Shown here: positions 1 to 64,000 of the stretch, one piece after another
How the letters are laid out: each line of letters opens with the position of its first letter
Position numbering within the stretch: position 1 is the first letter of the stretch
NCBI RefSeq assembly: GCF_042100115.1
Contig: NC_091272.1
Span: forward strand, 6,448,001-6,512,000
Direction of reading: 5' to 3'
From: Alternaria dauci
Taxonomy: Eukaryota; Ascomycota; Dothideomycetes; Pleosporales; Pleosporaceae
Length of the DNA: 64,000 nucleotides
Notes under the pieces: generated by a model
Seen by the model: only the letters and a program-made list of their open reading frames with translations
Database searches by the model: none
What the model was told of the DNA's origin: nothing
Translations under genes and position numbers: made by a program

Positions 1-226
1 CCTGCAATTATACAAGCCGCAATTCTTGGGAGCGGCTGCATCGGATGGCATCGCGTATTGAGGTGCATGAGGATGGCTGACGCACAAGCGCCGATCTTCC
101 GATGGACTCAAAAGGCTTAGTCAGCGGGAAGCTCGCGGGCACGTGATCACGCAGAGCGGTGGCGATGTGTCGCGTCGCGTTCCTTGTGCTTTCATCCCAC
201 CTCGTGCATTGGTTACACAATATGAC

Positions 227-1051
227 ATGTCAACGCAGGCATCATCGCGTCATTATCGCTTATACCCCGCATATTGTTTCAAGGCATCGCCTACATACAA
301 TACATGGGTGAAGCTCACTGCTGCGGATGTGCACGCTCTTCGTTCTGAGAAGGAGTTTCAAGGTAGTGGTTCTGACAAATGTCATAGCTGTTGCTGACAT
401 ACCTGAGCAGCGCAGCGTGGCCTGTACTTTCATCTCAACCACCCCATCCGCTATGTCCGCATCGTGGGCGTCGTAGTAGCCATCGACGAGATCAGTCTCA
501 GATATACCGGTCTCACCATCGACGACGGAAGCGGCGCGACCATCGAGCTGAAGATTGTGCGAACACCTCCCGTCGAGCAGAACTCCGCAGACACGTCCTC
601 GGGCACAAAGGTCAGCAATCTGAACATCATCAGCCGCTTGGGCATCTTCGAAGTCGTGGTAGATGGTCAGCCACTAGACATAGGCTCTGTCGTCAAGGCA
701 AAATGCACAATATCAGAGTTCAGGGGCAACAAACAGCTTGAGCTGCAGCGCATCTCAGTCATTGCGACGACTGACGAAGAAGCACGAGCTTGGGCCGAAA
801 CCGCCGCGTTCAAGCAGGCGGTCTTGTCGCGGCCATGGCATATCTCGTCAGCTGAGCACAAGAAGATTAAGCAAAAAATAAAGGCCGACGAGAAGAAAGA
901 ACGAGAATATGAAAGGCGCAAGGCCGAATACGAGGTCAAGAAGGAGGAGCATAGGCTGGCGAGGGAGGCGTACTATGCGCAAAGAGAGAAGAAGCTTGAG
1001 GCGCGACGCCGGAAGGAGGAGGTCATGCTGAACTCTGGTGCTTTGATATGA
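227..1051 (+). CDS. STN1: CST complex subunit Stn1 (N-terminal OB-fold protein), two exons
   Basis: Stn1 is a telomere-capping subunit of the Cdc13/Ctc1-Stn1-Ten1 complex that binds single-stranded telomeric DNA and recruits Pol alpha-primase in the nucleus. I place exon 1 at 227-362 and exon 2 at 411-1051, with a 48 bp intron 363-410 (donor GTAGTG, branch CTGAC near 394, acceptor CAG at 410). The phase-1 junction restores the frame and gives a 258-residue product. The N-terminal part reads LYPAYCFKASPTYNTWVKL, then LNHPIRYVRIVGVVVAID and YTGLTIDDGSGATIELK, which is the typical fungal Stn1 OB-fold. The last 80 or so residues are a highly charged Lys/Glu/Arg helix, probably coiled coil. The length fits short fungal Stn1 proteins. 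Recognition rests on remembered family motifs; the intron is inferred from the sequence. Confidence 0.85.
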
Positions 1052-1263
1052 GATGCAGATTTCTTGTCTGACAAAGCTGCTGTCAGCACACCGACGCTGC
1101 TAGAAGGGTGCGGGGTTGTGGTGGCGCAGCACGTCGCTTCAGCCTGATCCAGTGCCTGTCATCTCTCTCATCTTCACACCCTATGCACACTTTCGCTACA
1201 GCTCCAAAGAGACTGAAGTTGGCCGCGGCCGCATGGTCTCTACACAGCTTCCACACCAAAGCC

Positions 1264-3165
1264 ATGGACGACGTTACCGTAACCACGCAACACTTCGATA
1301 ACCACTTACATGGGTCTATCGATCAGGCTCAGAGCTCTTCAACGTCTCGAGACGCACAGCAACCACTGCAGTATGACAGTATATCACAGGGTGGCAGCAT
1401 TAGAGTTCTCGATCTCGCTCCCGGCACCTGGGACGAGCCTGTCAGTTGTTACCTGAGGACAGTTCATTTGGACGACGACAACCCCCACTACGAAGCAATC
1501 TCATACGCCTGGGGCGACCCCAACGACTGGAAACCAGTCACTTGCAACGGATGCGCCGTCACCACAACACGCAGCCTGTTCGAGGCTCTTCAGCGTTTCC
1601 GATACGTCGACACTACAAGGACGCTCTGGGCCGATGCACTATGCATTAATCAAGCCGATGACGATGAAAAAACATTACAGGTGCGGCTGATGAGCTTCAT
1701 TTACACAAAAGCTGATCGGGTACTGGTGTGGCTGCAACACGATGATGACCAAGTAGTCCAAGATTCCCTGAATGCCATATGCCGATTTGTTCGTGAAGAA
1801 GATGGCTTTGGTACATTCGGAGGCTTGGATGAACTCCCGCAACCGACGCCCGACATACTGTACCGATGGCGTGATGTAGATGTAACTAGCGTTCGTGAAG
1901 TAGACTCATCCGAGGTTGCTGATGTCGTTGTTGAAGCTCTGGAACGCATCTGCAGCTTACCTTGGTTTGGCCGGGGATGGGTAGTCCAGGAGGTGGCATT
2001 GAGCACTTCAGCGTCAGTGTTTTGGGGCCACGGCGAAATCGGCTTCGAGTGGCTGGGTATCGCGTGTAACTGTGTCGCTTTGGAATACGCCCACAAGACA
2101 GGTTTGGGGACGATCACTTGCCTCTGTCTTTTTCGAGTATGTGGGGAATCACGTCAATCCAACCGCCCACGGCAATCGTTTCTCCGTCTGCTTTTCTTAA
2201 CCAGAGACTTGGCGTTCAGTGAACCAAAGGACAGAATCTATGGGCTACTAGGGCTGGAGACACTTGAGTGCGACCTTGCAAATCGTCAGCCTTTTATTGA
2301 CCCCGACTATGATACTACAACTATGGAATGCTATCGCAGAGTGGCAGCGAAACTTCTCTCCAAGCATCACGACTTTAGGGTCTTGTCCTGGATTCGCTAC
2401 GGTTCTCAGTCATCTATAGACTGGCCATCGTGGGTGCCAGATTGGAAAGAAGGTAATTTTAATGCGTTTACAGACTTTTCAGATGAGAACAATCAACAAA
2501 AAGATACCTCAGGTCTTATTCAATTATCGGAAACGATCTCGGGCAGAACTCGGTGCATCGAAATCTCAGGTTTCAGGGTTGACACAATCAACTGGGAAAA
2601 CAAAGAATTTGCAGCCCTACCACACTATGAGCACGATTTATCTCGATTCGCAGAAAGACTGCAAGTCTTGCTCCGTAATTTGGAGTACATATACAGCCAA
2701 CAATGTCTTGCCTGTACGTTTGGCAACTGGCGCAAGGATCAGCCGCTAGACTCTGTTCGTATTAAGAACCTTCGAAGAGACTATAATGCATTCATGGAGA
2801 GGGATTTTGTCCAAGATATCTATTCGGACAGAGTAGCAATATCATCGTATGTACCGCAGATGGATTCTATGGATTCCTTTGTACCGAATGCGGATCAGTT
2901 CGCTTTCAAGAGCTGTAATCAGAATGATGGTCGCTCTCTCTTCATCACTAGCACAGAAATGTTAGGCCTTGGTCCTCGAGATGCGATCCCAGGCGACGTC
3001 GTAGTCGTGCTGCACGGCAGCACAATACCTTTCGTCCTCAGACCTGCGAACAACGGCCTCTGGACGCTTGTAGGCGAATGCTACGTCTACGAAGTCAACG
3101 AAGGTCGTGCTCACCGAGAATGGAAAGAGAGAGGCAGCGTGTCTGAGAAGTTCACTATCTGCTGA
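1264..3165 (+). CDS. HET-domain (heterokaryon incompatibility) protein
   Basis: This uninterrupted frame encodes about 633 residues. Near residues 75-225 it has the hallmarks of the HET domain (PF06985): HYEAISYAWGDP, then LWADALCINQADDDEKTLQV, then a VLVWL strand. A later block with FLTRDLAFSEPKDRIYGLLGL is also standard for this family. HET proteins trigger programmed cell death when genetically different hyphae fuse; the partner of this one cannot be read from sequence. I chose ATG 1264 because of its strong context (gccATGg). An in-frame ATG at 1183 would add 27 residues with no domain character. The C-terminus is typical of the family. No frameshift or stop is seen, so the gene looks intact. 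Confidence 0.85.
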   Translation: MDDVTVTTQHFDNHLHGSIDQAQSSSTSRDAQQPLQYDSISQGGSIRVLDLAPGTWDEPVSCYLRTVHLDDDNPHYEAISYAWGDPNDWKPVTCNGCAVTTTRSLFEALQRFRYVDTTRTLWADALCINQADDDEKTLQVRLMSFIYTKADRVLVWLQHDDDQVVQDSLNAICRFVREEDGFGTFGGLDELPQPTPDILYRWRDVDVTSVREVDSSEVADVVVEALERICSLPWFGRGWVVQEVALSTSASVFWGHGEIGFEWLGIACNCVALEYAHKTGLGTITCLCLFRVCGESRQSNRPRQSFLRLLFLTRDLAFSEPKDRIYGLLGLETLECDLANRQPFIDPDYDTTTMECYRRVAAKLLSKHHDFRVLSWIRYGSQSSIDWPSWVPDWKEGNFNAFTDFSDENNQQKDTSGLIQLSETISGRTRCIEISGFRVDTINWENKEFAALPHYEHDLSRFAERLQVLLRNLEYIYSQQCLACTFGNWRKDQPLDSVRIKNLRRDYNAFMERDFVQDIYSDRVAISSYVPQMDSMDSFVPNADQFAFKSCNQNDGRSLFITSTEMLGLGPRDAIPGDVVVVLHGSTIPFVLRPANNGLWTLVGECYVYEVNEGRAHREWKERGSVSEKFTIC

Positions 3166-3959
3166 ACTCGCCAACACAACAGGTGCCGGGCGATCGCCTG
3201 GCTTTTCAATGACACCCTCGAACTTGGCTACTCACGTATGCGTCAAGAGCTCAAGGCGACACCTTGCAATAGATATTTCGTCCGCCGTCCGAACAAGCGC
3301 GTTGAGCATGAAGGAGAGAGTGTTTGGGGCTACGGGACACGAAGGAGTTCACGATTTTTGCCACGCACTCTCGAATAGACGCATTAGTAGCGACAAAAGT
3401 GATCCACTCCTACATCTCCATACGCTGGGTGAAACTTTACAAACGCTTAGTCCCTTGTTGGACTGTGGTTTAACAGCGTGGTTACCATCCACTTCATCCC
3501 ATGGTAAAGCAGAGAGAGCCAACAAATCCTTCCAAAATGCAAAATCATCACGTGAGCAAGGGACTCAACGTTTCACCGAAAGCTTATCCGAGAACCGCTT
3601 CCCAATCGGCTTTGTTTGCGGTTGTGGTCATATGCTTGTGTGCGATCGAAAAATTGTTAGCCTCTTCGCTGCCTGCTCCACGACTGTTTAGGTCTGTGCG
3701 GACTTTCTTATATATATTTCCCACACTCAATCCCTGATTCTTACCCCACATTTAGTGACTACCCGACTACTCGAGTCCATTACATTGTGACTGAATTTCA
3801 CGCTACACCTGTGTCTGCGTATATACTCGATACTATTTCTGTCGCCTCTTTAAAAATCTCCTCTTCGATTCTACTACCTGACAACGAAGCCGGAACACAA
3901 CACCTTGCTCCACAAGAGGTCTTACTGGTCGCGCTCATCTTCACAGTTCACTCGCAACG
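3166..3959. other. Intergenic region with a TATA-like stretch
   Basis: There is no convincing gene here. An open frame over the first half has no recognisable composition. An alternating TA run near 3709-3718 lies about 245 bp upstream of the next ATG and could be a core promoter element, but this is weak. Confidence 0.4.
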
Positions 3960-4619
3960 ATGCCTGAATTGCAAACACGAATCAAGGACCTAGCTCGATT
4001 CGGCGAACCGAGTCGCTGGTTCACTGTCAAGATGTATCCACCCCCAGATGACAAGCTGGGCACTACCCATCGCGAGTATCGTTATACCTTCAAAGGACCA
4101 CCACGACAAATGGACGACCCGCTCATCCGCATGATTATCCGAACAATCCGCAAGCTAAGCAAAGACCACATGCTTGTCGCTGCAGCAGAAATATGGCCAC
4201 ATAACCTGGACGAGACCCCGCCCATCTGGCCCGGACGCGCTGGTGGCGCTACGAAACTGTACGCATTTACGCAATTATTCGAAGAGTTTCCTCTGGCTGC
4301 GGAGATTTGCGTTGCTCGAGGCACAACCACATTAACAGCCGAAGACATCTTGGTACGCAAGAAGTGGAAGCGTAGAGGAGCTGGTGCGGAGCCTTGGACG
4401 CCTCTGAAGACTTGGCTCCTGCAATTCCCACTTCCTGTTCAACTTACCAGCGGCGATGATAGTCGAGGTATACCTCGTATTATACTCTCTCAACAGCGGT
4501 GGTGGGCAAGACGGGCAAGCACTTTCGCCTTATGTCATTACCGCTTGAGATCCGCCTTGTCATCTTCCAACATATCCTTGGTGAGAACATGTGTCCTAGT
4601 GTCCGTATCGATCCAATGA
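3960..4619 (+). CDS. Hypothetical protein (possible exon 1 of a gene continuing downstream)
   Basis: The frame starts at an ATG and runs 219 codons. The first 165 or so residues look coding (mixed composition, several Trp and Pro, a WPHNLDETPPIWPGRAGG stretch). The last 50, from about 4470, are less protein-like and overlap the next frame by about 90-120 bp. I do not recognise a family. The frame may really be exon 1 of a gene that splices into the F-box-like frame beginning about 4499. The obvious donor (GTATAC at 4468) and acceptor (CAG at 4496) would make a 29 bp intron, which is too short. A GTGCGG donor at 4384 keeps frame with that acceptor but is a poor donor. RNA reads across 4380-4530 would settle the structure. 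Confidence 0.5.
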   Translation: MPELQTRIKDLARFGEPSRWFTVKMYPPPDDKLGTTHREYRYTFKGPPRQMDDPLIRMIIRTIRKLSKDHMLVAAAEIWPHNLDETPPIWPGRAGGATKLYAFTQLFEEFPLAAEICVARGTTTLTAEDILVRKKWKRRGAGAEPWTPLKTWLLQFPLPVQLTSGDDSRGIPRIILSQQRWWARRASTFALCHYRLRSALSSSNISLVRTCVLVSVSIQ

Positions 4620-5311
4620 CGCGGCAAGAAAAGGTTACTTTGAGACACCCTGGAGTCGCACTGGCTCAAATAGAAGAGCCGGGTTCTGCTGTTGGTTCAG
4701 ATCTACCGAACTGCGCAGTCTTGCTCTTGAACAAGAGCTTACACCAAGAAGCCCTTCGTGCAGGGTTTCAAGGCAGTCGGAAGCATTTCTACAGACCAGA
4801 TGTCCTTCAAGGTGTTATTAGAGCGAGCGCTACGTCTTCGTACAACCAACTCAGCCGCATCTATCTTCATCTGGATATTACCAGATACTTCGAATTTTTC
4901 GGCGTTCGATTCAACTTCTCTGCGGTTCCCTCAGTACAGTATTCGCCAATTGGATGTACCGCGAGTCTGTTACAGGGTATCTCAGGACTCAAACACTTCG
5001 AGTTATTCTTCACAAGCCCGTACGGTCCCAACCGACGCTCAACTCCCTGGTACAACAGCGGCCATTCCAATACCGTTGAAGTCTACCCGTGTCAAAAGAC
5101 CACTGTGGACTGGATTCTTACCTTCAGGTTTCCGTACCTCAAAGATATCCCCAACGTTCATCTCATCGGCAGTATCAAGAGCTGTACCAAATTTAGGTGG
5201 TACTACATCCTCGGAAAGGAGTATGAGCAACGAAAGCTAGACTACCGCACACATGGATATGACCAAGCAGCAGAGATCGCCGTTCTACTCGAGGGTACAA
5301 TGGATCAGTAA
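4532..5311 (+). CDS. F-box-like / 2EXR-like hypothetical protein
   Basis: From ATG 4532 the product begins MSLPLEIRLVIFQHIL. This is the leucine-proline opening shared by fungal F-box and 2EXR-type proteins, which are abundant and mostly uncharacterised in Pezizomycotina. The frame is open upstream to 4499. About 259 residues follow, with hydrophobic beta-like segments (RIYLHLDITRYFEFFG; LKHFELFFTSPYG) but no known catalytic motif. F-box proteins act as substrate adaptors of SCF ubiquitin ligases, but that role is only an inference from the N-terminal motif. It overlaps the frame 3960-4619 and could be its second exon. Confidence 0.55.
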   Translation: MSLPLEIRLVIFQHILGENMCPSVRIDPMTRQEKVTLRHPGVALAQIEEPGSAVGSDLPNCAVLLLNKSLHQEALRAGFQGSRKHFYRPDVLQGVIRASATSSYNQLSRIYLHLDITRYFEFFGVRFNFSAVPSVQYSPIGCTASLLQGISGLKHFELFFTSPYGPNRRSTPWYNSGHSNTVEVYPCQKTTVDWILTFRFPYLKDIPNVHLIGSIKSCTKFRWYYILGKEYEQRKLDYRTHGYDQAAEIAVLLEGTMDQ

Positions 5312-6258
5312 GTTGACCAGAAATTCCATCCCTCTAGCGCGCCGCAACTGGGATGCATAGAGTCTGCGCTTGCTTTCCGAATCTACTTCGTAATATCTGC
5401 TAACTCACGGCACAGTGCACCCCCTTGCTATTGCCCTGCATCATGCGTCAACCAACCACAAGATCTTCACCATTTCGATCACGATGACGTTTACGGTAAG
5501 CCGATATATACACCAACACTGGCGGTCGGAGGCACATCCTCGCTGAGGACGTCTGCGCCAGAAGATATGCCAGCTTCGGTCGTCAAGGAAGGCTTCCTCT
5601 GGTCTAAAGTGCTTGTGGTAAGCCAATAACATGCCCAGCATGCAAGTGTTTTGTACTCATCTCAATCCAGGGGACATGAATACTTTAACGAGCTCTACGC
5701 AATGAGCCTCTCGCAAGCGATATATGACATTGCCGGGATATATTGGAAAGCGGAAAAGCAAGCGGAGGAGGGAGCTACATTCTTCATCGTGGCGAGTTTA
5801 CCCAGGTTGGCGGATGGCATCGGCACCGCAGTCGTCAACTTATAGCTAGAGTATGACCAAAGGGTTTTGTTGATCTTACGTATATGTTCTACAGCCGTGA
5901 TTGAAGCGCATGATTAAGAGTTTTGGTTGAAGGAGAGACCACCTGGCCTACGTGATTGTGCTTGCTTTGTAAGTTGATCAACCGCAGTTCCCCAAACCAA
6001 TGTCGTTTCTTGAACTGCGTGTTTTTGGGTTACATTGAAGAGCAAACAGTGATGCATCTGATCAGCGGCAGCAGACTCTAAGAGATGATCTAACAAGTTC
6101 CAAGATTGTCTCGTCAGGCTTTGAAGACTAACGATAGCATACGCTAAGCAAGCAAAGCTGTGAATGACTATTTACAGCAAACACGGGCTTCCTCAAAAGC
6201 TACGCACATCATCCAGATCTGACACAAAGCAACCTTGAAAGCTTTCTGTCTTTGAACT
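5312..6258. other. Intergenic region
   Basis: I see no recognisable gene. A plus-strand frame at 5651-5845 (64 codons, with YFNELYAMSLSQAIYDIAGIYW) has a passable composition and could be an exon of a small gene. It has no convincing start context or partner exon. Confidence 0.35.
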
Positions 6259-6948
6259 ATGGGTGACACCAGAGCCGAGTTGCTTACAGCCAAACTGAAG
6301 AACGACTTCGGCAACGTACCATTATGGAATGTCTCAACAACACAACAATGCCTTGACGCCCACGATACACATTGGCAAATCAAGCGAACGTATTGTGAGT
6401 GGGCTCACGACTACAACAGATTCCGCCCACTTGCCAGGATGGTATATCGAGCGTGCAAGAAAGACATTGGCGAGCTTCCAGATGTCAACACAGAAACGAT
6501 CAAACAGTGGATTATGGTGGATGGCTTGATTGATACTGAAATCAAGGCAAAGTATCAGCTACTATATGACGATACGCTGCCCAATATGCGGAAAGCGAAG
6601 AAATTGTTGGCCGAGTTAAGACGGGACGAAGGTGATTGCCACAAGATTGGCGAACTGCGCGCTCTGAAGTGGATTGAGGACAAGTTCGACATGAAAGATA
6701 TCATAAAGAGCTACAGGTACCACATCACAGAGGCAAAGCTTTTTGGTCGCGCGGAAGCCTTACGATATCGTTTACAGGACGAGCTTAAATGCAGGGACGT
6801 GCCATCGATTCTGGAATTAAGGATCCTGTTCCACAACAATCTCAACGACAACGCCATCGCTGCTTACTATCTGGAGAAGATATCCAGGCCATCTAAAGAG
6901 GAAATTACAGCGGCAGGAGTTTCGTCGCTCATTGATACGGTGAGCTGA
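6259..6948 (+). CDS. Hypothetical protein, probable 5' part of the gene continuing at 7006
   Basis: A 229-codon frame opens at ATG 6259. The product is helical and charged (for example RKAKKLLAELRRDEGD and KWIEDKFDMKDIIKSYRYH) and matches no family I know. It ends at TGA 6946-6948. The following long frame is in exactly the same reading frame, and only 57 bp separate the stop from its first ATG. That is tight for two separate fungal genes. A 78 bp in-frame intron at 6940-7017 (donor GTGAGC, branch CTAAT near 6996, acceptor AAG) would remove the stop and fuse the two into a product of about 670 residues. The alternatives are two genes or a nonsense mutation. Confidence 0.6.
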   Translation: MGDTRAELLTAKLKNDFGNVPLWNVSTTQQCLDAHDTHWQIKRTYCEWAHDYNRFRPLARMVYRACKKDIGELPDVNTETIKQWIMVDGLIDTEIKAKYQLLYDDTLPNMRKAKKLLAELRRDEGDCHKIGELRALKWIEDKFDMKDIIKSYRYHITEAKLFGRAEALRYRLQDELKCRDVPSILELRILFHNNLNDNAIAAYYLEKISRPSKEEITAAGVSSLIDTVS

Positions 6949-7005
6949 GGGCACTTGGACAATAAAAGACGTGTTTTAACAGAAGCTGATATACCTAATC
7001 TCGAC

Positions 7006-8349
7006 ATGAGTATCAAGCGATACAAATTACATCTCATTCACTTGAGAAAGTTGTGGCCGTACCCTGGTCAGGCTAGCGCCAGCGATATACCACTTTCGCA
7101 ATCCGCGCCCACGCAAATTCCACAAAGATTCTTTATATATCTGACCAAAAACATCCTTGAATCGCACTTAATAGTCGGTGTGATACAGCGGCCCAAACGC
7201 GGCAAGCATCTTCGCGAATACCATCCGGCGCTGAGCTTTCGACCTCGAGACCTGATTGCGACTCTCGCGCCCGACCCTATCGACGACTCGAGACTACCAC
7301 AGGACAAAGTCACCATGACCAACAACGGTGAGGATTCTGCGACACCTCAGCTCACACGCATCCCGATGGGTGACTGGAGCCGTAGCGAGTATCTCTTCAT
7401 CCAACTACAGAGTGAACTGTCCCTCGCCGTTACAAGTCTGCCCGTCAGACCCCGCCATATCGATGATGGAGCTAATTTTATCGCTTACCGCGAATTCTTC
7501 GCGTCCTTCAAAGCCTCTCCTGAGAAGTCCCCGAAAGAGGCAGGTAATGATGTCGTAAAAGGCGTCCCGGCCTTCATCCACAAGCGCGACGAGCTATCTG
7601 GATTCGTCATGTGGGCCCTTCGACAGAATCTAGCAGTAGCCAACAAAGACCCTGCACTGACTTTCAACAGCGTTCAAGTTACGCTTGACATGCTACAAGA
7701 CTATCGTCAGTTTCGCGAACGCCTGGGCTTCGACACGTACTTGCATGACCCAAGGTTGTGGCCTGAGCTCTGGAAATTCCTCCAAGACGCTGCTCGCAAG
7801 CAGTTTCCTGAGTTCAGCGGAGACGCTACCCAGGCCGTTGCCACACAAGATGGCGATAACAACGACCACGTGGACGTCGACATGGACTCGAGTCCCATCG
7901 TCGGACCCGTACCTGCCAACGACATGGCGGCCGCGTCAGACCACAGCTCAGTAGATGGAGAGGAGATACCTAGTGCCGACGCTGACGCTGATGAAGAAGG
8001 GGACGCGGAAGACGCTGCTGCTGAAGACGACGAGGACGACGAGGACTCCGGAACGGCCCAGCCAGAAACCCGCCAAGGCCCGGATGACTTCGCACTGGAG
8101 ACGGGAACTGTTCGGTGCACGGCGTGGTCGAAGGAGTCAAACTCGCGATGCAAGCGACATGCACGCAACGAGAACGAAGACCGCCGGTCGTGGAGATGCC
8201 ACAACCATGATCCGGCGCGGAAGGCGGTAATCAAGGCTGATCGTTTGGCAAGGAACCGCGCGGCCAAGGCGGGAAAGAAGGCAGAGAAAGACGGAGTGGC
8301 GAAGCCAAAGCAGCAGAAGAAGAAGGCGGGAAGGAAAGCAGCAAAGTGA
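7006..8349 (+). CDS. Hypothetical nuclear-type protein with acidic tract, Cys/His cluster and basic tail
   Basis: From ATG 7006 the frame encodes 447 residues and is probably the 3' part of the gene starting at 6259. The middle is mixed. Around 7960-8050 there is a dense Asp/Glu/Ala tract (ADADADEEGDAEDAAAEDDE). Around 8110-8215 a Cys/His cluster follows, with VRCTAWSKESNSRCKRHAR and then WRCHNHDPARK. The spacing suggests a small zinc-binding knuckle. The last 45 residues are Lys/Ala-rich (KAGKKAEKDG, KQQKKKAGRKAAK), like a nuclear localisation or DNA/RNA-contact tail. Acidic tract plus zinc knuckle plus basic tail points to a chromatin or nucleic-acid protein, but this is inference. A later in-frame ATG at 7315 is an alternative start. 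Confidence 0.65.
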   Translation: MSIKRYKLHLIHLRKLWPYPGQASASDIPLSQSAPTQIPQRFFIYLTKNILESHLIVGVIQRPKRGKHLREYHPALSFRPRDLIATLAPDPIDDSRLPQDKVTMTNNGEDSATPQLTRIPMGDWSRSEYLFIQLQSELSLAVTSLPVRPRHIDDGANFIAYREFFASFKASPEKSPKEAGNDVVKGVPAFIHKRDELSGFVMWALRQNLAVANKDPALTFNSVQVTLDMLQDYRQFRERLGFDTYLHDPRLWPELWKFLQDAARKQFPEFSGDATQAVATQDGDNNDHVDVDMDSSPIVGPVPANDMAAASDHSSVDGEEIPSADADADEEGDAEDAAAEDDEDDEDSGTAQPETRQGPDDFALETGTVRCTAWSKESNSRCKRHARNENEDRRSWRCHNHDPARKAVIKADRLARNRAAKAGKKAEKDGVAKPKQQKKKAGRKAAK

Positions 8350-9057
8350 GATACTCCGAGAGCAGGCGCAGAATGCGCAAGGAAAGCTGGTAGTGGTGGG
8401 TGAAGGAGAAACAGTTCAACCAGGCAAGAAGGTCTCGAAGTGAACGTCTTGGGAAAATGTACGGTGTGTGGAGGAGTATTACAACGGAAAAGTTTTTGAA
8501 CAACGCAAATTTGGCCGGATAATACAACGGACAGGAAAGACCTCAGCAGTATCTGAAGACTGGAGTAAGGCGTTGCGGAGATGACTTAGCGAGGTGTTCA
8601 TGGTGCACCAGGTATTTGGCGGAAGGTATTTTAAGGTTACTGTGTTAACCTGCTTACCATTCCAGTAGCAACCCTGTATCATAGCTTAATGACCTTTTTG
8701 ACTTTCTTTCTACCAAGTCTTCTCTCTGCGTATATGGTAGCATCACTGTTCTTTGAGGGATGTAAAGATTCTTGCGCACTGCTTTCGGCGTAGAGACGAA
8801 AGTTGGAGAGGCGCGGAAGGCTGGGGGAGAAATGACGAGGTTTGCAGCACGCTATGACGTCATCTTCCTGGGTTGCCGACGCGTTGAGCTTTGAGGCATC
8901 GCGCCGCGCGCACCATACGCCCAGAAGTTCACAAGTGGCTCCTACGGGCGTCTTAGCAATACTCTCTACCAAGATCGAATGCCTAGAGGTGCGATGCGAA
9001 AACAAAGCCGATCCAGACCTGCGGGCAGCAACACCGGTAGCGGTGAGACACACCATC
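8350..9057. other. Intergenic region
   Basis: Long frames exist on both strands (for example minus 8679-9224), but none has recognisable protein character or a convincing start. I read this as the 3' flanks of two convergent genes. Confidence 0.35.
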
Positions 9058-9465
9058 TCAGCGCTTATGTTCGTACCTCCGCCATGCGGACTCCAATCCT
9101 CCAACGATGCCTTCATTCCCTCTGCATCTTTTCCAGAAGTCAAAAAAGTCATCAAACTTGACTGGTACACTCCTTGTCCTGATGTACTTCTGCTTGACAT
9201 AGCCCTTCCCTGGCAAAATTTCATAGACGCAAACGCCTATATCGGCTCTGTAGTTACCTTTGTTGAGATTTCCCATCAAGGCAACAGATTCTGGGTCCTC
9301 ATAATGATCTTCTGCAAGCTTAGACTCACGATCCAGGTCACCGCGCTCCCTCCGAAGCAATATCTCAGAAATGACTTCGTGATATTCGGCGTCGTCGACT
9401 TCCTTCATGCGATCCAGTAATTTTCGGTCCACATACCAAACCTGACTAGGTCTCGCAGTACCGGC
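9058..9465 (-). pseudogene. In-frame continuation of the F-box-like gene downstream of the TAG
   Basis: After TAG 9466-9468 the same minus-strand frame continues for 135 codons to a stop at 9058. It includes VWYVDRKLLDRMKEVDDAEY and ends in a charged, aromatic-rich tail (FDDFFDFWKRCRGNEG). Composition is protein-like and there is no good start codon of its own, so I read it as the severed C-terminal part of the gene above. The apparent splice pair here (GTAGGC at 9469, CAG at 9442) would give a 28 bp intron that also breaks frame, so it was not used. Confidence 0.45.
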
Positions 9466-10242
9466 CTACAGGGAAATGCTGCCAATCTGTGTCCAGAACA
9501 TGTTGCGTGGTGCCGGGAGAAATGCTGCAGGCCGCTCATCAGTGTATTCCACCAGGTTTACACACCCGAGACAATTGTATTTGATAGCCGTTGCTATGCA
9601 AAAATCCGCAAACTCTTGTGCTCTCTGAGAGAGAGTCTTTTCCAATATCTCCGAAGCGCTTTTCACTTTGAGCCCGTCGATACGTGTCATGGTCTGGCTC
9701 TCTTTGGCGGTCACTTCAATATCGACCCCACTGATTGTTCTCTGGAAATTGGAGCGTTCGCGTCCACAGACGAGAACAGAAACAGCACGCTCCAGAAGAG
9801 AACCAACGAACCCACGATGGCGGGTAGTTTGAACCCATCCCCAGCTGAGCAAGTCGTTCAACTCGAACTCAATGTCAACTCTTTCGATGTTCGTAGCACT
9901 GATGACCGGTACGTCTTCCCAACGCAGGCGAGGTTTCAGCTTCAGTTCGGAACCACCAAATTCAGTCATACATTCGCGCCTGTAAATAACTACTCGTAGG
10001 GTATAGTGTAACCCCAATTGAAGCGACGATGGGCGCCGAAGTATCTCGTCGCGTAGTTGATGCGAAGCCCGACATAGCCCAGCTGCTTGATGTTTTTCGG
10101 GATGAGGGAACTTCGAAGGTGGCGAGTCTTTCTCGTATGCGTGATATTTGGAAACGTTTTTAGGATGCGCGTTGTTCGTGAGAAGAAGCAAATCAATCAC
10201 TGTATCTCGAAGCTCTTGGGGTAGGGTAAGGAGAGAAGCCAT
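9466..10242 (-). CDS. F-box-like hypothetical protein, ending at an in-frame TAG
   Basis: On the minus strand, ATG 10242 gives MASLLTLPQELRDTVIDLLL, an F-box/2EXR-like start. A further 23 codons upstream are open but lack family character. The protein then runs without a known catalytic motif; a VDIEFELNDLLSWGW block and a conserved-looking C/W pattern are visible. It stops at TAG 9466-9468 after 258 residues. The same reading frame stays open beyond the stop down to 9058 and looks protein-like, so the gene is probably longer. The stop is either a nonsense mutation (CAG to TAG, a CpA to TpA change) or lies in a spliced segment I cannot define. A substrate-adaptor role is inference only. Confidence 0.55.
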   Translation of the reverse strand: MASLLTLPQELRDTVIDLLLLTNNAHPKNVSKYHAYEKDSPPSKFPHPEKHQAAGLCRASHQLRDEILRRPSSLQLGLHYTLRVVIYRRECMTEFGGSELKLKPRLRWEDVPVISATNIERVDIEFELNDLLSWGWVQTTRHRGFVGSLLERAVSVLVCGRERSNFQRTISGVDIEVTAKESQTMTRIDGLKVKSASEILEKTLSQRAQEFADFCIATAIKYNCLGCVNLVEYTDERPAAFLPAPRNMFWTQIGSISL

Positions 10243-10964
10243 AGCTGCACAGCTTGCAGCAAGACAAGGGTGAATGATTCTACTTACAAGACCGGAGATG
10301 TGGCCGATCAATATATGGGCTGCTTGGGTGGAGCATCCAGTAGAACCATAGGTGACGATGCTACACTAACCAAGACCCATGGACGAGAATCCACTCACAT
10401 CTGCCGCAATCCAAACTAGGAGACCAACTCATTGAACGAGAGAAAACACATGTCTACTAAAGTACTGGCGTTGCAAAGCCGTTCAAGTTAGCATTCATTC
10501 GAATGTCGTCTTCCAGCGCGTCTGGCTTATGCAGCCGACATACGATGATGCCGTCAGCTTCAGAAGGTGGCAGGTACCAAAGGAACAACGTTTGAATCAG
10601 GTTGCCGCGTCCAACAACAACAACTGAGCTCTGACATGAGGCACAATACGACGCAGACGAATACCAATCTCTCACGAATCTCATCATCTTTCATCTTCGC
10701 GTTATTGGAACGGAGAAATTGAGCGCAATTATGACTGGCTGCAGTGTTGGTACCAGGTCATCAAGTTACCATGGTCCCATCAGCACCATTGCCGTAAGTA
10801 CCCCTCGCCTCCCCCAGTCTCCCGATCATACCCGAATTAGCATCTGTTCTTCTCAGCCACGTCTCTCTCACATCTTCTCACGAACACACCAGCTTCACAC
10901 AGATTCTGTTCCCAAGAAACTAAATACACAACAACCCCCACCCACATACGTGCAGTTCGGAGCT
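10243..10964. other. Divergent intergenic region / promoter
   Basis: This stretch separates two divergently oriented genes. A 76-codon minus-strand frame (10,457-10,687, with IQTLFLWYLPPSEADGIIVC) is moderately protein-like and could be a small exon. From 10,731 the plus frame is open into the membrane-protein gene. It contains a strong donor GTAAGT at 10,794 with an acceptor TTCTCAG at 10,856, so this part may be a 5' leader with a 63 bp intron. Confidence 0.4.
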
Positions 10965-11855
10965 ATGAAAGACTGGGAACGAACCCCAGCTCGTCGCTTC
11001 GCAGCACACTTCTCGTTGTGCGTATTGGCAGTCTGCATTTCCAGGCTCATAACGCAAGCACATTCCCCTACAGCCATGATCTGGGGCAGCGCGCCGTATA
11101 TCGGCTTCATCTTCTCATTCGCTACCCAGCTTGGGTCACCGGATATCCACGCGTCACAGATGTATTGCTCCGTCACAGCTGTCATGCTATTGTACCTTGA
11201 CAAAGCTGCGACCGCTCTGGGCAAGGCCGCCGAACCAAGTTTTGACAACACCGGACTTCAACATCAGGCCGTCCACTTCGCGCTTGCTTTCTTCGTTCTC
11301 TCGGAGATGGAGTACCGGCGGCAGTATGTTGTGACAAAAGGCGTCGAGCACTTTCGCAATTACCCACTGGACTTCTTGCTTGTTGACATTGATCTCACGT
11401 TCAATGTCTCTCGCCACCCAAGTGTATACTGGTATCCGTTTGTTTACAACAGAAGGGTTGAATCCAAATTAGAGTGCCATCGACTGGCGTCGCTTATGCT
11501 TCTGGATCTTATACTATTTACTTTGATCGGCGGATGCTTCAACTATGGGATCACGCTCATGGTCAACCAAGGTCATACCACGGATTACGCCTTCAAGTTT
11601 TCGATCGCAAACATCCATGTCTTCTTCAACGAAACGAACCCATGGATCAGCCTACTGGGCACCTTGGTACTATCCAGGTTCGTGCGACAGGCCAACTTTA
11701 TCACGGTGTGGGGATTTCTTCGAGCTTCGGCACGAGCTCTTGATTGGTGGAACGGCAATGACACATCTTCGTTGGACAGTCTATATCTATCGACAGAAGA
11801 TCTGGAGGCTGGCTATCACCTCTGTCTTGCATGTAAGACTGGAGAGAAGGTCTGA
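10965..11855 (+). CDS. Multi-pass membrane protein, uncharacterised
   Basis: ATG 10,965 gives 296 residues beginning MKDWERTPARRFAAHFSLCV. In-frame ATG 10,731 would add 78 low-complexity Ser/Pro residues and is less likely, unless the 63 bp intron noted upstream is real. I see four or five hydrophobic segments: FAAHFSLCVLAVCISRLI, AMIWGSAPYIGFIFSF, VHFALAFFVLSEM, LMLLDLILFTLIGGCF and ISLLGTLVLSRFV. The general layout recalls fungal wax-synthase-like membrane proteins. I cannot see that family's catalytic His/Asn motif, so I do not assign a function. No signal peptide distinct from the first membrane segment is visible. Confidence 0.6.
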   Translation: MKDWERTPARRFAAHFSLCVLAVCISRLITQAHSPTAMIWGSAPYIGFIFSFATQLGSPDIHASQMYCSVTAVMLLYLDKAATALGKAAEPSFDNTGLQHQAVHFALAFFVLSEMEYRRQYVVTKGVEHFRNYPLDFLLVDIDLTFNVSRHPSVYWYPFVYNRRVESKLECHRLASLMLLDLILFTLIGGCFNYGITLMVNQGHTTDYAFKFSIANIHVFFNETNPWISLLGTLVLSRFVRQANFITVWGFLRASARALDWWNGNDTSSLDSLYLSTEDLEAGYHLCLACKTGEKV

Positions 11856-11957
11856 TGCTTCCTTCGAAGATTTGGGGTAGTGTCATTTTAACATTAGATT
11901 CTTACAATGCGATGCTATCTTAATACTACTAGCCATCTGCTCCCAAACATGACTCTG

Positions 11958-12896
11958 CTACTGTAAAAGCTCATCCATCACCTCAGTGGGTGTTTTTTTC
12001 GGCGCAGCAATCTGCAGCACTTCCTTGCTTGTCGTCTCCGCCTTCGCCTTACCCTCCCACCCCGTTTCTGGAGCATGCTTGAGAGTGAGAATCACATTCT
12101 TGGAGTGACTCGAGGCAGCAGCCATATCATCTACGAACGAGACATCTTTGAACTTGACATCCTCAACCTTGGCGCCAATGTGCTTCTCAACCATCGCCAC
12201 GATCTGTTGTCCTGTTATGTCCTCAGGGCCATTGAGAACATATCTGCACTTGTTGTGCGCAGAAGTGTCATCCTGGAGCAAGAGATGCGCAGCAAAGATG
12301 CCAACCTCTGAGGCATCGATGATACCAACCGGGCTATCAGCGTTTGCCATCAGGCGTAGTGTATGTTGCTTGCCGCCATTGCGGACAGTTTTGACAAGCT
12401 CAGCAGCAGTGCCAAGATAGAACTGCGAGAACACATTTGGCTGCAGAGAAGACCAGTGCATGCTTCCAAACCCCGGTGAGTCGAGCATGGCCTCAATCGC
12501 CCAGTGCGCACGCGGGTAGTAGGCCTTGCAGTCCGGGGTAACGTTCGCGGCTGTGGTGGAGATGCGCACCACGTATTTGACGCCAGCACCAAGGGCTGCA
12601 ACATGGAATGTCGATTCTTCGGTGAAATGCGGCGGCTCGTTATGTGATGCTATGAAGGCTCTATCGACCTTGTGTTCGCGCAGCCAGTCCGTGGTGATCT
12701 CCGCCCAGTTGTACTCGACGATCTCAACGTGAGGAAATTTGGCGAGTGCTTTTGCTGACGAGCTGTTCGCGGAGCGCGTCATAGCTAGGATACGATAGTC
12801 GGAGAAACTGCCAGACTTTAGATGGTTCGACAGGGTTTCGACGACGCTGCGGCCGGTATTGCCTGTGGCACCAACAACTAGGAAAGAGGCAGCCAT
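11958..12896 (-). CDS. NmrA-like NAD(P)-binding Rossmann protein
   Basis: The single-exon 312-residue product begins MAASFLVVGATGNTGRSVVE. The GATGNTG loop at residues 9-15 is the glycine-rich dinucleotide-binding signature of NmrA-like atypical short-chain dehydrogenases. Later features fit the family: YVVRISTTAAN, AYYPRAHWAIEAMLDSPG (the position where the usual YxxxK is altered), VGIIDASEVGIFAAHLL and YVLNGPEDITGQQIVAMVE. Relatives are either redox sensors that regulate nitrogen metabolism or oxidoreductases such as isoflavone reductase-like enzymes. The sequence does not decide which. The gene looks complete and lies only about 340 bp from the transposon island, with its 5' end toward it. 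Confidence 0.9.
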   Translation of the reverse strand: MAASFLVVGATGNTGRSVVETLSNHLKSGSFSDYRILAMTRSANSSSAKALAKFPHVEIVEYNWAEITTDWLREHKVDRAFIASHNEPPHFTEESTFHVAALGAGVKYVVRISTTAANVTPDCKAYYPRAHWAIEAMLDSPGFGSMHWSSLQPNVFSQFYLGTAAELVKTVRNGGKQHTLRLMANADSPVGIIDASEVGIFAAHLLLQDDTSAHNKCRYVLNGPEDITGQQIVAMVEKHIGAKVEDVKFKDVSFVDDMAAASSHSKNVILTLKHAPETGWEGKAKAETTSKEVLQIAAPKKTPTEVMDELLQ

Positions 12897-13236
12897 GGTT
12901 CAACAAGGTGATACAAATAACTCGTTAGAGAGATGATGTTCAAAGTTTTGTGACGACTGAAGCACATTGAAAGCCATACTCGACTTTTGTACACGCCTGC
13001 GGAGTGTCATCAACTCCGTGGTGGCACTTCTTACGGAGTGCGGTTGGTTATAATGCGGTACGGCTTGCATCATGCGTCCGTATTTCGCCCGAATATCGAA
13101 TCACCGAGCGAGCAATTAGTGCGGAGAAAAGCCAATCAGACTATCGGAGTGCTACATCCGCACGCCGTTAGTAGGGTGGGGCCAACGCTACGAGAGGGTG
13201 CAGATCACTTAACATCATGGGCCAAACCAAATGTAC
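12897..13236. other. Promoter-side intergenic stretch beside the transposon island
   Basis: Normal-composition DNA lies between the NmrA-like start codon and the island edge. There is a short inverted pair (ACTCCGT near 13,012 and ACGGAGT about 20 bp later). No gene is seen. The sharp change to AT-rich DNA occurs right after the terminal inverted repeat at 13,282. Confidence 0.5.
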
Positions 13237-13238
13237 TA

Positions 13239-13282
13239 CAGTGCCCGTGCACTAGATGAACCACGTCGCCAGTTGAACTACC
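13239..13282 (+). repeat. Left terminal inverted repeat of the outer element
   Basis: This 44 bp repeat matches the reverse complement of 49,680-49,723 at all but two positions. At both, this copy has C and the other has T, and the C is followed by A, which is the RIP dinucleotide. Similarity stops abruptly after ...GAACTACC. Confidence 0.9.
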
Positions 13283-14453
13283 TTAATAACTTAATATAGT
13301 TAATAATCTTAAATTATAGAGCTACTATAAATTATAATAAAATTACGTAAAGTTAGGATTATACTATATATAGGCCTATAAAAGTTTTAGCTTATTTAGA
13401 ATTTTTTTTAGAGGGCGTTATTAGTTATTACTATTAACTACGTAGTAGAGTAGCTTATATAACCCTTATAGCTCCTACTATAGCTAGAGTAATACTACTA
13501 TACTTTTAATACTTTATAGCTAGCTTATAAGGTTTTAAAGCTTTATACTTACTTAATTAAAATAATTATTACGAAGTAAGCTTATAAGTAAAGTAATATA
13601 TATATAGTTTAAAAATTAAAACTATAAATAAGGGTCCTTAGCTTTAGCCTTTATAGACTTTTTTTTTATTATTATAGTATATTTAGAGACTTTTTTAAGA
13701 TAAAGCGCTAACTAAGTAACTATAGGCTTATATAAGTCTATATTTAGTATAACTAGTATTTAAATAATAAACGTGCTAGTAAAAGACGTAAGTATAATAC
13801 TATTAAAAGACACTATAATAAATTATAGTAAAGGTGTATTTCCTAAACACCTAGTTTTACTATATATAGCTATATATAACTAGTATATACGTAGTATATT
13901 ATAAACGCTAGATACTAAAGATATATAATAGTATTATATATAAACTAGAGACTATAAGATATAACCTTCTAATATATATACTATCCTCTACTATCCTCTA
14001 CTATTTCTACCCTTTATAACCTTTATAGCTACTTTTTATAACTACTACTACTTCTACTACTAATACCTCTACTACTACTACTTCTACTACCCCTTCTTAA
14101 GAATAACTAACTAGCTACCTATAGTATAGCTACTACTATCTAATAATTAGCTTTAGTTAGAAGAATATTAGTACTAGTACTATCTATACCTTATTCTCTT
14201 ATCCTTATAGTATTTATTTAAATTCCCTCTTCTTAAGCCTAAGATATTTAATTATTAATTATCTTATTAATATTACCTATTTACTATTATAGCTAGGTCT
14301 TAGTCTTCTAGCTTAATCCCTTTCCTAATACTAAGATAGTAAGATAGCTAACTATAAGGACTTTACTACTACTAGTATTATTAATCTAAGCCTTATAGAT
14401 AACCTCCTCTATATTTTTTAGTATCTATATTCTACTCTTCTTTACTATCTCCT

Positions 14454-14929
14454 TGTTACACGGGGTTAGGCTATACTTCTCTAGGCTCGGTCCGTACTAA
14501 GGCGAGGTAGACTAAAGCGGTAGTCCGTGAGGTATCGTATGGAATGATCAGGTGGAAAAGAGTTATCGTTGTAACTAAAGGATAAACGATACCAATTCTA
14601 TAAACGATAGAATAACTAGTTAACAATCTGTGTAAGAGATGAACTATTTGAGTTGACCACAACAAGTGTAATAATGAGATCTAACACATTCTTATACCCC
14701 TTGCCTTAGGTCCTGTCCTCCTTGCCCTCCCTTCCAAGAGGGAGGCCTAGGAGGGCCGTGACCTCCCAATCCTCACTGGCCTCCCGGAGGCTAGGTCTTG
14801 GCGGGATGCCATTCCTTTCACGTGATCTGGGCCCCGCCCTAGATCCACTTTCGTCCATTGTGTCCGCCTGATAGTCTTCCTTTATGCGACCTGCATGAAA
14901 GGGAAGCAATTCCTTATTACCTTGTAACA
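14454..14929 (-). repeat. 3' LTR of chromovirus A
   Basis: The 476 bp LTR has termini TGTTACA...TGTAACA. It is visibly less RIP-mutated than its partner, keeping for example CCTCCCAATCCTCACTGGCC where the partner has T at several of those C positions. Confidence 0.95.
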
Positions 14930-15067
14930 TTACCCCCCCTCTTAGGCGTATCGTCTTGATACCCTGGATTATCGTTTTCCCGCGCCTAGTCCGGCGGCGG
15001 TGGTGGAGGTATAGCTACTCTGGTGGTGTCGTATCCTCTCTTTCCTCCTTTCCTCACTTTCCCTGAC

Positions 15068-15713
15068 CATGCCTAAGGTTCAGACTTCTCGACGCGTCCG
15101 TACCCAGAACTCGACTTAACAGCGCCAGGCTCGTGCTGACCGTATCCGCCAACAAGGGAACGAGATGACCTTTCGTTGTAAGCGGTGTGAGGAGAAGAAT
15201 CTTCGTTGTTTCGTGGACACTGCCTCTGGGCAGTGTGCGGGCTGTATTTCGGTGAAAGCTGAGTGTAGCTTATTTGTGACTGAGGAAGAGTGGGAGAAGG
15301 TTGAGGCTGAAAAGCGCGAGAAGCGCTTGGCGCTTCTTCGAGCTGAGGCCGAGGTCGCTCGACTTCGGCTGGAAGTGGCAGAGACTGAGGCGCGAGAGCG
15401 AGCATTCGCTGATCGAGATCACGCCATTTTGAGTCTTCAGGATCGCGCGAAAGAGCAAGCCGAGGGGAACTCTGCCCCTGGTACGGACTTTCAACCAACT
15501 GAACCATCGCTACCCGGACTGTCGACTGACTTGGGCTGGTTGCAGGATGACGCTTCTTTCGATCCTTTTTCTGAATTCTTTTCTTCCCTGGAGGATCCGC
15601 TCCTCCCTTCTCTGGGTGTCTCCGATGGTACTCACGTACCTGTGACTTGCAGTTCGTCAAATTTTCTTTTGGTTCCCAAGTGTTCTGGCTCTCTGGCCAT
15701 CCTAGCCACTTGA
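15068..15713 (+). CDS. Antisense gene of chromovirus A: Zn2Cys6-like cluster plus coiled coil
   Basis: This lies on the strand opposite to gag-pol, starting 139 bp from the 3' LTR. From ATG 15,165 (182 codons) the cysteines fall at residues 5, 8, 15, 24, 27 and 34, spaced CX2CX6CX8CX2CX6C. That matches the Gal4-type Zn(II)2Cys6 DNA-binding pattern. A long charged helix with heptad-like leucines follows (about residues 45-100), then a Pro/Ser/Asp-rich tail. The true start is probably ATG 15,068 (ccctgaccATGcct). It is preceded by a CT-rich leader (15,033-15,067) of the kind seen upstream of fungal start codons. Codon 17 of that longer frame is now TAA (15,116-15,118), a likely CAA to TAA RIP change. 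The 3' end overlaps the chromodomain; a spliced end near 15,630-15,650 is possible. DNA-binding function is inferred. Confidence 0.6.
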
Positions 15714-16269
15714 CCAAGTATTTCCACTGACGACCGATTTTCCGCAGGTCCCTGATTTCTTCGACCTCGTATTCATCGTCCTCAAGCTCTATGTCGGTAG
15801 CTAGCTCGGCATCTGGAGGTGCTCTTTCCAGGAGTTTCTTGTGAAAGACAGGGTGGATGCGCATGCCTAGTGGGAGTTGGAGTTTGTAATTTACGTTGCC
15901 CATTTCTTCTAGAACTTCGAATGGTCCTACTCGGAGGTTGTCCAGTTTCTTGCTTGGTCGCTTAGTTTTCAAGTTCTGTCGTGACAGGAAAACTTTGTCC
16001 CCCTTCTTAAAGGTTGGTCCCTCAATCCTTTGCTTATTAGCCGCTTTGGCTGTTGTGAGGTTCCTGTGAGCGATGTTCTTGCTCAATTCGTCGTGCAGTT
16101 CTCGCATCAAGCGGGCTTTGTCGTCTGCACCTACTGCGATACTCTCTATATCTTTCGGATCTCGATGAGCAATCGGCTCATATCCGTAGTTCGCATAGTG
16201 TGGCGAGTACTTAGTCGTCGCAGACCTAGTACTATTGTAGGCTAATTGTGCTGTTGGTAAGAGTTCAAC
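15073..16269 (-). CDS. Integrase C-terminus and chromodomain of chromovirus A
   Basis: The pol frame continues: VELLPTAQLAYN, then the GPY/F-like region (FKKGDKVFLSRQNL; GPFEVLEEMGNVNYKLQLP). A chromodomain follows, YEVEEIRDLRKIGRQWKYLV then KWLGWPESQNTWEPKENL. Chromodomains steer integration to heterochromatin marked by histone methylation, which fits this element's home. A Pro/Ser/Gln-rich tail of about 170 residues follows. The tail and the chromodomain lie opposite the plus-strand gene at 15,068-15,713, so both strands are under coding constraint here. Confidence 0.9.
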   Translation of the reverse strand, partial: VELLPTAQLAYNSTRSATTKYSPHYANYGYEPIAHRDPKDIESIAVGADDKARLMRELHDELSKNIAHRNLTTAKAANKQRIEGPTFKKGDKVFLSRQNLKTKRPSKKLDNLRVGPFEVLEEMGNVNYKLQLPLGMRIHPVFHKKLLERAPPDAELATDIELEDDEYEVEEIRDLRKIGRQWKYLVKWLGWPESQNTWEPKENLTNCKSQVREYHRRHPEKGGADPPGKKRIQKKDRKKRHPATSPSQSTVRVAMVQLVESPYQGQSSPRLALSRDPEDSKWRDLDQRMLALAPQSLPLPAEVERPRPQLEEAPSASRAFQPQPSPTLPQSQISYTQLSPKYSPHTAQRQCPRNNEDSSPHTAYNERSSRSLVGGYGQHEPGAVKSSSGYGRVEKSEP

Positions 16270-16656
16270 CTAGTTGTCTTGCAGCTTGTTGGCGTACATC
16301 CTCAGATACTGTTCCAGTGTCTGGTTCGTTCGTTCCGTCTGGCCATCTGTTTCGGGGTGGAAGCTAGTCGATAGCTTCTTCTTCACACCCAACTTTGCCA
16401 GGAATGTGTTCCAATACTTGGAAGTGAACAGTTTATCACGATCGGTGATGAATTCTTCAGGTATCCCATGTTCTGACATAAGTGCCTTGCTGACCTCATA
16501 CGCGCATTCTTCTGCCGTAATGGTTTCTTCCGTGGGCACAAATTTTGCTCCTTTCGTGTGACGACACACGATGACTAGGACTGTGTCGCATAATCTTCCG
16601 GATCCTGGTTCTAACGACTTCGGGAGCTTCACTATGAAGTCCATTGTTACGCTGCT
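16270..16656 (-). CDS. Integrase catalytic core segment of chromovirus A
   Basis: This continues the pol frame after the TAG. It begins SSVTMDFIVKLPKS and carries the DDE-type core: MDFI, FITDRDKLFTSKYW (second Asp) and HPETDGQTERTNQTLEQYL (Glu). Integrase inserts the cDNA into the genome. It ends at TAG 16,270-16,272 in DN-stop-VELLPTAQLAYN, where a Trp is usual. Confidence 0.9.
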   Translation of the reverse strand, partial: SSVTMDFIVKLPKSLEPGSGRLCDTVLVIVCRHTKGAKFVPTEETITAEECAYEVSKALMSEHGIPEEFITDRDKLFTSKYWNTFLAKLGVKKKLSTSFHPETDGQTERTNQTLEQYLRMYANKLQDN

Positions 16657-18552
16657 CTATGGTCTCGTTGGTGGCGGTAAGGGTTGTAACAGGCCATAGG
16701 GCTTATGTCTCTTGGGTTTGTTCTGATGACAAGCCAAACAGTTGCCTAGGACGTCCTGCACCTTCGCTCGCAAGCGTGGTATCGCAAACACCTTTGATAG
16801 TCGCCTGACCATTTCTTCTAGCGATGCATGTCCATACTCTGGGGACTCATGCAGTTCCTTGATGAGACTCGATCTCATGTGTGGGGGTACATATGTTCGA
16901 TCGCTTCGAATCATATCTCGGTACTCTCGCTTGTCTTGTAACAGTTCGTCGGAGCCGTTCTCGTCAGGCTCGAACTGCCAGCTGGCCGCTCTCTGCTGCC
17001 ACTGCTGCTGAAGTGTTTCTACCCGCTCGGCCACCTTAGCTATCTTAGCTAGTTCCGGCTGGTTGTAACGTAGTGTGCCATCAGGCATCTTCTTGAACAT
17101 GGCGTCATGTGGTTCCTTATAATTTTCCTCGCGTAAGTCGGATCTCCTGCTTAAAGCATCCGCAGCTCCGTTGAGCGTTCTAGCGCGGTGAGTTATCTTA
17201 AAGTCGAACTGAGCTAGCATCTTAGCCCATCGGACTTGTCGTCGGTTGAGTTTCTTTGTTGTCATGAAACCTGCCAAGTTCTGGTGATCGGTAAAAACCT
17301 CGATCTGGTGTGGTAGTCCTAGCAAATAGACTTCCCACTGTTCAAAGGCATCGACTACTCCTAGTAGCTCCTTATCGTGAACGTCGTAGTTTAGTTCTGC
17401 TCTAGAGAACTTTCTTGAGTGGTAGAACACTAGTCTCCACTTTTTGTCTGGGCACTGCTGCGACAATACAGCTCCGAGTGCATAATCTGACGCGTCGGTC
17501 TCGACTCGCGTCTCTCGCTTTGGGTCGTACATCTCTAGTACTAGTGCCTCGAGGAATATCTGCTTAATTCGATCAAAAGCCTCCTGATGTTCCTCGTTCC
17601 ATTTGAAACCAACTTCCTTTTTCGTGATCTCGGAGAGAGGTGTTGTGATCTTTGAGTAATCCTTGATGAACTTCCGGTAGTAGTTGGCAAATCCTAGGAA
17701 GGATTGCACGTCCTTGACTGTTTTGGGCGTTGGCCACTCCTGTACAGCCGCTGTCTTCTTTAGGTTCATCTTCACCCCCTCTGTGGATATTATGAAGCCT
17801 AGGTATTCCGTTTCCTTCGTGTGGAATTCGCACTTCCCCGGCTGCAGGTACAGCTTGTATTCCTTAAGCTTCCTGAGCACTTTCTTGACATGTTCCACAT
17901 GTTCTTCTAGCGTCCCGCTGGAGTATACCAGCACATCGTCGATGTACGCTGTGACGAAGATTCCAAGGTACTCGTGAAGAGCGTTGTTGATGACTGACTG
18001 AAACGTTGCCGGGGCATTCGTTAACCCAAAAGGCATTACTGTGTACTCGAACAGTCCATATTTCGTTTTGAACGCTGTCATCCATTCGTGTCCTTCCTTG
18101 ATCCTGATTCGGTGAAATCCTTCCCGAACGTCGAACTTCGTAAACCACTTGGCTCCCTGGAGTCGATCCATGAGCTCGGTTATTAGTGGTAAGGGATATC
18201 GGTTCTTCCGAGTAACGCTGTTCAACCTTCGGAAGTCGACACATAGTCGCCACTTCCCGTTAGGCTTCTTTACGAACAAGATGGGTGAGGCCATTGGGCC
18301 TGATCCCGGTCGGATAAATCCCTTCTTCAGATTCTTCTGGATGTACTCCCTTAGCTCAGCATCGTGCTCGGGCGATATGGGATACATAGGTCCTGGGCTT
18401 AACTTTGCCCCTTCATCTAGGATGATCTCGTGATCCCAATCCTGATGGTCTGCCAAATCCGTGGCTTCGTTTTCCTCGAAGAGTTCTCTAAACTCGTCGG
18501 TCTGATACTCTCTTGGTATCTCTAGTGGTAAGGGTCCTTCCTTCGTGGTCAC
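16657..18552 (-). CDS. Reverse transcriptase, RNase H and integrase N-terminus of chromovirus A
   Basis: A 631-residue open segment. Reverse transcriptase motifs: LCVDFRRLNSVTRKNRYPLP (residues about 103-122), TVMPFGLTNAPATFQ (171-185) and the catalytic YIDD at 203-206. RNase H follows (VETDASDYALGAVLSQ; FTDHQNLAGFM; NGAADALSRR). The integrase zinc-binding HHCC region comes last (HESPEYGHASLEEM...CLACHQNK). All catalytic residues I can check are present. The segment ends at TAG 16,657-16,659 in a PPPTRP-stop-SSV context, where related elements have a Trp, so TGG to TAG is the likely change. Confidence 0.95.
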   Translation of the reverse strand: MTTKEGPLPLEIPREYQTDEFRELFEENEATDLADHQDWDHEIILDEGAKLSPGPMYPISPEHDAELREYIQKNLKKGFIRPGSGPMASPILFVKKPNGKWRLCVDFRRLNSVTRKNRYPLPLITELMDRLQGAKWFTKFDVREGFHRIRIKEGHEWMTAFKTKYGLFEYTVMPFGLTNAPATFQSVINNALHEYLGIFVTAYIDDVLVYSSGTLEEHVEHVKKVLRKLKEYKLYLQPGKCEFHTKETEYLGFIISTEGVKMNLKKTAAVQEWPTPKTVKDVQSFLGFANYYRKFIKDYSKITTPLSEITKKEVGFKWNEEHQEAFDRIKQIFLEALVLEMYDPKRETRVETDASDYALGAVLSQQCPDKKWRLVFYHSRKFSRAELNYDVHDKELLGVVDAFEQWEVYLLGLPHQIEVFTDHQNLAGFMTTKKLNRRQVRWAKMLAQFDFKITHRARTLNGAADALSRRSDLREENYKEPHDAMFKKMPDGTLRYNQPELAKIAKVAERVETLQQQWQQRAASWQFEPDENGSDELLQDKREYRDMIRSDRTYVPPHMRSSLIKELHESPEYGHASLEEMVRRLSKVFAIPRLRAKVQDVLGNCLACHQNKPKRHKPYGLLQPLPPPTRP

Positions 18553-18582
18553 GACTCGTCTTATCCATATGACTCCTACTCT

Positions 18583-19086
18583 TTAAGGGTCCTTCTCATA
18601 GATTCTCATGATCTTATGAGGCGAGATCTTGCCGAACCTCCCGTCCTGGGTTGAGCTCTGGTCCTTCGGGCTCACTCTTTGGCGTACTCCAGCAACCTTG
18701 TGCACAGGTTCTCTTCTGAGTATCGTCTTCATTCGCCAGTCGATGGCGGGGTTATGGGCATCTAGCCAGTCATAACCAATCAACATGTCTAGTCCTCCTA
18801 GTTCCATTATGTCGATATTCATTTGGCACTCTATGCCAGCTATCCGTAGCTTTGTTGATTCAGTTTCCATCCGTATCATGCCGTTTCCATATTCCATGGG
18901 TTTCTCGTCGGCTAACAGTACCGATACTGGGTTCTTCTTAACCCGGTAGGGTAGTTCGTGTTTCTCTACCACTCTGGGTGAGATCATCGTCCGTGCGGCC
19001 CCGCTATCTACGAGCGCCTTGATGTTTCGTCCCTGTACAGATACGGTCGTGAGCAGCTGCTTCACCCGACCATCGGTATCCTGCAC
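18583..19086 (-). CDS. Aspartic protease segment of chromovirus A pol
   Basis: About 167 residues contain the retropepsin active site ALVDSGAARTMIS and the flap/second half MLIGYDWLDAHNPAIDW. This protease cleaves Gag-Pol during particle maturation. The frame is open slightly upstream of the listed start, without needing its own ATG, as expected for a frameshift product. It ends at TAA 18,583-18,585. The next segment is in the same frame, so the stop is probably a CAA to TAA RIP change. Confidence 0.85.
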   Translation of the reverse strand: MQDTDGRVKQLLTTVSVQGRNIKALVDSGAARTMISPRVVEKHELPYRVKKNPVSVLLADEKPMEYGNGMIRMETESTKLRIAGIECQMNIDIMELGGLDMLIGYDWLDAHNPAIDWRMKTILRREPVHKVAGVRQRVSPKDQSSTQDGRFGKISPHKIMRIYEKDP

Positions 19087-19145
19087 CTTCCTAAGGGTCG
19101 TTTTAGGACTGCCTTTACCAGCGTGACCCTGTCCCTGGCGGCATC

Positions 19146-20255
19146 CTAGTTTTTTGACTGCTTACCTTTCCTGTACTTAGGAAAGTAGCCTGTGTCATTC
19201 TTTAAGCTGTAGTGCGTCAAGCACCTGTCGTCGTAACAGAAGCTCCAATGAATGTTCTGGTGAGGTATCTCCTCCCTGGTGATCCTCTTCCTTGGTTGAG
19301 CCTTCTTGGCCTCGTGAATCTCACAATCTGCTACCTCGCAGATGTTTGATGATAGGGTGCGATGGTAATAGTCATCCACCTTGTGTGCTTCCTTGAGCTG
19401 CTTGCGATGGAAGTCACACCCGTTCCTGCATTGCATCCATAGAAGTCTGTAGTGGATCTCCACTTTCTCTGGTTCGTGTAGATGGCAGATGTCTGCTAGA
19501 CATTCGTCTGCCCAGAGGTTCAGGTGGCAGCACCGGTCCTGGTCTGTCCTGCAATCCTCCTTATCTTGCTTATGGAACTCGCAATTTATCTTGCAGTCAT
19601 ACCAACACAAATCCTTGTGATCCTTGGTATCTTCTACTTCGTGGGCTTCTTGGTCCTCGACCTCAGCCATTGGATCATCGAAGTAGGGTTGTTGGTGTAT
19701 CGCCTGATACCCAATTTCTTCGGCATTCGGGCCGGTAATCATGATTCGTTCGCGAACCGTGCATTCGTCGGCGTAGTGTGTCTTGTTACCACATACCCAA
19801 CATTGGTTGTTGGCTAATCGTTCCATCACGATGGTGCCTTTGACCTTCCAGTCAGTCTTCTTTGGCTGGCCCATGGTGAGAACTTCGTTGTCCGGTTTAA
19901 CTCTTGGGACGATTTCGTAGCCTTCCTTATCCTCCAAGCGTGCCTCCTCGTATAGGTCTAAGTCGCTTAGGTTGTCATCCGGCTCTATCCCGGCCGGGTA
20001 AGGCGTGCCTTGTCTGATCATCCGGATCTTGATAGCTGCCTGTTTGACTTGTTCTTCTTCGCAATCCCTAGCGAAGTGTCCTGTCTTCCCGCATCGGAGA
20101 CATGCTTTGTTGTCGTAACGCCGCTGGCGTTCTTCCTTGGAGAGACCGTCGTGTCTTTTACCTCCTCGGGTTTTCTTGTCTTTGGCCTTCTCTTGTACCT
20201 TGCCGGTCATGATAGCGTCGCCATCCCTGTCGAATCTACCACGCTGTTTCTTCAT
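19146..20255 (-). CDS. Gag nucleocapsid region of chromovirus A with zinc knuckles and Cys/His repeats
   Basis: This continues the gag frame after its stop. Two CCHC zinc knuckles are clear: CLRCGKTGHFARDC and CWVCGNKTHYADEC (both CX2CX4HX4C). The C-terminal half holds an unusual series of repeats, roughly CX3CX2H with a preceding aromatic. Examples are WYDCKINCEFH, WMQCRNGCDFH, NICEVADCEIH and WSFCYDDRCLTH, plus CLADICHLH. This tail could be extra metal-binding RNA or DNA contacts. It ends near 19,146, where translation must shift frame to reach protease. Confidence 0.85.
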   Translation of the reverse strand: MKKQRGRFDRDGDAIMTGKVQEKAKDKKTRGGKRHDGLSKEERQRRYDNKACLRCGKTGHFARDCEEEQVKQAAIKIRMIRQGTPYPAGIEPDDNLSDLDLYEEARLEDKEGYEIVPRVKPDNEVLTMGQPKKTDWKVKGTIVMERLANNQCWVCGNKTHYADECTVRERIMITGPNAEEIGYQAIHQQPYFDDPMAEVEDQEAHEVEDTKDHKDLCWYDCKINCEFHKQDKEDCRTDQDRCCHLNLWADECLADICHLHEPEKVEIHYRLLWMQCRNGCDFHRKQLKEAHKVDDYYHRTLSSNICEVADCEIHEAKKAQPRKRITREEIPHQNIHWSFCYDDRCLTHYSLKNDTGYFPKYRKGKQSKN

Positions 20256-20285
20256 GTTGGGCAGGTTGGGTCGGAAGTATTTCTT

Positions 20286-20999
20286 CTAATCGTTTCGTTC
20301 CCACAACCTGTTGTCGATACGCGTGGCTAGCTCAATCAGAGCGTGTAGTGTCCCGGGCTTATCGTGGTGTACAAGGCCGTCCTTGACATTCTCTTTGAGG
20401 CCTGCTTCGAATACCGTTCGAAGTGCCGCATCATCCCAATCGATCCGTGCTTGTAGTTGCTTGAATTCCGCCGTGTATGCCGATACTGACGAGGTCTGCC
20501 TCAGGCGAGTGATCTTCTTCTCTGCCTGGTTCTGAGCGTCTACTTCTCCGAAGATGCGTCCCATCTCTTGCTTAAACTCTGTCCAACTTGCGAACAAGGT
20601 ACGGGTTCCTTCTTTGGTGCCCATGTGTTCTGCATCCAGCAGATAGTCGTCCACATAGGGTTGCATCCAATTGGAAGCCTTATCCTTCATGTATGTACTG
20701 GCCATGAGGATCTTTTCCTGGTCGTTGGGTACCTCGTTATACTCGCAGTACAGGTCGATGTTGGTGAGAAATACTCGTAGCTTTTCTCGTTCTCCACCGT
20801 ATTTCTCTGGTGACGCTATCTTGGGTTTCTTTGTAGCAACGGGTCGTTCGTTAGGGGTCATCATCAGTTGCCCTGCAAGCTGATTGATCATTGCCTGCAT
20901 CTCAGCAATCTGCTGAGCCTGCGTGGTTGTGTGTTGCCTAAGATTCCTGAGCTCGGTGACGTTAGGGTTCTCTCCCTCGTCATCGGATGCTTCCAGCAT
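20286..20999 (-). CDS. Gag (capsid) of chromovirus A, first segment
   Basis: A 237-residue segment begins MLEASDDEGENPN. It opens with a predicted coiled coil (LRQHTTTQAQQIAEMQAMIN), then has the retrotransposon gag domain with IASPEKYGGEREKLRVFL, KASNWMQPYV, SWTEFKQEM and VSAYTAEFKQLQARIDWDD. It stops at TAG 20,286-20,288. The same frame continues in 19,146-20,255, so the intact protein was one chain; the stop fits CAG to TAG. Gag forms the virus-like particle in the cytoplasm. The open frame extends upstream to about 21,090 and is interrupted there by a TAA, so the true start may be earlier. Confidence 0.85.
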   Translation of the reverse strand: MLEASDDEGENPNVTELRNLRQHTTTQAQQIAEMQAMINQLAGQLMMTPNERPVATKKPKIASPEKYGGEREKLRVFLTNIDLYCEYNEVPNDQEKILMASTYMKDKASNWMQPYVDDYLLDAEHMGTKEGTRTLFASWTEFKQEMGRIFGEVDAQNQAEKKITRLRQTSSVSAYTAEFKQLQARIDWDDAALRTVFEAGLKENVKDGLVHHDKPGTLHALIELATRIDNRLWERND

Positions 21000-21149
21000 C
21001 TCATCATTTTCTGGGGTAGGGCGTGCTGGCGTCGAGGGTCCCTGACCCTGAGCCCTGTTGTTCTGCGCGTTTCCCTGATGAGCTATTGTTGAATCTTAAT
21101 CGGGCTGTCCTGTTGGTTAAACGTCCACTGATATCCAAGGTGGTCAAAG

Positions 21150-21625
21150 TGTTACACGGGGTTAGGCTATACTTCTCTAGGCTCGGTCCGTACTAAGGCG
21201 AGGTAGACTAAAGCGGTAGTCCGTGAGGTATCGTATGGAATGATCAGGTGGAAAAGAGTTATCGTTGTAACTAAAGGATAAACAATACTAATTCTATAAA
21301 CGATAGAATAACTAGTTAACAATCTGTGTAAGAGATGAACTATTTAAGTTGACCACAACGAGTGTAATAATAAGATCTAACACATTCTTATACCTATTGC
21401 TATAGGTCCTGTCCTCCTTGCCCTCCCTTCTAAGAGGGAGGCCTAGGAGGGCCGTGACCTCCTAATCCTTACTAGCCTCCTAGAGGCTAGGTCTTAGCGG
21501 GATACTATTCCTTTCACGTGATCTAGGCCCCGCCCTAGATCCACTTTCGTCTATCGTGTCCGCCTGATGGTCTTCCTTCCTGCGACCTGCATGAAAGGGA
21601 AGCAATTCCTTGTTACCTTGTAACA
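21150..21625 (-). repeat. 5' LTR of chromovirus A
   Basis: The 476 bp LTR is the same length as the left copy. Its differences are mainly C to T and G to A transitions, concentrated in the right two thirds as written on the plus strand. The first 130 or so bases are nearly unchanged. The sequence just inside it on the minus strand (CTTTGACCACCTTGGATATC) should hold the primer-binding site, but I could not assign a tRNA. Confidence 0.95.
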
Positions 21626-22104
21626 CTCCTCTACTTTAATATTACTAATATTAGAGGTATTAATAATATTAATATTATCTACTATCTTAGTCTATAAGAA
21701 GTAGTAGAACTTAGGTAATTACTTATCTAACTTATTAAGGACTACTTTAGGTAGCTCCCTAGTATATATAAGGTAAGTATATTATATGCTTATAGATATA
21801 TTAATTAGTACTTATCTAGCTAGGGTTTTTAGGCTAGGCTAGAAGACCTCCTAGATAAAGATAAAGAGGATATATATATATTTATATATAGTATAATTTA
21901 ATTATATATAGTATAATTTAATTATATATAGTAGGATACTTAAAGTTAGTGTTAGTATAAAGGTTAGAAGTAGCTAGGCTTTTATAGAAATATATAAAAT
22001 TCTAGGTAAGCTTAATTATAGTAAAGATACTATATCCTCCTCTCTTTATAATATATTATAATTATATTACTAGCTAATACTAGTAATCCTAATTAGAGCT
22101 CTAC

Positions 22105-22433
22105 TATTATATAGGTATTAGAGTGTTTAAAGATAGTAATATCTTAGTATTAAAGTTTTATCCTCTACGTAGCTAGTAATATATTAGTAAGTAGGTAGTA
22201 GATAGAAGGAATTTATGATTATAAGAAGAGTAGTAAGGGTCTTCGATAATAGTAAAGGGAGAACTTATAATCGATGATATATAGGTTTTATATTAGTTAA
22301 GTCTAAAGCCTCTATAGGTTAATAGAAAGGTAAATTAATAGGCGCGTCCCTAGATGTTAATAATACCTAAAAAGAATAGAGAAGGAAGAGTACTTATAGT
22401 AAAGCCCTTTTACTTACTCTATATACTAGTATA
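22105..22433 (-). repeat. Left (3') LTR of the old Gypsy element
   Basis: It aligns with 40,871-41,164 throughout. This copy has about 35 extra bases around 22,300-22,345. Termini now read TATTATATAGG...TAGTATA, consistent with original TG...CA ends after RIP. Confidence 0.7.
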
Positions 22434-22630
22434 AACCTCCCCTTCCTAGAGTTATAGTCCTATTATAACTCTTCTATTTATGGACATCGCTAAGTAAAAT
22501 AGAATAAAGGAAAAGAGAAAAGGAGAGATAAAAGTTAGTTTAAATTCTTAAAATCTAAGAAACTAAAGTAATATAAAGGGAATTAGTAGACTAAGTAATA
22601 CCTTATATTATTATAGTAAGTATTTTTAAT

Positions 22631-22664
22631 AGAATTTAGGTTATAGAGCTATAACCTAGATTCT
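22631..22664. repeat. 34 nt palindrome, copy 1
   Basis: A near-perfect hairpin whose arms start AGAATTTAGGTTATAG and end CTATAACCTAGATTCT. Two relatives of exactly the same length lie at 26,332-26,365 and 38,116-38,149, all inside the old Gypsy element. Confidence 0.6.
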
Positions 22665-25600
22665 ATTACCTAAGTAGTTAGTCTTTTTACTTCTTATTAT
22701 AATTACTATAACGTAAGGCTATAGTAGGGGTAGAAGGTATAGTAATATTAGATACTTATAGGCTACCTAAATAAGAGTAAATATTCCTATCCTAATTAGT
22801 TAGTAATCTAATAGCGGGCTTATCTAATTCTATAAAGTACCTTATCTTATCTAGTTCTAGAGTTATCTTATTAGCTAGTTAAGCTAGAGTATTAGCTTAA
22901 GTAATATCCTTATCTTATTTATTCTAATCCTTATCTTAAGCTAGAGCCTTCCCCTTATTAGTAAAGAAAGATTAATTAGGGATATTCTCTCTAAGCACTA
23001 CTATAAAAGTAGATATCTCTAGTTATTATTAAATAACCTAAAGTTCTTTAACTATCTTAATAACTTTCTATTACTTAACCTTTATATATTAAATCTACTA
23101 TTCTTTACTTATATTATTAATCTTAATATATTCTAGTTATACTATCTTATTATCCTATAAGAGCTATCTAATTAACGCCTTTTAGATAGGATTACTAAAT
23201 AGAATATTTAAGTTAACTAAGAAAGCCTACCTAATACCTCTAAACTAATTTAGGTATCTAAAAAGAGTATAAGGAGGAGCTATTAAGTTCTAATATATAT
23301 TATAGATTTCCTTATAGGTACCTATAGCTAGTACCTTTATAATACCTTTATAAACTATAATAAACTATAGAAGGATAGTATATTATACTTTTATTACTAG
23401 TCCTATTAATCTATATAGTAATATTAGTAAAGTAATATAAGTATCTCCTTTCTTATATATAACCTTTATCTATTTAATATTTAGGTGTTAGGATAAGATT
23501 ACTATAAGCTAGTCTTTACTATTAACCTAACCTTTAATATAGCTAGTAGAAGAATAAATACTAGCTATAGTATACTAGTTAATATAGTCTAGAACTATCT
23601 TATAGAAACTAGTTAGAATCTTAGTATAGTTCTATTTATCTTTATTATTAAAAGATACTAATCCTTAGATTATATCTTACCTAGTACTATCTTAGCTAGC
23701 TTATTCTAAATTAAGATCTATATATTAAAAAGTAGTCTTATCCCCTTCTATTATATACTTAGTATAGTAAGGGTAAGAAATTAATATATATTCCTTCTAG
23801 AGTATAGCGTAGCTAAACTAGTATCCTAAGTTAGTATATATAACCTACTAAATTAAAGAGTAGTATATATTATAAAGCTATCCTAGGTTCTCTTTTCCTC
23901 TAATATAGCGTAGGTAATATTAGTATATATTAAAACTTTAGTTAATAATCTCTACTATTTCTATATCTCTAAATAGGTAGTTAAGCTAATTAGTAATAAT
24001 ATTACCTTTATTAGTAAACTTTATATAAAAGGATACTATTCTTTAGTCTTTAATAATCTTATCCTAGTTAAAGCTAGTAAAGTTATATTTATTTAGGTAG
24101 TAAAAATAGCTAAGTATATTATCCTTTTATTAATTCTTATAGTAATAACTAATAAAGAGTATTAAAGTAACTAGATTACTTTAGATAATATCCTATTAGC
24201 TATATAGGTAATAGAGCTAGTAAAGCGCGTTATTAAGTATTATACTAGATATAGCTTATTTAAATAGTCCTATTACTATAGTAGTAGTATACTTATAGAT
24301 AAAGTATAACTTATTATAGTTCTTAACCTTATTATTATCTTAATAAATCTTATAATACTATTCCTTAATAACTATATACTATTCTAAGTCTTTAAGGGAT
24401 ACTTTCTTCTTATATACTTTCTTTAATAGTACTAGTAGGATAGACCCTATATCTATATACTTATATAAGTCTACTAGGATTTAAGTTAACTATTTATAAG
24501 TATCTAAGTCCTCCTCTTAATACTTATTATTTTCTAGAATAGAATTAATAGTATTTACGCTCTATTAGTAAGTAGAAGTTAGCTTTAGTACTCTTAAACT
24601 CCTCCTAAGAATAGGTAGTAATAGAATATTAGCTATTAAGATATTTTTCTTAGCTATAGTATTAATTATAGTAATCCTCTTTACTACTACTTTCTTACTA
24701 GCTTTTAGTTCTACTATCTTATATACTTCTAAAGGTATATTAACTCTTAAGGTCTTAGCTTTATTTATTACTTTAAATATTTATCTTAGTTCTTTAATAT
24801 CGCCGTCTACTAATACTTTATATTAGTTTATATTAAAGGTGTTATCTACTATAAACTAGTATATAGACTTTAGTTTAGATTTTAATATTACCTAGTCCTA
24901 TCTATTAATAAATTACTTATTAGCGTAATTCTTTATATAGAGTCTAGCTACTATAATTTAGTTAAGGAAAAGCGTAGTATTAAAGAGCCTTATACGTTTT
25001 AGTATAAAAGCTATATTAGCTACTATCTAAAAGGTACTTATTATATAGGACTTCTACTTATAGAGGTAGCTCTTAACTAATCTTAGTTCTAGTTTCTTAA
25101 TAGTCTTAATTATACTAATTATTTTAGTCTTATATCTATCTTTTATACTAGTTATTTCCTTAATAAGAGAGTAATACTCTATAAAGGCTTTATATCCTCT
25201 ATACTTATCTATTAGGCCTAGAAGTTTCTTATATATTACTATTACCTTAAGTATATAATTATAGAAGAGCTTAAGGGCCTAAGAACTATTATAGAACTAA
25301 ATATCTAGTATTATATACTACTAATATAGAGTCTTATTTTCTAGTTAGTTAATAAGGTTACGTACTAAGTCTTAGATACTAATAAGAGCCTATTAGGCTA
25401 TATTAAGAACGTCTTACTTAGCTAATACTAGCTTTTAGTTTAATATTATAATATATTACTCTTTATTAGGTAGTTTAGACGTGTCTCCTACTCTAAGATT
25501 ACTAAAATTAGATAATAAACCTAAGGTTATTAGAGGTAGAGTTTACTATAAGGAAGGAGGTATTATTACTAGCGCTTTACCCTTATCCTTATTCTTATTC

Positions 25601-26331
25601 TTATTCTTTAGAGCTATCTATTACTATTCCTTTAGTAATATAGGGTGCTTTAGTATATAGAACTAAGTATACTAGTAAGTAATTAGGTGTAGGAAGTTTT
25701 TTATACTACTTCTAGCTACTACTCTTATAGTTTAAATATTTTACGTATAATTAAGTTTAGTATAGAGAGTAGTTTAAAAGAAAGAGAAAGAGATTAGGAG
25801 CTTAAAGCTAGGAGGTATTACTTTTATCTATCTTATAGTAGCGTATTTATAGCTTCCCTAGCTAATATTACCTAAGTAGTAATATAAGTAAGGGTAAAAG
25901 AGCGCGTAAAAGTAAAGGTAAAATAATAGTATATAACTATAGGCGCGTATACTATAGAGGGGTTCTCCCCCTTTATATTCTTCTTTAATTAGAACTAATA
26001 GCTAATTATTAAGGGCTATAAGTTAGCCTATTACTAAGGCTATAGATTCTAGGTTTATAACTCTTAGTAGAGGAAGAAAGAAGGAAGAAAGGAAGGATAT
26101 ATTCTATTTATATAGTACTAGGACCGCTATCTAGATACTACTTAGTAGCTAGTTATAGAAGTTTTACTTTATATAATAAAGATCTAGACTAGGTGTTATC
26201 CTTTTCTTCCTCTTTATTCCTAAGGCAGCATTATAAATACGCTTAAGTTATTATTTTCTAGTATCTAAAGAGATTTAAAATATATTATTATATTGTATAT
26301 AGTTTATAATATATTCTAGTAGTTAGGGTAT

Positions 26332-26365
26332 AGAATCTAGGTTATAGCTTATAAACCTAAATTCT
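26332..26365. repeat. 34 nt palindrome, copy 2
   Basis: Arms start AGAATCTAGGTTATAG and end ATAAACCTAAATTCT. Same length and arm sequence as copies at 22,631 and 38,116, allowing for C to T and G to A changes. Confidence 0.6.
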
Positions 26366-26449
26366 ATATTTTAAGGGTATAAATAATTAGTATTATTCTA
26401 AATTAATAAAGGAGTACTTAGAGGTGTTAAAGTACTACTAAAAGCTACT

Positions 26450-29400
26450 CTCCCTCCCCTTCCTAGAAAGATAGACTATCCTATAGTTTATTTAGATACT
26501 AAGGAGGTATTAGAGTTAGATCTAAAGTTAGAATTTCCCTAATCTTATATATATACTTATTATTCTTCTTTTATTAGATGTTTAGTAATAACTACTCTAG
26601 GAACTATCCTACTATCTTTCTATTATATAGTTAGTTATATTAATAGTCTATAGTCTTAGGGTAGTAATCCTTTAGTATCTAGAATAACTAGAATATCTAA
26701 TATAATACTACTATTTTCTTAGTACCTTAGATTCTATAGTTTTATATTACCTCTATCTTCTTTTATAATATTATCTTTAAGATACTAGTAGAAGAGTTTT
26801 AGCCTTTTTCTTAGTATAGTATATAGGAAAATAGTACTATTAAGGTCTTCTAGGTAGTAGGTTCTATAGTTAGGCCTTACTTCTTATACTCTATATAGTC
26901 CTAGCTATCTTATATAAAGTTTTTAATCTCTTAATATATTAATTTTATATATTAAATTCTAAAGAAGTACTAAGTCTCTAGGTATAATATCTTCTTAGTA
27001 AATTTCTTTTATATTATCCTAATATTCTTTCTTAGCTACGTGTATATAGTTAGTATAAGCTATAGCTTCCTTAGTAAACTAATCTCTAAGATCTAACTAT
27101 ATTACTTAAATTATAAGTAGCTATACCTAATCTTTAACTTATTAGAATAGTAAGGTCTACTACGTTAGTAGTAATAGTTTAATTAGTAAGACTAGGTTCT
27201 AGCTAATAACTAACTAATATAAAGAGTAGCTAGTCTATTCTTATATTAAAATTCTATCTATAAGAAGTACTATAAGAAGATTCTTAACCTATAGACCTAG
27301 GAGTTTTACTAAAGTATTTATAATAGGCTTATATCCTCCTTTAATCTTACCTATTACCTATAGGTTATATACTAATAACTATATATAGTTAATCTTATAG
27401 GTTTTTACTAAATAGTTAACTACTTTAGTAAAGCCTAGTCTACTATCTACTATAAGTTTTCTTATTATACTCTATCTATATATAATATTTTTATAAATAA
27501 ACTTAGTAATAGTCTTAGACTAGTTATTTAATAGTACGTAGGCTTCTAGCTATCTACTAAGATAGTCCCTTATAATTACTAAGTACTTCTTTCTAAAGTA
27601 TTATAGTATATAAACTATATTAATAGTAATTATTTCCTAGATTATAAAGCTATACGTATTAGTAAGTATATTTACTATCCTTTTTAATAATCTTAGTTAA
27701 TAATCTAGGTATATTACTAAATATCTATAAACGTAGTTATATATCCTATTCTACTAGTAACGTTATATAAGTATTAAGTATACTATATTTACTCTATAAT
27801 ATCTAATCTATTAATAAATATTCTATACTATAGTAGATTATAAGTTAGGATTATTTATAACTCTCTTAATAGCTATATTATATAAGGTTTTCTTAAATAG
27901 TATTCTATCTTAGATAAAGAAGTTTAGGGCTCTCTTTTTCTATACCTAAAGCTCTTATAGGGTTATATCTCTTAGTATTTTTAAGTTTAATAGGAATTAG
28001 GCGTACTATTTAGACGTATTAGAAAACTCCTGCTAGAGTATTCTCCCCTCTAGTAATAGTAAAGAAGGTACGTTTATATTCCTAATTATATAATTAATAA
28101 ATTCTTTAAGATTATCTTTAGGTTCTTCTAGTAGCTCCTATCCCTTTAGTTTTAGGTACCTAAAGAGAGTATCTACTACTATATTTTTCTTACCTAAGAT
28201 ATACTTAATATTAAACTCCTTAAGTATAATAGTAGATATCTATCTATTTATTACTAATCCTAGGTAATCTATAGAGGATATATTAAGTTAGGTAATAAGA
28301 GTAGCTACGTTAGTTTTAATAGTAAAGTGTACCCTATATAGATATATTTAAAACTTCTTTAAGGCCTATAATACTACCTTATATTCTAGCTTTATAGAAT
28401 ACTATATTTATTCTTATACTAACTATAGGGTACTTTTAAATTAGACTAAGTAATATTTACTATCTTTTTTAATTTACTTAATATATACTCTTACTCTATC
28501 CTAGCTAGTATCTATTATAAGGAATATTTTATTAGTAAAGATATCTAAATAATCTAAATTAACTAGTACTAGTACTAAAAGAATAAGCGATTTTAAAGTA
28601 TATATAGCCTTATCCTATTCCTTTAGCTATATAAACTCTATATCCTCTTAGAGGAGATAGAATAGGGGTTTTACTACTAGAGTAAAATAGTTAACTTAAA
28701 TATAGTAGTATATATAAATACCTATAAATAATTAAACCTCTATATAGTTCTTATAAGGTAGCTAGTTTAAAATCTTATTAACTTTCTTAGTATTAGGGTA
28801 CTAGCTATCTAGACTTACTTTATATCCTACTACTTCTAATTATTCTATAAGGAAGTAGTATTTCTTCTTATTTACTATACCTCCTACTTACTTAATATCT
28901 ACTAGGACCTAATCTAGTTATTAGATATATTCTAGAATATACTATTATACTCTAAGGAAAGATTCTTCTCCTCTATAGTCTATTTTAGGTCCCCTAGAAG
29001 TAATATTATCTATAAATAGTATTATCTCTAGCTAATAGTCCTTTAGGATCTTTATTATTACTCTTTAAAAGGTAGTAACTAAATTTATAGTACCTATAAC
29101 TATAGTATAAGATTAAATAAGGCTAATTAGTATTTAGAAAGCTATTATATCTTAACTATATAGGTAGAGAGTAATCTAGTTATAGCTAGAGAATAAGTCT
29201 ATAAGAGATATAATCTTATAGCTAGTAAAGCGTTTAGAAAACTTATTAGTAGTAGGAAGAAGATTTACGTCTCTTATAGTAACGCTATTAAGTTTTTATA
29301 CGTTACTAATCTAGTGTACTCCTTTATCTTTCTTAGGGACTAAGTACTATAGGTTATAATATTAGCTATTATATCTTTCCTATATACCCCTATTTAATTA

Positions 29401-29760
29401 CGTATTAACTATTATAATTACTTTTAGTTTAAGGCTCTTTAGGACTATAAAGCTACGTATCTACTAAGCTTTATATAGTATAGTCCTTATTTTATAGGGT
29501 AGGTAGATATCTAGGTAAATTTACCCTACCTCTTTAAATTACTATAATAGCGTACCTTCTTAATTATAGAGTATTTTAATTATTATATTATACTTTTATA
29601 GTGTAAGCTATTTTCTAATATATAACTTAGTAATCCTTTCTATTATTAGTTAGGTTCCTCTTAGAAATATAGCGTAGCGCTATTTAAATAAATAGTTATA
29701 GGGACCTAGATTAGAGTTTTAAATATTAATATATAGGCATTAACGTTTAATTACCCTCTC
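26450..29760 (-). pseudogene. RIP-destroyed pol of the old Gypsy element
   Basis: Ignoring stops, the minus strand still reads FNIKYILGKKNIVVDTLFR at about 28,150-28,205. That is the RNase H to integrase junction motif of Ty3/Gypsy pol, normally ending ADALSR. Further upstream on the same strand, around 28,740-28,870, it reads YYFLIE then GYKVSLDS, YPNTKKVNKILN, LP and LFIGI. That is the reverse transcriptase connection region. Stops fall where Gln or Trp is expected. The limits are approximate. Confidence 0.6.
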
Positions 29761-29774
29761 CTTCTAGTCCTTAT

Positions 29775-30248
29775 TGTTACACGGGGGTTTGCTATACTTC
29801 TCTAAGCTCGGTCCGTACTAAGGCGAGATAGATATTGGCGATAGTCCGTGAGGTAGGATATGGAATGATCAGGTGGAAAAGAGTTATCGTTGTAACCAAA
29901 GAATAACGCTACCAATTCTATAACAATAGAATAACTAGTTGACAATCTGTGTAAGAGATGAACTATTTGAGTTGACCACAACGAGTGTAATAATGAGATC
30001 CAACACATTCTTATACCCCTTGCCTTAGGTCCTGTCCTCCTTGCCCTCCCTTCCAAGAGGGAGGCCTGGGAGGGCCGTGGCCTCCCGATCCTCACTGGCC
30101 TCCCGGAGGCCAGGTCTTGGCGGGATGCCATTCCTTTCACGTGATCTGGGCCCCGCCCTAGATCCACTTTCGTCCATCGTGTCCGCCCGATGGTCTTCCT
30201 TCATGCGACCTGCATGAAAGGGAAGCAATTCCTTGTTACCTTGTAACA
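29775..30248 (-). repeat. Solo LTR of chromovirus A family
   Basis: A 474 bp copy of the chromovirus A LTR (TGTTACA...TGTAACA) with no internal region and a perfect target duplication CTTAT (29,770-29,774 and 30,249-30,253). It retains many CpA/TpG sites and GC-rich stretches while the DNA on both sides is RIP-saturated. It therefore arrived after the host DNA was mutated. It presumably formed by recombination between the LTRs of a full element. Confidence 0.95.
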
Positions 30249-31247
30249 CTTATATCTAAATTCTATTAGTACCTCTTATCTAGGAATATCTACTAGCTAA
30301 ACCTTCTTATCTACTATTTTATATAGTATATATAAGTTATTATTTCTTTAGATATAAAGTAATTATTCTTAGTTTATATATTCTTAGTTTAACTTACTTA
30401 TAATCGCGTACTAACTAAGTTCTAATAGACCCTCTAAGTCTTCTACTTTACTTATAGCTATTATAAAGACTAGATTTATCTATTATATCTAACTTTAGAT
30501 ATCTTATTTACTAAAGATTATTCTATACTCTCTAAGTCTAGTAGTAAGATTAGACTATACTACTTTATAAAGATACTTTACCCTTACTACCTTAGGAGGA
30601 TATTAATTACTATTTATAAGTATATTAATTATACCTAATCCTAGGGACTTATTATTAGGTAGGTATACTTCCTCTATACTTATACCTACTACTTATTTTC
30701 TAAATCTTTATTATCTTTATAAGGTGTTATCTATAATAAGTAATATAGTACTAAGTTAAATACTATAAAGACTATATTCCTAGTATTATCTTCTAAGAGT
30801 ATCTTATATATAACTCTCCTAAAAGTATTATATTAAATAGTTATCTTTATATATATATACTAAGGACCTCCTAGTATTACTAATTAAGTAATATTAGTAA
30901 CTATTTAGAAGTTAGTAAGTATTATTACTAAACCTATTTATATAGGTATATTAAAAGCTATTCTAATAAAAGGATTATATATACTATTTACTAAGGTAAC
31001 TCCTTAAGGCGCGTTACTAAGTTTATAATATATAAGTTTATATAGTATTTTTATAGCTTTAGCTACGCTAAGTTATAAGATATTTATCTAAGTACTAGTA
31101 TTAATTAAGTACTTTATAGAGTTACTATTAATTATTACTTAGTATTTAGGTAAGTCTATTTATATATAGGCTTATCTATTTTATTAGTATATACTATATA
31201 CTACTTTAGTAGGGAGTATATCTAGTTCCTTAATCTAAGTATTACCT

Positions 31248-31478
31248 TATAACGTATAGGACACAGCTTAGCTAGAAGGGCACTAAGGTCCTAACATAAT
31301 TGCTTCTCTTGTTATCTCTATAGAGGAGGAACTTACTCTTAACCTGCGCTTCGCGCGTAAGAAGACTAGTAAGAATTATTATTATTACTTCCCCTAGTAT
31401 ACTATTAGAATATAGAGCTATCCCCCACTATTCTCTTGTAGTGTGAAGCAAATACTATTGCCTATAACTATCCCTTAT
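31248..31478 (+). repeat. 5' LTR of chromovirus B
   Basis: Shares the long block GGACACAGCTTAGCTAGAAG and the rest of its length with 37,716-37,946. Differences are mainly transitions. Confidence 0.85.
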
Positions 31479-31599
31479 ATAATAATTCTTCTCTCCTACA
31501 GGGTAAATAGTCTAGGGATAGCTCCTGTAACGCGATCCGCCACCTAAGCTAGGGCGGGGAGCTAAAGTTCTAGCCTTTTAAGCCTAACACGAACACTGC

Positions 31600-32560
31600 G
31601 CAGCGAATACGCGCCGCTAGTAGAAAACGCACTCGCAACGCTGGAGGAGCGCATTGTAGCTGTTAAGAAACAACAGGATAAACTACTTACCCTCTAACGG
31701 CTACGCGAGCTAGAAGACGAAGTCGTATAGCTAGAGGAAACAGGATAAGGTATACCCTAAGCGGAAGTAAGCTGTATTACCCTTAGCACTAAGGATCCTA
31801 TTGCGCGCACCTAACGTGTACCTAAACCTATAGGCGCCACGCACCTAAAACGCACTTTAAAACCTAAGGACCCTACGGAGTACTAGGGAAAAACGATTAA
31901 AGAATATCGCGAATTTGTCCGTTCTTATAAGATAGCTTTTCGACTGCTACTATAAGAGTTTTCTACTAACTGCAACAAAGTTTTATAGTCTATATAGTAT
32001 ATAGGAGGAGAACCTAGGGAGCTTTAGTACGCGTACTACGAGCGCACGTTTAAAGCATAAGGGGAGGATCCTACCTAGGAATACTTTAAGCAGTACCTAC
32101 TTAACTTACTCTCTAATCCTATTAACTGTAGTCTTAAAGCGGCTACAGCGCATAATAACGCTATATAGCGAAAAGACTAGATAGTTCGCTCTTTTACTAC
32201 CTACCTAGAAGTTCTAGAAGACTAACTCCCCGCTTATATTAAGGAGTAAAGGGTGTAACACTTATTTATAAAACTACGGCCTGAGTTACAGCGAGCTATC
32301 ACTAACTATCACTAAGTTCTAGCTACTAGAGAGGACCTTATCGCATTAGTATCTACGCTTAAAAGAAACTTGCGCAGAGCGGCCCCCGCGTATGAATAAC
32401 AGGCCTGAAGCGCTTATAAGGGAAAGCGTAGAGAGGCTCTTTCTCTAACCCTACAGCGTAACCTACTAAAGAAGCTAAAAGATAACAGCTTAATTACATA
32501 CTTTAAGTGCTAGAAGAAGGGGCACTACGCTAACGAGTGCCGAAGTAGTAACCTAAACTA
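31600..32560 (+). pseudogene. Gag of chromovirus B, RIP-inactivated
   Basis: The plus-strand reading is broken by many TAG/TAA codons at Gln and Trp positions. The nucleocapsid knuckle remains visible at 32,499-32,540 as YFKC-stop-KKGHYANEC. The first Cys of CX2CX4HX4C has become Tyr (TGC to TAC) and a Trp has become TAG. The start is not defined. Confidence 0.7.
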
Positions 32561-32639
32561 AGCGCCTGTTAATATTAACTGGGTGGGAAAAGGGTAAGCC
32601 TCCCTGAAAATCCGGGATCAGTGAGGCGGTTGCTAATTA

Positions 32640-35600
32640 ATATCTTACTGGGCATGAAGCGCACGTGTAGCGTATAAGTAGAATCTGGTTAAGAAAAAGA
32701 ACTTAGGGTTATCCTTGATCCTTAAGTAGATATTAGTCTGATTAGTTAAATTACTGCTGTAGAAATGGGTATGAAGCCTATAGAGAATGTAGAGCTCCTA
32801 AGATTAGGATGGATTAGTCTGTAACGTTAAGGCACCTACGCGGCGTACGCGTTCCAGGTGCGCTTATTAGATGATAATAGTGTAGAACGCCTCACCTAAG
32901 TAACCGCATATAGGGTAGATAAAGAGGGACTTCCTCTTCTCCTAGGGAATCCTTTTCTTAAACAAGAGGATATTTCTATTAATTGTGGGCGCTAAAAATG
33001 GCGCTAGGGATTAACTAAAGCCGACATCTAGTTAGTGAGTATAGAGACTCTCTAAAAAAGCGAAAAGGATTCTAGTTTTACCTACCTCTTGGGAACTCTC
33101 TAATTAACTGATGCTTTCTTAGACTATGATGCGTACGTGTATAACGTCTACGTAGCGTAGGAACTGCGCATCCCTAACGCTTTGTTAGAATATATAGATG
33201 TATTCGATAACACGAAGGCTGTAACTCTTCTAAGTTATAAGAGTTTAGATTATGTAATTCCTATCTAACTAGGTAAAGAGCCGCCGTACGGACCGCTCTA
33301 TACGCTCTCTTTACGTAAGCTTTAACTGCTCCGTAAATACATAGAAGAGGCTCTTCGTAAGGGATGGATCTGACATAGCACTAGCCCTGTAGGCTCACTA
33401 ATTATCTTTGTGCTAAAGAAAGATGGCACACTTCGCCTTTGCGTAGATTATAGAGGTCTAAATATAGTTACTGTAAAAGATTGTTGCCCGCTCCCACTTA
33501 TTAGAGAGACACTAGATCGCCTGTTAGGCGTACGATACTATACAACGCTAGATCTTAAGGACGCCTACTATCGCATGCGAATAAAAGCAGGAGATAAATA
33601 GAAGACAGCTTTTCGAACTTGATACGGCTACTTTAAGTACTTAGTTATGCCTTTTAGGCTAACTAATACTCTAGTAAGCTTTTAGGCCTATATTAATAAG
33701 GCGTTAAGCGGACATTTAGACTATATTTATGTAGTCTACCTTAATAATATTCTTATCTACACTCACGACGATGATCTTAAGCTGCACTAGCGCGCAGTAT
33801 ACGCTATACTTTAGTCCCTTAGGGAAGCTAAACTTTATACGAACCTAAAGAAGTGCACCTTTGTAGCTGCTAAAGTCTATTTCTTAGGATTTATTGTTAT
33901 AAGGAGCGGCATTCGCGCTGATCCTGCGCGCGTAGAGATAGTACTCTAATAGCTAACCCTAACTAGCATTAAGGAGCTGCAATCCTTCTTAGGGTTTACT
34001 AATTTCTATCGACGCTTTATTAAGCGCTATGCTTAGGAAACAGCCCCCCTTACCGATATTCTAAAAGGGAATTAAGTCTTCTACTAGGATGATGCTATAG
34101 AAGCCGCCTTTACTAAGCTAAAAGAACGCTTTACATGTGCGCCTATTCTGCGCTACTTTAATAAATCGCTGCAGATTTGTATTAAGACAGATGCCTCAAC
34201 ATTCGTAATCTTAGGTATACTTTCTTAGCTATTTGAAGATGAGAAATGGCACCCGGTAGCGTTTATCTTAAGAAAGCTTCAGGCTGCAGAACTAAATTAT
34301 GAGGTGTATAATCTAGAACTTCTGGCTATAGTATATAGCTTTAAGCAGTAGCGGTATTACCTAGAGGGTGCTTATTACACTATCCAAGTTTTGATAGATT
34401 ATAACAACCTGCGCTCTATACGCGCTGTACAGAGGCTTAACCCCCGTTAAGCACGTTAGGCACTCTATTTAGGAGTATTCGATTTTGAAGTAAAACACCG
34501 TCTAGGGAACACTAACCTAGCGGATAGACCCTTAAGAAGAGCAGATTACAAGCAAGAGAACACGTCCTTAACTTAGTTATTGCCTACCTTACAGAATAAG
34601 CTTCTAGTAAGGAATAAACTTAGTAGAGCGAGAGGATCTACACCTAGGCTTAGTCTGGTGAGCGCGTGTAAGACGCACGTTGCTAATATTTACAGAACCG
34701 GTTAGGTCCCTACTGCTAGTGCCATAGGATACATACCATGCGTACCACGCTCACTAGCTAAGGTATTAGTTAGTAGCGAACCTACATTAGTAGAGTCTAA
34801 AGCTTTACTAGATGTTCTACTCTAGTTATAGTAAAGGGACGCCTTTGCCTAGCAGCGGGTCGTAGACTCTAAGCAGGTTTCACGCACTTAAAGCCGCAGA
34901 GGTGCGTAAGTTTAGCGCACTGATCATAAGGAAGTCCTAAGATACAATAGCAGAATTTATGTTCTAGAGGAACCAGCTATTAGGCAGGAAATTTTATCCT
35001 AATACTATAACACGCGCATAGCAGGCCACTTTAGCGCACGTAGGACGCTTAAGCTTATTAGTAGGTACTACTATTAGCTATCGCTTAGCTAAGACGTCCA
35101 GGAATACGTAAGGACTTGTGCTGTATGTTAAAGAAGTAAAGCTACACAGCACAGCAAATATGGTAAGCTAGCATCGCTGCTAATCCTAGAGGACATCTTT
35201 AAGGAAGTCTCTTTGGATTTTGTTACAGGATTACTACTATCAAAAGATAGATTAGGTTGCGTCTTTAATGCGGTACTTGTGATTGTAGACTGCTTCTCTA
35301 AGATGGTTATCTATATACCCGCTTTGAAAACCTAGGATATAAAACAGTTTGCGGAATCCTACTTCGATTAGGTTATTTTGAAATATAGGGTACAGAAAGG
35401 TATCGTATTAGACCGAGGCTCGGTGTTTACTTCCGCGTTTTGGACGGAGATCTGCTACTAACTATAGGTAAAGTGTAGGCTTAGCACAGCCTTCTATCTA
35501 CAGACGGATGGGTAAACCGAACGCTAGAATTAGACTATGGAGCAATACTTGAGAATTTTTGCGTCCGAAAAATAGGACAACTAGGTCTAATTATTGTTAA

Positions 35601-36255
35601 CAGCACAATTCGCTTACAACAACTCTATTCACGAATTAATAAAAGCTACTCCTTTCTACCTTGTTTATAGTAAGTACCCCTTGCTTACAACGCCTCCTGA
35701 GGACAGTAGGTAAGAGGGGGAGGTACTAGATGTAGTAGACAGAGTTTAGCGTATGCATAGCGCACGTATAGCGGTAACAGATTATCTATTAAAAGCGTAA
35801 GAGTATTAAAGCCGCTACTACGACAAGAAATATAAGCTAGACGTTTTTTATGAAGGAGACCTTGTTCTCCTTAGTATAAAGCACATTAACCTGGTTGACT
35901 AACCTAGTAAAAAGCTTTCTAGTAAGTATATTGGACTGTTTCGAGTCTAGAACGCAGTTAGGACGTAGGTATATCGCTTGCTTCTACCGCCTTATTATCG
36001 CATTCACAACGTCTTCTACGTGTCTCTTCTGGAACGATGGAATTCTAGGAAAAATAACGATGATAATACGCAACCACTAGAAGTTACCCTAGAAGGTTAA
36101 GAAGTTTGGGAAGTGGAAAAAATCCTTGGAAAACGTGTAAGAAAAGGCTAGTTACAGTACTGGCTAAGATGGAAAGGATATGATGAATCCTGGGATACTT
36201 GGACCCTAGCCTCTGACTTTGAAGATATGGAAGAACTACTCTAAGACTTTGAAGC
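32640..36255 (+). pseudogene. Pol of chromovirus B, RIP-inactivated
   Basis: Protease remnants lie near 32,700. Reverse transcriptase is clear at 33,410-33,601 ([34 protein letters not shown]). The catalytic YLDD now reads YLNN at 33,737-33,748, both Asp codons having gone GAT to AAT. RNase H is near 34,180 (IKTDASTFVILG). The integrase zinc region and core are at about 35,020-35,690 (VSLDFVTGL; VLDRGSVFTSAFW; MEQYLRIFAS). The chromodomain is at about 36,105-36,255 (LQYWLRWKGYDESWDTW). Numerous stops are present, nearly all TAG or TAA. Confidence 0.85.
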
Positions 36256-36395
36256 ATTACAAAGCTCACAGCGCGTGAGGTGACGAAAAAGAGCATGATA
36301 AAAGAATTTATGACGCACTTAAGGCGCAAATCCTGTAGTGTAGGATTTCGGGTATCTACGCGTACAGAAAGTAAAAAATATAAAAAAGGAAAAAA

Positions 36396-37400
36396 TTAAG
36401 CCTCGCTATCCTTATCATCTTTACTACCCTCGCTATCCTCCTCACCCTCGCTATCTCTATCGCCCTCGCTATCTCCACTATCTTCACCACCCTTACTATC
36501 CTCACCCGCGCTATGCTTAGACCTAGCGTCTTCCGGCTGCGCAGCTGGCGCGTTAGCAGCGCCATCCTCGCTCTCCCTATCTGACGGACCGTCATTATTG
36601 TTATTATCGTCATCGCTATTACCGCTAGCACTATTCTGGAAAAAGTTAGTTAAGATGAATAAAGTTAGAAGATGAAGCGCAAGAGTATACTATGATCGCC
36701 GTATGACTAACTAGCTGCTCTAAGGCAGCGGCAATCCTGCGCTGCTTAACTAGAATTAGGCTGAGAAAGTTAGAGGAGGTTGTGGGAATCTGGGTGGGAA
36801 CTCCTAGAGGAGTCCTAGAGTGAGTAGTGATGCGTCGGCGGTTGGTGAGCTCTAAGTTGAACTGGCGCTGCGCGCGCGCAAGCTTGACACCTGTACGAAG
36901 CACTGCGGCGTTGGTCTTAGGAGTGGTGGTACCCCTTATAGCGGTATTGTACTTCGCGCGTAAGCGGTATAGACGATTGACGCAGGCGTTTAAGTTAGTG
37001 GGAACCTGTGAAGATTAGCTAAAGCGTAATACGCCTGAAAGACTTCAAAGAACTTACTAAAGTACAACCGCCGCGGTTGCTAGAACTGTAGTGATTATAG
37101 CGACGCTTGTCTAGCTTCTTACAAATCTGCTTTTGCTTGCAGATAGTTTGAGCGCAGCGTAGGTAAGTCGCGTAAGTAGCGATCGCATTAGCGCGCTTAT
37201 TACTATCGCTCTAAGCGAATGCCACAGTATTCTAGAGGTAGGACTTCTTGATGTATCGCGGATTAGGATAATAGACTATATTAGGAAGCTTGTAGCTTGC
37301 GTAGAGGGTGCGATTGAGGTATATGTTAGTGTTAGTGCGAAGGTGTTAAGCAAGGTGTTAGAAAAATTTCTATTACAATAAATAATAAACGGACGGTTAC
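36396..37400 (-). pseudogene. Antisense gene of chromovirus B: three exons, acidic C-terminus
   Basis: This is read opposite to gag-pol between the chromodomain and the 3' LTR. Exon 1 (start undefined, about 37,400 down to 37,058) reads LRTNTNIYLNRTLYASYKLP and later LRCAQTICKQKQICKKLDKR, with stops at apparent Gln codons. Intron 1 is 37,057-37,006 (52 bp; donor GTAAGT, branch GCTAAT, acceptor CAG). Exon 2 is 37,005-36,691, basic (VNRLYRLRAKYNTAIRGTTT; ARAQRQFNLELTNRRRITTH). Intron 2 is 36,690-36,636 (55 bp; donor GTATAC, branch CTAAC, a pyrimidine run, acceptor CAG). Exon 3 is 36,635-36,396: NSASGNSDDDN, then repeated DSEG units to a TAA. Both junctions are phase 0 and keep frame. No family is recognised. 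Confidence 0.6.
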
Positions 37401-37715
37401 TACAGAAAATTCTGCTCTTACCTTACTAAAAATTCTGCAACCCTAAAGAGGAAGTAAACAAAAAGTTGCCTTTACTATAATAAAGTGAAAGTGTAAGGGT
37501 GACTTATCCTAAAATCCTTAGTCACCTCTATATCGCTCTTAGACCTAGTAATGAGCATAACACGCTCTACCCTAACGCTATATCTATATAGCGCAAGATA
37601 GACGCGCGTAAGATAGACTAAAAGACTAGACACTCTTTTCCTATTTTCTAATAAAGATTTTAGGTTTTTATTAAGGCTAGGACTGTTGAGGACGCCAGCC
37701 TAAGAGGGGAGGTTC

Positions 37716-37946
37716 TGTAATATATAGGACACAGCTTAGCTAGAAGGGCACTAAGGTCCTAACATAATTGCTTCTCTCGTTATCTCTATAGATAAGGAAC
37801 TTACTCTTAACCTACGCTTCGCGCGTAAGAAGACTAGTAAGAATTATTATTATTACTTCCCCTAGTATACTATTAGAATACAGAGCTATCCCCTACTATT
37901 CTCTTATAGTGTGAAGCAAATACTATTACCTATAACTACCCCTTAT
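37716..37946 (+). repeat. 3' LTR of chromovirus B
   Basis: Begins TGTAATATATAGGACACAGC directly after the polypurine tract. Partner of 31,248-31,478. Confidence 0.85.
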
Positions 37947-38115
37947 TACTTCTTCTAGTAGCTCTCTATCTAGTTTATATACCTAAATTATATAGATAAA
38001 GCGTACTATACTTTTTACTACTATATATTATTATACTATAATAGTTATATTCCTATATAGGAATATAGGTAGCTAAGTTAAGGTTAGTAAAAGCTAGCTA
38101 ATTAGATTACGTAGT

Positions 38116-38149
38116 AGAATCTAGGTTATATCTAGAGAACTTAGATTCT
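38116..38149. repeat. 34 nt palindrome, copy 3
   Basis: Arms start AGAATCTAGGTTATAT and end GAACTTAGATTCT. It is the most diverged of the three in the loop. Confidence 0.5.
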
Positions 38150-40870
38150 ATACTTAACCTAACTTCTAATATATTAATACTTTTACTACCCTTAACTAAC
38201 TCTATATCCTTATCTAAAAGATTATATAATTACTTTTTTAGTCCTTCTTAACTTATTAGGTCTATAATAGTAATACCTCTTACTTCTTAGTTAAGTAAGG
38301 CTATTAGGATATAGTTAAGGTTTACGTAAAGTAATTCTTATAATCTTTCCTTAGGTAAAGTACTTATAAATTTTATAGCTTTCTTCTTATATCTTTATTA
38401 TAGTTATTTTAGATCTATAGATATATTACTATTAATAGTTACTAACTAAGGTAGCTTAATAATAAAAAATAAGTCTTCTTCTTACTATATTTCTTAGTAT
38501 TTATATATAGTATCTATTAGCTAAGAATCTATAATAGGATTATTAGAGACTATAGGGGTACCTTTATATAGCTCTTTAGTAATCTTATATTCCTTATTAT
38601 TCTTAGTAGGTCTTCCTTATTTCTAGATATCTCTATTTCTTATACTATCTATATCTTATAATCTTATACTATTCTTAGGTTTAGGGTATATTATAGCGTT
38701 AGCTTTAGAGAGAGTTCTAAGAGTAGATTCTCCTCCTTTTAGGATAATATTTACTATATTAACCTTATCTAGTTAATAGTCTATATTAGGTAGGTAGGGG
38801 TTAAATAGTTAGTCTTAGAACTACTAGAATTAAAGTAATATATTATATTTCTCTTTATACTAGTCTAAAGAGGAGGTAATATTAGCTAAAGCTATAGGGT
38901 TTCTTAGTCTAGTATACCTTATAGCTAGACGTAAGTCTCCTCTTAAAAACTTCTTAAGAATAATACTTAAAGCTAGCTAGTTAAGGATATTATTAGTAAT
39001 ATTAAAGTATTCTCTAATCTTAGCTTTTAGCTATTAAAGAATAAAGTTAAGAGGAACTAATCCTAGGATCTCTCTAAGTCTTAAATATAGAGGGCTAAAG
39101 TAGTAAGTCTTATACCTAGTATCTAGGTCCTAGTTAAAGTTAATCTACCCTATCTTCTTTAGGTAATTATATAGGTTATAGTTCTTAACCTAATATCCTA
39201 TCTTATTATATATATTATATATATTATAATATTCTCTACTACTATAGTTAGCTATATCTTAGTTTAGAGCTATATTTCTAAGTGCTATAGTAATAAAGGT
39301 ACTATTATTCCTTTTATTTAGAAGTCTAGCTATTATAGCTTTAGTAATAAAGTATATATAATTACTTAACTTCTTTAGTAACCTAGACATATCTAGATAG
39401 GCTATTAGTATATCTACTATAGCTAGTTTAATCTTTATATCTCCTAGGGACTTAATTAAATCCTCTACCTCCTTATCTATATTATTTAGAGTAGAAGGAA
39501 TAGTAACTACTTTCTTTACTTTAGATATAGCTTCCCTTACACTTTCTAGGGTAAAGGTTACTTTCTTATTAGATAATATAATATATTATATTTCTATATT
39601 AATCTTACCTCTTTCTTAATAATATATCTTATTAAGACTATTAATCTTCTTATAGTAGGATTTTAAGAATATATATATCTAATCCTTATTATACGTAGAC
39701 TAGTTATTACCTATTAGAGTATTAGTTATATAGTATATAATTACTTCTTTATCTAATTAAGGTAATCCTTTAAAGAAAAGAATACTAACTTCTACCTCTA
39801 GCAGCTATCTATTATTAATATAGGTATCTACTACTAAGGAAAAGTAAGTATAGTACTCTACTAGGCCTAGCTAATCCTAAAGGTAAGAGTATAAGTATAC
39901 TTATAAATCGGATTACTTACCTATTATTACTATAGTATCTTTATCTTACTACTACTCCTTTATACTTATTTAGAGCTATAACTAGTTTTTAGAAGAGTAA
40001 CTAAGTAGCTATTTTAATATATAAGAGATAGTTTAATTTATATTAGATAAGTAGTCTAGAAGTATAGAAACCTTTATCTTATTAGAGATATTTCTATTAT
40101 TAGCTTATTAGTTAAAGTCTTTAAGGAACTTAGTAATATCTTTTCTTATAAAGACTAAACTAGTATACCTAAGTCTAGCTATAGATAAAACTAAGTTACT
40201 TAGAGTAGATATAATATTTCTACTAGTACTAGTTATTATTAATAAAGCTTTTAGAGTAGCTTCTAAAGGGTTCTTAGATATTAATAAAGAGAATAGTTAC
40301 TATTCTAAGCTACCCTAGTATTAAATAGTCTTCTAGCTCTTCTTTATATTATATAATATAAAAGAACTTATAGATTAGTTCTTCTTAAACTAAATTAAAT
40401 TAATATAACTAAATAATTAATATATCTAAAAAATAGATATATACTTTAATAATTTAAGTAGTATATCTAGTATACGCCTCTTATAGTAACTACTAACTAT
40501 CTCCCTTAATTACCTCTTTAGTATATTTATTTATACTAGTAGTATTACCTTTTAAGTTTATTAGATTAGTATTTTCTATCTAATATTATTTTTAAGAGGA
40601 GTTACTATCTAGTCTATTAAATTAGTATTTTCTATCTATAGTATTAGTATAGGTAATTCTATTCCTAAGTATAGTACTTATTTAGAGAGTAAGTAATATT
40701 AGTTTAATAAGTTACTTAATAGTATAGTATAATATAGCTTCTAATAGTCTCTTCTAGAGAATCTAATTATAATAGGGTCTTAGCTACCCCCTTATAGGAC
40801 GACTAGTAGTGTTAGCTACGTATTAGAATTACTTCTTTACTAAGTTAAATAGTATCCCTATAGGCTTCGC

Positions 40871-41164
40871 TATTTATACGGGTGTTAGAGTGTATAAAGA
40901 TATTAATATCTTAGTATTAAAGTTTTATCCTCTACGTAGCTAGTAAGGCGCTTACAAGTAGGTAGTAGATAGAAGTAATTAATTATTATAAGAAGAGTAG
41001 TAAGTGTATTCTATAATATTAAAGGGAGAACTTATAAAAGAAGATATAAAGGTTTTATAGTAGATTTATAGGTGCGTCCCTAGATATTAATAATCCTTAA
41101 AAAAGAATTAAGAGGGAAGAGTATTTATAGTAAAGCCCTCTTACTTACTCTATACACTAGTACA
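40871..41164 (-). repeat. Right (5') LTR of the old Gypsy element
   Basis: Partner of 22,105-22,433. It ends CACTAGTACA and is followed at once by CTAAGGTTTAATAGG, the resumption of copy W. Confidence 0.7.
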
Positions 41165-42307
41165 CTAAGGTTTAATAGGTGTCTTTTTAGTTACCTTTAG
41201 TAAATTTTTTTAACTCTAGTTTTTATATATAGATATTAGAGCTTTACTACTCTAAAATACTAATTAGTCTAGCGTTTAAATTACGTTATTACTTTATCTT
41301 TTTTTATTAACTTTTATAACTAATAAGTAGAGGGATAGCTACTCTTTACTTTTATAAAGTTTTATTTTAATAATACCCCCCCTACTTATAGAAAACAAAA
41401 AATTATAAATAAGGGTCCTTTATTTTATCTAGTATATATTTCCCCTTTTAGCGTCCTAATATTCTACTAAAAATTAATCTTTTTTTAGCCTATATACTAG
41501 GCTAATACTAACTAATACCTACTTACTCCCTTTCTAGCCTAGTTACTATATTACCTTCTTACTCTAAACTATAACTATTTATATACCTATTTTACTTATT
41601 ATACCTCTTATAATACTACTACCTAAGTACTATAAGTATAGTAAAGTACTAAGCGCTATAATAGATACGTTTTAGTTTAGGAAATAGAAGTAAAACTATA
41701 CTACTTACCTTCTACTTATATATATATACTAATATAATAATATATATATAACTTTAAAGCGTTAGAGCCTTATAATATATACCTTAACCTCTACCTCTAT
41801 TCTACTCCTACCCCTAATAGTAAATCTAGAAATTATATTACTTATACCTATCTACTTAAACCCTTTATTATTATTACTTTATACTTAAATACTTCTACCT
41901 ATACCTCCTCTACTTTTATTTACTATAACTATATTTATATCCTATCTTAATTTAATACTATAGCTTAATAGTATATTTAGAAGTATAATATCTTTATTAT
42001 TAGTTAACTCTATAGTAGCTAGTATAAGTAGTATAAGATATATACTTATACTATCTATACTTATAAGGTCTATACCTAGTAATATAAACTTATTTTATAG
42101 TACTACTTCTATCTTTATATCTTAGCTAGATTTAGAAATATAAGAGCGTAATAATAAGAGTAGTATTAGTAAAAGTATTAGCTAAGGTATTAGTCTTACT
42201 AAATTTAAATTAGTAGAGCGCCTTATATATAATATACCTTAAATACTACTACTTATAAACTTAGAAAACTTAGTATTCTTAGAAACTAATACTCTAATAG
42301 ACTCTAA

Positions 42308-43676
42308 TTAGCTTCGGCCTTTATAGACTTTTTTTTTATTATTATAGTACGTTTAGAGACTTTTTTAAGATAAAGCGCTAACTAAGTAACTATAGGCTTA
42401 TACCTATATTTAGTATAGCTAGTATATACGTAGTATATTATAAACGCTAGATACTAAAGATATATAATAGTATTATACGCCTACTAGAGATAAGATAATT
42501 TATAGTAACCTTCTAACTTACACGCTATCCCCTACTATCTTCTACTATCCTCTACTATCCTTTACTATATCTGCCCTTTATAACCGCTGCTACTACCTCT
42601 ACCCCCTCCTAAGAATAACTAACTAGCTACCTATAGTGTAGCTACTACTACTACTTAATAATTAGCTTTAGTTAGAGGAATATTAATAGTAGCGTAGCCT
42701 ACGCCTTATTCTTTTATCTTTATAGTATCTCTTTAAATTCCCTCTCCTTAAGCCTAAGATACTAGTCCTTAAGCGCCCTTTTAATATTAATAGCTTAGTA
42801 GTATAGCTATCTCTTAGTCTCCTTACTCTACCTACTAAAGGTTAGGTAGGTAAGGTAGCTAAATATAAGGAGATTAATAAGGTAGTAGGTATTAGTATAA
42901 ATAATCTCTTTATACTTTATAACCCTCTTTAGATACTATATTCTAGTCTTTTTATAAGTTACCTCTATAATAATATTACTAACCCTAGACCTCTTAATAA
43001 GGTACTAGCTAAAAGAATTACTATTACTAAGGATTTAGAGTATAAGAGGTATTTACTCTTCTAGCTCCTTACTAACTACTATATTTAGCTTATAAGTATA
43101 TATAAGGCTTATATTATTTATATTTAATAAGTTAAGGGGCTCCTTACTAGAGAGGGTATACTAGCCTAGCTAGATAGCTATAATAAGTTACCTTAAGGGA
43201 AATATATATTCGTATATAGTATAATTTAATTATAAATAGTATAATTTAATTATATATAGTAGGATACTTAAAGTAAGTTAGTATTAGTATAAAGGTTAGA
43301 ACTAGCTAGGCTTTTATAGAAGTATATAAAATTCTAAGTAAGCTTAATTATAGTAAAGATACTATATCCTCCTCCCTTTGTAATATATTATAATTATATT
43401 ACTAGTTAATACTAGTAATCCCTATTAGGCCTACTAAGGTTCAATAGGTGTCTTTTTAGTTACCTTTAGTAAGTTTTTTTAACTTTAGTTTTCGCGCATA
43501 GACGTTTAAGCTTTACTACACTAAAATACTAATTAGTCTAGCGTTCGAATTGCGTTATTACTTTATCTTTTTTTTTATTAACTTTTATAACTAATAAGCA
43601 GAGGGATAGCTACTTTTTACTTTTTTAAAGTTCTATTTTAATAATACCCCCCCACTTACAGAAAACAAAAAAATTA
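42308..43676 (+). mobile_element. Copy X of the LINE/SINE-like element
   Basis: 1,369 bp with a 13 bp target duplication TAATAGACTCTAA at 42,295-42,307 and 43,677-43,689. It begins TTAGCTTCGGCCTTTATAG and ends CCCCCCCACTTACAGAAAAC then an A-rich tail. The tandem ATAATTTAATTA units sit at about 43,214-43,262. It is uninterrupted and slightly less RIP-mutated near its 3' end, keeping CG and CA sites. Confidence 0.8.
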
Positions 43677-44414
43677 TAATAGACTCTAAGATAGTCTTAG
43701 TTACTAAGTTTTATTATAAGATTATAAAGATTTATCTTAAGATATATAATACTTATAACTATATATAATTTAGGATTAATATTTTTAACTATAAATATTT
43801 AGCCTATTTAGAAGATTATATAAACTACTTTAGTATAGATAGATTTATACTACTTTTTAGTTAACTTAATAATATTAATCTTAGGCTTATACTACCTAAG
43901 TTACTTACTCTAACTTATATTAAAGAGATACTTCTTATATATATCTATATCTTTATAGAGGTCTACTAGTATTATAGTCTTTAATATAAGTACTATAGCT
44001 ATATATATAACTTTATAGTTAATACTATAAAAGTCTTTAATTAACTACCTCTTCTTCTATCTTATTTTAATATTATTATTCTAAAACCTTTACTTTTAGT
44101 AAAGGATAATCCTAATATAGTTAATTAGTAATTCTAGAAGGACTATAAAGTCTAAAGAGTAGTTATTATATAGTAGATATACTTTCTAAAGGATAACTAC
44201 CTTAGTTAGTTTAATATTATTATTAATAAGTTTACACTTAATACTCTCCTTATTAATAATTATATTAATAACTAGCTTATAACTATTATCTAAGATCCTA
44301 CTACCTAAGTTAACTAGACTATATAATCTTCTTCTATATTACTAATAAATAACTAATATAATATAATAGAAAGGTTTATATAAGAGTATAATTCTAGTCC
44401 TATAAGTAGCTATA

Positions 44415-45742
44415 ATTTTCTATTTTCTATGAGTGGGGGGGTATTATTAAAATAAAACTTCAAAAAAGTAAAAAGTAGCTATTCCTCTACTTATTAGTTA
44501 TAAAAGTTAATAAAAAAGATAAAGTAATAACGTAATTTAAACGCTAGACTAATTAGTATTTTATAGTAGTAAAGCTCTAATATCTATATATAAAAACTAA
44601 AGTTAAAAAAATTTACTAAAGGTAACTAAAAAAGATACCTATTAGAAACCTTAGTAGAGGTCTAATAGGGATTACTAGTATTAGCTAGTAATATAATTAT
44701 AATATATTATAAAGGGAGGAGGATATAGTATCTTTACTATAATTAAGCTTACCTAGAATTTTATATATTTTTATAAAAGCCTAGCTACTTCTAACCTTTA
44801 TACTAATACTAACTTATAAGCTTTAATACCTTTAAGACTTTTAAGACTTACCTTATATATAAACTACTATATATATAATATATTTCCTCTATATTATCCT
44901 CTAGGAGGTCTTCTATTATAGCCTAAAAACCTTAACTAGATAAGTACTAATTAATCTATCTAATATATAATATACTAGCCCTATATATACTTAGTAGCTA
45001 CTTAAGGTAGTCTATAATAAGTTAGATAAGTAATTACTAGAGTTCTACTATATATTCTAAGATAGTAGAGTATCTAAGAGGGATTAGATTAACACCTATA
45101 TTAGTAATATTATTATAGAAGAGACTATTAAGGAGAGGAAGATATAGATATAGTAGAAGAAGGTTAGGGAGGTTAGCTATAAACTCTTTATATTTAGCTA
45201 TATCTTTCTCTTCTACTAAGGGGGCTTTAGGTAAGAAACCTAGGCTTAGTGATATAAGTAAGTAGTAAATATTAAATAAATAATAGAGGATTAATATCTA
45301 AGGCTTAAAGAAAGGGAATTTAAATAGATATTATAAAGATAAAAGAATATAATATAGATAGTATTACTACTAATATTCCTTTAGTTAAAGTTAAAAGTAT
45401 AGTAGTAGCCCTAGGTAGTTATTCTTAGGAAGGGGTAGTAGTTATAAAGGGCGGCTATAAGGGTTATAAAGGGTAGATATAGTAAAGGATAGTAAAGGAT
45501 AGTAGAAGATAGTAGGGGATAGTGTATAAGTTAGAAGGTTACTATAAATTATCTTATCTCTAGTAGGCGTATAATACTATTATATATCTTTAGTATCTAG
45601 TATTTATAATATACTATATATATACTAGTAGTACTAAATATAAGCTTATATAAGCTTATAGTTACCTAGTTAGCGCTTTATCTTAAAAAAAGTCTCTAAA
45701 TATACTATAATAATAAAAAAAGTTTATAAAGACTAAAGCTAA
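44415..45742 (-). mobile_element. Copy Z of the LINE/SINE-like element, inverted
   Basis: 1,328 bp on the minus strand with a 15 bp duplication CTATAAGTAGCTATA at 44,400-44,414 and 45,743-45,757. On the minus strand it begins TTAGCTTTAGTCTTTATAAA and ends ...CCCCCCCACTCATAGAAAAT with an A-rich tail. Confidence 0.8.
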
Positions 45743-46673
45743 CTATAAGTAGCTATAGGGCCTCTATATAAAATAAGGTTAATAAAGATAGGGATCTTCT
45801 ACTTAAAGTTATAGTAATTCCTAATATTATAGCTAATATTAGTAAGTTTAAAGTACTATAAGAGTAAATATAGTCTAATACTTAGGATATATTTTTATCT
45901 ATAGGATCTATTTAATATATACTAATATTAGAGTTTAATAGTAAGGAAAAGTATTTATCTCTTACCTTCTTATCCTTATACCTAACTAAGTAGGTAGACT
46001 TTATATAGCCTTAACTATAGGAGATTAGCTATACCTTATATATTAAGCTTATAATCTACTATTAAGATAGAAGGTTTACTTACTACTTACGTTTCTAGTA
46101 TACTATATTTAATACTTTAATATACTACTAGTTAAGGGATAAGATAAACTTTTTTATAAAGTATTAAGCTAGTAGTAACTAAATATTATTAGAAGATATC
46201 TAAGTAGCTTTTAATAGTAATAATAGAGGCTAGCGCCTTATAAACTTTATTATCTACTAGTTAGTAATAGTTTATAAGACTATAGTAGAGTAATTTATTA
46301 CTAATTCTCTATTAGGAATAGGTACTTAATATAGTAAGTAAGTATAGAAATATTAAAAGAAGTATATATTATAGTTCTTATCTTATAGCTAAATACTATT
46401 TAGCTAGTTTTTATAGGGCCTCTTTTTCTTATACTATCCTTAAGCCTAATAGTTCTTTAACTACTTATACTTCCTTTAGTTCCTCTACTATATCCCTCCT
46501 TTACTTAAGAAGAAGGCCTCCTCTTCTTTAACTAGAATAACTCTTAGACTTACTACTATATAATAAAACCTATATATAACCTTAATAAGTAGACCTATAA
46601 GTCCTAAACTAGATACTAAAGTCCTCTCTCTTAGTATAATTTACTAACTATTTATCCTATACCTCCTTATACT

Positions 46674-48074
46674 TAGCTTTAGCCTTTATAAACTTTTTTT
46701 TTATTTTTATAGTACGTTTAGAGACTTTTTTAAGATAAAGTGCTAACTAGGTAACTATAGGCTTATATAAGCCTATATTTAGTGTAGCTAGTATATACGT
46801 AGTATATTATAAACGCTAGACACTTAAGATATATAATAGTAGTAAGTTATACGTAGACTAGAGACTATAAGACGTAACCTTCTAATATATATACTATCCT
46901 CTACTATCCTCTACTATTTCCGCCCTTTAAAACCTTTATAGCCGCCCTTTGTAACTACTACTACCTCTGCTACTACTACCTCTACTACCCCTACTACCCC
47001 TTCTTAAGAATAATTAACTAGCTACCTATAGTATAGCTACTACGACTACTTAATAATTAGCTTTAGTTAGAGGAATATTAATAGTAGTATAGTCTACGCC
47101 TTATTCTCTTATCCCTATAGTATCTCTTTAAATTCCCTCTCCTTAAGCTTAAGATACTAGTCCTTAAGCGCCCTTTTAATATTAATAGCTTAGTAGTATA
47201 GCTATCTTTTAGTCTCTTTACTCTACCTACTAAAGGTTAGGTAGGTAAGGCAGCTAAATATAAGGAGATTAATAAGGTAGTAGGTATTAGCGTAGATAAT
47301 CTCTTTATACTTTATAACCCTCTTTAGATACTATATTCTAGTCTCCTTATAGGTTACCTCTATAATAATATTACTAACCCTAGACCTTTTAAGAAGGTAC
47401 TAGCTAATAGATTTACTATTACTAAGGATTTAAAGTATTAGAGGTGTTTACTCCTCTTACTCCTTACTAACTACTAGATTTAGCTCCTAGGTATATATAG
47501 TAGTAGGGCTTATATTATTTATATTTAATAGGTTAAGGGGCTCCTTACTAGAGAGGGTATACTAGTATAGTTAGATAGCTATAATAAGTTACCTTAAGGA
47601 ATATATATATTTATATATAGTACGATTTAATTATATATAGTATAATTTAATTATATATAGTGTAACTTAATTATATATAGTAGGATACTTAAAGTTAGTA
47701 TTAGTATAAAAGTTAGAAGTAGCTAGGTTTTTATATAACCCTTCTTAGTTATAGTAAATATACTATATCCTCCCCTTTATAATATATTATAATCGTATTA
47801 CTAGCTAATACTAGCAATCCTTATTAGATCTCTACTAAGGTTTAATAGGTATCTTTTTTAGTTACCTTTAGTAAATTCTCTTTAACTTTAGTTTTTGTAT
47901 ATAGATATTAGAGCTTTACTACTATAAAATACTAATTAGTCTAGCGTTTAAATTATGTTATTACTTTATCTTTTTTATTAACTTTTATAACTAATAAGTA
48001 GAGAGATAGTTACTTTTTACTTTTTTAAAGTTTTATTTTGAATAATACCCCCCTACTTATAGAAAATAAGAAAT
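46674..48074 (+). mobile_element. Copy Y of the LINE/SINE-like element
   Basis: 1,401 bp with a 16 bp duplication TATACCTCCTTATACT at 46,658-46,673 and 48,075-48,090. It begins TAGCTTTAGCCTTTATAAAC and ends ACTTATAGAAAATAAGAAAT. The tandem ATAATTTAATTA units are expanded here (about 47,612-47,665). Confidence 0.8.
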
Positions 48075-49049
48075 TATACCTCCTTATACTATATCCCCTA
48101 ATTCCTATTATAATTTTAATTCTTTTCTACTATATTATCCTTATTCTCTTCCTCTTCCTTTATAGTTCTTAAGATAGACTACTTCTTCTTCTAAAAGTCT
48201 TTTAGGATTTATTAGAAGTTACTTTATATTTAACTAAGTTCCTATAGCTATCTACTATTCTTTTTATCTAATTCTTTTTCTACTCTACTTAGCTAACCTC
48301 TATACTATCTAGAATACCTTTACCTCCTTTAATAGTACTATATAGATTACCTTTTATATCCTAAGTATATTCTAAATATCCTTTAGTACTAGCTATAGGA
48401 CCTACCTTTTCTATAAACCTTAATATTACTCTAGCTCTATTTATTACTAAAGGCTTTTTAGTGCCTAGTAACTAAATACTAAATAATAATAATACTACTT
48501 CTATTTACTTCTATTTACCTTACTTCTTCTTTCTCTCTATAAGGTAGATATTATATATAGAAAGGTAAGCTAGTTATAAAGGTAGCTTATATTTAGAATA
48601 GAGAATAGTAGATAACCTCTAGAAGAGAGGAAGAGGGAAGGGAGGAAGATATAGTAAGAGGAGAGAGAGCTAAGAGAGGAGCTAGGCCTAGTTAGGCCTA
48701 GTATCCTCTAGGTAGTAATACTCCCTTATATATACCCCCCCCTAAAAAAAGAGGCTTAGCTAGTCCTCTAGCTAGTATAAAGAAGAGAAAGTAATATAAA
48801 GTTAAAAAAGTATACTAAAAGTATAAAAACTACTAGACTTTATACTTTTTAAAAACTAGGTATAGTTTATATAAGGCTATATATATCTATAAGGTTTCTT
48901 ATATAAAAAAGTGTATCTCTAAGCTATTTTCTACTACCTTAACCTTAGGATATAAAAACTAAGCTAATTAGTATTCCTAGATTATATAAGGGACGTTTAA
49001 TTTAACTAGTTACTATAGGTTAGGTATATACTATACCTATAGAATAGCT

Positions 49050-49537
49050 TATTATATAGGGTTTAGCTATACTTCTCTAGGCTTAGTCTATACTAAGGTA
49101 AGGTACACTAAAGTAGTAATCTATAAGGTAATATATAGAATAATTAAGTAGAAAAGAGTTATTATTATAACTAAAGGATAAATAATACTAATTCTATAAA
49201 TAATAGAATAACTAGTTAATAATCTATATAAGAGATAAACTATTTAAGTTAACTATAATAAGTATAATAATAAGATCTAATATATTCTTATACTTATTAC
49301 TTTAGGTCTTATCCTCTTTAGCTTCCCTCTATTACTTACTTATAAGAGAGGTTTAGGAGGATATAACTTCCTTTATACTATTAGCTTCCCTTTCTTAGTA
49401 GGAGGCTAGTTCTTAGTAGGAGGCTAAATTACTTAATTAGCGCCCTATATTAATCTTTACCTTCTAACGTAGTTACCTAATAGTCTCTTACTATATAACT
49501 TATATTAAGGAGAGATCCTTTATATTACCTTATAATA
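49050..49537 (-). repeat. Old RIP-saturated solo LTR of chromovirus A family
   Basis: About 488 bp aligning along its length with the chromovirus A LTR (for example TAGCTATACTTCTCTAGGCT near 49,064 and GAATAACTAGTTAATAATCT near 49,206). Nearly every CpA/TpG has been converted. Ends now read TATTATATA...TATAATA. No target duplication can be seen. It is an earlier insertion of the same family than the two younger copies. Confidence 0.85.
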
Positions 49538-49679
49538 GTTAACTCTAAATATTTTTAGAACTTAGTAGTATAAGAAATTATCTCTAGCTTTATATAATTC
49601 TAAATATCTAATTACTTTATTAATTAGTTATATAGTAGTTAAGTTATAACGCGTTAAAGTTTTATTATTTTATAGTAGG

Positions 49680-49723
49680 GGTAGTTCAACTAGCGACGTA
49701 GTTCATCTAGTGCACGGGCACTG
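49680..49723 (-). repeat. Right terminal inverted repeat of the outer element
   Basis: This is the inverted partner of 13,239-13,282, ending GGGCACTG and followed by TA. Read on the minus strand, the two differences from the left copy are both C to T in CpA context. Normal-composition DNA resumes immediately after it. Confidence 0.9.
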
Positions 49724-49725
49724 TA

Positions 49726-50114
49726 GTCGAAATGACGCCTTTGTCGTAAGAATTAATGGCACAGGTGTATAGTTGTATTTGCTATCACCTTCAGGCTTTC
49801 TTTTTGTTTGTCTCACATAATGCAAGCGCGTTGAACAGTACGTCTCACAAATGATCGAGGGCAAAGACAAACGAAAGGTATAAGAGACATAACACTTCCA
49901 CTTAGTTGGCATCAGGCCGTATATACGATTGAAGACATTCCGTTACTATATGCACTGTTACCATGCACCAAATACACTGCCCGGTCTGCGCCACAATGTT
50001 ACAATGCCATGAAAGGACAAAAGCCATGCCAATAATCCTTGTCTGGAGGGCCTCGAAGGATTTGGAGAGACGGTATTCGGGCACTCGAGTTCCTCTCAGG
50101 AGTTTTGGCTACAA
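49726..50114. other. Intergenic region at the right edge of the island
   Basis: Normal-composition DNA resumes straight after the right TIR and its TA. No gene is seen. It probably holds the 3' untranslated region of the minus-strand gene that ends at 50,115. Confidence 0.5.
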
Positions 50115-51632
50115 CTAGTCGTCGTAGTTCTCATCTACCTCGATGTTGCGAGTAGCACGAGGGTCGGAATCGGCCTGAGTCTCCGCTTCACGGTACTCAG
50201 TCGGCTCGTCAACCTCCTCGACATCGGAATCTCCTCGTCGAGATGGAGAGGCTTCATCGTCATCGTAATCCACAGCCAGATCTATAAGATCTTCGTCGTC
50301 CTTGTGAAGTTGCTCCTGACCGGCAAACGGGTTGCCCTCGCCGGTTCTCGTATACTTGACAGGCCGCTCGTCGTCCTCAAGCTCTTCTGAAGCGTGGCGC
50401 TTGCCATTAGGATGAAGATCATCTACATCTGACTCTTCTGAGTTCTTCGACGTCTTGTTGGGTGTACCCTCATCTTCATCATCGCTCCCCTCAGCATCTC
50501 CATGTGCTTTGTCGTGCGCAAGTTGTTCAGCCTTGCTAGGTTTTCCAAACTTATCTTCTCCTACAATCCATTTTGTCAGAGCGATGCCTTGAGCCGACTT
50601 ATCACCGCGCCATCTCACCACTGGCACTCTGCCACGATCGTAAAATGGCTTATATGCTGCATACTGGTAGCGAACGCTCTCTACAGTTCGACCAGTAGAC
50701 AAACCACCCACGGCAAAACCGACGCTCTCCTTATAGTCTTTATCCATGAAGCGATCGTTGTGGCGCTCGGTGAGGTCCAAAATCGATGCATCAGGGTCGT
50801 CTCGGATCAGCTGAGCTAAGTGTTCTCGCTCAATCTCGGACCACGGTGCATCCATGGTCTCACGATCGATCGCCTGATAACGACGATCGTTGAGAGCCTT
50901 GATGCTTTGCTTGCAGTTCCAGTCCTTAGGTTTCTTGCCGTAACAGTAGACTTCTGGTAGTCGCTTCGGCACAGAGGTCTTTCTGTTCAGCCGCATGTCG
51001 ATGAGCGGAACTGCAAGCAAGACTTCTTGGTCACGACCGAGGGGAAGGCTCGCCATGTTGGTTGGATCAATAGTGTAATGGTGCTTCACATATCGCGCAC
51101 CACGCTTGTATCGATAGCCGCGATTCTCGAACAGGGGGGGATTAGTTTGTCCGTTGCTCGCGCGGGCAGATGGTTGATCGGGAGCGGGCCGAGCACTACC
51201 AGTCATGGGCTTGTCGCCCCAGAACTGATTAAATGCCGATTTGACAATAGAGTGCTTGTATTCATCGAAGCCTTCGCCGACGGGGCGCTTGTTTCCCTGT
51301 GCTTTCGGAGCGATTGCCTCGCTGCTTTCCTTCGAAGCGGAAGCTTTCACGCCCGTCTTCTCTGACGTAGAGGCTTTTGCGTTTTCCTCCGTTTCCGGGG
51401 TGGGGTCGATTTCTCCAGATGCCAGCGAAGTATCCTCGACGTCATCTATAGGTGATATGGCATCTTCTTCAGCGGACACGGGAGTATTCGAGGCACTAAC
51501 CTGACTGTTTGAGATCACAGGAGCTTCTTCGATGTCGGGAGTCTGCTCCGCTACCTTGGTCTTCTTCGTTGCCTTAGGCTTTTTCGGCGGCGTTTCAGGA
51601 CCCAGCGGTGTTGTCGCGGATCGCTTGGTCAT
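50115..51632 (-). CDS. Hypothetical nuclear protein with SANT/Myb-like segment and acidic tail
   Basis: ATG 51,632 gives 505 residues. An open extension of 110 codons upstream is Ser/Arg-rich and looks like leader DNA. The N-terminus has a likely nuclear localisation signal (ETPPKKPKATKKTK), followed by a low-complexity Ser/Glu/Ala region. The middle is better ordered: YKRGARYVKHHYTIDP, VYCYGKKPKDWNC, then APWSEIEREHLAQLIRDDPD ending in RTVESVRYQYAAYKP. The last looks like a SANT/Myb-type helix set. The C-terminal 150 residues are very acidic (SDDEDEGTP; AVDYDDDEAS). A chromatin or transcription role is inferred from these features only. Single exon, apparently intact. Confidence 0.7.
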   Translation of the reverse strand: MTKRSATTPLGPETPPKKPKATKKTKVAEQTPDIEEAPVISNSQVSASNTPVSAEEDAISPIDDVEDTSLASGEIDPTPETEENAKASTSEKTGVKASASKESSEAIAPKAQGNKRPVGEGFDEYKHSIVKSAFNQFWGDKPMTGSARPAPDQPSARASNGQTNPPLFENRGYRYKRGARYVKHHYTIDPTNMASLPLGRDQEVLLAVPLIDMRLNRKTSVPKRLPEVYCYGKKPKDWNCKQSIKALNDRRYQAIDRETMDAPWSEIEREHLAQLIRDDPDASILDLTERHNDRFMDKDYKESVGFAVGGLSTGRTVESVRYQYAAYKPFYDRGRVPVVRWRGDKSAQGIALTKWIVGEDKFGKPSKAEQLAHDKAHGDAEGSDDEDEGTPNKTSKNSEESDVDDLHPNGKRHASEELEDDERPVKYTRTGEGNPFAGQEQLHKDDEDLIDLAVDYDDDEASPSRRGDSDVEEVDEPTEYREAETQADSDPRATRNIEVDENYDD

Positions 51633-53856
51633 TTTGCAGAGGCAAAGTCCCGTGTCGGTGTGTCGGTGTAAGTCAGATGTCTCAGTGGTAGTTATGAGAG
51701 GACCGACTGCGTCAAGTCGCGATATCGTTCGTTTGCGCGTCAAGCTCTTGGGAAAGTGTGTTGCGGAAGGACCTTCTGTAGCTGGGCGTAGCGTGATTGA
51801 AGATTTGTTTTGGTTGAGAGCCGATGTGGGTTTTAGTTTTCGAGGCAGTTTTCGACGGAACAGGACCAAGGCAATAAATACGAGGACGCGTGGCCACCGT
51901 GAGACCGGAAGTGAAAGACTGAGATGATGCGCGGAGCTGGCGCTTTGACATATAAGTTGCACAGTGTGAAGTTGATGTTGTCAGGTGGTATCCTTTGTGT
52001 AAGACTTCCGTTCACTATCAAAGCCAGCAAAATGGTAAAGCACAAGCCAAACTAACAATGTCACAACAAGACAAAGGCGATAGGAACTGATACCACTTTT
52101 TTGGGTACAAAACTGGCGTTGGCATGTTGTCGTCGTATGTAGGTGACCGTTCGAGTTCCTCTCTCCAAAGTTCAGGGTCCAGCGTACGCGGCGCAGAGGC
52201 GGGCAAACGGTGCCCGAGGCGTAATGGCGCTTTAAATCGCCTAGGTCCGAGATGCTATCATGGCCGCGCAGCTTGTCGAGAGTTGCAAGGCTGTAAGGAC
52301 AGAACAGTGAAGGGATTACCCGCCGCTGCGCGTTGAACGAAGCGATGGCTGCAAATGTCTTCTGCGGCTAGAGACGCCCTGGTTTACCACAAGCGATCTG
52401 TGCAGTCCTTTTTGCAGGTTTCCTCAGCCGGTGTCCGGAGTATCACCCAGGGCAATGGCTTCCACTGCAGCAAACGTGGTTCATCGTTCTCATTTTCTGC
52501 TTCTTCAACGGCAACAAGAGTCATCCAAGTTCACTGCGATAGGGCTCGGGCTTGATGTTTGAATCGCAAGACTCGGTTTCAAGACTCAAGCACACCCAGG
52601 ATGGCGGAGTTTGCAGTAGTCCAGGCATACTGATGGCTTCGCCTACATATATCGTCAAGGAATTGAATCGGAGACAATTGATTCCTGTGTGAGGGGATGG
52701 TGTGGCCGAAAAGCCTGGTGATGGTAAGATTAGGAAGAAGGGTGAAGGAGTGATGTTCGTCGATCGCTGGGGCTGCTAGTGCCTTGGCGTTCTTATCGAT
52801 AATACACCTGCGGTTCCACATTTACTGCGATCAGGTTTCACGCGTCAGGCATGTCACAAGGTAATAATTACGTGGAATCGCTCATTCTACTGTGGACTGA
52901 AGGCTCTCCACCAATCCGCCTATCATGAAGATGACATCTGGCCAATACGATCGCACGATACGTCACAGACAGCATAGGTCAACTTCCCACCTGGGCACCT
53001 TTGCGGCTTGAAGACGAAGTATGTACGGGTCCTGTCTTCTGCGCTCTACAATACCAAACGATGATAACCCTCTTAGGATGATTGCTTTACGTCTCGATGG
53101 CAATGCACTCGAGATGACGTGTGGAAATGTTTGATGACCTCAACAAATATGTACATTTATTGACAGTCGAAATACTATTAAGTATTGCACGGAGCATGCT
53201 CAGTGCATGTCCAGGAGTCGTGGATGTACGACAAGGATATCAGTATTGACTCCTGATCCACTCGTTTGCTCTACAATGAGGCCGAGCTTCCAACAAAGCA
53301 TTGTAAACAGCCAAACATGAGCCATGTGCTCGACACTCTAGATCGACAACTGCTAAATACAGACGATGAACGTTCTGTCGATCTTACAAAAACCAATGAT
53401 GCCCGAGTCTAGGCTCAAGGGCATCTGTCAATCACGATTAAGGAAATTGGATATGTCGACGTCATTGATCTTCCACGCAACCAACCATCTCTCCACGCGG
53501 TGTTAATGTACCCGAGCCGCGTGATCGTTATCGAGATCGCGGGACAGCCGACTAGCGGCGGCTGATGGCGAGGCTAAGGATCTGGGTCAAACAAGAAGTC
53601 CCAAGTTGGCGACGTCTTGGTGTGCATCAGTCTTTGCATCGATGTTTCCCTGTCGACCCTTGCATAGGCGGTGGTTTGATCGTCTTCCGCTGTATCGTTT
53701 ACACTGTGCGCGGAGTATTGTTCGATCCAGGAACAAGATTATGGTGGCCATAGCGCGTGGAGTTGATGGGCGGCCCAGAACGATGGCCCATGACAGCGAC
53801 TAGTGCATATGATTATGCAAACGCTTGTACCTGCATGACGATATCATGTTTCGTTT
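51633..53856. other. Long intergenic region
   Basis: About 2.2 kb without a gene I can support. A minus-strand frame at 52,018-52,206 (with TLDPELWREELERSPTYDDN) has reasonable protein composition and could be one exon of a small gene. Frames at 52,124-52,821 look random. The stretch 52,820-53,560 has no frame of interest. Confidence 0.4.
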
Positions 53857-54183
53857 TCAGAGACTGACGTCGCTAGCCTGGCTGCTTCGTCGGGAGATTC
53901 GTCGATACCAGGTCCTCATCGTGCCCCATAGAGTATAGTCGCTTGGTAGTTCATCGTCGGGGAAAGGCGATGGGATTTCTGATGGCGATGGGATCTCTGA
54001 TGGGGTTGGGATTTCAGGTGTAGATGGCTTGCGATGCTTGAGATGCTCTTCGTCCATGCGCAAGAGGTCTGCAGTGAATTGTTCCATCGTGGTGAGGGCA
54101 GGCGAGTAACTGGGGCAGAGGTGGTTGGGAAGTGGAGGCGGGAAGGCCTCCTGGCCTGCGAAGTAGTGTTGTTGATGCTCCAT
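53857..54183 (-). CDS. Small hypothetical protein with PSEIPSP repeats
   Basis: ATG 54,183 (context agcaaaATGgag) starts a 108-residue single-exon product, MEHQQHYFAGQEAFPPPLPN. A tandem degenerate repeat TPSEIPSPSEIPSP sits in the middle, and a basic/aromatic stretch TMRTWYRRISRRSSQ is near the end. No signal peptide or membrane segment. I do not recognise it. Small fungal proteins of this kind are often lineage-specific. Confidence 0.45.
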   Translation of the reverse strand: MEHQQHYFAGQEAFPPPLPNHLCPSYSPALTTMEQFTADLLRMDEEHLKHRKPSTPEIPTPSEIPSPSEIPSPFPDDELPSDYTLWGTMRTWYRRISRRSSQASDVSL

Positions 54184-55089
54184 TTTGCTAAGAGGGTGAT
54201 GAGATGCGTTGCTATGAATGAATGTGTTGCTATTGACGAGTTGTTGGCATCTTTGTCAAGGACCGCGTCGCGTTTATATGACAACGGTACATGTCGTCAT
54301 GTTCTCTGCTCATCCCACACGCGCTATGTCGCGTGGCAGGGACAACATCCCACTTGCTTCCCGTGGCCGTGCGCGGTTTCAATACAATAATAAAATAAGA
54401 CGTTCCGATTACATGTTGTTCCCAGATCTACTGGTCACCAGCATCGTCATTCCTTTGTTGCAGACGGTACCCCTGAAACTTCCCGCTTTCCGGGGACGAT
54501 CGATCGTACCACAGTATCGGCGTCATCAGGGGTGTCGCATCGTCTGGGCAAGATCCAGGTTTGACCCTAGCAGGCAGCCCCCGTGCGCGACGTGGAATGA
54601 GTACAGCTTGTTGATGGGTTTTTGCGCGATCGTGAGTCTCGTGAGAGATGTCTTGGTGTTGCAGGCTGCCATCGGCTCGCATGTTCCGACAACACCCTAC
54701 CTCGGCTTATCGGGCGAAGACGGCCAATGCAGTGACGTCCCTCGCGAACACTTCAATGATCACCCGTGAGCACCCTATCGTCATCGCAACGACACATAGA
54801 AATAATGCCCATCCCCACACCTTTCGGCGATTTCTTGCCCGCTGCTTGAGATCCACCATCTGCATTTCTTGTAGCCTACATAGCGAAATTCTTTATAAGT
54901 AGACGTAATTGCCCGAGATGCCTACCCCACCGTTCTCCCAAGATCGCCGAGACTGGTTGAGCGCAATTTCTGGACTGTTTTCGCAGCGCAAAGCCAAGAG
55001 CATCAAAAGCACAGCATCCACATCTACTGTAAACCTAAGATTTGGCTCCCCGAAAGCTTTTGACTCTACCTCGACATTTAGCGTGAAAG
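54184..55089. other. Divergent intergenic region
   Basis: This contains a plus-strand frame of 183 codons (54,218-54,769) that lacks protein character, and a frame from 54,909 (MPEMPTPPFSQDRRDWLSAI) that overlaps the start of the next gene. I treat the latter as leader, though it could be a short upstream reading frame. Confidence 0.35.
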
Positions 55090-56275
55090 ATGACGCCTCC
55101 GCAAAAGATCAAGCAATGGCTCACGGGCCAGGACGGGCTCGATAAGCTCAGGATGGACGAGGCGGAATGCCCGGCTCCTGGGGAGGATGAAGTGCTGGTT
55201 GAAGTCCATTCTGTCAGTCTGAACTACAGGGATACCGAAGGTACGTACACCGTGATTCGATCGTGCCAACTTCAGCGGCAGGGTTAAGATGGTCATCAGA
55301 ACAACGCTAAGCACGTGGACAGTCGCTATGGGCCTCTACAACCACCACCAGTCGGTAGATCATCCTCCTGCGATTGTTCCAGCCAGTGACATGTGCGGCG
55401 TGGTTGTCGCTGTCGGTCCGGTCTCCAACAACACTCCAGACCCTTACAAGAACCCAGCTTTCCAGCTCAAGGAAGGCGACAGGGTCATCAGCACATTTGC
55501 GCCGAAACATCTCAGCGGCCAAATCAAGGCTACAGACATTGCGAGTGGGCTTGGAGGGCCAGCCCCAGGAGTACTGACCCAGTACCGCGTCTTCCCCACC
55601 TATGGCGTTGTTAAGATCCCAGACTATCTATCCGATGACGAAGCGGCTTGCTTACCAATCGCAGCTGTGACCGCTTGGATGAGCTTGAACTGCATGCGAC
55701 CCAATGGCGAGATCATTGGAAAGGGGGAATCGGTCGTGTGCCAGGGTACTGGCGGTGTCAGCATCTCCGCAGCTCAAATCGCGTCCGCAGCAGGTGCCGA
55801 TGCTATCGTCACCTCTTCCTCCGACGAGAAGCTCGAGCGCGCATCCAAGCTTGGTGCGAAGACGACCATCAATTATCGCAACAACCCTGACTGGGAGAAC
55901 GCAGTCCTTGCTGCTACGTCTGGTGAGGGCGCCGATATCATCATTGAAGTTGGCGGCGCGCAAACACTCCGCAAGTCGTTTGAATGCGTGCGCTTCGGCG
56001 GATTGATCTCTTGCATTGGCTACCTTTCCGGTAAGCAAGACGAAGCTGGCGACAGGACAAACACCAACCTGTTGTGCTTGAAGCGGAATGTTACCCTCAA
56101 GGGCATAATGAACGGCCCCAGGACTGAGCTTGAAAGAATGCTCAAGTTTTATGATGAGAAGAAGATCAGACCAGTCGTCGATCGTGTCTGGAAATTTGAA
56201 GAGGCGGATCAAGCACTTAAGTACTTGTACAGTGGAGGACATTTTGGAAAGGTTGTTATTAAGGTGAAGGAATAG
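55090..56275 (+). CDS. Zinc-type alcohol dehydrogenase-like (MDR) oxidoreductase, two exons
   Basis: Exon 1 is 55,090-55,240 and exon 2 is 55,323-56,275, with an 82 bp intron (donor GTACGT, branch GCTAAG, acceptor ACAG). The join gives VSLNYRDTEVAMGLYNHH in frame and a 367-residue product. Family features: the GroES-like half with APGEDEVLVEVHSVSLNYRD, VPASDMCGVVVAVGP and EGDRVISTF; and the Rossmann half with VVCQGTGGVSISAAQIASAA and IIEVGGAQTLRKSFECVRFG. These are NAD(P)H-dependent medium-chain dehydrogenase/reductases. The catalytic-zinc Cys is not obvious (NYRD replaces the usual Cys-His pair), which fits the zinc-independent quinone-reductase-like branch. The substrate cannot be told. Confidence 0.9.
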
Positions 56276-56490
56276 GTGGTACCAATGGTACACTGTGACT
56301 CAAGAAGAACCATCATCGTCAAGTATTCCTAATAGAGCACCCATCCCGTTTAGCATGATTGTATATCCTTTTTAAGGTTCTTAGATTACATTGACTACAA
56401 AGCTGTCCAGATTCTCAACAAGTTAATACTCCTCGCTACTGGTGGCTCCGGTTTCCTCCTGCTGTTCGTCTGCCGATGGATCGCTGCAGA

Positions 56491-57327
56491 CTATAACACG
56501 TCGGGCGTTGCCGAAGACTGAGTGCGCTGTTGGACAACTACATCCGTACCCCATTTGCGCAAGACGTCAGCGAAGCGCTGGATATCTTCGACTGCCTCCT
56601 CGTACTCTTCGGCGACGACCTGTTTCTGGTACCAAGCACACTCTGCGTCGATTAGAAGAAGACGCCACTCCTTGCCCTCTTGTAGCCCTCGAGTCAGACC
56701 TTGAACGCCAATGCACAGCAACCATAACACAGCAGACACCTTGAAACCCCATGCTTCAAAGTTCTCCTGGTCCGCCGTAGGCCAGTCCTTTACTAAAGCG
56801 TCGATGACGCCGTACAGACCCGGCTGAAAGCGAAAGGGTAGGCCATATAGACGGTGCAAAATACGGCTAATGTTCTCGCGGAAAGGCCTGCTATCACAGG
56901 ACCATTCGCGCGCGCAGTTGGCAAGAGTCTCGAGGCCAGCGATCAGGGAGACGCAGCCGTCGCACTTGGTTGGGCCGTTGCAGGCCATATCGCAGTGGGA
57001 GAAGCGGAGGTGGTGGCGGCAGGTCTCGATGGCGGCGACGTGCTTGCGGCCCTGTGGTCGGTTAACTGAAGAATTTTCATGGCTGAAAAGGGTCTTGCTG
57101 ACCTGCTCGAGTAGATTTTGCTTCGCCTGGCTGTACTCAGCCATCGCCGTCCGGTCACTTGGCTCACTGGAAGACGATCGCGCGGAGTGGCCTGCGACGT
57201 CGTGGTCCGGGTGGTAGTCAGGAGATATGACAACGAAATCTTCTGGCTCGTCAAAGTCGTCGATGATGCTCATATCGCTGTCGCTGCTGGCGATACTGGC
57301 CGTGTTTGGGACTCTCGAAAAGAACAT
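56491..57327 (-). CDS. Hypothetical protein, paralogue of the next gene (copy 1)
   Basis: ATG 57,327 gives 278 residues starting MFFSRVPNTASIASSDSDMS. The frame is open 50 codons further upstream, in hydrophobic low-complexity sequence unlikely to be coding. The N-terminal quarter is Ser/Asp-rich (FDEPEDFVVISPDYH), and the middle has a Cys/His-containing stretch (ETCRHHLRFSHCDMACNGPT then KCDGC) that might bind metal. The C-terminal half is helical: VSAVLWLLCIGVQGLTRGLQ then LLLIDAECAWYQKQVVAEEY. This half resembles the neighbouring gene (AVVWAFKLGPKGLMLGRL; LLEAEEAWIAAND), so the two are diverged tandem duplicates. Function unknown. Confidence 0.65.
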   Translation of the reverse strand: MFFSRVPNTASIASSDSDMSIIDDFDEPEDFVVISPDYHPDHDVAGHSARSSSSEPSDRTAMAEYSQAKQNLLEQVSKTLFSHENSSVNRPQGRKHVAAIETCRHHLRFSHCDMACNGPTKCDGCVSLIAGLETLANCAREWSCDSRPFRENISRILHRLYGLPFRFQPGLYGVIDALVKDWPTADQENFEAWGFKVSAVLWLLCIGVQGLTRGLQEGKEWRLLLIDAECAWYQKQVVAEEYEEAVEDIQRFADVLRKWGTDVVVQQRTQSSATPDVL

Positions 57328-57830
57328 TATCGTCGCGATTGTCTTGATAGATTTTGAACGTCGCTTGGAAGTGCAATGTGGTATGATGCAAAGCAAGACG
57401 TTCAGTTGTTGGGTATAGAAAGGAGTGTACGAAATAGAAGAGGAGAAGAATGAGAAGTAAGGGGTATAAGTAGGCATAAAGTCCGAGCGAGGAGCATATA
57501 CTAGCGACCCAATTTCCTGATAGGGAAAGAGGGGTGAACAAACGCACTATACACCAGCACGTGGGTAATCGCACTTCAGTCGATCAGCCGTTCACATATA
57601 TTCAGACAAGAGAGAGATGTGAAAGTCTATCGTACTGGGATGGTACGCTATATGTATCTTGGTTTGCTACAGGTAATGGCAATTGCCTGGATGCAAACTG
57701 GCTCTGATGCAGAAGGACTCGACACTGGTGGCTCTCTTGGCCGAGGCAACCGACAGAACTACAAAAGTTCAACACAGGAAGACCACCAGTGCCTGAGCCA
57801 TCATCGTACCTCTATGCTCCCTATCTGGCA
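57328..57830. other. Intergenic region between the two paralogues
   Basis: No gene is seen. A 78-codon plus-strand frame (57,619-57,855) has no protein character. Confidence 0.4.
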
Positions 57831-58581
57831 TCAAAGAGCCCGGCCGCGATGGTAACTACCCCACTCCACGATCCCAGCAGCGAGCTGTAGCAACGCCTTC
57901 TTCCCCTCTTCATAACCAGCCGTGTCGTCGTTGGCAGCAATCCACGCCTCCTCCGCCTCGAGGAGCATTTCGAGATCCTTCTTTCCTTTCAACCGCCCCA
58001 GCATGAGACCTTTCGGACCGAGTTTGAACGCCCATACAACAGCCGAGATCTCGAACTCTTCTTTCTGGACAACCAGGCGCTCGAATCGCATCCAGTTGGT
58101 TGTCTCGAAGATGGCCGAGAGGACGAGGAACAGAGTGAGCTGTTGTCGCGGTGATAGCTTGCGGTTGACGTATCTGAGTACTTTTGGCAGCTCATCGGTC
58201 GCGGCGGCCGAGAAAATTCGGGAACAGATGCGTAGAGTGTCGAGGCCCTCGAAGAGCGCATCCCACTTGGGGCCGGTGGTGTATAGGGCTACTTTTCGTC
58301 TCGACTGCAAGGATACCAGCGTAACGAATGATGACACCGGTGGCACCCATGTGCTGTGCATGTGAGTTTTAGGACGCGAAAAGATCAAATCATCGATTCC
58401 GGCGTACACTTACATCGACTTTCGCAGTTGGGGTGTCACGGATGACTATGTATTCATCTTCGGACTCCTTGGAGGGAGGGTCGTTAGGGAGGATGATCAC
58501 ATTCTTTCTATTGACAAGCTGGACGAAAGAGTCCTGTTCGCTGGTTTCGGAGGTCGCTGGAGGTTGCTTTGGGTAAGACAT
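57831..58581 (-). CDS. Hypothetical protein, paralogue of the previous gene (copy 2), two exons
   Basis: Exon 1 is 58,581-58,414 and exon 2 is 58,304-57,831, with a 109 bp intron (donor GTAAGT, acceptor TTGCAG). The phase-0 junction gives a 213-residue product beginning MSYPKQPPATSETSEQDSFV. An alternative acceptor at 58,354 breaks the frame. The N-terminus has DEYIVIRDTP, comparable to EDFVVISPDY in the neighbour. The C-terminal half, EFEISAVVWAFKLGPKGLML then LEAEEAWIAANDD, aligns with the same part of the neighbour. It lacks that gene's Cys-rich middle. Function unknown. Confidence 0.65.
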
Positions 58582-59296
58582 ACTAGTTCTTGCTGAAAGA
58601 TTGTGACAATCGTTACCTCGAAGTGCGTGGTTGTGTTGATGTGGAGAATCAGTCTGGTATGTAGCAGTAAACAGGCTAATGAATGCCAAAGTTAAGAAAT
58701 GTACGGCAGCCTAACACTTCTAAATTGTTTCACTTCTCTCCTTGGCGAAGAGGGATTGCACTGTTCTCATACGTGAATGCATCGCTACAAAGAGCGAGCG
58801 AGAGTCAATGCGCCTTAGGCAGCCTCCTTCTGAATCTCTCAAAATTCGTCCTTTGCTCCGATCGTGTGCTAAGTGGAAGAGATTTTTGGAAAAATGGATT
58901 GAGGAATGAAGTGAGTTACCAAGAAATGGTGGATGTTTTGCCGTACTCGTAGGGCAGAATTTTTAGGAATCGAGGCTGCATTGAACTGGCTGATGTCATA
59001 TCCGGGCGCTGTACGAGCTGACAACATAAAGGTCTCCATGTTAGTGTAGGTATACCATCACAACTAAGCAGGCAGTTAAAGACCTGCGCTGATATTCGCA
59101 GCGGATGAAGCGCTTGTCTCCACTTCACTAGTATGAACGTAATATGTTGCTGTTGACCGTGGGGGACATGCTGGGATTTTGTACTTCGAGCATCCGCCAG
59201 CAACTACGACGTAACATTTTCAACAAGATCCTGGTTTTGTTGAGATTGATGGTATTGTGTGAGCTTGGTAAAACGCAAAGCGACGCCTCTTAACGA
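58582..59296. other. Intergenic region
   Basis: Several frames of 90 codons or fewer on both strands, none convincing. No repeats stand out. Confidence 0.4.
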
Positions 59297-60706
59297 CTAC
59301 AGCTTCGATGACATACCCTCCTCGTACTCACTCAACTCCTTCTTATCGCAATTCCTCGGGCTCTCGCCAAATTCCTTACCCTTGCGACATGACAGTTCCT
59401 CCGCGCTCTTCCACTTCCAAGCCGTATCCTTCTCTTCGCCATTGCTCTTGCCGACCAATACATTACACATGTAGTTGCCAGCGACGGGAAGGAATCTAAC
59501 AAAATTGTCAGTATTGTAGGCTGCGGCTTCATACGAGATACAGGTCGAAGTCACTTACTTGTACGAATGGAAGCTGCCACCGACTGCAAGGTACAGGTTG
59601 GCGAGCTGCTGATGAGGATGCTGGCACATGAGCCAATCTTCCGTGGGTGTGACAGCATCGTAGCAAATTCGCCAGCGGTCTGGTTGTCTGCTGCGCGTCC
59701 ACTCTGGCATGGCGTTGTGAATAATCTGTGCACTTTCGTGCTTTAGCTTTTCCGGAACGTCATTTTGGTTCCTCCGTGATGGCACAGTGATGGTATGGCC
59801 AGAAGGCGTTGTGACCCTGTTGACGATCTCGGTCCTAAGATCATTGACCTTGAGCGTTCGGTTCGGCTGCGAAGGAGGGATGATGTCGACTTCTCCTCCA
59901 ATAACGATTACAGGGACTTCTTCATCGATCATGCCTTGGGTATCTTGTTCGTTCAGTGTATAGTACGCAGAGACACGTCCGACAGCAGTGACCTGGCGCT
60001 CGATGCGGTCCTGCTCTTGGATCTTCAAAGCGTCTTCAACTGTTGACATCAGAGAGCTGGTCCATGCTCCTGCTGCCAACACAACCTTGTCAGCTCTGAG
60101 AATCTGGCCGTCTCTTAACTTGACACCAGCGAGACGGCCTTTGTCGGCACTAAGTAACAACTCTTGCACCTCTCCGGTCACCCGTTTGACACCAGACTCG
60201 AGTGCAACCTTTGTAAAGCTTTGAGTTGCTCTTTCTGCATCGCACCATCCAGCTTCGGGATTGAAATAGCCTTTGCCATATTGTTCACTCTTGATACCTT
60301 TTGTTACAGCGTACTTGTCCAGGTCTTGAGCTGGTACGGCGCGCGTGTAGTCACCTCCTCGCTCGCCAAACGTCTTCTTGATGGCATCTCCAAAATTACC
60401 ACCTTTCTTGTCTAGGACGACCCAGCCAGTTTTGTGAAAGTGGCCTTGAACTGCAATGCTCCAGAACCAAAAATGGATAGCTTCATTTGCGAGATTGCAG
60501 TAGAGGTGGGACTCGTAGTCGGTACGGATAATGCGGTTGGTGTCGATGGCTGCCGCTTGCTTTTGGCCAAGCGATGCATTGGTATTCCAGCGGTCAACGA
60601 TGGTAATCCGAGATGGATCGTTGTATTGTTTGCTCAAATGATACGCGGTAGACGCGCCGAAAGTACCAGCGCCTACGATAAGAACCGTGGGTTCGGTGTA
60701 CGACAT
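59297..60706 (-). CDS. FAD-dependent amine oxidase of the sarcosine oxidase / amadoriase type, two exons
   Basis: Exon 1 is 60,706-59,559 and exon 2 is 59,495-59,297, with a 63 bp intron (donor GTAAGT, branch CTGAC, acceptor TTAG). The product has 448 residues. It opens with the dinucleotide-binding motif VLIVGAGTFGASTAYHLSK (GxGxxG at 12-17). AAAIDTNRIIRTDYES follows, typical of this DAO subgroup. ADKVVLAAGAWTS is the second FAD contact. Near the end, RICYDAVTPTEDWLMCQHP and LAVGGSFHSYKFLP match the region holding the Cys that carries covalent flavin in sarcosine oxidase/fructosyl amine oxidase relatives. Such enzymes oxidise secondary amino acids to an aldehyde or glucosone plus amine and peroxide. 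Which substrate is used is not clear. No clear peroxisomal SKL; it ends SSKL, which could act as a PTS1-like signal. Confidence 0.88.
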
Positions 60707-62300
60707 GCTGGATGAGTTTTGTTGAATAAATATTAAGGTTCGCAAAGCTGTCGATGATGTCTATGACAACAGTAACGACGACACTTCATGGATAGTAAAT
60801 GAGACTGCTCGCACTAGTGCTGCGGGGTCCTGTGCGGATCCGATGTACCTGCCTGGCCGAAAACGTGCATTGGCTCGCGCGATCGGAAAGTAAAAGGGAA
60901 CCCCGGATGCAACATCAAAAGCGCTGGCATCTCAACACCGATAGGCTTTCTTGATGAGTTTAAGCCGGTCGGCATTCGACCATGATAGAGAGCCGCGAGG
61001 CTTGACGCAAAAGCTTGTCCACATCTCCTGTCTGTCTCCCACTGTACATCGCATATGGCCCAGAGACTGCTGCTGCGAAGCCGTGAGTGCGAACACTGTT
61101 TGTACACTTGAAGATTAAAATCCACAGCGACGTAACGAGAAAGAAGATTCCGGTAGAGTTACTTAACAAGAGCAGCTACTAGACTTGGGAACAGACAGCG
61201 TTTGTTGCGTGACGCTCGCTCGAAAAGACTGTGAAATTCGTCCCTCCAGCGAGCGACGAGGGCCAGCTCAGTAGGTCGAAGGACAACAACAGATGCCGCA
61301 TCGGTTGTATCATCTCAAGAAAATAGTGTAAAGATTGAATTGTGAATTGGCCCGCCTGTGTCTCGATGGCACAGGCCGTTGCGCGATACTGGAGTTGCAG
61401 TGAGTGAAGTACTTGAGGTTTGTTGGACGTTTTTCCCTGGCAGGCAGCCGCTAAACAGACCCAGGTGGCGCCATCGCTCCTGCACAAATATAGCGACTCA
61501 CTGCAACCACCAAACATTATCATCCTTCGCACGCATGCGAACTACCAGCAGAAACTCTGTGTACAACAGGTACTAGTGCGAGATATGCAACACGCGCAGA
61601 CTCTTGGTCTTCATGCTCGACCTGATTCTCGTCGCGACGTCCGATTTTCGTAATCTTCCCTTACAAGCGGTCCTCTGTCGCGTTTCATCGCCCAGCTTTA
61701 CGCTTTGACCGGCCCGTACGCTTCGTTGCAAAAGGCCCTCGGTAATATCTACGCATGGTCGGCTCACAAAAGAAAAGAGCTAGGTTGTGGCAAAAGTCTC
61801 GGGGAAACAAGCCAAACGGCCAAACACGGATATAGCGCAGCCCTCAATCACGCATCGCGGGAGCCCAAACAACTCATTCCAGGCTATTCAATGTCTTGAT
61901 TCCTGGAAGTTTTTCGTTCCGAAAGTGCATCCACATCTGCTTACTTTGTCTCCAAGACACGAACTGCGACTACGAAATACAGGCCGGGAAACGGTTTAGC
62001 GCGGGTGGCGGAAATGTTGTCACTCGGCTAACCTTCCTCATGGGAGCGGATTGGATTGTGTAGAGAAGTACAAACACCGCGGAGTGCAACCACACCGTAT
62101 AAAGGCAGACCTGGGAGTCAGCTGTGTAGTCGTAGAGTGAGTGCAGGAGGAAATTGAATATCGTCCGCGGCATCACTTTCCCATTTGTAAATATCGGATT
62201 CGCCACTGCACGACAGCAGACTGGTGACTCAATCGGCAATTGCAAGCCCCACCACCAAGCGTACAGTGCAGACTCAGTAACTCTCAACACCAACACCACG
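60707..62300. other. Long intergenic region between divergent genes
   Basis: About 1.6 kb. Frames of 60-117 codons on both strands lack protein character. I see no RNA gene or repeat. It presumably contains both promoters. Confidence 0.4.
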
Positions 62301-63246
62301 ATGCCTCTCAAGATCCATATCGTACGCCATGCGCAAGGACAGCACAACGCGACTGTAGGTACCAGGTCGTGAGGGGTAATCTCTACGATTTGATGCTAAT
62401 CGACCCCAGCGCGACTACAGTATCCGCGACGCGGTCCTGACCACAAAAGGGAAAGAGCAATGTCGCACGCTCAGCTCGGCGTTCCAGCATCATGAGGAAA
62501 TAGAGACGGTGTTTGCGTCACCGCTACGCAGAACGATCCAGACCGCTGCGTTGAGTTTTGGTCCCGTGCTATCGCGGCAGGAAGTGCCGTTTGTGCTGTT
62601 GCCAGCCTTGCAAGAAGTCAGCAACATTGGGTGTGATGTTGGAATTGCAGATACTGCAGATGACGTGCACAAGCTCCTACCAGAACTCTTCCCAGAAGGA
62701 GAGATTGACTTTGATATCAGCAAAGTCGACGCCTCGGCGGTGACGGCAGGCTGGAATTCCAAGGTTGGTCGATCTCCCGGTCTGACATCAACATGCATGT
62801 CTACTAACACGTGCTGCAGCAAGACTATTGGGCGTATGAGAAGCGCGCCATCTCGAAGCGCGCTGCTGATCTAAGGAACTGGCTGTACCAACGGCCTGAA
62901 GCGCAGGTACGTCGGCCGTCGTTCTCCTCCCAGGGAGGGTGTGCTGACGGAGCAGGTGTTAGTCGTCACTCATGGCGCATTCGCGCACTTTTTGACTGAG
63001 GATTGGGAAGTCGAAGACCCGATGCTGGGCACGGCGTGGAAGAACTGTCGGTCTGCCTCTGTACTTGGTCCCGCATAATAGGCTAACTGGTGTCCAGGTG
63101 AGCATCGCGTATTTGTCTTCACACCCGAATCAACGGCGGAAGACGCCCACGTGAGCGAAACATGGGAGAGCAGGCGAAGCAGGGGAGCCCAGGAAGTCGA
63201 GAGCGACCCGCATGTAGTGGAGGAATTTCTCAAGGCCGCGGCGTAG
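62301..63246 (+). CDS. Histidine phosphatase (phosphoglycerate-mutase-like), five exons
   Basis: Exons are 62,301-62,354, 62,410-62,763, 62,820-62,906, 62,956-63,046 and 63,098-63,246, giving 244 residues. Exon 1 encodes MPLKIHIVRHAQGQHNAT with the catalytic RHxxGxxN motif at residues 9-16. Exon 2 has LTTKGKEQC and VFASPLRRTIQTA. Exon 4 has VLVVTHGAFAHFLTEDW with the second catalytic His. These are the marks of the branch-1 histidine phosphatase family. Branch sites are clear (GCTAAT, CTACTAAC, CTGAC, GGCTAAC). The last intron (63,047-63,097) uses a weak donor GTCGGT. Without it translation would stop at 63,078 and lose EHRVFVFTPES and the C-terminal helix. The metabolic substrate cannot be told. 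Confidence 0.85.
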
Positions 63247-64000
63247 TTGGGTAGTGTATGTACAGAGGCCGCGGCCTCGATAGCTTCCCACAACGGCTGT
63301 AGTACGCCGTTTGTTCGGTCCCAGTGGCGGAGGGTCCATGAAAAGATGCAGCCCCCAATGCAGTCTGCAGTAACTTGACCGAGTGCTCTTGCGCCCTTTG
63401 CGCGACATGCTTGGCTGGGCGCCCCCAATCTGGAGTACCACGGTTGTTCGGCAAGGATTTTACATCCCACGGTGTCCTGTGAGGCTTATGACATCCTGGG
63501 GTAAGACCATAGTTATCTCCAAGTAATTCTCTTCATCCCCCGTATCATTGGTCGGCGCAAAGTTCGGCAATGCACTCCACAGAACCCTTGCGCCAAAGAT
63601 AAAGCCGCGCGGTCACGCAAGGCCTGCTGCGAGCCATCCAGAAGCCAAGCAGCAATCTGCGCCCAGGCCCAAATCACCGAAGAGTGTCGTGCATTGCCGC
63701 GCTGGGCATAGTCGGCGGGAGGGCTCGGGGGGGGCCTCGCTCAGAGTTTGCGCCCGGTACCTGTTCGGTTAATCTACTCAAGCCCCGCCGAGACCCGGGA
63801 TGGCGCGGCCCTAGAGGCTTGTCCGCCGCCCCAATGCAGCCACTCGGCCAGCCCTACGCGACGCCTCTGTCGCCATGGCACTCGTCACCGCGCACGCTGG
63901 ATGCTTATTCTCACGCCTCCCGGTCGTCGCGTGAGCACCGCGGCGCTCTTATCTGCACCGCTCATGCAGGTTCCGCACTGATGTCACCTAGTAAGGGTAG
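63247..64000. other. GC-rich intergenic end of window
   Basis: No gene is supported. The region is GC-rich with a G run near 63,728. Frames on both strands look random. It may be the start of a promoter or gene beyond the window. Confidence 0.35.

What the first reader, a model, noticed from the sequence alone, without database searches (positions are those of the whole stretch)
36396..37400. Spliced antisense gene inside chromovirus B, next to its 3' LTR
On the strand opposite gag-pol, the 1.4 kb between the chromodomain and the 3' LTR carries a three-exon coding pattern. Both introns (37,057-37,006 and 36,690-36,636) have donor, branch point and acceptor in the right order and size, and both joins are phase 0 into open, protein-like sequence. 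The chance of two frame-keeping introns joining three coding-like exons by accident is low. The product has a basic middle and a strongly acidic DSEG-repeat tail. The visible stops fall at apparent Gln codons, as RIP would cause. Ty3/Gypsy elements are not normally described with a spliced antisense gene; I do not know of a description of this one.
Basis: partly seen in the sequence, partly recalled or inferred. Interest (0 to 1): 0.88.

Follow-up and report, generated by a model that had tools for sequence, protein, structure and literature searches.

The report
Backward spliced gene in fungal retrotransposon
A fungal jumping element carries, on its opposite strand, a real three-exon gene for a cysteine-rich basic protein with an acidic tail; relatives exist as unnamed proteins in Alternaria and other fungi, but the copies examined in this genome are dead.

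Summary
On the minus strand, between the chromodomain and the 3' LTR, lies a three-exon gene: 37279-37058, 37005-36691 and 36635-36396, with introns 37057-37006 and 36690-36636.
The decisive evidence is homology. In annotated hypothetical proteins of Alternaria alternata, A. gaisen and Pyrenochaeta (P0018, P0019, P0033, P0029), residues 1-74 align without a gap to exon 1 and residue 75 to the first codon of exon 2.
The genome holds 18 near-full-length copies. All keep both GT donors, exon lengths divisible by 3 and the terminal TAA; none has ATG at the start position. Selection among them was not detectable, and there is no RNA evidence.
Relatives have a six-cysteine, zinc-cluster-like motif, a conserved basic middle and an acidic tail. 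I infer a nuclear, nucleic-acid-binding accessory regulator; this is untested.
Antisense genes at this place are already described in plant Gypsy elements and in the fungal element Boty (brtn), so this is a new member of a known kind, apparently with its own protein family.

The parts
31250..31478 (+). 5' LTR of the host element
   Evidence: direct repeat pair with 37718-37946, 229 nt, 95% identical
33374..33601 (+). part of reverse transcriptase (gag-pol strand)
   Evidence: PF00078 RVT_1, E 1.2e-5, below the curated cut-off
36152..36241 (+). part of the chromodomain at the end of pol
   Evidence: PF00385 Chromo, E 0.0013, below the curated cut-off
37058..37279 (-). exon 1: 74 codons, basic, six-cysteine motif; in the window copy the first codon reads ATA and two in-frame stops are present
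   Evidence: gapless match to residues 1-74 of P0018, P0019, P0033 and P0029, 40-47% identity over the 75 aligned residues; E 3.1e-12 with P0019 in a whole-genome search
37064..37165 (-). six-cysteine motif (C-X2-C-X10-C-X7-C-X2-C-X7-C in relatives); 3 of the 6 positions are Cys in the window copy, the other 3 read Tyr
37006..37057 (-). intron 1, 52 nt
   Evidence: GT...CTAAT...AG; the join coincides with residue 74|75 of four relatives
36691..37005 (-). exon 2: 105 codons, conserved basic middle domain
   Evidence: E 7.3e-35, 62% with P0019; 38 related proteins found
36636..36690 (-). intron 2, 55 nt
   Evidence: GT...TTAACTAAC...AG; the join coincides with residue 128|129 of P0020; P0012 and P0016 read as raw frames running through an intron at the same place (my reading)
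36396..36635 (-). exon 3: 79 codons plus TAA, acidic tail (net charge -20)
   Evidence: matches to tails of P0018, P0019, P0020, P0026 and P0033, low-complexity filter off; TAA in 18 of 18 copies
37280..37717 (-). spacer between the antisense start and the 3' LTR; an antisense promoter would have to lie here or in the LTR
   Evidence: position only; 7 distinct indel events here, none a multiple of 3
37718..37946 (+). 3' LTR of the host element

Best explanation
It is the RIP-damaged copy of a genuine accessory gene of a Ty3/Gypsy chromovirus, written antisense to gag-pol between pol and the 3' LTR and read towards pol. The gene is spliced at two short fungal introns. It encodes a protein of about 220-240 residues in full-length relatives: a basic N-terminus with a six-cysteine, zinc-cluster-like motif, a conserved basic middle domain and an acidic tail. 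Shown by sequence and homology: strand, frame, start, joins, tail, position inside the element. Inferred: a nuclear protein whose cysteine cluster binds nucleic acid and whose acidic tail contacts host transcription or chromatin machinery, so that it tunes expression or integration of the element, in the manner proposed for antisense proteins of plant elements and of some retroviruses. In this genome the 18 copies examined are dead. I put about 0.95 on a protein-coding, two-intron antisense gene and about 0.45 on the regulatory role; the figure below is for the two together with the role taken broadly.
For: Homologues found with exon 2 alone (10 proteins among 17 candidates, E 5.4e-28 or better) and with a profile (38 proteins, where only the 8000 candidates sharing most words were scored). 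Four full-length annotated proteins match exon 1 gaplessly over 74 residues and continue with residue 75 at the first codon of exon 2. The cysteine spacing 2-10-7-2-7 is identical in these 4 of 4. Of the 15 RT copies in the pol search that reach the 3' end of the query (the window's own included), 15 have the gene 1,995-2,029 bp downstream on the opposite strand. The other 3 of 18 gene copies have integrase-end and LTR sequence next to them. Whole-genome searches with P0019 and P0029 gave no match at E <= 0.001 outside these copies. Indels: 8 of 8 distinct events in exon 3 are multiples of 3 and exons 1 and 2 have none, against 0 of 9 in flanks and LTR interior, alignment ends left out. Net charges are +12, +15 and -20 by exon in the window, with the same order of signs in P0018, P0019, P0033 and P0029.
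Against: No RNA evidence. Transversions among the 18 copies fall evenly on codon positions (11, 14, 11 of 259 columns each), so no selection is visible here. In-frame indels of exon 3 could come from its own 9-, 12- and 18-base repeats. No Pfam, NCBIfam or PDB match supports any function, and Pfam's Zn-cluster family was not hit. Relatives come from protein collections, which hold open frames by construction, and their position inside elements of other species was not seen. The gene models P0020 and P0024 skip the cysteine motif and P0026 begins after it, perhaps from annotation errors. A search with the stop-free part of exon 1 found nothing.
Confidence: 0.75

Rival explanations
1. The gene is real, but its protein works in the particle or pre-integration complex (nucleic-acid chaperone, nuclear import or integration targeting) rather than in transcription.
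For: Strongly basic first two exons (+12, +15) and a cysteine motif would suit a nucleic-acid chaperone; nuclear import of the pre-integration complex is one role raised for plant antisense ORFs (PMC7264820, passages).
Against: No similarity to a known protein in Pfam or the PDB. Expression from its own strand with splicing makes stoichiometric packaging less natural (inference).
Confidence: 0.25
2. The antisense transcript itself is the working part: it pairs with the genomic RNA and controls copy number or feeds small-RNA silencing, and the protein is secondary.
For: The transcript would be complementary to the gag-pol transcript over this stretch; such a role is raised for plant elements (PMC7264820, passages).
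Against: The protein sequence is kept among 34 aligned relatives (exon-2 columns: 21 representatives at 80% identity; 560 pairs with enough shared columns, median identity 62%, minimum 32%), which an RNA role does not need.
Confidence: 0.12
3. A host gene captured by the element (transduction) and carried as a passenger.
For: Two introns in a retroelement gene are host-like; they can persist because they are antisense and are not removed from the genomic RNA (inference).
Against: No match at E <= 0.001 outside the element copies in this genome (only the best candidates are scored there); present beside 15 of 15 RT copies that reach the query's 3' end; relatives form a diverse family in several fungi and metagenomes.
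Confidence: 0.06
4. Chance open frames in a GC-richer patch, with chance splice signals.
For: Markov simulation reaches the longest run in 22 of 2000 trials; exon 3 is low-complexity and open in several frames.
Against: Homology of the exons to the same proteins with exact joins.
Confidence: 0.01

Closest known systems
brtn, the additional antisense gene of Boty-like elements (Botrytis cinerea, Sclerotinia sclerotiorum)
   Same: Fungal element whose gag-pol includes a CHROMO domain (PMC4227169, passages); additional gene on the antisense strand between pol and 3' LTR (PMC7264820, section 5).
   Different: The brtn paper is not held, so exon structure and sequence were not compared. None of the 7 hits that bear an organism name is from Botrytis or Sclerotinia (the other 31 bear none), weak evidence for a different or distant protein.
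Retand antisense ORFs with the TRP28 domain (plants)
   Same: [quoted passage not shown] predicted DNA binding; regulatory role proposed (PMC11963269, passages including the abstract).
   Different: Non-chromovirus plant elements; PF04195 domain, not hit by any of 9 relatives scanned; the word intron does not occur in that paper's main text.
Grande gene23 (maize)
   Same: Antisense accessory gene of an LTR element, own promoter, nuclear protein (passages and reference titles in PMC7264820 and PMC11963269; the paper itself was not read).
   Different: Plant element; protein relation not tested.
HBZ of HTLV-1 (analogy only)
   Same: Nuclear protein encoded antisense in a retrovirus (PMC11963269, passage) with an antisense promoter inside the 3' LTR (PMC7264820, passage); that HBZ is spliced is recalled.
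   Different: bZIP protein of an animal retrovirus (recalled); no homology claimed or tested.

Membership tests
Antisense accessory gene between pol and 3' LTR (aORF-3R type) | located between pol end and 3' LTR | tested here: met
   Chromo at 36152-36241, gene 36396-37279, LTR from 37718
Antisense accessory gene between pol and 3' LTR (aORF-3R type) | opposite strand to gag-pol | tested here: met
   15 of 18 copies lie opposite a scored RT match; the other 3 lie opposite integrase-end sequence
Antisense accessory gene between pol and 3' LTR (aORF-3R type) | present in most copies of the element family | tested here: met
   15 of 15 RT copies that reach the query's 3' end; RT fragments at C5:934-936 kb and C8:125 kb, which stop short, have none listed
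Antisense accessory gene between pol and 3' LTR (aORF-3R type) | antisense transcription | not testable with these tools
   no RNA data
brtn of Boty | protein homology to BRTN | not tested
   paper and sequence not held; no Botrytis name among the 7 organism-named hits, which is weak evidence only
Zn2Cys6 (GAL4-type) zinc cluster | six cysteines in two CX2C-led halves | tested here: met
   spacing 2-10-7-2-7 in 4 of 4 full-length relatives
Zn2Cys6 (GAL4-type) zinc cluster | canonical CX2CX6C first half (recalled) and Pfam match | tested here: not met
   X10 instead of X6; no Pfam Zn-cluster hit listed with E limit 5. So it is called zinc-cluster-like, not a member
Ty3/Gypsy chromovirus (host element) | LTRs, RT, chromodomain | tested here: met
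   LTR pair, RVT_1 E 1.2e-5, Chromo E 0.0013; the last two are below Pfam's cut-offs in these damaged fragments. No tree was built, so the clade was not tested

The most novel reading that the evidence does not exclude
A previously unnamed family of fungal proteins, with a zinc-cluster-like head and an acidic tail, is encoded antisense and spliced by Ty3/Gypsy chromoviruses across Pleosporales. It works as the elements' own transcription or chromatin regulator, a fungal counterpart by convergence of HBZ-like antisense proteins, and many unnamed hypothetical proteins in fungal genomes belong to it.
Probability: 0.35. Interest if true: 0.7.

Novelty: new member of a known kind. Interest (0 to 1): 0.5.

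Why it matters
It gives a testable protein family to a class of retroelement genes whose functions are described as unknown (PMC7264820, section 5). It also suggests that a group of unnamed hypothetical proteins in Alternaria and relatives are transposon genes. Because the introns are on the antisense strand they can survive retrotransposition (inference), so splicing would mark a true antisense transcript and can be checked in existing stranded RNA data.

Tried and rejected
Chance origin: rejected by homology. Selection test on own copies using transversions: no signal, told as a result against. Search with the stop-free part of exon 1: no candidate; exon 1 was confirmed instead by searching with full-length relatives. 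Viral and prokaryotic contig collections: two scans of viral contigs and one of genome contigs gave no relative. Pfam, NCBIfam and PDB: no match of weight to the antisense protein. The PF03693 (ParD) match of the distant relative P0036 at E 0.0032 is below its cut-off and was set aside. Bacterial-type promoter scan of the spacer: uninformative. Structure prediction was asked 13 times and never accepted, so no fold was compared. The organism was not identified. Literature: ten searches; in their listings I saw no paper on an antisense gene in an element of Pleosporales; only open-licence papers are held. Papers opened, passages only: PMC11963269, PMC3538342, PMC8365987, PMC4227169, PMC5987419, PMC9409477 (nothing on brtn); passages and one section: PMC2864245, PMC7264820. 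An earlier count said acceptor 1 is AG in 18 of 18; that was a misreading, corrected to 4 of 18.

Full report
The element. The window lies at G000:C1:6448001-6512000 of a 34.9 Mb genome in 10 contigs. The element has two LTRs at 31250-31478 and 37718-37946, 95% identical. The plus strand holds a damaged reverse transcriptase (PF00078, E 1.2e-5) and a damaged chromodomain (PF00385, E 0.0013); both are below Pfam's cut-offs for the fragments searched. The element shows the composition that RIP leaves: TpA/ApT is 1.93 in its gag-pol stretch against 0.71 and 0.69 in the two flanking gene blocks.

The antisense gene. On the minus strand three open stretches (37210-37019, 37014-36646 and 36689-36396) contain exons 2 and 3 and most of exon 1. 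Splice signals of the window copy are complete: GT, CTAAT, AG for intron 1 (52 nt) and GT, TTAACTAAC, AG for intron 2 (55 nt). The exons add up to 777 nt, a multiple of 3. Open frames alone would not settle it: the longest run is reached in 22 of 2000 Markov simulations, and exon 3 is repetitive and open in several frames.

Homology settles it. Searching the protein collection with exon 2 alone gave 10 relatives at 61-68% identity. A profile of these gave 38 proteins (only the 8000 candidates sharing most words were scored). Seven bear an organism name, all as hypothetical proteins: Alternaria alternata AA0117_g13260 (P0018, 242 aa) and IG631_00987 (P0019, 237 aa), Alternaria gaisen (P0020, P0033), Pyrenochaeta sp. 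(P0029, 217 aa), Paraphaeosphaeria sporulosa (P0024) and Kalmusia sp. (P0026). tblastn of eight of the 38 (these seven and P0010) against the window shows that residues 1-74 of P0018, P0019, P0033 and P0029 match 37279-37058 without a gap (40-47% identity over the 75 aligned residues) and that residue 75 matches the first codon of exon 2. P0020 matches exon 2 up to residue 126, two codons before its end, and again from residue 129 at the first codon of exon 3, so join 2 is exact there too. The other tail matches (P0018, P0019, P0026, P0033) are gapped, and filters for low complexity were off; P0010, P0024 and P0029 gave no separate tail match. A whole-genome search with P0019 gives E 7.3e-35 for exon 2 and 3.1e-12 for exon 1 of the window copy. 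The stop-free part of exon 1 on its own found nothing.

Introns in relatives. P0012 and P0016 look like raw open frames: after the end of exon 2 they run on through an intron-like stretch and then read the acidic repeat in a wrong frame, while P0019, nearly the same protein as P0016 in exon 2, has the acidic tail (my reading of the protein sequences, their DNA was not seen). So intron 2 seems present in the DNA of relatives. Several single-exon relatives continue past exon 2 with a Val where the donor GT would be. Splicing itself has not been seen in RNA.

Copies in this genome. 18 near-full-length copies and one fragment were found; the fragment L019 was left out of all counts. Both GT donors are kept in 18 of 18, acceptor 1 AG in 4 of 18, acceptor 2 AG in 14 of 18, the terminal TAA in 18 of 18, and ATG at the start position in 0 of 18. 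Each exon keeps a length divisible by 3 in all 18. The window copy has 2 internal stops, the others 10-16. Differences from the window copy are mostly C>T and G>A, with 0-19 transversions per copy, so the copies descend from similar ancestors and were damaged mostly by RIP. Of the six cysteine positions of the relatives, the window copy keeps three and the other three read Tyr.

Selection. Transversions, which RIP does not make, fall on codon positions 1, 2, 3 in 11, 14 and 11 columns of 259 each: no sign of selection among these copies, as expected of dead ones. Indels: 8 of 8 distinct events in exon 3 are multiples of 3 and exons 1 and 2 have none, against 0 of 9 in flanks and LTR interior (alignment ends left out). 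The repeats in exon 3 could produce part of that bias. Across species the protein is kept: in exon-2 columns 34 aligned relatives fall into 21 representatives at 80% identity, with 560 pairs at a median of 62% and a minimum of 32% (P0012, P0016, P0034 and P0038 were left out of this alignment). Protein collections contain open frames only, so this is supportive, not a dN/dS test.

Linkage to the element. The RT search gave 25 matches. Of the 15 RT copies that reach the query's 3' end, 15 have the antisense gene 1,995-2,029 bp downstream on the other strand. The three gene copies without a scored RT match have integrase-end sequence and LTR beside them. RT fragments at C5:934-936 kb and C8:125 kb, which stop short, have no gene listed nearby; the five weakest matches are short pieces on C7 and C10. 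Searches with P0019 and P0029 gave no match at E <= 0.001 outside these copies.

What the protein looks like. Net charge by exon in the window is +12, +15 and -20; in the four full-length relatives it is +7 to +11, +7 to +10 and -11 to -19. Exon 1 of these four carries C-X2-C-X10-C-X7-C-X2-C-X7-C. This resembles the fungal binuclear zinc cluster (pattern recalled) but has a longer first loop and no Pfam match. No structural or family match of weight was found, and the structure server was never free.

Mechanism. The most likely course, inferred: the antisense transcript starts in the 0.44 kb spacer or the 3' LTR, is spliced, and yields a nuclear protein that binds nucleic acid by its cysteine-rich basic part and touches host machinery by its acidic tail, regulating the element. 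A similar role has been proposed for antisense ORFs of plant elements, with nuclear localisation reported for Grande (PMC7264820 and PMC11963269, passages).

Known kinds. [quoted passage not shown] Novikova et al. [quoted passage not shown] the strand is not stated there. Hence the kind is known; I did not find the protein family or its two-intron form described in the listings of the ten searches made.

Noticed in passing
window 21150-21598 and 29775-30221: A second LTR-like direct repeat pair (88-91% identical, 8.6 kb apart) flanks a strongly RIP-damaged stretch with GC about 25%. tblastn of 8 relatives of the antisense protein gave no match there at E <= 0.01.
   Followed up: partly
window 40874-48088: A tangle of direct and inverted repeats (stretches of 60-300 nt, inverted arms up to 98% complementary), probably nested RIP-damaged elements, some shared with 21.6-22.4 kb.
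   Followed up: no
G000:C1:4639208-4639715 and C1:4646886-4647408: One RT copy is split by about 7.2 kb, probably a nested insertion within an element that carries the antisense gene at C1:4649404.
   Followed up: no
P0023, P0024, P0026-P0028, P0030-P0032, P0035-P0037 (related proteins): Members with a few extra residues in the first third of exon 2, some also with a longer end of exon 2, suggesting several subfamilies beyond the Alternaria type.
   Followed up: no
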